A stretch of DNA of 32,016 nt from Euryarchaeota archaeon ADurb.BinA087. Its GTDB lineage: Archaea; Halobacteriota; Methanomicrobia; Methanomicrobiales; Methanospirillaceae. The notes beneath the pieces were generated by a model. That model searched no databases, had not been told where the DNA came from, and worked only from the letters and a program-made list of their open reading frames with translations. The stretch lies in contig MVZQ01000012.1 of assembly GCA_002068435.1 (NCBI GenBank), forward strand, positions 1 through 32,016, written 5' to 3'. Position 1 is the stretch's first letter, and each line of letters starts with the position of its first letter. Of the stretch, positions 1-32,016 are shown piece by piece. A program made the position numbers and the translations under genes.

Positions 1-2562
1 TCCCGCATATGCCGAGAAGTCCACTATCACATCCGCTCTTTCCGCAACTCCCAGGAGGAGCGAATGCTGGTTGACTACCCCGGCATTGAATGTGGTCGGA
101 TCATTATTCCAGCCGACCGGAAGTTGAGGCACCACTACCGGCGCGGGTAAAAATCCACCTTCTGTTCCTATCTGGATCCAGTCGGGTCCTCTTGTCGCCG
201 GGTCAGGCACTCCGCCTTCCCGTCCATCAGCTGGCCAGTCAGCCGGGTACGTCGCGTTAAAGTCCGCCGGGACCATGCTCACTTCGGTCGGATATCCCCC
301 CTGCAGGTAATCGGATGAATTGGCCACGTAGAGCTGCAGGTTGAAGAACCGGTCGTCAGCTGCGTTCAGGACGCGGAACCGGTACGCCCTCGGCTCAACA
401 TTCAGTATTGGATAGACCGCCCCGTTTACCATCGAAGTGTCCATGAAGGCTTCCATCGCCATGGACGGGTTTGGAGTCCCTGGCATGTATTGTGGCTCCC
501 ACGGGGCATAGTTGGGCAGGAGGGGATCAGGCTGGTAATAGGGGTTCAGCACCGGGCCGAATGGGACATTTGTCGGAGGCCAGAACCATGGACCGTACTG
601 CCACCGGCCGAATGCATTCATCCCGGCTATATCGGCTGGGTTCTGGACCGGCATGTAGACGTGGGGATACCAAAGATCCCCGGTATTTGGTACGGGGGCG
701 GTCGTCCCGTCATTCCAGGTCGGGTCCTGGAAGGGCATGGTGGCCGCGTCAACGAAGCTCTTGTCCTGGAGGATCAATGGAATCCCGATATCAGGAAGGA
801 CCTGTAATCCGTTCGGGTTGACCCCCGTGGTGTTGGTTCCAAGGATCATATCCTGTTCGACCGGATCGGTCACCAGGTACGCGCCAGCCTCTCCAGCATA
901 GACATTCAGCCTGGTGATTCCATGTGCGTGGTCATGGTAGAACATCAGACGGGCACTCTGCTGGTTGGTATAGTAGAAGGTCAGGACGCCCTGCGGCGGG
1001 TTCGGTCCACCGTCAGGCATGTCAGGGACGTTATAGACACTCACCCCTCTCGGATAGTCCGTGTTCTCTCCTGCAGGAGTGGTCCACTGGTGCGGTGTGC
1101 CGTCGCTGATCCACGGGGTCACCCCGCCATGCAGGTGGAGGGTCGCTCTGTTCTCAGAATAGTTGAAGGACCAGCCTGGCGTCACATCCATCTCAAGCGG
1201 ACCCATGCCCGCTCCCATCACGGTCTTGTCGACCGGGATGAACAGATCGCCAACCCCTTCTGCATTTGTGGGGAGGTTGTTGATGAACCGGATACGCACT
1301 GGCCGGTCCTTGTTGGCGATGATCAGTGGGCCAAGGTTATGGAAGGTGTTGATTGCGGGATCGGGGGCATTGGTCTGCCGGTAACCGCGAAGTCTGGTCG
1401 GCGGGAGATCCGGGTGAAGCTGTTCATCGAACTCTCCCAGCTCGATCACGTAATAGTCACAACCGACGAGGTTGATTGCGGAGATCACTCCCCCTGATAC
1501 GGTAGCGGTCGCGAAAGCATTCGTGGTCGCCCCGCCTCCGATGAGCGTGATAATGGGGGCTTCTGAATAACCGCTGCCACCGTTATCAACCGCTATGCCG
1601 GTAACAGTTCCTCCCGCCACCGATGCGGTAGCTGATGCCCCGGTGCCGGTGCTGTCGGAGATTACGACAGTCGGAGCAGAAGTATATCCAATTCCCCCGG
1701 CCGGGAAGGTTGTCTGGTCAGGGATGGCGACCGGGATGAACTGTCCAAGGCTGTTCGGTGCAGTTGGATCGAGTAACGGGACTGTATCAACGAATTTACG
1801 GATCCCGCTCAAACCATCAGGAACGATAAAAGCCGATGCAGCAGCTCCAGATCCTGTTCCATCAGGGTCCGTAATGATGATCCGTGGTGCGTAATAATCA
1901 ATGCCTGGATTACTGATGATAAATCCTGTAATTACCCCAGCGGTAATCTGTGGGGTGACATCAGCTCCAGAGCCCACTTCGTACACATCCACGACGACTG
2001 CGGTGGTATTTGGGGAATACCCGCTTCCTCCCGCGTCAACATTGATCGGATCGGCGATCGGTCCTTTCGGCATCGGGCTGTTGGCATAGTTCGGGTAGGG
2101 TCCGAAGTAATGGGGGATGCCTCCGGGATCCATCGCAGCACCCTGTAGCACCTCGCCCCCGGCGAGCGCTACAGGCTCATAGATATCATTGAACCGGGCA
2201 GCGGCAGCCTTCAGTTCCTCCTTCGTGGGATTCTTCTTGCTCTCCCGGATGTTGAACTGGCTGGGAGGAGCTGATGACTTCTCATCGCTTTTGCTGTTAT
2301 CAGCCTGGTTCGAACCTCCGATGATAACCGGTGTGATTGTCTGGTCTGTACTCTGACTGCTGGCGGAATCAGATCCTGAATCGTACCCTGGTATGGTTAC
2401 TACCTGATCTGTTGCAGTTGCATCAAGGCCGGTGCTGTCCTCAGCAATGGCCATGCTACAACAAAAAAGCAGGAGGATAACCGCAATTGAAATTTTAAAT
2501 ACTATTCCGGCATTTCTTCTGCCGGAACCAGCGATTTCAGTTTGGTGGCAATGGTTCGACAT
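1..2562 (-). CDS. Secreted multicopper oxidase, 3' end outside window
   Basis: A single open frame runs from the ATG at 2562 off the left edge (854 codons present, reading ...DFSAYAG at the edge). Two multicopper oxidase copper motifs are present: an HLHGG at about residue 475 and an HDHAHG at about residue 541. The C-terminal copper motifs must lie beyond the window. The N-terminus has a positively charged start, a hydrophobic stretch at about residues 22-38 and an Ala-x-Ala-type cleavage site, so export is expected. Residues about 165-355 form an unusual insert of Gly-rich beta repeats (GGSGYS...AP...I...GSGA) before the cupredoxin domains. The start is supported by an AGGGGTG ribosome site about 8 bases upstream; a later ATG at 2453 would destroy the signal peptide. 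Family members oxidise phenols, metals or bilirubin with O2; the substrate here is unknown. It is divergent from the ABC operon. Identity as a multicopper oxidase is secure; substrate is not. Confidence 0.9.
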   Translation of the reverse strand, partial: MSNHCHQTEIAGSGRRNAGIVFKISIAVILLLFCCSMAIAEDSTGLDATATDQVVTIPGYDSGSDSASSQSTDQTITPVIIGGSNQADNSKSDEKSSAPPSQFNIRESKKNPTKEELKAAAARFNDIYEPVALAGGEVLQGAAMDPGGIPHYFGPYPNYANSPMPKGPIADPINVDAGGSGYSPNTTAVVVDVYEVGSGADVTPQITAGVITGFIISNPGIDYYAPRIIITDPDGTGSGAAASAFIVPDGLSGIRKFVDTVPLLDPTAPNSLGQFIPVAIPDQTTFPAGGIGYTSAPTVVISDSTGTGASATASVAGGTVTGIAVDNGGSGYSEAPIITLIGGGATTNAFATATVSGGVISAINLVGCDYYVIELGEFDEQLHPDLPPTRLRGYRQTNAPDPAINTFHNLGPLIIANKDRPVRIRFINNLPTNAEGVGDLFIPVDKTVMGAGMGPLEMDVTPGWSFNYSENRATLHLHGGVTPWISDGTPHQWTTPAGENTDYPRGVSVYNVPDMPDGGPNPPQGVLTFYYTNQQSARLMFYHDHAHGITRLNVYAGEAGAYLVTDPVEQDMILGTNTTGVNPNGLQVLPDIGIPLILQDKSFVDAATMPFQDPTWNDGTTAPVPNTGDLWYPHVYMPVQNPADIAGMNAFGRWQYGPWFWPPTNVPFGPVLNPYYQPDPLLPNYAPWEPQYMPGTPNPSMAMEAFMDTSMVNGAVYPILNVEPRAYRFRVLNAADDRFFNLQLYVANSSDYLQGGYPTEVSMVPADFNATYPADWPADGREGGVPDPATRGPDWIQIGTEGGFLPAPVVVPQLPVGWNNDPTTFNAGVVNQHSLLLGVAERADVIVDFSAYAG

Positions 2563-2611
2563 TCGGAACACCCCTGGCGACTACCAGGGCAGATATTCGG
2601 GATCTCCTCAA

Positions 2612-2625
2612 TTCCCTATCGGGAA
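2612..2625. promoter_or_regulatory. Short palindrome in the multicopper oxidase leader
   Basis: TTCCCTATCGGGAA has perfect 5-bp arms and lies between the multicopper oxidase TATA box and its ATG. Nearly the same sequence (TCCCTATCGGGAAA) occurs at 20241-20254 upstream of the Hsp20 gene. It could be an operator or a leader hairpin; nothing in the sequence decides between them. Confidence 0.3.
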
Positions 2626-2660
2626 AAGAACATGAAATCCTTGTGCGGAATGTGTTCATC

Positions 2661-2700
2661 ACTTATAAAATAATCATGTCTTCTTTTCAAATTTTGAAAC
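2661..2700 (-). promoter_or_regulatory. Multicopper oxidase promoter with 17-bp palindrome A
   Basis: On the minus strand a TATA box (TTTTATAAG, about 2663-2671) lies about 100 bp upstream of the multicopper oxidase ATG. Twelve bp further upstream is the palindrome TTTTCAAATTTTGAAAC (2684-2700). The same palindrome class occurs at several other promoters in the window at similar spacing from TATA, which suggests a binding site for an activator or repressor. The binding factor is inferred, not seen. Confidence 0.55.
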
Positions 2701-2737
2701 AGAAAATCTGCATCCACTCTACCCTGCGAGGGTCATC

Positions 2738-2772
2738 GTTTCATTTTTTGAAACATGCACAAGTCATAAATA
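2738..2772 (+). promoter_or_regulatory. ABC operon promoter with 17-bp palindrome B
   Basis: GTTTCATTTTTTGAAAC (2738-2754) is followed after 10 bp by a TATA box CATAAATA (2765-2772). The expected transcription start is only a few bases before the ATG at 2798, so the mRNA is nearly leaderless. Together with palindrome A, 54 bp away, it gives each of the two divergent promoters its own site. Confidence 0.6.
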
Positions 2773-2797
2773 CTGATTGGAAAGTGGAATTAATGGT

Positions 2798-3220
2798 ATG
2801 ACTTCTGATAAAATGTTTAGTGGAATTGGCGCACTTCTTATCATTCTCGGTATTTTGGTGATCCTGACCCCATGGGTCCTTTTTCCGGTCTGTGAAGTGG
2901 AAGGGATGTACCTGACGACATCGGCAGGTGTCCAGATGCCCATGAAGTGTGGCTGGACCGCCCGGGCCGAGACCGCAATGGGTGCCTTGATCATAGTCAT
3001 GGGAGGGCTCCTTGTTGCCCGGCACACACCGGAAACACGGCAGGCTGTCGGGTTATTCAACGTTGCTGCCGGGATCCTCGTGGTGCTGTTTCCCACCTAT
3101 CTCATCGGGATGTGCAGATTGGCTGACCATCCCTGCCGGCAGCTTACCCTTCCCGCACTCGAGGTCCTTGGGGTGATCGTTATCATTATCGGTGCTTTCC
3201 TGATCTGGAAACGGGAATGA
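2798..3220 (+). CDS. DUF4418-type membrane protein
   Basis: 140 residues with about four hydrophobic segments: residues 8-28 (GALLIILGILVIL), a segment around residues 60-75, one around 85-105, and a C-terminal helix ending in KRE. Cys residues sit in predicted loops between helices (FPVCEVEG, MKCGW, MCRLADHPC). This pattern fits the DUF4418 family of small archaeal and bacterial membrane proteins, often encoded next to FtsX/MacB-type ABC transporters. A TTG start at 2777 is possible, but the TATA box at 2765-2772 makes ATG 2798 the better choice. The next gene starts one base after the stop, so it is the first gene of the operon. Function unknown; probably an accessory subunit of the transporter. 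Confidence 0.75.
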   Translation: MTSDKMFSGIGALLIILGILVILTPWVLFPVCEVEGMYLTTSAGVQMPMKCGWTARAETAMGALIIVMGGLLVARHTPETRQAVGLFNVAAGILVVLFPTYLIGMCRLADHPCRQLTLPALEVLGVIVIIIGAFLIWKRE

Positions 3221-3221
3221 T

Positions 3222-4433
3222 ATGGGGGAATCAGGGAAGTTCACTTTTTCCAGGCTTATTCGGCGGAACCTGGCAAACCGGCCGTACCGGAATATCGCGA
3301 CGATAGTTGTCTTTGCCTTGATCGCGGCAACACTCTTTTCTGCACAGTTCCTCCTGAACGGGGCAGAACAGAGCCTTGAGAAGGGCATGTCCCGGATGGG
3401 AGCAGATATCCTCGTCATACCGGAAGAGAACGCCATGGCCGGCCAGAACATCCTCCTCACCGGCCAGCCGACCAGTTTCTTCTTTGCAGATTCCGGGTTT
3501 GAGCGGATCTCGAACGTTCCCGGGGTTGCAGAGGCCAGCCCGGAGATCTTTATTGCCACCCTGTTTGCCTCGTGCTGTGCAGCCCCGGTCCAGATGATCG
3601 CGATCGATCCTGAGAACGATTTTACCGTCTCCCCCTGGCTGGCAGAGAACCCTGGCGTAAAACTCGGGCAGGATGACATCCTCATCGGCAGCAATATCAT
3701 TCAGAACATCGGTAAGGACCTGATGTTCTACGGCCACAATTTCCACGTGGTCGGGATCCTCGATCCGACGGGGATGGGCGTGGACAACTCGGTATTTACC
3801 CGGATTGAGGATGCCTATGTCATGGCTGCGGAGTCCGATACAAAGGCAGTAAAGAAGCTGATAATACCGGAAGGGAAAGTATCGGCGGTGCTGGTCAGGG
3901 TGGAACCCGGGGTGTCCCCCTCGTCGGTTGCTACCCGGATTAAAGAGGAGATCCCCGGGACAGAAACCATACTCCCTGACGGGCTTCTGAACGCGGTGAA
4001 AGGTCAGATGAACGCTGTGACAAACCTCCTCTATGGGTCAGCTCTCGCGGTGACGATTATTGCGATACCACTGATCGGGGTGGTGTCGGCCATGGTAGCC
4101 CATGAAAGGAGAAGAGAGATCGCCCTGCTCAGGGCACTCGGTGCGACCAGACGTTTCGTTATCCGTCTTATGCTTGCTGAATCCTTTGTCCTTGCCATTA
4201 TCGGAAGCCTGATAGGGATAGGGGCGGCTGCAGGGTTTCTTATCATCTACCAGGATTACATCACCTACACCCTGCAGGTTCCTCTTATTATTCCCTCGGC
4301 ACTGACTTTACTGGCCGGTGGAGCGATCTCGCTTTTCCTTGCGTTTGGGATTGCCGGAGTATCATCGCTCTATCCTGCGTATCTCGTTATCCATTCGGAG
4401 CCTTTTGATATTATCAGGAGGGGAGGAGTATGA
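3222..4433 (+). CDS. FtsX-like ABC transporter permease (first copy)
   Basis: 403 residues with the MacB/FtsX permease layout: a short cytoplasmic N-terminus, TM1 at about residues 24-45, a large extracytoplasmic domain (about 46-270), then three C-terminal TM helices at about 272-292, 318-342 and 358-385. The hallmark AHERRREIALLRALGAT coupling loop lies between TM2 and TM3. The external domain carries adjacent cysteines C118 and C119 (FASCCAAP), absent from the second permease of the operon. The stop overlaps the ATPase start in an ATGA, so translation is coupled. FtsX-type transporters often extrude or release envelope substrates rather than import solutes; the substrate is unknown. Confidence 0.88.
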   Translation: MGESGKFTFSRLIRRNLANRPYRNIATIVVFALIAATLFSAQFLLNGAEQSLEKGMSRMGADILVIPEENAMAGQNILLTGQPTSFFFADSGFERISNVPGVAEASPEIFIATLFASCCAAPVQMIAIDPENDFTVSPWLAENPGVKLGQDDILIGSNIIQNIGKDLMFYGHNFHVVGILDPTGMGVDNSVFTRIEDAYVMAAESDTKAVKKLIIPEGKVSAVLVRVEPGVSPSSVATRIKEEIPGTETILPDGLLNAVKGQMNAVTNLLYGSALAVTIIAIPLIGVVSAMVAHERRREIALLRALGATRRFVIRLMLAESFVLAIIGSLIGIGAAAGFLIIYQDYITYTLQVPLIIPSALTLLAGGAISLFLAFGIAGVSSLYPAYLVIHSEPFDIIRRGGV

Positions 4434-5137
4434 TCGAAGCAACAAACCTTACCAGGATCTTTTCCAATGGACATTCAGAAGTGCGTGCCGTTGATAATGT
4501 CCACCTGGAAGTGAACCGGGGAGAATTCAGCATGATCCTCGGGAGATCAGGGAGCGGGAAATCGACCCTGCTTGGGATGCTCGCCGGACTGATCCGGCCG
4601 ACGTCCGGGACAGTCCGTATCAAAGGGACCGATATCGGCAGCCTCTCCGATAACCTGATCTCAGAGATCCGGGCCCGGGAGATTGGATTCGTCTTCCAGT
4701 TCTCCGGGCTGCTCCCCACTCTCACCGTCCTCGACAACCTGATGCTTCCGGCCCTGTTTTACCCGGGGAAGACCGATGTCCGGACACGAGCCCTTGGCCT
4801 CCTTGACAGAGTGGGACTGTCCGACCGTGCGAATGCCTACCCCGGGACGTTATCCAGCGGGGAGATGAAACGGGTTGCCATCGCAAGAGCCCTCTCCAAT
4901 GGCCCGGCTCTCCTTATCGCCGATGAACCGACCGGAGATCTCGATGTCGACACCGAGTATGAGATCATGGAGCTGTTCCGTCAGCTGAATGTTGAGGGGA
5001 TGACCATCGTGATGGTTACCCATAATCCGGATCTCGTGCGGTATGCCACCCGCATCTACGGCATGGAAAAGGGGAGACTGGCTGAGGGATTCCATTCGGT
5101 CCACACCGGCCATGGACCTATGGAACCGCTGCGGTGA
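4430..5137 (+). CDS. ABC transporter ATP-binding protein (LolD/MacB type)
   Basis: 235 residues with a complete nucleotide-binding domain: Walker A GRSGSGKST (residues 38-46), Q-loop in VFQFSGLLPTLTVLDN, signature LSSGEMKRVAIARAL near residue 140, Walker B LLIADEPTGDLD near 160, and the switch His in VMVTHNPDL. This is the LolD/MacB/FtsE subfamily that pairs with FtsX-type permeases. It is flanked by two such permeases, so the working transporter may be a heterodimeric permease with two copies of this ATPase. It overlaps the upstream permease by 4 bp and nearly abuts the next gene. Confidence 0.93.
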   Translation: MIEATNLTRIFSNGHSEVRAVDNVHLEVNRGEFSMILGRSGSGKSTLLGMLAGLIRPTSGTVRIKGTDIGSLSDNLISEIRAREIGFVFQFSGLLPTLTVLDNLMLPALFYPGKTDVRTRALGLLDRVGLSDRANAYPGTLSSGEMKRVAIARALSNGPALLIADEPTGDLDVDTEYEIMELFRQLNVEGMTIVMVTHNPDLVRYATRIYGMEKGRLAEGFHSVHTGHGPMEPLR

Positions 5138-5154
5138 AGGGGGATCAGATCAGA

Positions 5155-6438
5155 ATGAAGCAGAAGATGAACTACCTGACCTACATCATCGCTGGTATCC
5201 GGAAGAAACCCGGGCGCAACCTCGCAACGATCTTCTGTTTTGCCTTCATCGCTGCCAGTATCTTTTCAGGCCAGTTCCTCATGGCGGGTGCTGCCAGGAG
5301 TGTTGACCAGGGGCTCTCAAGAACGGGCGCTGATATCGCCGTTGTCCCCACCAGATACCTCATCCACCTGGGAGCAGCAGGACCGGACAACACGATGGCA
5401 ATTGTCAGGGTCGAACCAACTCCCTACCGGATCCCGTTGACCACCATGGACACTATCCGGACGGTGGCGGGTGTCACCGCCGCGAGTCCCCAACTCTATG
5501 TCTCAACGATCGATCTTCCGGAGATCGCTCCAACGCCGGTTGATATCTACGGTATTGATCCGGAGACCGATTTTGCCATCCAGCCCTGGCTGCAGGCTCC
5601 CCTGAAAGCTCCTCTCGGCCCGGGAGAAGTGATAGCGGGGAATGGCATACCTGGGAAGGTTGCATCAACGATACCGATTGCCGGTTATGAGTATACCATC
5701 GTGGGAAAGCTTGACCCTACCCAGTCCGGGATCGATCACACGCTCTTTTTCCGGATGGAAGATGCTTATACCCTTGCATCAACCGACGGAGTGGTCCCTC
5801 CTGGTTCTCCCCGGATCAATCCCGGGGAGATCAACGCAGTGCTTCTCCGTATCGGACCGGAGCCGGACTGGTTCCGCACCTCAGGAACGCTCGATTTCAA
5901 ACCGTCCTACCCGGGATTTATCAAAGATGTGATAAGAAAACAGTTCGAGCCGACCTATGTAACGGCAATCGGTCATCATTACGCCATCACGCCGATGTCA
6001 GAGGAGATCACCGGGATTCCCGACTTTCTCTCGATCATCTCCGGGATTGTGGTGGTGGCAGCATTCCCCCTCATCGCCCTTATTGCAGCGATGGTTGCCC
6101 ATGAGCGCCAGCACGAGATCGGCCTCCTCCGGGCACTTGGTGCAAAGAGGAGGATCATCGCCTTGCTGGTGATCAGCGAGGCATCCTTCCTCGCTCTCAT
6201 CGGGGGGATTCTTGGAGTGACTGCCAGTGTCCTGGCATTTGCCCTGATGAATCCATCGGGAGTCCTTGCTCCTGCACTGCAGGTATCGTTCAGAATGCCA
6301 GGGTGGACCGAGGCCGGGGTGATAGCCGTTCTTGCCGTCCTGATCGTCCTTGCCATCGGGAGTATTGCCTCGCTCTATCCCGCTTACCAGTCCAGCAGGA
6401 TGAATCCTTACGAAGCGATCCAGCGGGCGGGAAACTGA
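5155..6438 (+). CDS. FtsX-like ABC transporter permease (second copy)
   Basis: 427 residues with the same plan as the upstream permease: TM1 at about residues 20-42, a large external domain, three C-terminal TM helices and the AHERQHEIGLLRALGAK coupling loop. The two permeases are paralogues: they share the ATIFCFAFIAASIFSGQFL-like TM1 and an IDPExDF motif in the external domain, but this one lacks the CC pair of the first. ATG 5155 is chosen because AGGGGGAT at about 5138-5145 is a good ribosome site at the right spacing. A GTG at 5134 overlapping the ATPase stop is an alternative that adds 7 residues. Last gene of the operon. Substrate unknown. Confidence 0.87.
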   Translation: MKQKMNYLTYIIAGIRKKPGRNLATIFCFAFIAASIFSGQFLMAGAARSVDQGLSRTGADIAVVPTRYLIHLGAAGPDNTMAIVRVEPTPYRIPLTTMDTIRTVAGVTAASPQLYVSTIDLPEIAPTPVDIYGIDPETDFAIQPWLQAPLKAPLGPGEVIAGNGIPGKVASTIPIAGYEYTIVGKLDPTQSGIDHTLFFRMEDAYTLASTDGVVPPGSPRINPGEINAVLLRIGPEPDWFRTSGTLDFKPSYPGFIKDVIRKQFEPTYVTAIGHHYAITPMSEEITGIPDFLSIISGIVVVAAFPLIALIAAMVAHERQHEIGLLRALGAKRRIIALLVISEASFLALIGGILGVTASVLAFALMNPSGVLAPALQVSFRMPGWTEAGVIAVLAVLIVLAIGSIASLYPAYQSSRMNPYEAIQRAGN

Positions 6439-6548
6439 CATGGGCGATGACCGGACCTGGTATCGCAAGAGATCGATGGACCAGATACGATGAATCCAGG
6501 CCGCATTGAGATTCGACTTCCCTTCCCCTTCACAAGGGTGGAGTATCT

Positions 6549-7385
6549 ATGACCCTCTCTCCAGATCCAAAACCAGAGAAGATAGTACCTGTCACCTGGC
6601 TCCTTTCCGGGTGTCTCATCCTGTTGATCTGCCTCCCGGGGTGCACCCAGATCGCCGGCCAGGATGAAGAACCGACGCAAAGAATCAACAACCTGACCTG
6701 GTACCTTGTCACCTTCCATGAGAATGGCAAGGCAGATCCTGTTATGAACGGGACAACCATCACCGCGTTTTTCAACAGCGAGGGGGTGGTCTCCGGATCT
6801 GCGGGCTGCAACCAGTACTCCGCCGCATATTCCGGGGGACCGGATTCCCTCGCCGTCGGGTCGCCCATCTCCACCGAGATGTACTGTGAGTCTCCTCAGG
6901 GGATCATGACACAGGAGACCCGTTACCTGTCGTCTCTACAGGGATCTGGTTCTTACCGGATCTATGAGACCATCCTGGAGATTGCTGATGGCAATGGGAC
7001 AACAATTCTCACCTATACCGCAATCCCGCCCAATCTCCTCAGCACCTGGCGCACGATCACGTTCGGGACGGCAGGGGGGCAGACATGGACCCCCGGGACC
7101 CTCACCACCATCACCCTCCGGTTCAATCCCGATGGAACGATCAGTGGAAACGCCGGATGCAATGATTACACCGGAAAATTCCAGGTCAACGGGGCGGACT
7201 CGCTTGTGATAGGCATCACGGGAATGACCAAGATGTACTGTGGGATCGGGGGTGTCATGGAACTGGAGGATGCTTATACAAAGACGCTGATGCAGATGCG
7301 ATATTTCTCCCTCTCCAACAATATGCTCCGGCTTTCAGATGCGACGGGGAATATCCGGATGCTGTTTGAGAGAAAACCAGCATGA
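6549..7385 (+). CDS. Lipoprotein with two META/HslJ domains
   Basis: 278 residues. The signal sequence ends in a lipobox at C32 (LLICLPGC). Two repeats of the META (HslJ-like) domain follow, at about residues 46-155 and 163-277. Each carries the family marks: a W near the start (LTWYL, STWRT), a GSAGCNQY / GNAGCNDY motif, and a later MYC (TEMYC, TKMYC). In bacteria, META-domain proteins are envelope proteins linked to heat-induced or antibiotic stress; the biochemical role is unknown. The start has a GGTGG ribosome site a few bases upstream. It lies 110 bp after the ABC operon on the same strand and may be read from it or from its own promoter. Confidence 0.85.
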   Translation: MTLSPDPKPEKIVPVTWLLSGCLILLICLPGCTQIAGQDEEPTQRINNLTWYLVTFHENGKADPVMNGTTITAFFNSEGVVSGSAGCNQYSAAYSGGPDSLAVGSPISTEMYCESPQGIMTQETRYLSSLQGSGSYRIYETILEIADGNGTTILTYTAIPPNLLSTWRTITFGTAGGQTWTPGTLTTITLRFNPDGTISGNAGCNDYTGKFQVNGADSLVIGITGMTKMYCGIGGVMELEDAYTKTLMQMRYFSLSNNMLRLSDATGNIRMLFERKPA

Positions 7386-7562
7386 ATTCATCCTCTCATC
7401 TTTTATCCATTACATCAGCAGCAGGAGTGGAGCATGGAGTGGTTATCGGCTTAAGGTGTTAATACCAATCACCGTATCCTGATCGATTGAATCTGAATTA
7501 CCCACCAGGAAAGTGACCATGCCAAGCCAATGCTCAAATGCCTTATCAATCACACCTTGGAT

Positions 7563-7900
7563 GATCCCAGCATCCTTGGGATAAAATCACGGTACAAGCA
7601 GAACAGGCAGCCTGCAGCAGAACACTGGTCGAACTGTCCCAGAGCCTTGAGTTCCGGGGAAAAGCTTCGCTCTCACCTCTACTGTTCTCCCCCAAAAAAG
7701 GGATCCTGGTTCTGGCCGAGCGTCTCACCGGTGGTGAACGACGGCTGGAAACAGGGCGATTGGGAATTGATCTCACGATTTTTAGAATGGTACTGTGTTC
7801 CAGTAGGATCTTTCTAAAGAACCCGTACTTGAGGAAAAATTTGAAACAACGACAGAAGTGCAGTATTCAATGGTGTCGTGCAGCATCACCTGATCGTGTC
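7563..7900 (+). pseudogene. Possible decayed gene, no usable start
   Basis: The gap 7386-7901 holds no complete convincing gene. One plus-strand frame after a TGA at about 7561 reads as protein-like, with segments such as LVELSQSLEFRGK and FSPKKGILVLAERLTGG followed by RRLETGRLGIDL. It has no start codon before them, and turns into implausible sequence after about 7790. A second frame just upstream (from ATG 7530, LINHTLDDPSILGI) also looks coding, so a frameshift near 7580 may have joined them once. The family was not recognised. Low confidence: it may be only a chance reading frame. Confidence 0.3.
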
Positions 7901-7901
7901 T

Positions 7902-8174
7902 CTATTTCTCAAGAGAGATATCGAGAACGCCATTAAAGAACTTTCTCTTAAATATTCGTTCAGCCGGAGGGATGGCTATCACCTTTTGTAATAGTATTTT
8001 TTTATTATGAACGGTCACAATCAACGTTTGCCCCCTGTGGTCGATACTGACTTGCTCTTCTGTTACTCCGGGAAGACTGACAATGACCCGGATATGCCTG
8101 CTGTCATCAGAAATGTTGACGGGGGGATCGAACACTTTGATGGTTTTGGGGATATCATCGTTCTCCGTGTTCAT
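7902..8174 (-). CDS. Minimal Hsp20/alpha-crystallin-type protein
   Basis: 90 residues forming little more than an alpha-crystallin core: the IVSLPGVTEEQVSI segment corresponds to the conserved DLPGVxxEDI strand, and the end FKRKFFNGVLDISLEK corresponds to the GVLxIxLxK strand. The usual N-terminal arm and the C-terminal IxI anchor are missing, so it is shorter than normal Hsp20s (about 140-160) and may not form large oligomers. The frame is open upstream to an ATG at 8576, but that part is unlike protein. ATG 8174 is preferred because a TATA box lies at about 8227-8236 and GGGT sits before the start. A second, full-length Hsp20 is at 19636-20106. Confidence 0.7.
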   Translation of the reverse strand: MNTENDDIPKTIKVFDPPVNISDDSRHIRVIVSLPGVTEEQVSIDHRGQTLIVTVHNKKILLQKVIAIPPAERIFKRKFFNGVLDISLEK

Positions 8175-8225
8175 GGTTGTACCCTGGTGAGATTTATCAT
8201 TATCGCGCTCTTTTGGAAAAATTTT

Positions 8226-8237
8226 TTTTATATTTCG
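8226..8237 (-). promoter_or_regulatory. TATA box of the small Hsp20 gene
   Basis: On the minus strand AAATATAAAA lies about 55 bp upstream of the ATG at 8174, giving an expected leader of about 27 nt. This supports the short start of the Hsp20-like protein over the upstream open extension. Confidence 0.5.
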
Positions 8238-8540
8238 TATATTCCTGAACGTACCTTCATCATCCTCACCCCTCGATAAGAGAGCCGGAGAAATGTAGGG
8301 GGATCTGTTCCTGTCTGGGGGATTATCCGGTGAAGGTATGATTCTCCGATATACCGCATCTTCGGGCGAGCATGACATCCCTGTCTTGAGTCCTGAAGTG
8401 TGAAACTTCCGAGATCTGGTGCAAGGGAGGAGGGGTCTTTTAATCCATTGCCGATGAGGCTTCTTCCCTGAAGGTTGGACATGGCATTTCTTGTTCATGT
8501 GGGATCCTGTCCCACACATCACTCCTCGCACGACTTTCCA

Positions 8541-8586
8541 GATATAGGTTGGCTTCATTTTCGAAAATTGTTTCAAATTTTGTCAC
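8541..8586 (-). promoter_or_regulatory. Imperfect palindrome G and TATA-like site, plus ATTTTCGAAAAT
   Basis: The gap 8175-8630 has no convincing gene. At 8570-8586 lies GTTTCAAATTTTGTCAC, a one-sided copy of the recurrent palindrome with two mismatches in the right arm. Next to it (8557-8568) is the perfect 12-bp palindrome ATTTTCGAAAAT. A minus-strand TATA-like CCTATATC (8541-8548) follows 21 bp downstream of copy G. This may be a distal promoter giving a long leader to the small Hsp20 gene. The spacing is about one DNA turn longer than at the other copies, as at copy F. Confidence 0.35.
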
Positions 8587-8630
8587 ATCTGCTCTTCTTC
8601 TGATTCTCCTGCCCCTGGCTCTCGAAAGAA

Positions 8631-9974
8631 TTATTTTTGGACCGGGGGAGATATTCCAACCGAACTGTCACCCAGGATATGCCTGAATACAAACTTGAAT
8701 TCATTCAGCCGGTTCTCAATGTACTTCCTGCCAGCTTCGGTGGGAGAGTATAATTTGGATTTTCCTGATGTTTTCATAGTGAGATACCCTTTCTGTTCGA
8801 GATCATAGAGGAACGTGTAAATCCTGGCCTGAGGGATGAGAACATGATATCGGTTGTGGATCTCGTGGACAATATCATATCCGGACATAGGCTTTCCCAG
8901 GAGTGATAGTACTACCGGTTCCAGGGATTTTTTCACGACATCATCGATCGTAGCCTGGGGAACCACAGCGACTGATTCGGCGGGGAAGGATCGGTGGGAA
9001 AATGAAAGAGTGGTATCCTTCCCCGTAGAGATGATGATCTTTCCAATTCCATCGGAGAGCTGTTTGATCTTGAGGTGATCAATATCAGCCATATCCACTG
9101 CGATGATCCCTGATATGGGTACCCCCTCGCTCTTCTTGTTCAGGACCAGATCCTTGATGGCGAGGATATCGGAAAACTCTCCTATCTCGGAAAAATCGAA
9201 GATGACCTGGATTGAGCCATCCGTGGCATCCCTGGACAGGGAGGCTGAACACTTCTCAAGAATTCGTGGCAGGAGATATGTCTCGCCCTTTTTTACCCGT
9301 TTCATATGCAACGCGCCGCTCTGGATCTCTTTCAGGAAATATTTCTGCAGGACGGAATGGTGGTACGCAAAGAGATTATGCCCTCCTCTCTTTACTCCCG
9401 CTTCGATGGCAAATTTGAATAGTGGTTCTCTCACGGCCGGGTCTGCATAAAGGAACAGGAAAATATCGGTAAAAATATCCTTGAGGAGAAGGGTCTTGAT
9501 TTCCGGCAGGTCAATATATTCTGTACCGCTTTCCCCTTCTTCACCTCCCTTCCCATGACTGCGGCTCTCATCTGCACTCGTGGCACCTTTTCGGAGTTCC
9601 CGTTCAGCGGTTTTGCGGAACAGCGCGACCTCTATCCCGGCCTTGATCTCCAGTTCATTGAAGGGTTTCACGATATACCCGTACGGCCCGACAAGTTTTG
9701 CCTTTGCGATGGTGGCATCATCGGCAAATGAGGTGACGAAGACGACAGGAATATCCAGCTCTTCGGCAACGGTTTTTGCCGCTTCGATCCCATCCAGCCT
9801 CCCTGGCATGACGATATCCATCAGCACCAGGTCCGGGTTCAGCCTTCGTGCCTTTTCGATCGCATCTTCCCCTGATGCAGCGATTCCGGAAACGGTGTAT
9901 CCCATTGCATTCAGACGCTCTTCCAGCTGCATCGCGATAATCGCCTCATCATCCACTACAAGAATGTTTGACAT
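8631..9974 (-). CDS. Response regulator: receiver-MEDS-PadR fusion
   Basis: 447 residues in three parts. Residues 1-120 are a receiver domain with acidic D8/D9, phospho-acceptor D53 (LVLMDIVMPG), T81 and K103. Residues about 160-335 resemble the MEDS sensory domain (methanogen/methylotroph, DcmR-type), which starts with a LLLKDIFTDIFLFLYAD segment and contains HNLFAYHHS and VIFDFSEIGEF. Residues about 350-432 form a PadR-like winged helix (LSLLGKPMSGYDIVHEI, then YTFLYDLEQKGYL). It is thus a DNA-binding regulator that could integrate phosphorylation and a MEDS signal. The start lies 2 bp after the kinase stop, so the two genes form one operon and this is the likely partner. A Ser/Gly/Glu-rich linker lies at about 130-152. 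Confidence 0.85.
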   Translation of the reverse strand: MSNILVVDDEAIIAMQLEERLNAMGYTVSGIAASGEDAIEKARRLNPDLVLMDIVMPGRLDGIEAAKTVAEELDIPVVFVTSFADDATIAKAKLVGPYGYIVKPFNELEIKAGIEVALFRKTAERELRKGATSADESRSHGKGGEEGESGTEYIDLPEIKTLLLKDIFTDIFLFLYADPAVREPLFKFAIEAGVKRGGHNLFAYHHSVLQKYFLKEIQSGALHMKRVKKGETYLLPRILEKCSASLSRDATDGSIQVIFDFSEIGEFSDILAIKDLVLNKKSEGVPISGIIAVDMADIDHLKIKQLSDGIGKIIISTGKDTTLSFSHRSFPAESVAVVPQATIDDVVKKSLEPVVLSLLGKPMSGYDIVHEIHNRYHVLIPQARIYTFLYDLEQKGYLTMKTSGKSKLYSPTEAGRKYIENRLNEFKFVFRHILGDSSVGISPPVQK

Positions 9975-9976
9975 GG

Positions 9977-12900
9977 TCAGGTACTCCCTTGATGAAGCGG
10001 GAATTCAACCGTTACTTCTGTCCCCTGTGTGCTTACGATCGTGACCGTTCCATTTAGCTGTTGGGCGAGGCTCCGTATGAGCTTCAGGCCGAGGCTTGTC
10101 GTCCGGTCCACGTCAACGTTCCTGGGGATGCCGGCCCCGTCGTCCCGGACAACAATCCTGATGCGATCATCCACCTGTTTTGCGGATACTTCCAGCATGC
10201 CCTGCTTTTTTTCCCTGAATGCATGCTTGAATGCATTGGAGAGGATCTCATTCACAATCAGTGCACATGGGATAGCCTGATCGACAGGCAGGTATATCTC
10301 ATCAGCCTCAATCTCACTCTGAATGTCAGCCCCTGAATGGCTGTAAATGTTCGACAGGTCAACCACCTGGTCCCGAATCTGGCCCCCCATATTAATCTTA
10401 TCGAACTGCTTGCTCTCGTACAACCGGGTATGAATCTGTGCCATCGTTTTTATCTTCATCATCATATCGGTCAGAATGCTGTTCGTGGTGCTATTTGATG
10501 TTCGCATCCGTGTCATGTCAAGGAGACCTGAGATGATCTGAAGGTTGTTCTTGACCCGGTGGTGAATCTCCCGGATCAGGGTTTCCTTCTCCTGCAGGGA
10601 GGCAAGCAGCCTCTCCTCGGCATGCCTGCGGTCAGTCACATCCCGGAAGCTCTGGACCCTCCCGATGATGGTGGTATCCATCTTCTGGGGTTTTGAGTAT
10701 CGTTCGAAGATTCTGCCGTCTTTGAGCTCCAGCATGTCATAGGTCTCACGATCCTGGTCGTAGTCATGAGAATTTACCCTCTCGCTAAAGAATTCAGGAT
10801 TTTTCACCCTGGTGCGGAGGTAGTGGGAAACCACCCTATCTTCACCCGATAGCAATTGTTCGTCCGGAATCTCCCACATGGCAGCGAAATTCTGGTTATA
10901 CCGGATGATCCTCCGCCTGCGATCGACGACATATATCCCATCAGCCGTTGATTCAAGGGCTGCATGCAGTTCTGAAACGGTTTTTTTAACCAGTGACTCT
11001 GCCCGTCGCCGCTGGGATATCTCTTCCCGGAGATCGGCATTGGCTTTTGCCAGCTGGGACGTCCTCTCCTCTACCCGCCCTTCAAGCAGGTCGTATGATA
11101 TCATGAGGGCATCCTCGGCTCTCTTCCGTTCAGTGATGTCGCGGGCTGCGGCAAAAACACCAGAAACGTTCCCTGCTCCATCCAGGTAGAGCGAGGCATT
11201 GTAGAGAACGGGAGTAACATGCCCATCCCTGTGCCGGATCTCGAGTTCATAATCCATCACGGACCCGTCGCGGAACACCTTCTGGTATCCTGCCTCTGCC
11301 AGTTCCGGGCTGGTGAAGTAGTCCGAGAAGTCGGTCCCAATCAGCTCTTCGCGGGAATATCCGGTGATCCGGACCGTGGCTGCATTGACATCACTGATCT
11401 TTCCATCTGGATTTATGGTGACGAGGGGATCGAGACTCGACTCGATCAGGCTCCGGTTGTAGGCGTTTGCCCTCTCAATCGCTTCTTCAGCCTTTTTCCG
11501 GCCAGTGATGTCGCGGGCTGCGGCAAAAACACCAGAAACGTTCCCTGCTCCATCCCGGTAGAGCGAGGCATTGTAGAGAACGGGAGTAACATGCCCATCC
11601 CTGTGCCGGATCTCGAGTTCATAATCCATCACGGACCCGTCGCGGAACACCTTCTGGTATCCTGCCTCTGCCAGTTCCGGGCTGGTGAAGTAGTCCGAGA
11701 AGTGGGTCCCAATCAGCTCTTCGCGGGAATACCCGGTAATCTGGATGGTAGCGGCATTGACATCACTGATCTTTCCATCCGGGTTGATCGTGACAAGGGG
11801 ATCGAGACTTGCCTCGATCAGGCTCCGGTTGTATGCATTTGCCCTCTCGATCTCCTCTTCAGCCTTTTTCCGTGCAGTGATATCATGGGCGATGGTGGAT
11901 GCACCAATCAACGTCCCCTTACTGTCCATGATGGGTGAAATCACGAGTGATACCTGGATCTGAGTTCCATCTTTCCGTACCCGGATCGTATCATAGTGAA
12001 CCACCGGTTCTCCATTCCGTATCTTTTCAAGGAGACATCCAAACTCGTCAATCAGCCCGGGTGCCAGGAGGATCGATATGTGCTGGCCGATCACCTCCTC
12101 TGCGGAATATCCGTATATCCTTTCGGCGCCGGCGTTCCAGCTCAGGATAGTGCCATCAAGGGATTTACCGATGATAGCATCGTCAGAATGAGCGACGATT
12201 GATGCGAGGATCGTGGATTCTTCTTCTGCTTTCTTCCGATCGGTGATATCGATCCCCATCTCAAGGATATGGAATGTCCCATCCGTATCCCAGAAGGGGA
12301 TGTCGTGAACCTCGTAATCCCTGCCGTTCGGTCCGGTCCAGAACCACCGGTGGGCTTCTCTGGTTTTCAGGACAGTGAAGGTCTCGCAATTCTCACAGGG
12401 TTCGGTCTGGTTGAAGAGGGATTCATAACATCGTTTCTTTCCTGGATCCGCAAATGACTCGCGGAAATTCCGGTTTGAAAACGGAATCTGATACCTTTCA
12501 TTGAGGAGGCAGACATAGACCGGGAGCATTTCGAGTAGATCATAGAGCCGTTGCCGTTCATGTTCTGCGGATGTAAGTGCGTTGGAGAGTTCTGCAGTCC
12601 GTTGGTTGACGAGGTTCTCCAGTTCTTCATTCAGCTTCAGAAGAGCCTTTTCTGCTTGTTTTCGATCGGTACTATCACGGGCAATACCCCGATACCCCAG
12701 CAGTGTGCCGTTCCTGTCAAAAAAGGGGACCCCGCTGATCTCCAGATATATGGTATTTCCCTGTCGATCAATTGAGGTTATTTCCAGTCCATGAAAGTGT
12801 CTGGGATTCTTCAGGATATCGGTGAGTAACTCTTCCGCGTAACTTTTCTCAACCGTAATCAGCAGGTCGAGAATGGTCTTTCCTATCACCCCATTGTGAT

Positions 12901-13558
12901 CGATCCCCCATAACGCCTTCATCTGGGGGCTGCAATAGGAGAATCTCCCTTGGGCATCCATCTCCCAGATAAAATCAACATTGGTCTCTATCAGTGCCTG
13001 GTATCGCGCGTGGCTCTCTTTGAGCGCCAGCTCCATCAGTTTTCTTCTGGTAATGTCGATGATCACATAGGCAAAGCGGGGAAATCCGGAGGGAGCTGTC
13101 CCGAGGTAACTGACCGTGTTGTGGAACCAGATCTCCTCACCATTCCGTTCATACCTGGATTCAAAGGTAACCGGAAGGCCGGTCATCTGGCTTTCGCGAT
13201 AGTGCCTGATCCACAACAGCAGGAGATCTTTCGGCACCCCCAGTTCAGAGCCGAGTCTGTTCTTTACGTCCTCTGGTGTCAGTCCAATATATGCGGCCGC
13301 GGCGCTGTTACAGGCAATGTGAAGCAGGTCATCCTCTGCAATGACCTCATTGATACCCCTCATCACACCTGACGAGTCAAAGAAACTACAGAGAAGGGCT
13401 TCACTCTCCTGCAGCTCATCCAGCACCTGCCTGCTCTCGCTAGGATTCTGATTGAATGCTATCGACTTGGCAGGGATCCTGATATCCTTACCAGAATTGT
13501 GATCGTGTGCAGAATCTTTCAGAGCCAGGTTTGTTTTTTTCCTATTCCTCGCCACCAT
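9977..13558 (-). CDS. Multi-PAS sensor histidine kinase (HisKA_2)
   Basis: 1193 residues, no TM segment seen, so cytosolic. Seven PAS-type domains: about 50-175, 183-300, 336-443, 447-563, 576-686, 700-810 and 860-978. A coiled segment at about 302-335 and another at 818-858 separate them. Then comes HisKA_2 with the phospho-acceptor region [11 protein letters not shown] (H999/H1000), and an HATPase domain with [12 protein letters not shown] (about 1103-1114), DDGAGIP (1139-1145) and SLGLKLI (1155-1161). PAS3 carries three cysteines, C377, C388 and C391 (PCENC), that might bind a metal or act as a redox switch. PAS5 and PAS6 are near-identical, from a 372-bp tandem duplication. First gene of an operon with the response regulator. 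The signal is unknown; the PAS set suggests redox or small-ligand sensing. Confidence 0.93.
11131..11874. repeat. 372-bp tandem duplication encoding PAS5 and PAS6
   Basis: Plus-strand copy 1 starts at 11131 and copy 2 at 11503, both with CAGTGATGTCGCGGGCTGCG, and they stay nearly identical for about 350 bp. The period is exactly 124 codons, so the kinase frame is kept. The two domains differ at few residues (for example H619/D743 and R668/L792). This looks like a recent duplication or a copy kept alike by gene conversion. Confidence 0.9.
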
Positions 13559-13630
13559 CTCCTCTCCCTCGTAGCTGAAATGTTCCGGGATACGATGCTT
13601 CTATCGGTGGAATGTTCCCGCTTCAATAGC

Positions 13631-13664
13631 ATCAACTCTGCTTTAGAATCAACTCTGTTTTAGA
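13631..13664. repeat. Tandem 17-bp direct repeat in the kinase leader
   Basis: ATCAACTCTGCTTTAGA (13631-13647) is followed directly by ATCAACTCTGTTTTAGA (13648-13664), one mismatch. It lies between the kinase TATA box and its ATG, so it is at the start of the leader or at the transcription start. It could be a second regulator site or a slippage product. Confidence 0.6.
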
Positions 13665-13684
13665 GAAGTGAATATGTTTCTTTG

Positions 13685-13719
13685 TTTAAAACCGGATGGT
13701 ATGTTTCAAATTTTGAAAC
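13685..13719 (-). promoter_or_regulatory. Kinase operon promoter with perfect palindrome C
   Basis: GTTTCAAATTTTGAAAC (13703-13719), the best copy of the recurrent palindrome, is followed on the minus strand after 10 bp by a TATA-like TTTTAAAC (13685-13692). The predicted transcription start is about 100 bp before the kinase ATG. Its presence at the operon encoding a DNA-binding response regulator suggests autoregulation; this is inference. Confidence 0.6.
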
Positions 13720-13835
13720 AACCTGCTGTTTCTCATTTTTAACAAAGGCACAGATGCCGAGGGGGTGGTCTTCAATCGTATTTCAGGAATTCAAAACAGG
13801 ATTCAGGTGACTCCACCATTTTTCGATTATACCAC

Positions 13836-13853
13836 GGAACCTGAGGTGGTTCC
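13836..13853. other. Inverted repeat downstream of the DUF3147-like gene
   Basis: GGAACC TGAGGT GGTTCC has perfect 6-bp arms about 60 bp after the end of the minus-strand membrane protein gene. It may be a 3' hairpin, but no clear T-run follows in the direction of transcription. The rest of 13720-13916 shows nothing coding. Confidence 0.3.
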
Positions 13854-13916
13854 ACGTATCCACTCTCCGGAAGGAACATCAGTGCCACCGTTGAGCGCCC
13901 TCCCCTCTCACCCGGA

Positions 13917-14249
13917 TCAATGGTTCAGAACAAGTATCCCTGCAAGCCAGATCAGATATGCGGTGACAAGACTCGGAATAAAAGGGAACCGACCCATCAG
14001 CAGAAAGAGGGCGAGGACAAACAGCAGGGTAGGGATCATGAAGGTGAATGAGGCAAGGACCAGTTCCTGGGTAGTCTGGGCTCCGTTTTCGACGTAGGTA
14101 AAGATGAAAGCCAGGGTGGTGACGATCGGGGCGGCGATGAGGATACCGCCATATTTCGGATCGACAAACCGTGAGAGCCAGGTCACCGCGACCACCATCC
14201 CGCCGCCGACCAGGAATTTCAAGAGCGTGTAGTAGTACTCCGTCCACAT
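13917..14249 (-). CDS. Small membrane protein, DUF3147-like
   Basis: 110 residues with four predicted TM helices, at about residues 8-26, 34-50, 63-84 and 88-107, and very few charged residues (GGILIAAPIVTTLAFIFTY, then FTFMIPTLLFVLALFLLMG). Size and pattern fit the DUF3147 family of small integral membrane proteins of unknown function. A GGTGAG ribosome site lies just before the ATG. The 10-bp palindrome TTCTATAGAA (about 14266-14275) lies shortly upstream and may overlap its promoter. The 276 bp between it and the next gene upstream hold nothing else I can support. Family assignment is tentative; a membrane protein is secure. Confidence 0.7.
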   Translation of the reverse strand: MWTEYYYTLLKFLVGGGMVVAVTWLSRFVDPKYGGILIAAPIVTTLAFIFTYVENGAQTTQELVLASFTFMIPTLLFVLALFLLMGRFPFIPSLVTAYLIWLAGILVLNH

Positions 14250-14525
14250 CGGAACTCACCCGGGTTTCTATAGAACCATTCATTCACTTTACGGTTAAGG
14301 ATTGTCCAGATCGCCCTATGGAATAACAGGATTTCTCCTGTAAATGATGGATATCCCTGTCATCCTTTCGATACGCTTCCGCGACGATGCCGAAGGGCGA
14401 TTTTCAGCCCATCCCAGTAAACCATATCCTTTTCATCGAGTCATCATCCGTGGATTCCCGTTATCCCCCCGGAAGAGAAATCCATTGGGAAAAAGGTGGA
14501 GCGGATCCTCGTATCCTCCTCCGCC

Positions 14526-15074
14526 TCATCCTCCACCCTCAGCCCCTTCACGCCCGACAATGACGGTGTTGGTATCGGTCGCTGGAGGGACAAGGGGGGT
14601 GTGATCATTATTCACCAACTCTACTGCCACGATGTGGTACCCCCCTGGAACGTCAGTCCAGGTATAGGTAGTATTTGCGGTGGGAGCATATCGTCCGGTT
14701 GCAGGGATTGCAGGGACCCCGGGAGAGGTCGGGGCTTCCGCATCAAGGAAGTAATGGAGGTGCCCTTCACCTGGCACATTGGCTCCTCCAAGGGCATCGA
14801 CGAGTTGGAAATTCTCGACCGCTACGGTGACGGTGAAGTTGGTCGGGCCTGCAATCCCCACATCTTCGGGAGAGAGTATTCTCACGCGGGGGGGATTGGC
14901 CGGGACGGTTGGCGTTGTGGTAACCGTCGTTGTAATGACTGGAGTTATAGTGGGTGTTGAAGTCAGAGTCGGTGGCTGGGTTCCCCCTGGCCCTGCCGGT
15001 TCCGTGGTGCATCCACCCAGAAGAACGATCAACAGGAGAAGCAGTATCAAAAGGAGAGATACGGTTTTTTTCAT
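14526..15074 (-). CDS. Lipoprotein with DUF4399-like domain
   Basis: 182 residues. A very hydrophobic signal ends in a lipobox at C22 (LLGGC), followed by a Thr/Pro-rich linker (about 28-58) typical of archaeal surface lipoproteins. Residues about 60-172 form one domain with VRILSPEDV at its start, VPGEGHLHYFLD in the middle and AVELVNNDHTPLVPP near the end. This matches the N-terminal half of the cupredoxin lipoprotein at 20898-21698 almost motif for motif. It resembles DUF4399, which has conserved His residues in GHxHYxxD and NxDHxP. The role is unknown; the His pattern could bind a metal. A minus-strand TATA (TTTTATAAC, about 15150-15158) supports its own promoter. Confidence 0.78.
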   Translation of the reverse strand: MKKTVSLLLILLLLLIVLLGGCTTEPAGPGGTQPPTLTSTPTITPVITTTVTTTPTVPANPPRVRILSPEDVGIAGPTNFTVTVAVENFQLVDALGGANVPGEGHLHYFLDAEAPTSPGVPAIPATGRYAPTANTTYTWTDVPGGYHIVAVELVNNDHTPLVPPATDTNTVIVGREGAEGGG

Positions 15075-15288
15075 TACAGCACCTTCCTTTCTGTTTTTGT
15101 GAAAGGTGAAATCCCATACACCCTGCCCTTGATATGTATTTCCTGTCGTTATAAAATCTGAAAATACAGGACATCATGGATTCGGGGGCTTCTTTCACCC
15201 TGAAAACTCATTCCAGCGTTGCATTGGAGGATATGAAACACTCTAATGGAAAACAGGATCTTTTCGTTCCGGACGGTGCGCATCCTGC

Positions 15289-15322
15289 TGTTTGTGGCAT
15301 TTACCAAAAACACCTTAAAATA
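15289..15322 (+). promoter_or_regulatory. Promoter of the SRPBCC-SnoaL gene with inverted repeat
   Basis: TGTTTGTGG (15289-15297) and CCAAAAACA (15304-15312) form a 9-bp inverted repeat with one mismatch. It directly precedes a TATA-like CTTAAAATA (15314-15322). Start codon ATG 15351 is about 29 bp further and has no ribosome site, so the transcript is probably leaderless. This repeat is not the same as the recurrent GTTTCA palindrome. Confidence 0.35.
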
Positions 15323-15350
15323 CCTGCACCATCTCTGCCACAAGAACACT

Positions 15351-16214
15351 ATGGCAGTACCACCTGATCTTCCAGACGCTCCGGGAACGGTTACGTTCGT
15401 GGCGAAAGCAGAAGGCCGGATCTATGCTCCCGGGAGCAGGGTCTGGAAAGGGCTTGTCGATCCTGAGCTCATCCGGCAGTATATGTTCGGGGCCGAAGTC
15501 GTCTCCGAATGGAAGGAAGGGAGCATGATCACCTGGAAGGGAGAATGGCAGGGGAGGCACTACGAGGAACGGGGGCACATCCTCAGGATTGAACCCGAAC
15601 GCCTGCTGCAGTACAATCACTACAGCCCCCTTTCAGGGCTCCCGGATGCTCCGGAGCATTACCACACCGTGACTATCACCCTCTCTGAAGACGGGGCGTT
15701 CACCCTGCTTCTGCTCATCTCGGATAACAACCCGACTGAAGCATCCCGCGACCACTCGCAGAAGAACTGGGAAATGATGCTTGGGAAACTGAAGGAGCTT
15801 CTTGAAAGTGAGGTGGTACAACGCCTCTTCTCCGAGTATGAGAATGCATTCTCCCGGCTTGATGTCGGGAGGAGTGCCGAATTCTTTGCTGATACCTTCC
15901 TCTCGGCAGGTCCGCAGGGTGTCGTTGCACAGAGCAAGGCCGAGTTCATCAGGCTCGCAGGCCAGGCGGCCGAGTTCTACAAGGCAGTCGGGCAGACATC
16001 GGCACGGATCCTGTCACTCGAGGAGAACCGGATAAGTGACGAGTACTCGCTGGTAAAGGTCCATTGGGGGGTTACGTTCAGGAAGACCGGGGACCGGTTG
16101 ATCGAATTTGACGTCTCTTATCTCGTCCAGAAGACCGGCCCAGAACCGAAGATCATCCTCTTTGTTGCCCACCAGGACGAAGAGAAGGCGATGAAGGAGC
16201 TCGGGCTCCTCTAA
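15351..16214 (+). CDS. SRPBCC (AHSA1-like) + SnoaL-like fusion protein
   Basis: 287 residues with two parts. Residues about 12-153 are an SRPBCC/AHSA1-type domain: IYAPGSRVWKGLVDPELIRQY, an acidic-aromatic middle, and the C-terminal helix NWEMMLGKLKELLES. Residues about 155-285 form an NTF2/SnoaL-like domain starting with RLFSEYENAFSRLDVG and ending DVSYLVQKTG...LFVAHQDEEKA. Both folds make ligand cavities, so the protein may bind a small hydrophobic molecule; no catalytic residues can be assigned. The frame is open upstream to 15246, but that stretch is unlike protein and contains the promoter, so ATG 15351 is chosen. It is followed 133 bp later by a second SRPBCC gene with its own promoter. 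Confidence 0.75.
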   Translation: MAVPPDLPDAPGTVTFVAKAEGRIYAPGSRVWKGLVDPELIRQYMFGAEVVSEWKEGSMITWKGEWQGRHYEERGHILRIEPERLLQYNHYSPLSGLPDAPEHYHTVTITLSEDGAFTLLLLISDNNPTEASRDHSQKNWEMMLGKLKELLESEVVQRLFSEYENAFSRLDVGRSAEFFADTFLSAGPQGVVAQSKAEFIRLAGQAAEFYKAVGQTSARILSLEENRISDEYSLVKVHWGVTFRKTGDRLIEFDVSYLVQKTGPEPKIILFVAHQDEEKAMKELGLL

Positions 16215-16270
16215 AACTGGCCTTGCATTACAATTAGGATCGAACCATGTCAAATCAGCGAGACCCTTGT

Positions 16271-16308
16271 GTTTCAGAATCTGAAAATTCCCCATACCTC
16301 TTTATGAT
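16271..16308 (+). promoter_or_regulatory. AHSA1-type gene promoter with palindrome E
   Basis: GTTTCAGAATCTGAAAA (16271-16287) is a variant of the recurrent palindrome with its own symmetric core (TTTCAG/CTGAAA). A TATA-like TTTATGAT follows after 13 bp (16301-16308), and the ATG is at 16348. Confidence 0.45.
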
Positions 16309-16347
16309 TGACCATCTCTCCCTCACTGAAGAAAGGTAAGGGCGACG

Positions 16348-17070
16348 ATGCAACAGATTACCGCAAGCAAGAAATACCCCAACGGGATCCAGGTGTCCTG
16401 GACCGAAGAAGGGAGAGATAAGAACGACTTCTTCTCGTACGAGGACCTGGTCGACCTGAAGATCAACGCGTTCGATCTCCTGGAAAATCCCCGATCCTAT
16501 CGTATCAATCCTGCCGGCCATCTGATAGAGACAACCATGCCTGGATGTGACCTGAATTCCTGCGAGGGACAGATCGTCATCTCACGTCTCTTCGATGCCC
16601 CGCGGGTACTTTCATGGAAAGTATGGACCGAGCCGAAGTTGATCATGCAATGGTGGGGACCGAAGGGGTTTACGGCTCCCTCCTGCAGGAATGATCTCAG
16701 GGTGGGTGGGACCTATCTCTATTGTATGCGGTCTCCGGATGGCCAGGATTTCTGGAGCACCGGGATCTACCAGGAGATTGTGAAACCGGAACGTATCGTC
16801 TGCACGGACAGCTTTGCCGATGAGAAAGGGAATATCGTGCCGGCTACTTACTATGGCATGAGCCCTGATTTTCCTCGTGAGATGCTCCTGACCGTCACGT
16901 TCAGGGAGCAGGCGGGCAGGACCCGGCTTACCCTCCAGCATACGGGTCTTCCCCCCGGTGAGGTGAATGACCTGACAAGGAGCGGGTGGAATGAGTCCCT
17001 GGACAAGTATTCCGGTGTTCTCTCGGCGATTGTTTTTGGCGGAGGGAAAGTTCCGGTGGTGAACAGGTAG
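16348..17070 (+). CDS. AHSA1-type SRPBCC domain protein with N-terminal extension
   Basis: 240 residues. Residues about 68-215 are a typical AHSA1/SRPBCC domain: IVISRLFDAPRVLSWKVWTEPKLIMQWWGPKGFT, then DLRVGGTYLYCM, an IVCTDSFADEKGN strand, LTVTFREQAG and a C-terminal helix with GWNESLDKYSGVL. The first 65 residues are an extra, mostly polar part (FSYEDLVDLKINAFDLLEN) ending MPGCDLNSC; I do not recognise it. Family members bind lipids or small molecules; some stimulate Hsp90 ATPase but most do not. The ribosome site GGTAAGGGCG precedes ATG 16348. A 56-residue gene follows 32 bp later, probably in the same transcript. Confidence 0.8.
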   Translation: MQQITASKKYPNGIQVSWTEEGRDKNDFFSYEDLVDLKINAFDLLENPRSYRINPAGHLIETTMPGCDLNSCEGQIVISRLFDAPRVLSWKVWTEPKLIMQWWGPKGFTAPSCRNDLRVGGTYLYCMRSPDGQDFWSTGIYQEIVKPERIVCTDSFADEKGNIVPATYYGMSPDFPREMLLTVTFREQAGRTRLTLQHTGLPPGEVNDLTRSGWNESLDKYSGVLSAIVFGGGKVPVVNR

Positions 17071-17102
17071 CGCATAAAATAGGGAATCAGGAGGAACCAG
17101 AT

Positions 17103-17273
17103 ATGATTCAGCTCAGTCTTACCGAGGAAGAAAAATTGGTGATGAAGAAAATTCTCCAGGAGTATCTTTCCGATTTGAGGACGAAGGCCGCCAGCACCGA
17201 CCGGCAGGACCTCCGTGACATCCTGAAAAAAGATGAAGAGACGATAAAGAGGACATTGAAGGCGCTTGGCTGA
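17103..17273 (+). CDS. Small charged helical protein, 56 residues
   Basis: ATG 17103 to TGA 17273 encodes 56 residues, preceded by CAGGAGGAACC, a strong ribosome site. It starts MIQLSLTEEEKLVMKKILQ, has about 40% charged residues and ends with KKDEETIKRTLKALG. The predicted structure is two amphipathic helices without Cys or a TM segment. It lies 32 bp after the AHSA1-type gene and is probably co-transcribed. No family recognised; the good ribosome site and clean frame argue that it is real. Confidence 0.65.
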   Translation: MIQLSLTEEEKLVMKKILQEYLSDLRTKAASTDRQDLRDILKKDEETIKRTLKALG

Positions 17274-17416
17274 ACGGGATAGCCCTGATTCGATGCACAT
17301 TATCCGGATACGAATCGCTGCTGGTAGCCTGGGATCTCAGAATTTTCCCGGGTGAAGATGAGATAATAATTGAAAAGAATCCATATCTTTTTCTCCCGGT
17401 TACCTCATGCATTCAC

Positions 17417-18961
17417 ATGTCTCAACGATTGCATATACTGATTACCGTCGCCATTATCACCGGATTTATCTTCCTTCCCGGCTGCACCTCCCCGCCGAAT
17501 CCTCCCTCAACAATCACTCCAACCCCTCCCATCACGCCCGGAAATGCATCCGACCTGACCAACCAGAACGCTCCTGATGCTGCGACCTTCTCTACGTATC
17601 CCTCGCAGACGAAACTGCATACTCCCGATGTTCCGGTTGGCCTTAAGTTTGTGGCCGGCGGGTTTTCCGCCCCCATGCAGGTTGCAGATCCGCACGATGG
17701 AAGCGGCAGGCTGTTCCTCGTTGATCAGAACGGGTATGTGAAGATCTTCTTCATGAACGGGACTGTTCTTGAGCAGCCATTCCTTGATGTCAGGGATCGG
17801 ATGGTGAGGATTGAACCCACGTATGATGAGCGGGGGCTCCTCTCGGTAGCATTTCACCCGGATTATGCCTTGAATGGCAGGGTGTTTGCCTATTACAGTG
17901 CCCCGCTTCGATCGGGAGCGGACCCAGCCTGGAGTTGCACCAACCACCTCTCGGAGTTCCGGATCTCAGCTCTTGATCCGAACCAGGTGGATATGACGAG
18001 TGAAACGGTCCTGCTGCAGGTGGATAAACCGTACCAGAACCATAACGGGGGAACACTCCTTTTCGGCCCCGATGACGGGTATCTCTACCTTCCTCTTGGT
18101 GATGGAGGCCGGGCGGATGATACCGGTATGGGTCATACTCCTTTGATCGGGAACGGCCAGGACCTCTCGACTTTGCATGGCAAGGTGATCCGGATCGATG
18201 TCGATAGCACGAGCCCCGGGAAGCTCTACGCGATTCCCCCCGATAATCCTTTCCTCGTGAATGCAAGCATTCTCCCGGAGATCTATGCCTATGGATTCAG
18301 GAATCCCGCGTATGCTACCTTTGATTCCGGTAAAAGCCACAAGATGTTCATCGCCTCGGCCGGGCAGCAGCTCTTTGAGTCGGTTGATATCGTGTACAGA
18401 GGCGGTAACTATGGCTGGAATATCAGGGAGGGAACCCATTGTTTCAACCCACAGAACAACCTCCAGCCCCTCCCTGGTTCCTGCCCGACAACAGGGTATC
18501 GGGGGGAGCCCCTGATCGGCCCGGTGGTCGAGCTGGGACACGACGTTGGCAATACCATTGTCGGGGGCGTGGTGTACCGCGGCAGTATGATGCCTGCACT
18601 CCAGGGTTCGTATCTCTTCGGGACCTGGGCTGACGGGAACCGGATGTCCGGGGGCGGGACCCTCCTCATTGCAGCTCCTCCCTCCGATCTTGATATTGGA
18701 ACCCTTCCTGACGATGCTGCAGCGCTGACTCCTGCACACAATGCCATGTGGATCACGCGAATCTTATCAGTCGAAAACAATCCGAACGGGCGGATCAATG
18801 CCTTTATCAGGGGCCTCTCTGAGAATCCCAACCATGAGGTCCTCGTCCTGATCAACCAGAATGCCGGACCAGGCCTCTCCCCTCCGAATTCCGGCCAGAT
18901 CTGGCAGATGGTGCCTGCCAGCACCCCAGGGCTGGTGGATACCTCCACCACCCCGCCGTAA
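17417..18961 (+). CDS. Lipoprotein of the PQQ-type glucose/sorbosone dehydrogenase family
   Basis: 514 residues. The signal ends in a lipobox at C23 (FLPGC), followed by a Pro/Thr-rich linker to about residue 65. The rest is a six-bladed beta-propeller of the GSDH family. Visible family marks are FVDPHDGSGRLFLVDQNG-like sequence at about 88-105, DERGLLSVAFHPDY (~137), NHNGGTLLFGPDGYLYL-like sequence with NHNGG at about 210, LHGKVIRIDVD (~256), and GGNYGWNIREGTHCF (~331-345). Soluble PQQ sugar dehydrogenases oxidise aldoses at the outside and pass electrons to acceptors. Whether this archaeal protein binds PQQ or has another role is not decided by sequence alone; no PQQ biosynthesis gene is in the window. 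It is transcribed alone, with a TATA-like site about 40 bp upstream. Confidence 0.82.
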   Translation: MSQRLHILITVAIITGFIFLPGCTSPPNPPSTITPTPPITPGNASDLTNQNAPDAATFSTYPSQTKLHTPDVPVGLKFVAGGFSAPMQVADPHDGSGRLFLVDQNGYVKIFFMNGTVLEQPFLDVRDRMVRIEPTYDERGLLSVAFHPDYALNGRVFAYYSAPLRSGADPAWSCTNHLSEFRISALDPNQVDMTSETVLLQVDKPYQNHNGGTLLFGPDDGYLYLPLGDGGRADDTGMGHTPLIGNGQDLSTLHGKVIRIDVDSTSPGKLYAIPPDNPFLVNASILPEIYAYGFRNPAYATFDSGKSHKMFIASAGQQLFESVDIVYRGGNYGWNIREGTHCFNPQNNLQPLPGSCPTTGYRGEPLIGPVVELGHDVGNTIVGGVVYRGSMMPALQGSYLFGTWADGNRMSGGGTLLIAAPPSDLDIGTLPDDAAALTPAHNAMWITRILSVENNPNGRINAFIRGLSENPNHEVLVLINQNAGPGLSPPNSGQIWQMVPASTPGLVDTSTTPP

Positions 18962-18971
18962 ATCCGACCCC

Positions 18972-18992
18972 GATACCAAATCCCCTGGTATC
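18972..18992 (+). terminator. Inverted repeat just after the dehydrogenase gene
   Basis: GATACCA (18972-18978) and TGGTATC (18986-18992) form perfect 7-bp arms with a 7-base loop, 11 bp after the stop codon. No T-run follows directly, so it is a 3' hairpin or RNA-stability element rather than a proven terminator. Confidence 0.4.
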
Positions 18993-19635
18993 TGGATCGG
19001 CAACGGTACTTCCTTTACCAGGGATATCACCCATCCCAGTTGAACAAGAATAACTATTGAACAGGATTTTTAGCCATGTCCAGCCCATGCAATGCACCAT
19101 CAAAAGACCCCTTTCAAATGATTCATCGATTATTGAAAGGCCCCGGTCATACCTCATATTTAGAAACGAGGATTCGACCATGATCGGGATTGCACTATCC
19201 TGGAGCATGCTCGTAACCCGGACATACGGGATGCCTCCCGCCATCGATACAATTGGGAATGGGGGAGGCGGTTCCCCAGGAAGGAGGCATGTTTGAACTC
19301 GCCCTCTGGTGTCAGACTCCTTCCGTTGATAGGTGATAGTGTACGGAGAACCGTCACCACGCTGTTATCGTCTGGACATAAGAGGGTATGCCTTCGTTTC
19401 AATAAATGAAAGAAAGCACCGGGCGGTAACAGTCCTGAAATGTTGTACGAGAATGTTTCCTCGTCAAACTCGAATCCCGAAAGACACGGACATGGATATC
19501 ATAGGCAGCGGGAGGAGCTATTGCTGCAGGCAGAATGGGGTCATGTATCCGATATCGGTATTGAAGAGAGATCATTATCGTTACGTTGGAGTAAGAAAAG
19601 GAGGAGTGAGGAGATTCTCGGTCACCCCTTCATCA
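18993..19635. other. Long intergenic region with no supported gene
   Basis: About 640 bp between the dehydrogenase and Hsp20 genes, whose 3' ends face each other. Short frames occur on both strands but none has a ribosome site and protein-like composition. The only clear structure is the inverted repeat CTTTCAA (19111-19117) / TTGAAAG (19133-19139). It shares the half-site sequence of the recurrent palindrome but has a 15-bp spacer. A GC-rich block with G runs at about 19225-19285 could fold. A small RNA is possible but not shown. Confidence 0.4.
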
Positions 19636-20106
19636 TCATTCAATGAGGATCTCTTTTCCCCTTGGTTCTTTTGTCTTCTTCAGCCGCAGCTCGAGCACCC
19701 CGTTCTTGAAACTCGTCGCTACCCCTTCCTGGGTAACATCTGCAGGGAGGAATACGGTGCGCGATCTGCTCCGGAACGAACGCTCGTGCAGATAATATTC
19801 CTCTTTCTTCTCCTCTCTCTCTTCCCTGTGATCGATCGAGATGACAAGGATCTTCGGATCGACGAGTTCTACGTGGATATCTTCCTTATCGACTCCAGGG
19901 AGATCCGCGACAACCGTGACTTCGTCACCATGATCCCTGACATCAACGGTAATCTCCTGCCACCGGGTCAGGGAAGGCCATCGGACCTGTTCCGGTTCCC
20001 AGAAGCCGATGCCAAATCCCCGGATCATGTCATTGAAATGCCGCTGCAGGTCGATCATCAGTGCATCGTAATCACGGATTGTTGCTGGCAGGTCACTTCG
20101 TACCAT
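19636..20106 (-). CDS. Hsp20/alpha-crystallin small heat-shock protein
   Basis: 156 residues. After an N-terminal arm (about 1-45, with RHFNDMIRGFG) comes the alpha-crystallin domain: EITVDVRDHGDEVTVVADLPGV (50-71), KEDIHVELVDPKILVIS, the charged loop EEREEKKEEYYLHERSF, VFLPADVTQEGVATSFKNGVLELRLKK and a C-terminal KEILIE carrying the I-x-I anchor. This is a complete, normal-length sHsp, an ATP-independent holdase. ATG 20106 is preceded by a GAGGAGGAGATG ribosome site. About 115-150 bp upstream lie the direct repeats AACTCCCTA (20224 and 20238) and TCCCTATCGGGA, possible regulatory sites. Confidence 0.93.
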   Translation of the reverse strand: MVRSDLPATIRDYDALMIDLQRHFNDMIRGFGIGFWEPEQVRWPSLTRWQEITVDVRDHGDEVTVVADLPGVDKEDIHVELVDPKILVISIDHREEREEKKEEYYLHERSFRSRSRTVFLPADVTQEGVATSFKNGVLELRLKKTKEPRGKEILIE

Positions 20107-20223
20107 ATGTCATCTCCTCCTCCTCAGCATACACCCTTCACCGGGGTGATCGATACTGCTGTCCCAGGACAGTTCATCGACGATCCGTTTCTGGATATCT
20201 TTATCTGATAGCGTCATATTAGC

Positions 20224-20254
20224 AACTCCCTACCCGGAACTCCCTATCGGGAAA
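20224..20254. promoter_or_regulatory. Repeats upstream of Hsp20
   Basis: AACTCCCTA occurs at 20224-20232 and 20238-20246 (14-bp period); the second overlaps the palindrome TCCCTATCGGGA (20241-20252). The 14-base string TCCCTATCGGGAAA is also found at 2613-2626 in the multicopper oxidase leader. A candidate heat- or stress-responsive site; no factor can be named. Confidence 0.3.
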
Positions 20255-20307
20255 TCCAGGGCATCGTGAGCCATTACGGACTGGTGTCATAATAGTTATT
20301 ATGGGAC

Positions 20308-20355
20308 GTTTCAGTCTCTGAATCATTTCCTGACACATGAAGTCAGGTATAAATA
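20308..20355 (+). promoter_or_regulatory. Promoter with palindrome F and TATA box
   Basis: GTTTCAGTCTCTGAATC (20308-20324) is a weaker variant of the recurrent palindrome. A good TATA box GTATAAATA lies at 20347-20355, so the spacing is 22 bp, about one helical turn more than at copies A-E. The gene starts at 20396 after a strong ribosome site. Confidence 0.45.
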
Positions 20356-20395
20356 CTCACCCTGCTCACTGAAGGACCAATACAGGAGGGAGAAT

Positions 20396-20623
20396 ATGCC
20401 ATACCGCTGGAAGAAGAAGGTTGACGTCGATGAGACCATTGTCGTCATCAAGAATGTGCTTGAAAATCAGTCTGACCTGCCAAACTGGCTGGTGAACACC
20501 ATTTATGGAGCTATCCGGGATTCCGATCCTGCTATGACGAAATATTTCTACACCGAAGTGAAGCGATACGTGCCTGCGACGATGAAGTATTTCGAAGAGG
20601 GTTCGGTGCGGACTCCGATCTGA
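20396..20623 (+). CDS. Small protein of unknown function, 75 residues
   Basis: 75 residues starting MPYRWKKKVDVDET, with a basic N-terminus, a helical middle (TIVVIKNVLENQSDLPNWLVNTIYGAI) and an aromatic-rich second half (KYFYTEVKRYVPATMKYFEEG). No TM segment, signal or Cys. AGGAGGGAGA just before ATG 20396 and a strong TATA box 40 bp upstream make it a well-supported gene. A T-run (TCTCTTTTTG, about 20630) follows the stop and may end the transcript. I do not recognise the family; the compact single-domain look suggests a soluble helical protein. Confidence 0.75.
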   Translation: MPYRWKKKVDVDETIVVIKNVLENQSDLPNWLVNTIYGAIRDSDPAMTKYFYTEVKRYVPATMKYFEEGSVRTPI

Positions 20624-20826
20624 AGAATCCTCTCTTTTTGTCTTATTGATTCCGTTCCGAAACGGAGTTTTCACAGCTCTTTTATCAGGAACACATGCCA
20701 TCTGTTCAACCCGGCATATTCTGAACGAATCGTTGCAAAAGTGCTTCCCCCCCTGACCTGAACACTTCCAGGGTATGTTCGTCACAAGGACCTAGCCACG
20801 ATTTTGAATATTATCCACTGGAACGT

Positions 20827-20845
20827 CGTATATAAATCGTTATAA
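20827..20845 (+). promoter_or_regulatory. TATA region of the cupredoxin gene
   Basis: GTATATAAATCGTTATAAAA holds two overlapping TATA-like elements 50-70 bp before ATG 20898. No copy of the recurrent GTTTCA palindrome is found upstream of it. Confidence 0.5.
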
Positions 20846-20897
20846 AAAATGAATCATACCATTATTTTTATCATCGGAGAAGGTCATAGCCGGAATC

Positions 20898-21698
20898 ATG
20901 CCAAGACTCAATCCAATCCTTTTCATGCTCATCGGAGTAGTGCTCTTCCTGGTGATCGCAGGCTGCACTTCCCCCCCGGTCATGCCGGCAGTTCCGAAAG
21001 TAACGATCATGGAACCTGCAAATGGTGCCACCCTCTCTTCCGGAGCGGTAGTGGTGACAATCCAGGTGCAGAACTTCTCCATTGTTGACAAGGAGGGGCA
21101 GGCCAGCGTTCCGGGAGAAGGGCATGTCCATTACTACCTCGATGTCAGCCCGATTCCGATTGATCCAACGAAGCCCGCTCTTCCCGCAGACATCGATGCC
21201 ATCTGGGCACATGTTGCAGCACCGTCCTACACCTTTACCAATGTGACACCCGGAATGCACACCCTGTCCGTGCAACTGGTAAATAATGATCATACTCCTG
21301 TTATTCCCCTTGCCACCAGTATGGTATCAGTTGTTATACCGGCTCCGACGATTACTATACCGACCCCGACGACAATTACACCCACCCCGACTACCATGCC
21401 TCCAGGGCAGACCATCCCCCTCTCACTCGTTGCGAAGAACAATGCTTTTAACATAAGCACCATCACCGTTCCCGCCGGGGCCGCGGTGGTTATGACGTTT
21501 GACAACCAGGACAGATTCCCCCATAACGTTGCGCTCTACACGGACTCTACAGCAAGGACGACGATCTACAAAGGAGAGATAATCACCGGTCCAAAGGTGA
21601 TAACCTACACCTTCAACGCACCCTCCCAGCCCGGGACGTACTTCTTCAGGTGCGATGTGCATCCGTCAACAATGACCGGTTCATTTGTCGTCACCTGA
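20898..21698 (+). CDS. Copper lipoprotein: DUF4399-like domain + cupredoxin
   Basis: 266 residues. Signal with lipobox at C23 (VIAGC). Residues about 33-146 are the same domain as in the lipoprotein at 14526-15074 (VPGEGHVHYYLD, VNNDHTPVIP). A Thr/Pro linker (about 148-172) leads to a plastocyanin-like cupredoxin, residues 174-266, with a complete type-1 copper site: H209 (FPHN), C252, H255 and M259 (RCDVHPSTM). Such proteins carry electrons outside the cell or buffer copper. The multicopper oxidase at 1-2562 is a possible partner, but they are 18 kb apart. The ribosome site is GGAGAAGG; ATG 20898 is consistent with the signal peptide. Confidence 0.9.
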   Translation: MPRLNPILFMLIGVVLFLVIAGCTSPPVMPAVPKVTIMEPANGATLSSGAVVVTIQVQNFSIVDKEGQASVPGEGHVHYYLDVSPIPIDPTKPALPADIDAIWAHVAAPSYTFTNVTPGMHTLSVQLVNNDHTPVIPLATSMVSVVIPAPTITIPTPTTITPTPTTMPPGQTIPLSLVAKNNAFNISTITVPAGAAVVMTFDNQDRFPHNVALYTDSTARTTIYKGEIITGPKVITYTFNAPSQPGTYFFRCDVHPSTMTGSFVVT

Positions 21699-22005
21699 TA
21701 CCCTCTTTTTCAGGAAAACCTGCCTGAAGGTTCAGGAGAAGGGATGCCTCTGATACACCCGTTCTTGATTCCCGCGATCAATAACAAGAGGGTGAATGAA
21801 GACCTACTACGCCCGGACTACCGGGTCCTTGTCACCAAAACCTCCTGATAAGGACGGTGAGAAGAATCAGGCAAGGTGCTTTTGATCATTCTCTCATGCC
21901 TTATGGCTCTGGTGATCGGGCCGGATTGTCTCATAAACAGAGAGACCCGATAAACCGAAAAAAAAGAGGTGTGAATGTTGGAGGGAAGGAGGAAAAATCT
22001 GGGAA
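21699..22005. other. Convergent intergenic region with hairpins
   Basis: 307 bp between two genes whose 3' ends face each other. A T-run (CTCTTTTTC, about 21704-21711) soon after the cupredoxin stop may end its transcript. CCCGG ACTA CCGGG (21812-21825) is a strong hairpin, and GTCCTT/AAGGAC arms flank it downstream (about 21824-21857). No coding frame with support. Confidence 0.35.
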
Positions 22006-22323
22006 TCAGGGTATTTTGGACCCCCAGATCGTGTGTTCATACCGCTGTGCTTTCTCTGCACCTCTCGTGCAGAAACTTTTATACTTCAGCCCTATGGCTT
22101 TGGTCACCGGGCAGGTGGGGCACATGCACCCTTTCTCAGCCGAGATGCACATGAAACTCTTTCCGGTTGCGCAGAAGAGTAATTCTTCATTCTTCTTGGC
22201 ACAGGAGTTGTGGGTCGGACAGGTTGGACAGATACAGACCTTCTTGTTCTCGGCGATCCATTGTGCCTGCTGGTCTGCCGTCATACCCTTCATCTTCTTC
22301 ATCAGATCTTCAAAGGCATCCAT
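22006..22323 (-). CDS. DUF2769 Cys-rich protein
   Basis: 105 residues with a short helical start (FEDLMKKMKGM) and then 10 Cys in two similar blocks: CICPTCPTHNSC...C and C...CMCPTCP...C. This is the DUF2769 pattern. The spacing (C-x-C-P-x-C-P) suggests metal binding, zinc or Fe-S, though this is not proven for the family. It is encoded back to back with a larger protein that carries the same module at its N-terminus. GGTG precedes the ATG, and a minus-strand TATA (TTATAAATTT, about 22383-22392) lies about 60 bp upstream. Likely cytosolic, no signal. Confidence 0.82.
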   Translation of the reverse strand: MDAFEDLMKKMKGMTADQQAQWIAENKKVCICPTCPTHNSCAKKNEELLFCATGKSFMCISAEKGCMCPTCPVTKAIGLKYKSFCTRGAEKAQRYEHTIWGSKIP

Positions 22324-22381
22324 GGGAACACCACAGCGATGTAGGAGGAACAGATGACATTAAAGATATCCCTGAATTCCA

Positions 22382-22470
22382 AAATTTATAACAAGGCGTC
22401 AGAGGACCGAGATCTCCTCTTCTCCGTGATGATCCCAATTTCCCGTAAGTTTTATGATTCATCATAGGTG
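22382..22470. promoter_or_regulatory. Divergent promoters of the two DUF2769 genes
   Basis: Minus-strand TATA TTATAAATTT (about 22383-22392) serves the small DUF2769 gene. Plus-strand TATA-like TTTTATGATT (about 22448-22457) and the ribosome site GGTGAT (about 22467) serve the fusion gene at 22485. The 161-bp spacer suggests joint control. Confidence 0.45.
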
Positions 22471-22484
22471 ATTACGGTCGTACG

Positions 22485-23963
22485 ATGAAGGTCCCTGATA
22501 CCAAGGAGACCCGGGATCAGTGTCTCTGTCCCGGATGTCCCTCTTACCCCCATTGGTGTAAAGGTGAGGTGTTGTATTGTTCTGCCGGTTGTACCTCATG
22601 CGACATCAATGCAAAAGGATGTATCTGTCCTGATTGTGCAATCTATGCACAATATTCCCTTGAATGGATTTATTTCTGCGACAAGGAATCCGACGAGGAA
22701 TCGGGCGTGGTGATGCGGAAAAAACGCTCCCATGAGGATAACGGGGTGTATCAGGAGATACACGACATCAAGACAATTGCATCAACCGGAAAGAGTATGG
22801 TACGTTCGATGGGATCGCAGAAACAGCTCCCCTTCTCATTGGATGATCTTCACCTTGTCCCGGCACAGATCGCTCAAATCCCCAGAAACCGGGAAGATCC
22901 GGTGAATACCCAGATCGTGATCGGCCCGGCATCTGCGAGGCCCCTCGTATCCTCTTCCCCTGTTCTGATATCCGGAATGAGCTATGGGGCCGTTTCAAAG
23001 AATGTGAAGCTGATCATCTCCCAGGTGGCTGCTCAGGAGAAGATCGCGTTCAATTCCGGAGAAGGGGGCGTTCTTCCCGAGGAGCTCGTGGCAAAAGATC
23101 ACCTGATTGTACAGTATTCGACGGGACGGTTCGGGATCAGCGAGACCCTGCTGGAACAAGCTGCAGGGGTGGAGATACGGTTCTCACAGGGAGCCTACCC
23201 GGGAAAGGGAAGTTTCCTCCCCGCCGCCAAGATGACACAGGATATTGCGAGGATACGGGGGTTGAAAAAGGGGGAGGATGCCTATTCCCCTGCCCATCAT
23301 CCGGATATCCGGAATCCCGCCGAACTTGCAGAGAAGATTGACTGGCTCCGTTCCGTGACAAGAGGTGCCCCGATCGGGGCGAAAATAGGCTGTGGGGCAA
23401 TCGAGCAGGATATTGCGGTCCTCGTATCCGCGGGGGTCGACTTCATTGCTCTCGATGGATTCGGTGGCGGGACAGGAGGGACCAATGACTTTGTACGCGA
23501 GAATGTCGGGATTCCCCTCGTGGTAGCAGTGCCCCGTGCTGCACGGTATCTGAGGGAACTGGGCGTCAGGGACAAGGTCTCGTTGCTCTGCGGGGGATCG
23601 CTTCGGACCTCCGGAGATTTCACAAAGTGCCTTGCCCTGGGGGCAGACGCAGTGTATATTGGCACGGCCGCTCTGATTGCCATCAACTGCGAACAATACC
23701 GGCTGTGCCATACCGGTCTCTGCCCTACCGGAGTGACCACCCAGAGACCTGATCTGGTAAGGCGATGCGATGTTCCAAAGGGCGTCGTTCGGCTGGGAAA
23801 TTTCATAAGGGCCATGACCGGGGAGATCGCTGACCTGACCCGGATTGCCGGCAAAGACACCATCCATGATCTCACCTGCCGCGATCTGGTCTCTTTCAAC
23901 AGGGACCTGGCCCTCATAACCGGGTGCCCGTGGGTGGGCGAACGATCCGGGGGAGATTCATGA
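22485..23963 (+). CDS. DUF2769 module fused to glutamate synthase-like FMN/Fe-S domain
   Basis: 492 residues. Residues 13-65 hold 11 Cys in the DUF2769 pattern (CLCPGCPSYPHWC, later CICPDC). A variable link follows. Residues about 140-480 match the FMN-binding (alpha2) domain of archaeal-type glutamate synthase: ISGMSYGAVS (163-171), SGEGG (191-195), GAKIGCGAIEQD, FIALDGFGGGTGG (320-332), LLCGGSLRTSGD, and the Fe-S cluster cysteines C402, C408 and C413 (C-x5-C-x4-CPTG). The amidotransferase and GXGXG domains of bacterial GltB are absent. It may transfer electrons or make glutamate with a separate glutaminase; a different substrate is possible. Start supported by GGTGAT. Confidence 0.85.
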   Translation: MKVPDTKETRDQCLCPGCPSYPHWCKGEVLYCSAGCTSCDINAKGCICPDCAIYAQYSLEWIYFCDKESDEESGVVMRKKRSHEDNGVYQEIHDIKTIASTGKSMVRSMGSQKQLPFSLDDLHLVPAQIAQIPRNREDPVNTQIVIGPASARPLVSSSPVLISGMSYGAVSKNVKLIISQVAAQEKIAFNSGEGGVLPEELVAKDHLIVQYSTGRFGISETLLEQAAGVEIRFSQGAYPGKGSFLPAAKMTQDIARIRGLKKGEDAYSPAHHPDIRNPAELAEKIDWLRSVTRGAPIGAKIGCGAIEQDIAVLVSAGVDFIALDGFGGGTGGTNDFVRENVGIPLVVAVPRAARYLRELGVRDKVSLLCGGSLRTSGDFTKCLALGADAVYIGTAALIAINCEQYRLCHTGLCPTGVTTQRPDLVRRCDVPKGVVRLGNFIRAMTGEIADLTRIAGKDTIHDLTCRDLVSFNRDLALITGCPWVGERSGGDS

Positions 23964-24004
23964 ATTCTGCAGATGAACCGGACATCTTTTTTTCCGCAAA
24001 CTAT

Positions 24005-24040
24005 GTTTCAAAAAATGAAAGTGAGACAATTGGTTATCAT
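24005..24040 (+). promoter_or_regulatory. Promoter of the copB gene pair with palindrome D
   Basis: GTTTCAAAAAATGAAAG (24005-24021) is followed after 10 bp by a weak TATA-like GGTTATCAT (24032-24040). The predicted start of transcription is close to ATG 24063, giving a leaderless message. The geometry equals copies A-C. Confidence 0.45.
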
Positions 24041-24062
24041 TCCGGATCTTCCATCAGGATCC

Positions 24063-24533
24063 ATGAACTCCTTGTCAGCCCCGGCACCTCCCGTTGCCAG
24101 GATCGATCCCTGTTCTGATCCCCCTGACCGAGCTGATCGTTCCCCCCGTGTGGTAATCCCCGACAGAACAGAACCGGGTATTCCGGATTTCTTTGATGCT
24201 GCCACCCGTACCGTGATGGAGCGTTTTCACGAACAGTGCCGAATCGAAGGGGTGCCTCTTTATCCTGAAGAGTTGATCGAATGGGGATTGTTCGAGTCGT
24301 TTCTTTCTGCCCATGTGGCACCTGATTCACGACGGGAGATCCCATGCATGTTCCTCTGGGCTGAATGGGTCAGGTTTTCCTTCCCCCGGATGCGAACCTT
24401 CCCCTCCCTCATCCGTGAGAAAGAATTCCGAACATTGCTCAGGGAAATCTTCGGAACGGAGATCGCAATGGATGACCAGCGTGGGCTGACGTTTCCCGGG
24501 ATACGATACATCTCGAACGGTCGTTCTGCCTGA
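24063..24533 (+). CDS. Unknown protein upstream of copB
   Basis: 156 residues. The first 40 are Pro/Ser-rich and disordered; from about residue 50 the chain is well structured (PDFFDAATRTVMERFHEQC, GVPLYPEELIEWGLFESFL, IPCMFLWAEWVRFSFPRMR, REKEFRTLLREIFG). No TM helix or known metal motif. The open frame extends upstream to 23973, but the palindrome and TATA-like site lie in that stretch, so ATG 24063 is preferred. Only 34 bp separate it from the copper ATPase, suggesting one transcript. A helical, possibly nucleic-acid-binding fold is conceivable; no family was recognised. Confidence 0.6.
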   Translation: MNSLSAPAPPVARIDPCSDPPDRADRSPRVVIPDRTEPGIPDFFDAATRTVMERFHEQCRIEGVPLYPEELIEWGLFESFLSAHVAPDSRREIPCMFLWAEWVRFSFPRMRTFPSLIREKEFRTLLREIFGTEIAMDDQRGLTFPGIRYISNGRSA

Positions 24534-24567
24534 TCCGGGGATCCCACCCCCTCAAAGGTGAGGCACT

Positions 24568-26679
24568 GTGGACGAGAGGAAGCACGAGCCCGTGCACGAA
24601 GCCGGTCATGATCATCATAAAGAAGCTCCTCCCCCGATAAGTCACGGAACTCCAGGAGATAACACACCCAAGGGGACCCATCATCCCCATGAGAAGCACC
24701 AATCAACCGGGGGAGAGGAGGCGGGTATGCACGGCTCCCATGGGCACATGATGGAGGACTACCGGAGACGGTTCATCGTCTCGATGATCCTCACGGTGCC
24801 AATCCTCATTTTATCATCGACCATCCAGGCGCTCCTTGGATTCACCCTCGTCTTTCCCGGATCTGACCTGGTACTCCTCAGCCTGGCTACCGTAGTGTAC
24901 CTCTACGGAGGATGGCCGTTCCTGAAAGGGATCGTACGTGAGATCCGCTCCCGCCTCCCCGGCATGATGACCCTGATCGCGGTTGCCATCACCGTGGCGT
25001 ATGGGTTCAGTGCATCGGTTGTCCTTGGGCTTGTCACAGGGGAACCCTTCTTCTGGGAACTGGCCACCCTGATCGATATCATGCTCCTCGGCCACTGGCT
25101 GGAGATGCGATCGGTCCTTGGCGCTTCGCGTGCCCTCGAGGAGCTGGTCATGATCATGCCATATGAGGCGCATCTGCTGAGGGAGGGTGGGACAACAGAA
25201 GAAGTTCCTGTCGAACGACTCGTGCCGGGAGACCGGGTGCTGGTCAAGCCGGGTGAGAAAGTTCCCGTCGATGGAATCGTGGCAGAGGGGAGATCCAATA
25301 TCAATGAATCGATGCTCACCGGGGAGTCCCAGCCGGTCGCTAAGAAGGGAGGAGATACGGTCACCGGCGGTTCCACGAACGGGGAAGGATCTCTGGTCGT
25401 GGAGGTGACAAAGGTCGGGAGGGACACCTATCTTAGCCAGGTGATCGAACTCGTGCGGAAAGCCCAGGAGAGCAGGTCCCGGGCACAGGACCTTGCAAAC
25501 CGGGCAGCCCTCCTCCTTACCCTGGTTGCCCTCTCGGTCGGTGCGATCACCTTCCTTGGCTGGTATCTCCTTGGCGAGAGCCTGGATTTTGCCATCGAAC
25601 GGATGGCTACCGTCATGGTCATCGCCTGCCCGCATGCCCTCGGCCTGGCAGTCCCTCTTGTCGTCGCGGTCTCGACCACCCTCGCAGCAAAATCCGGTCT
25701 CCTGATCAGGGACCGGCAGGCCTTCGAGCGGGCAAAAGACCTCCAGGTGATCGTGTTTGACAAGACCGGAACCCTCACCAGGGGGATTTTCGGAGTCACC
25801 GATATTCTTCCCTTTGATGAAAGGGGAGAGGAGGAGGTGCTTATGAAGGCCGCTTCACTGGAAGCAAATTCAGAGCACCCCATTGCCCGGGGGATCATGC
25901 GGACCGCAGAAGAGCGGGGGATTGCACTCATCCCTCCACAAGACTTCAGGGCTCTGCCCGGGAAAGGGGTGGAAGGACAACTTAGGGGTATTCTTACCAG
26001 GATTGTGAGCCCCGGGTACCTGGAGGAGGAAGGGATAATGATCCAGGATCAGCGGGTGGAAAAGCTCGCAACGCAGGGAAAGACGGTGGTGTTTGTGCTC
26101 CAGGAGAGGACTGTTGTCGGGGCACTGGCGCTGGCAGATATCATCCGTGATGAATCCCGCGAGGCGATATCCCGGCTTAATGCCATGGGGATCAGGAGCA
26201 TGATGCTTACGGGGGACAACCGGTTTGTTGCCCGGTGGGTGGCGGAAGATCTCGGGCTTGCCGATTATTTTGCCGGGGTGCTCCCCCACGAGAAGTCGGG
26301 AAAGATCAGGGAAGTCCAGGATCAGTACCGGGTCGGTATGGTTGGTGACGGGATCAACGATGCCCCTGCCCTGGTCCAGGCAGATCTGGGAATTGCAATC
26401 GGGGCAGGAACCGATGTGGCGGTCGAGAGTGCGGATATCGTGCTTGTCCGAAGTGACCCGCGGGATGTTGCCGATATCATTGCGCTTTCGAAAAAGACCT
26501 ATTCGAAGATGGTCCAGAACCTTCTCTGGGCTACCGGGTACAACAGTTTTGCCATCCCCCTGGCAGCCGGTGTTGCATCCGGCTACGGAATCATCCTCAC
26601 TCCTGCATTCGGGGCTGCGCTGATGAGTATCAGCACCGTTATCGTTGCGATAAATGCCCAGACCCTCAAGCTGACCTGA
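24568..26679 (+). CDS. copB: CopB-type copper P-type ATPase
   Basis: 703 residues from a GTG start with AAAGGTGAGG upstream. A His-rich N-terminus (about 16 His in residues 7-60) replaces the CxxC metal domain of CopA. All P-type motifs are present: TGES (251-254), the CPH membrane motif (354-356), DKTGT with phosphorylated D398, SEHP (435-438), and GDGINDAP (593-600). CPH and the last-helix MSISTVIVAINAQ are typical of the P1B-3 group (CopB), which exports copper, Cu(II) or Cu(I). With the multicopper oxidase and cupredoxin in the same region, copper detoxification or supply to the outside is likely. Other metals cannot be fully excluded. Confidence 0.93.
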   Translation: MDERKHEPVHEAGHDHHKEAPPPISHGTPGDNTPKGTHHPHEKHQSTGGEEAGMHGSHGHMMEDYRRRFIVSMILTVPILILSSTIQALLGFTLVFPGSDLVLLSLATVVYLYGGWPFLKGIVREIRSRLPGMMTLIAVAITVAYGFSASVVLGLVTGEPFFWELATLIDIMLLGHWLEMRSVLGASRALEELVMIMPYEAHLLREGGTTEEVPVERLVPGDRVLVKPGEKVPVDGIVAEGRSNINESMLTGESQPVAKKGGDTVTGGSTNGEGSLVVEVTKVGRDTYLSQVIELVRKAQESRSRAQDLANRAALLLTLVALSVGAITFLGWYLLGESLDFAIERMATVMVIACPHALGLAVPLVVAVSTTLAAKSGLLIRDRQAFERAKDLQVIVFDKTGTLTRGIFGVTDILPFDERGEEEVLMKAASLEANSEHPIARGIMRTAEERGIALIPPQDFRALPGKGVEGQLRGILTRIVSPGYLEEEGIMIQDQRVEKLATQGKTVVFVLQERTVVGALALADIIRDESREAISRLNAMGIRSMMLTGDNRFVARWVAEDLGLADYFAGVLPHEKSGKIREVQDQYRVGMVGDGINDAPALVQADLGIAIGAGTDVAVESADIVLVRSDPRDVADIIALSKKTYSKMVQNLLWATGYNSFAIPLAAGVASGYGIILTPAFGAALMSISTVIVAINAQTLKLT

Positions 26680-26741
26680 TGTATCGGAGCGTTCTGGGAG
26701 GGGTCTGCTGAGATCGTCGGTCTCTTAAAGGGAAGAGACCT

Positions 26742-26936
26742 GTGGGATCCCTCATTAGGACTGCACTTTATCACGGCCTGCTCAGAGAGAAAAGGTATCC
26801 TCCCGGGCTTGGTTATCTGAGAGAAATTTCCTGGCCAGACCACGGATCCTTCTGGTCTCTTGAAGAGCATGAAGTTCATGATCCGGGTGAGGGCCGGGCT
26901 GCCATGAAACGGGAACACTACCTGCCGGAATTGTAA
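26742..26936 (+). CDS. Possible small protein, 64 residues
   Basis: GTG 26742 to TAA 26936, after a GGAAGAG ribosome-like site. It has 64 residues rich in His, Glu and Arg (LYHGLLREKRYPPGLGYLRE, HDPGEGRAAMKREHYLPEL), with codon use like real genes. The stop overlaps an ATG of the next frame (TAATG). No family seen. It may be genuine or a chance frame in the 256 bp after copB. Confidence 0.3.
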   Translation: MGSLIRTALYHGLLREKRYPPGLGYLREISWPDHGSFWSLEEHEVHDPGEGRAAMKREHYLPEL

Positions 26937-26977
26937 TGTTTATTTTACCTCACTATCGAATACGTACGGGACGCCTC

Positions 26978-28252
26978 ATGGAAACCCCCCGCTGGCTGAA
27001 ACGTGGACTTGCCGGGATCATCGGATCTGCAGGTCTTGCCTACCCGGTCTGTGCGGCTATCTGCCCGAGGGGAAGGGGGTACTGCCCTTACCCGGGCAGC
27101 TGTTTTTTGTACACGGATGTCGATGCCAACACCATCTGTGATTATACCCCCCGTTCGGTTACCTCAGCCCCGACCGCTGCCAGCCCCACTCCTGCTGCTT
27201 CCCCGGTTTTTGAGGGGACCTCTTCCTCGTTGACCGTGCCGGCAACCCCCTCCCTCTCGCCGGCTGCAACGGTCTCCTCCAATGCCTCCGTTCCGTTCAT
27301 CCCGGATACAGGACTCTTCCTCCCGGATGGTCTGATCATGGGAGCGGTATTTACCATCGTTCTCCTTGTCCTGTTCTTCTTCCTGTTCAGGTCAGGGATC
27401 CCCGGGACCCGACTCCAAAAACCCGTTCCTGCTCTCGGGACCTCGGCATTGTTCGCCCTCGGGATCGGGGAGATAGTCACCTATCTCCTGCTTGGGGAGG
27501 AGACGCTGGCATCGGCATTCGCTGTTGTCTACCTGCTTGCCGGAACGCTCCTTGCCGCCTTTGTCTGGAAGAGCGGAGCCATGTCCCGGAAGATCGCGGT
27601 CGCAACAGTGATGATGAGTACGGTTTTTGGCTTTGTCATCCTCGCTCCGCTTATGCCGATGGAGTTTCCCGGGATCGTGAGTATCGTGACATCGGGCCAG
27701 ACCGTTGCCCCGGGGATCATCGGGATCCTTGCAGGGATCGGGCTTGTCCTGCTTGTCGGAAGAACCTTCTGCGGTCATCTCTGCCCGGTCGGATCGGTAC
27801 AGGAGCTTGTCTGGAACCTGCCGGGGAAGAAGATCGATATAAGGAAAACGCACTATCTTGAAGTGCTCCGTGCCGGGGTATTCGTGGTCACCGTGATCGG
27901 TGCCCTCTGGTATGTGAACCTGATGGAGTATACCGGGGTCTACGATTTCTTCTCGCTGACCCTCTCGATAGGGCTCGTGGTATTTCTCGTACTCCTCCTC
28001 CTTTCAGTATTCATGTATCGGCCGGTCTGCCGGGGGATCTGCCCGTTCGGCCTGCTCTTCTCCATCCCTGCCCATTTCAGCCTCTACCGGCTGCGGAGGA
28101 CGAATGCCTGCATCAGGTGCAGGAAGTGCGAGAAGGCCTGCCCTGCCCATGTTGCCGGCAGGGATTCCTCGAAGCGGGAGTGCTACCTTTGCGCCCGGTG
28201 CACGGCCGCTTGCCCGGTACCGGGTGCCCTGGTATACGAAAGAAAAGCCTGA
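26978..28252 (+). CDS. Membrane polyferredoxin, NapH/NosR-like
   Basis: 424 residues. After one TM helix (about 10-28) comes a short Cys-rich outside segment (ICPRGRGYCPYPGSC, then NTICDY) and a Ser/Pro/Ala linker (60-105). Several TM helices follow (about 116-138, 152-174, 178-196, 205-225, 246-264, 296-316, 328-348). Two C-x3-CP motifs, CGHLCP (265-270) and CRGICP (351-356), mark the NapH/NosR/CcoG group. Two 4Fe-4S clusters follow: C378/381/384/388 and C402/405/408/412. It probably moves electrons across or along the membrane. ATG 26978 is chosen because a TATA-like TTTATTTTA lies at 26938-26946; ATG 26936 would add 14 residues. No partner oxidoreductase is adjacent. Confidence 0.82.
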   Translation: METPRWLKRGLAGIIGSAGLAYPVCAAICPRGRGYCPYPGSCFLYTDVDANTICDYTPRSVTSAPTAASPTPAASPVFEGTSSSLTVPATPSLSPAATVSSNASVPFIPDTGLFLPDGLIMGAVFTIVLLVLFFFLFRSGIPGTRLQKPVPALGTSALFALGIGEIVTYLLLGEETLASAFAVVYLLAGTLLAAFVWKSGAMSRKIAVATVMMSTVFGFVILAPLMPMEFPGIVSIVTSGQTVAPGIIGILAGIGLVLLVGRTFCGHLCPVGSVQELVWNLPGKKIDIRKTHYLEVLRAGVFVVTVIGALWYVNLMEYTGVYDFFSLTLSIGLVVFLVLLLLSVFMYRPVCRGICPFGLLFSIPAHFSLYRLRRTNACIRCRKCEKACPAHVAGRDSSKRECYLCARCTAACPVPGALVYERKA

Positions 28253-28504
28253 ACCAGCACCCTGTTTCCTCCCCGTCAGCACTCATCAGGATGCAACGAA
28301 CGGAGGATGAGGTACATGAGCCTGCGACCAGTTCCATCTTCCTTGTCTCGTTTCGGTGTATTCTCCAGTGCCAGCCGTTTGATCAACACGGGGTGGTTCG
28401 TCTCCCATCCATACCGTCTCCCCCTCCCTTCATTTTCCGGGGGCATGGTGGGGTGAGGACAGAGTGTTCATGGTTCGAATATCCCAATATGTCTGAGGAT
28501 CGGT

Positions 28505-28843
28505 ATGACCATGATATCTGATGAATCCATGAAGGAGATGATCGCAACAACGAAGGATTACTGCCTTGTCCTGCTCAAGGCCGGACCGAACCGGAACATG
28601 GCCGGGGTGGAAGCGATCATCTGGGAGCATGTGCGACGGAATTTCGCAATCAGGGCTGAAGGGAAATTGCCGATCGTCTGCCCTGTCAGTGACGGGAGCG
28701 ACCTGTGCGGAATCGGGATCTTTGCAGCAGGTATTGCTGAAACACGGTCCCTGATGGACCATGACCCGGCTGTGCAGCAGGGAGTCTTTACCTACGATCT
28801 GCATCCGTGCAGGAGTTTTCCCGGGGATACTCTCCCAGGATAA
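28505..28843 (+). CDS. YCII-like small protein
   Basis: 112 residues (ATG 28505, or 28511 two codons later), with GAGGAT before the start. The C-terminal part (ETRSLMDHDPAVQQGVFTYDLHPCRSFPGDTLPG) has the DPxxxxGxFxYxxHP ending seen in YCII/YciI-like ferredoxin-fold proteins, and the N-terminal DYCLVLLKAGPN fits their first strand. Function of this class is mostly unknown; some are dehydratases or isomerases. It stands alone; the 252 bp upstream hold no gene I can support. Confidence 0.65.
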   Translation: MTMISDESMKEMIATTKDYCLVLLKAGPNRNMAGVEAIIWEHVRRNFAIRAEGKLPIVCPVSDGSDLCGIGIFAAGIAETRSLMDHDPAVQQGVFTYDLHPCRSFPGDTLPG

Positions 28844-28973
28844 CAGGAACTGATCCCGTTTCTGCAATGGATTCTCTCTTTCTGCTGAATCGGGCATGTC
28901 CAAGTCCTGACGAAGAGAGGAGGGGTCTCTGGGGAAGATGCCTCACCCCGGGATTGCATCAATCTCAAGCTTA

Positions 28974-28998
28974 TTATTAGGGAAAACCTAACTAATAA
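28974..28998. promoter_or_regulatory. Operator-like inverted repeat at the MarR promoter
   Basis: TTAGG GAAAA CCTAA (28977-28991) is a perfect inverted repeat, nested in outer arms TTATTAG (28974-28980) and CTAATAA (28992-28998). It overlaps the likely TATA/start region just before ATG 29011. Position and symmetry fit autorepression by the MarR-type protein encoded immediately downstream. Confidence 0.6.
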
Positions 28999-29010
28999 CA
29001 GGCAGAGGTC

Positions 29011-29427
29011 ATGGACACGGAGGAACGACTGCTGGCTGCGGTAGAGCAGCTGATCAGGATACGAAACGAGACCTCCTCATCCATCCTCTCTGAATGCGGG
29101 ATCCCCGACATCACGGTAAAGCAGCTCGGGTACCTGAAGACCATCGATGAAATGGGTGAGGTGACTTTCACCCGTCTTGCCGAGATCACGAGCAACTCGA
29201 AGCCCACCATCACCGAGCTTATCAACCGGTTCGAGAGCATGGAGTGCGTCTACCGGGAGCGATCCCCCGATGACCGGAGGGTCATTTATATCCGCCTGAC
29301 CGAAAAAGGCCGGAGGATTGCCCGGGCAGAGGATGACGCGCTCTCCCTGCTGGTCGAACGGATGCGAAACTCCCTTGATCACGATGAAGTCGACCTTCTC
29401 GTGAGGATCATCTGGAAGGTCAGGTGA
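29011..29427 (+). CDS. MarR-family transcriptional regulator
   Basis: 138 residues with the MarR winged helix: residues about 28-48 (ITVKQLGYLKTIDEMGEVTF), the recognition helix SNSKPTITELINRFESMECV, and the wing with the family mark RSPDDRRVIYIRLTEKGRRI. C-terminal dimerisation helices follow. Such proteins are usually local repressors released by small ligands or oxidation; there is no Cys in the wing, but one Cys is at about residue 29 and another near 75. An inverted repeat at its own promoter suggests autoregulation. The Lon gene starts 52 bp after the stop, so the two may be one operon. Confidence 0.9.
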   Translation: MDTEERLLAAVEQLIRIRNETSSSILSECGIPDITVKQLGYLKTIDEMGEVTFTRLAEITSNSKPTITELINRFESMECVYRERSPDDRRVIYIRLTEKGRRIARAEDDALSLLVERMRNSLDHDEVDLLVRIIWKVR

Positions 29428-29479
29428 CCCAGGAGCATAATCCCGACCATAAGGCACCCCTACAAAAAGGATCACACCA

Positions 29480-31861
29480 ATGTTTGGATTTACCCCCTCC
29501 AAAGACCAGGAATACCTCGTCATACCCCTCTCCGATATCGTGGTCTTTCCAAAGACCCGGACCAAGCTGAACGTTGAAAAAACGATCGGTGAAACCCTGG
29601 CATCCTCCCTTGCCAGTGGGGGACCTGCTGTAGCGCTCGCTCTGACGGCGAAGGGTGAACCCGAAGAATCCGAGGATCCGTTCTACCCCGTCGGATGCCT
29701 CATGAACGTCACTGTTGCCGAGCCTTCCGATGACGGGTTTGTGATCGAGGCCATCGCCTGCCAGAAGGTTCGCGTCACGGAACTTATCAAGCGGGAGAGC
29801 CAGTTCTTGGCCACCTGCACGCACCTCCCTGACCTGCCTGATCTCGATGACGAATCGAAACAACACCTCATGGCCGAGATCCGGGCTATCATCCATGATA
29901 TCAGCAGCAACTTCCGGGGATCGGGGCCATTTGCCCACTCCATTGATGAGATGGACTCACTTGACCAGGTCATCGGCTACATCCTGTTGTTTGCCCCTGC
30001 ACCCGTAAGCGAGAAGCAGGCCATTCTTGAGACTGAATCGGCACGGGAACGGGGGCGGATGTTCCTTGCACTCCTCCGAGAACTCAGGGAGCATATCAAT
30101 TTCCGGGTGGAGATTGCCCAGAAAGTCTCCGAGAAAGTGCACAAGTCAAACCGCGAGGCGATGCTCCGGGAGCAGCTGAAGCTCATCCAGGAGGAGCTGA
30201 ACGAGTACGAAGGAGGGCAGTCCGGGGACCCGGGATACAGGGAGCGGATAGAACAATCGAAGATGCCCGAAGAGGTCCGTAAAAAAGCCCTTGCCGAGGC
30301 ACGGAAACTCGAGGCTTCGGGAGGCCAGAATCACGAGAGCCACATTATCCGGAACTACCTGGACCTGCTCCTCGAGCTCCCCTGGGTGACAGAGGAGAAG
30401 GCGGTCGTCGATATCGCAGAAGCCCGGAAGGTGCTCGATGCCAACCATACCGGTCTTCTGAAGGTGAAGGAGCGGATCATCCAGCACCTGGCCGTGATGA
30501 AGCTGAAGCATGAGAAGCAGGGGTCGATCCTGCTCTTCACCGGCCCGCCGGGGACTGGGAAGACGAGCCTTGGCAAGAGCATCGCCGATGCCCTGGGCCG
30601 GAAGTATGTCCGCATCAGCCTCGGGGGTGTCCGGGACGAGGCCGAGATCCGGGGGCACCGGAGGACCTATGTCGGTGCCCTCCCGGGGAGGATCATCCAG
30701 GGGATGAAGCGGGCCGGGGTCAAGAACCCGGTCTTCATCCTTGACGAGGTCGACAAGCTTGGCTCCTCTCACCTTGGCGACCCGGCAAGTGCCCTCCTTG
30801 AAGTCCTCGATCCCGAACAGAACAATACGTTCTCGGATCATTACCTCGAGGTGCCCTACGATCTCTCCGAAGTGCTGTTCATCGCGACGGCAAACACCAC
30901 CGCCACAATCCCCGCCCCGCTCCTCGACCGCATGGAGCTGATAGAGATCTCCGGGTACACGAAGAACGAGAAGTTCTCCATCGCAAAGAACCACCTCATC
31001 CCGGCAACCCTCGGGGAGCATGGCCTTGATGCCGACAGCCTTGGTATCGATGACAATGCGCTCCGGGCAGTCATCGATCGGTATACCCGGGAGGCAGGAG
31101 TCCGCTGGCTGAAAAAGCAACTGGCCCGGATTGCCAGGTATGCCTCGGAAAAGATTGTCTCGGGAACCGCTGCACGACCATACGTGGTAACAGCGGAGAT
31201 GCTCGATCCAATCCTCGGGAGGGAAGTGGTCCGCCAGGAAACGGCACGGAACGTTGCGGTACCCGGCGTGGTTACCGGGCTCGCCTGGACCCCGGTTGGC
31301 GGAGAGATCCTGTTCATCGAGGGGACTTCCATGCCGGGAAAAGGGAACCTTACCCTGACAGGACAGCTCGGCGATGTGATGAAGGAGTCGGCAACCATCT
31401 CGATGAGCCTTGCCCGCTCCCGGCTGGCATACAAGGCGAACGGGTTTGACTTCATTGCCAGTGATGTCCATATCCATGTGCCGTCAGGGGCAACTCCAAA
31501 GGACGGACCGTCAGCAGGGATCGCCCTCTTTGCGGCGCTTGCCTCTCTCATCACCGGGATCACGGTCGACCCAAAGACGGCCATGACCGGGGAGATCACC
31601 CTCTCTGGCACAGTGCTGCCGGTCGGTGGGATCCGGGAGAAGGTCCTTGCTGCCCATCGGGCTGGGATCCGGACGGTCATCCTCCCAAGCGAGAACCGGC
31701 GTGATCTCGAGGATATCCCTGATGAGGTCAGGTATGAGATCCACTTCATCTTCGTGGATACCATCGACCAGGTCCTTTTCGAAGCGCTCGGGGTCGATCT
31801 CCATGAGACTAGGGCCCCCATCCCGGTAAGGAACCGGGTCATTCCGGTAGAAAATATCTGA
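29480..31861 (+). CDS. lon: ATP-dependent protease Lon, bacterial (LonA) type
   Basis: 793 residues, close to E. coli Lon (784). Order: N-terminal substrate domain (about 10-205), helical linker (VSEKVHKSNREAMLREQLK), AAA+ domain with Walker A GPPGTGKTS (about 355) and Walker B VFILDEVDKL (about 418), sensor region, then the protease domain with catalytic S678 (DGPSAG) and K721 (REKVLA). There are no membrane helices, so it is the soluble LonA type, not the membrane LonB usual in archaea; probably acquired from bacteria. It degrades damaged or regulatory proteins. A TTTTTT run at about 31879-31884 may end the transcript. Control by the MarR gene upstream is likely from the layout, but inferred. 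Confidence 0.96.
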   Translation: MFGFTPSKDQEYLVIPLSDIVVFPKTRTKLNVEKTIGETLASSLASGGPAVALALTAKGEPEESEDPFYPVGCLMNVTVAEPSDDGFVIEAIACQKVRVTELIKRESQFLATCTHLPDLPDLDDESKQHLMAEIRAIIHDISSNFRGSGPFAHSIDEMDSLDQVIGYILLFAPAPVSEKQAILETESARERGRMFLALLRELREHINFRVEIAQKVSEKVHKSNREAMLREQLKLIQEELNEYEGGQSGDPGYRERIEQSKMPEEVRKKALAEARKLEASGGQNHESHIIRNYLDLLLELPWVTEEKAVVDIAEARKVLDANHTGLLKVKERIIQHLAVMKLKHEKQGSILLFTGPPGTGKTSLGKSIADALGRKYVRISLGGVRDEAEIRGHRRTYVGALPGRIIQGMKRAGVKNPVFILDEVDKLGSSHLGDPASALLEVLDPEQNNTFSDHYLEVPYDLSEVLFIATANTTATIPAPLLDRMELIEISGYTKNEKFSIAKNHLIPATLGEHGLDADSLGIDDNALRAVIDRYTREAGVRWLKKQLARIARYASEKIVSGTAARPYVVTAEMLDPILGREVVRQETARNVAVPGVVTGLAWTPVGGEILFIEGTSMPGKGNLTLTGQLGDVMKESATISMSLARSRLAYKANGFDFIASDVHIHVPSGATPKDGPSAGIALFAALASLITGITVDPKTAMTGEITLSGTVLPVGGIREKVLAAHRAGIRTVILPSENRRDLEDIPDEVRYEIHFIFVDTIDQVLFEALGVDLHETRAPIPVRNRVIPVENI

Positions 31862-31875
31862 AACGATCTCATTGC

Positions 31876-31888
31876 TTCATTTTTTATC
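31876..31888 (+). terminator. T-rich run after lon
   Basis: CTTCATTTTTTATCG follows the lon stop by about 15 bp. T-rich runs alone can end archaeal transcription. The last 130 bp of the window hold no gene. Confidence 0.4.
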
Positions 31889-32016
31889 GTCTCACGCTGT
31901 TTTCATCGTGTCATGTTGTACCGCTCTGGTGCCCTGACAGATCCATACGTGGTTGCCGGTGTCCCAATCGTTTAGATACCTGCATTTCCATAGCATTCTG
32001 TGTGAAATCACCAGAT

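Follow-up and report, generated by a model that had tools for sequence, protein, structure and literature searches.

A DUF2769 module fused to a diverged glutamate synthase-like flavoenzyme in archaea: a candidate electron carrier in the slot of rubredoxin and ferredoxin

Introduction

Glutamate synthases are the closest described relatives of the protein reported here. The bacterial and cyanobacterial enzymes of known structure (1ea0 and 1ofe) share its barrel fold and the three cysteines of its [3Fe-4S] motif, but they are far larger multi-domain enzymes and have different key residues in their pocket. Likewise, the putative F420-dependent glutamate synthase (FGltS) of methanogens (PMC3448663) contains a domain of the same FMN/[3Fe-4S] family; it differs in its gene environment, in its pocket, and in having a ferredoxin where our protein has a module known as DUF2769. 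The nearest large clade is formed by the rubredoxin-GltS proteins of methanogenic archaea (38 loci), in which the same core is preceded, in the same slot, by a redox module, in this case rubredoxin. While both this family of enzymes and the concept of electron entry at the N-terminus are known already, the occupation of this slot by DUF2769 appears to be new.

In a sample of 393 genomes from this phylum of archaea, 145 contain DUF2769 (Pfam PF10967), but its Pfam entry assigns no function, and it is named in no paper of the open full-text literature that we searched. In the following, we add to this entry a recurrent fusion, a genomic linkage and an exchange with redox modules, starting from one gene pair of Euryarchaeota archaeon ADurb.BinA087 (contig MVZQ01000012.1; the window, that is, the whole stretch analysed, comprises 32,016 nucleotides). 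We propose, with a probability of roughly 55%, that DUF2769 transfers electrons as a small, metal-binding module of the cytosol and serves a diverged glutamate synthase-like flavoenzyme.

Results and discussion

A divergent gene pair with two DUF2769 modules

The first-pass annotation of this DNA had described a divergent pair of genes with a common DUF2769 cysteine module, one of them fused to a glutamate synthase-like domain, and this description is accurate in its coordinates, orientation and domain content (Table 1). Both proteins are members of PF10967 above its curated cut-off of 22.8 bits, with matches over residues 30–86 of the stand-alone protein (70.7 bits, E 1.5e-19) and residues 13–65 of the fusion (41.7 bits, E 1.7e-10), and the remainder of the fusion matches PF01645 (Glu_synthase; E 1.3e-107). 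At a completeness of about 76%, the assembly contains no further DUF2769 copy, and these two lie 0.3 kb apart. Rubredoxin (PF00301) was matched by neither protein at E-values up to 1, and in Pfam no Fer4-type ferredoxin was matched by the fused module or the stand-alone protein. The ORF that lies between the genes of the fusion and the ATPase is a possible operon member. Upstream of the pair, a cupredoxin-domain lipoprotein-like protein is encoded on the plus strand (20898–21698), and a similar ORF is found in G005, another genome of this genus.

Table 1. Features of the DUF2769 locus (positions refer to the window)
Feature	Position	Strand	Description
Stand-alone DUF2769 gene	22006..22323	-	105 aa; ten conserved cysteines, two CxCPxCP...FC units
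Intergenic region of the divergent pair	22324..22484		161 bp between the two genes
DUF2769–Glu_synthase fusion gene	22485..23963	+	492 aa
N-terminal DUF2769 module of the fusion	22521..22679	+	residues 13–65; Pfam
Glu_synthase (FMN barrel) domain of the fusion	22761..23855	+	residues 93–457; Pfam and fold match to 1ofe/1ea0
Diverged substrate loop of the fusion	23178..23258	+	R232, Y238, S243, F244, retained R258; alignment with Azospirillum GltS
[3Fe-4S] motif of the fusion, C-x5-C-x4-C	23688..23723	+	C402/C408/C413
ORF downstream of the fusion	23973..24533	+	186 aa; no Pfam match; similar ORF at the same place in G005
Copper-type P1B ATPase	24568..26679	+	CPH motif; downstream of the fusion, same strand

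Across 71 sequences, DUF2769 consists of two units, each with a CxCxxCP motif followed by [FY]C and thus with four cysteines, while two more conserved cysteines lie between them. Nine of these positions are conserved in at least 68 of the 71 sequences and the tenth, which is shifted in a type linked to rubredoxin enzymes (see below), in 59. Both window proteins possess all ten, with the second unit of the fusion reading CxCxxCA. The motifs of the two halves can be aligned to each other with an hhalign score of 27.6, a value reached by none of 60 column permutations. Judged from this pattern, the four cysteines of each unit would suffice for one metal site, which suggests two sites per module. 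A PDB profile search with the DUF2769 alignment found no solved relative. In AlphaFold models, the core of the fusion is usable (11 sequences, three of them from the whole-genome loci L046, L047 and L049), with a pLDDT of about 26–42 for the DUF2769 module, and the stand-alone protein has a mean confidence of 50 (17 sequences, none from such loci); these values are too low to assign DUF2769 a fold confidently.

The fusion recurs and is linked to stand-alone DUF2769 genes

A search for other DUF2769 fusions, which had been advised at the outset, showed that the architecture is not unique to this genome. We found it at 13 distinct loci, mostly in methanogens, ANME-1 relatives and Methanoperedens, although it is rare in the window's own class (4 of 232 genomes). 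The copy in G005 is 92% identical to that of the window. Further copies occur in the Methanomicrobiales MAGs G038 (SPRUCE), G415 and G309 (M5.MMPM), the last of which groups by its fusion sequence with ANME-1 despite its name; in Methanophagales/ANME-1 and relatives (G304, G230, G290); in Methanoperedens and another archaeon (L087, L085); in a Methanobacteriaceae MAG (L090); and in G333, where the contig end cuts the gene off. One locus, L086, lies on a contig of 8.4 kb that was assigned to Deltaproteobacteria (SeepSRB2) in binning, but its sequence is ANME-1-like, and the assignment may be a binning error.

The stand-alone gene accompanies the fusion consistently, which bears out the linkage that the first-pass annotation had put up for testing: of the 11 fused loci whose upstream DNA is long enough, 10 have the two side by side (L090 and G333 stop at contig edges). 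The pair is divergent in the window, G005 and G038, where the gap is about 0.9 kb, and tandem in seven loci (G230 and L083–L088), with gaps of about 2–40 bp. The single exception is G415, whose fusion has no neighbouring DUF2769 gene within the 9 kb that were read. Divergent and tandem pairs differ in the subtype of the stand-alone protein; in tandem partners the two halves are joined by a longer linker, and with respect to the Pfam cut-off one of them scores 26.0 bits and another 22.2 bits, just below it.

DUF2769 occupies an electron-carrier slot

To place the fusion among its relatives, we fetched proteins related to its Glu_synthase core, read their N-termini and scanned 52 of them for domains. 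A rubredoxin domain was found at the N-terminus in 38 and a 4Fe-4S ferredoxin domain in ten, one of which is a paralogue from the window's own genome, while all 11 fused members carry DUF2769 there. In a tree computed from the core only, with a quick method, these N-terminal labels follow the clades, requiring 6 changes compared to 35 in shuffles. The rubredoxin members form one clade (SH-aLRT 100), and the DUF2769 members form another (SH-aLRT 100) together with two members lacking a module, one of them truncated by a contig end. Its sister group (SH-aLRT 96) consists of seven genomes of family f7 whose core has no N-terminal module; these genomes hold 3–9 DUF2769 copies each, as opposed to 1–5 in the other genomes listed. 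Upstream of L092, where a hidden DUF2769 might have been missed, every frame is interrupted by stops and a module is absent.

Since DUF2769 takes the slot that rubredoxin or ferredoxin fills in related enzymes, it sits in the position of an electron carrier. As with the fusion, a stand-alone DUF2769 gene is often adjacent to rubredoxin-type loci (13 of 38, in six family codes; in twelve cases it lies upstream in the same orientation, in one it is convergent), and it is found next to none of nine ferredoxin-type loci. This exchange of modules offers a concrete and cheap hypothesis for the role of DUF2769.

As a separate observation, three genes lie on one strand at L174 (G405:C151, 663–4243), encoding DUF2769, a fusion of rubredoxin with a TPP enzyme (607 aa) and a rubredoxin-GltS fusion.

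A glutamate synthase fold with a changed pocket

By sequence and by fold, the best solved relatives of the fusion core are glutamate synthases (Foldseek against 1ofe, E 4.5e-20; the 1ea0 fold is also matched), and the homology spans the whole FMN/[3Fe-4S] domain. C402, C408 and C413, the cysteines of the [3Fe-4S] motif, correspond to C1102, C1108 and C1113 of Azospirillum GltS and are invariant in all 76 rows of the alignment; FMN binding by the barrel is predicted from its fold family. It would be straightforward to regard the fusion as the large subunit of an archaeal glutamate synthase in which DUF2769 replaces ferredoxin as the point of electron entry, and the equivalents of K948 and R957 (R258) are indeed retained. 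The equivalents of K931, K937, G942 and Q943, however, are R232, Y238, S243 and F244. The first three replacements are common to all 20 members of the DUF2769 clade and its module-free relatives, where the fourth position is Y, F or L, whereas the rubredoxin-type proteins keep the K931 equivalent in 38 of 38 cases. We take K931, Q943 and R957 (Azospirillum numbering) to be the positions that hold 2-oxoglutarate in the cyanobacterial FdGltS structures; the three residues of those structures map to K, Q and R with one and the same offset, 35. By this measure, two of the three presumed 2-oxoglutarate contacts are replaced in the fusion, with R258 as the one that is kept.

Furthermore, the genome harbors a set of the FGltS kind elsewhere. 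Going by names read from sequence, contigs C154 and C161 encode glutamine synthetase (glnA), a glutaminase, ferredoxin-GltS, a GXGXG protein and an FrhB-like subunit, the last of which follows the ferredoxin-GltS paralogue on C161. Glutaminase and GXGXG, which accompany this paralogue, are absent from the eight neighbourhood proteins scanned around the fusion, as is an FrhB-like F420 subunit. Because the clade has replaced several presumed pocket residues for 2-oxoglutarate and a canonical set exists elsewhere, it is doubtful that the fused enzyme is a glutamate synthase, and the activity considered in the first-pass annotation is not supported; the large-subunit explanation thus appears unlikely to us. 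The fusion is instead best seen as a paralogue, whose substrate is probably different, and the "glutamate synthase" annotations of this clade probably name the wrong one.

The ferredoxin-GltS gene of the canonical set is split over two contigs, L221 (G000:C154) and L220 (G000:C161). Their ends share the residues SLYPFQDHMIVQVASGRFGVDINY, so the contigs probably abut.

A copper-type ATPase beside some of the fusions

At 4 of 12 fused loci, a P-type ATPase gene is found no more than 2.1 kb from the fusion, compared to 1 of 56 loci in the other clades (Fisher estimate p about 0.003, computed post hoc on partly related loci). The proteins carry a CPH motif in the window, G005 and G415 and a CPC motif in L083, both of which are typical of copper-type pumps. 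Because of these four loci, we keep in mind that DUF2769 could be a metal-handling module, which sequesters, chaperones or senses copper, zinc or silver, with the flavoenzyme acting in a metal-stress response, and the density of ten cysteines in about 57 residues would suit such a task. Yet the ATPase is missing from the other eight fused loci, and with nine P-type ATPase genes in the window's genome, adjacency by chance is not negligible. Moreover, the slot of DUF2769 is held by rubredoxin and ferredoxin in the relatives, and on balance we find a role in metal handling rather unlikely.

A model for electron transfer

Given the exchange of modules, the fusion and the linkage, the simplest reading of the architecture is that DUF2769 acts as an electron carrier. 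The first-pass annotation had suggested a donor of either electrons or metal, and it is the former that has gained from the recurrence, the linkage and the shared slot and is now our best guess. Also in its favor are the high DUF2769 copy numbers of the module-free f7 genomes, the near-invariant cysteines with their two alignable motifs, a second DUF2769 fusion, to a GSDH-family protein (see below), and the retention of the [3Fe-4S] cysteines in all aligned sequences. In this model, DUF2769 would have replaced the N-terminal ferredoxin or rubredoxin domain of the sister enzymes and would deliver electrons one at a time to the [3Fe-4S]/FMN center of the barrel or accept them from it. The adjacent stand-alone protein would probably be its diffusible form, exchanging electrons with the fused module or with other partners, which agrees with the linkage and with the earlier idea of a mobile partner. 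As the substrate pocket of the clade has changed, ordinary glutamate synthesis is improbable, and the barrel probably catalyzes another FMN-dependent reduction or oxidation.

Several observations count against an electron carrier, namely the very low confidence of the modelled module, the lack of a relative in the PDB, the unrelated neighbours of most stand-alone genes, the unaccompanied fusion in G415, the different subtypes in divergent and tandem pairs, and the ATPase. A bolder version of the electron-carrier model, which we put forward only tentatively, sees DUF2769 as a new class of iron-binding archaeal electron carriers with two four-cysteine sites and its partner as a new GltS-derived flavoenzyme with a different substrate. 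If this were true, methanogens and ANME-1 archaea would hold an undescribed redox couple.

DUF2769 in other gene contexts

Among the neighbours of 36 other DUF2769 loci, we found no single dominant partner: most stand-alone genes adjoin unrelated ones, and the families that recur are DEAD-box helicases (five proteins), FMN_red (three), CheW (three) and DUF362 (two). Such promiscuity would be expected of a structural zinc module that mediates assembly or protein contacts and has no redox role, and CxCxxC patterns with prolines occur in structural zinc sites, too. Nonetheless, a purely structural module would have to share one slot alternately with two modules of genuine redox function, and the one further fusion partner that we found is again a member of an oxidoreductase family, which together make this explanation quite improbable. 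The fusion in question was seen in one genome (L048, G284:C5, 7093–8376, minus strand), where DUF2769 is appended C-terminally to a protein resembling glucose/sorbosone dehydrogenase (GSDH); a stand-alone DUF2769 gene lies at a distance of 0.6 kb. DUF2769 ORFs of 208–288 aa in other genomes were also considered as enzyme fusions and set aside, since their extra length appears to come from frames extended upstream or from C-terminal tails in which no known domain is present. Finally, a DEAD-box helicase gene lies near a stand-alone DUF2769 gene in four genomes (L018, L023, L030, L036), and a gene for an NADPH-dependent FMN reductase in three (L024, L027, L031).
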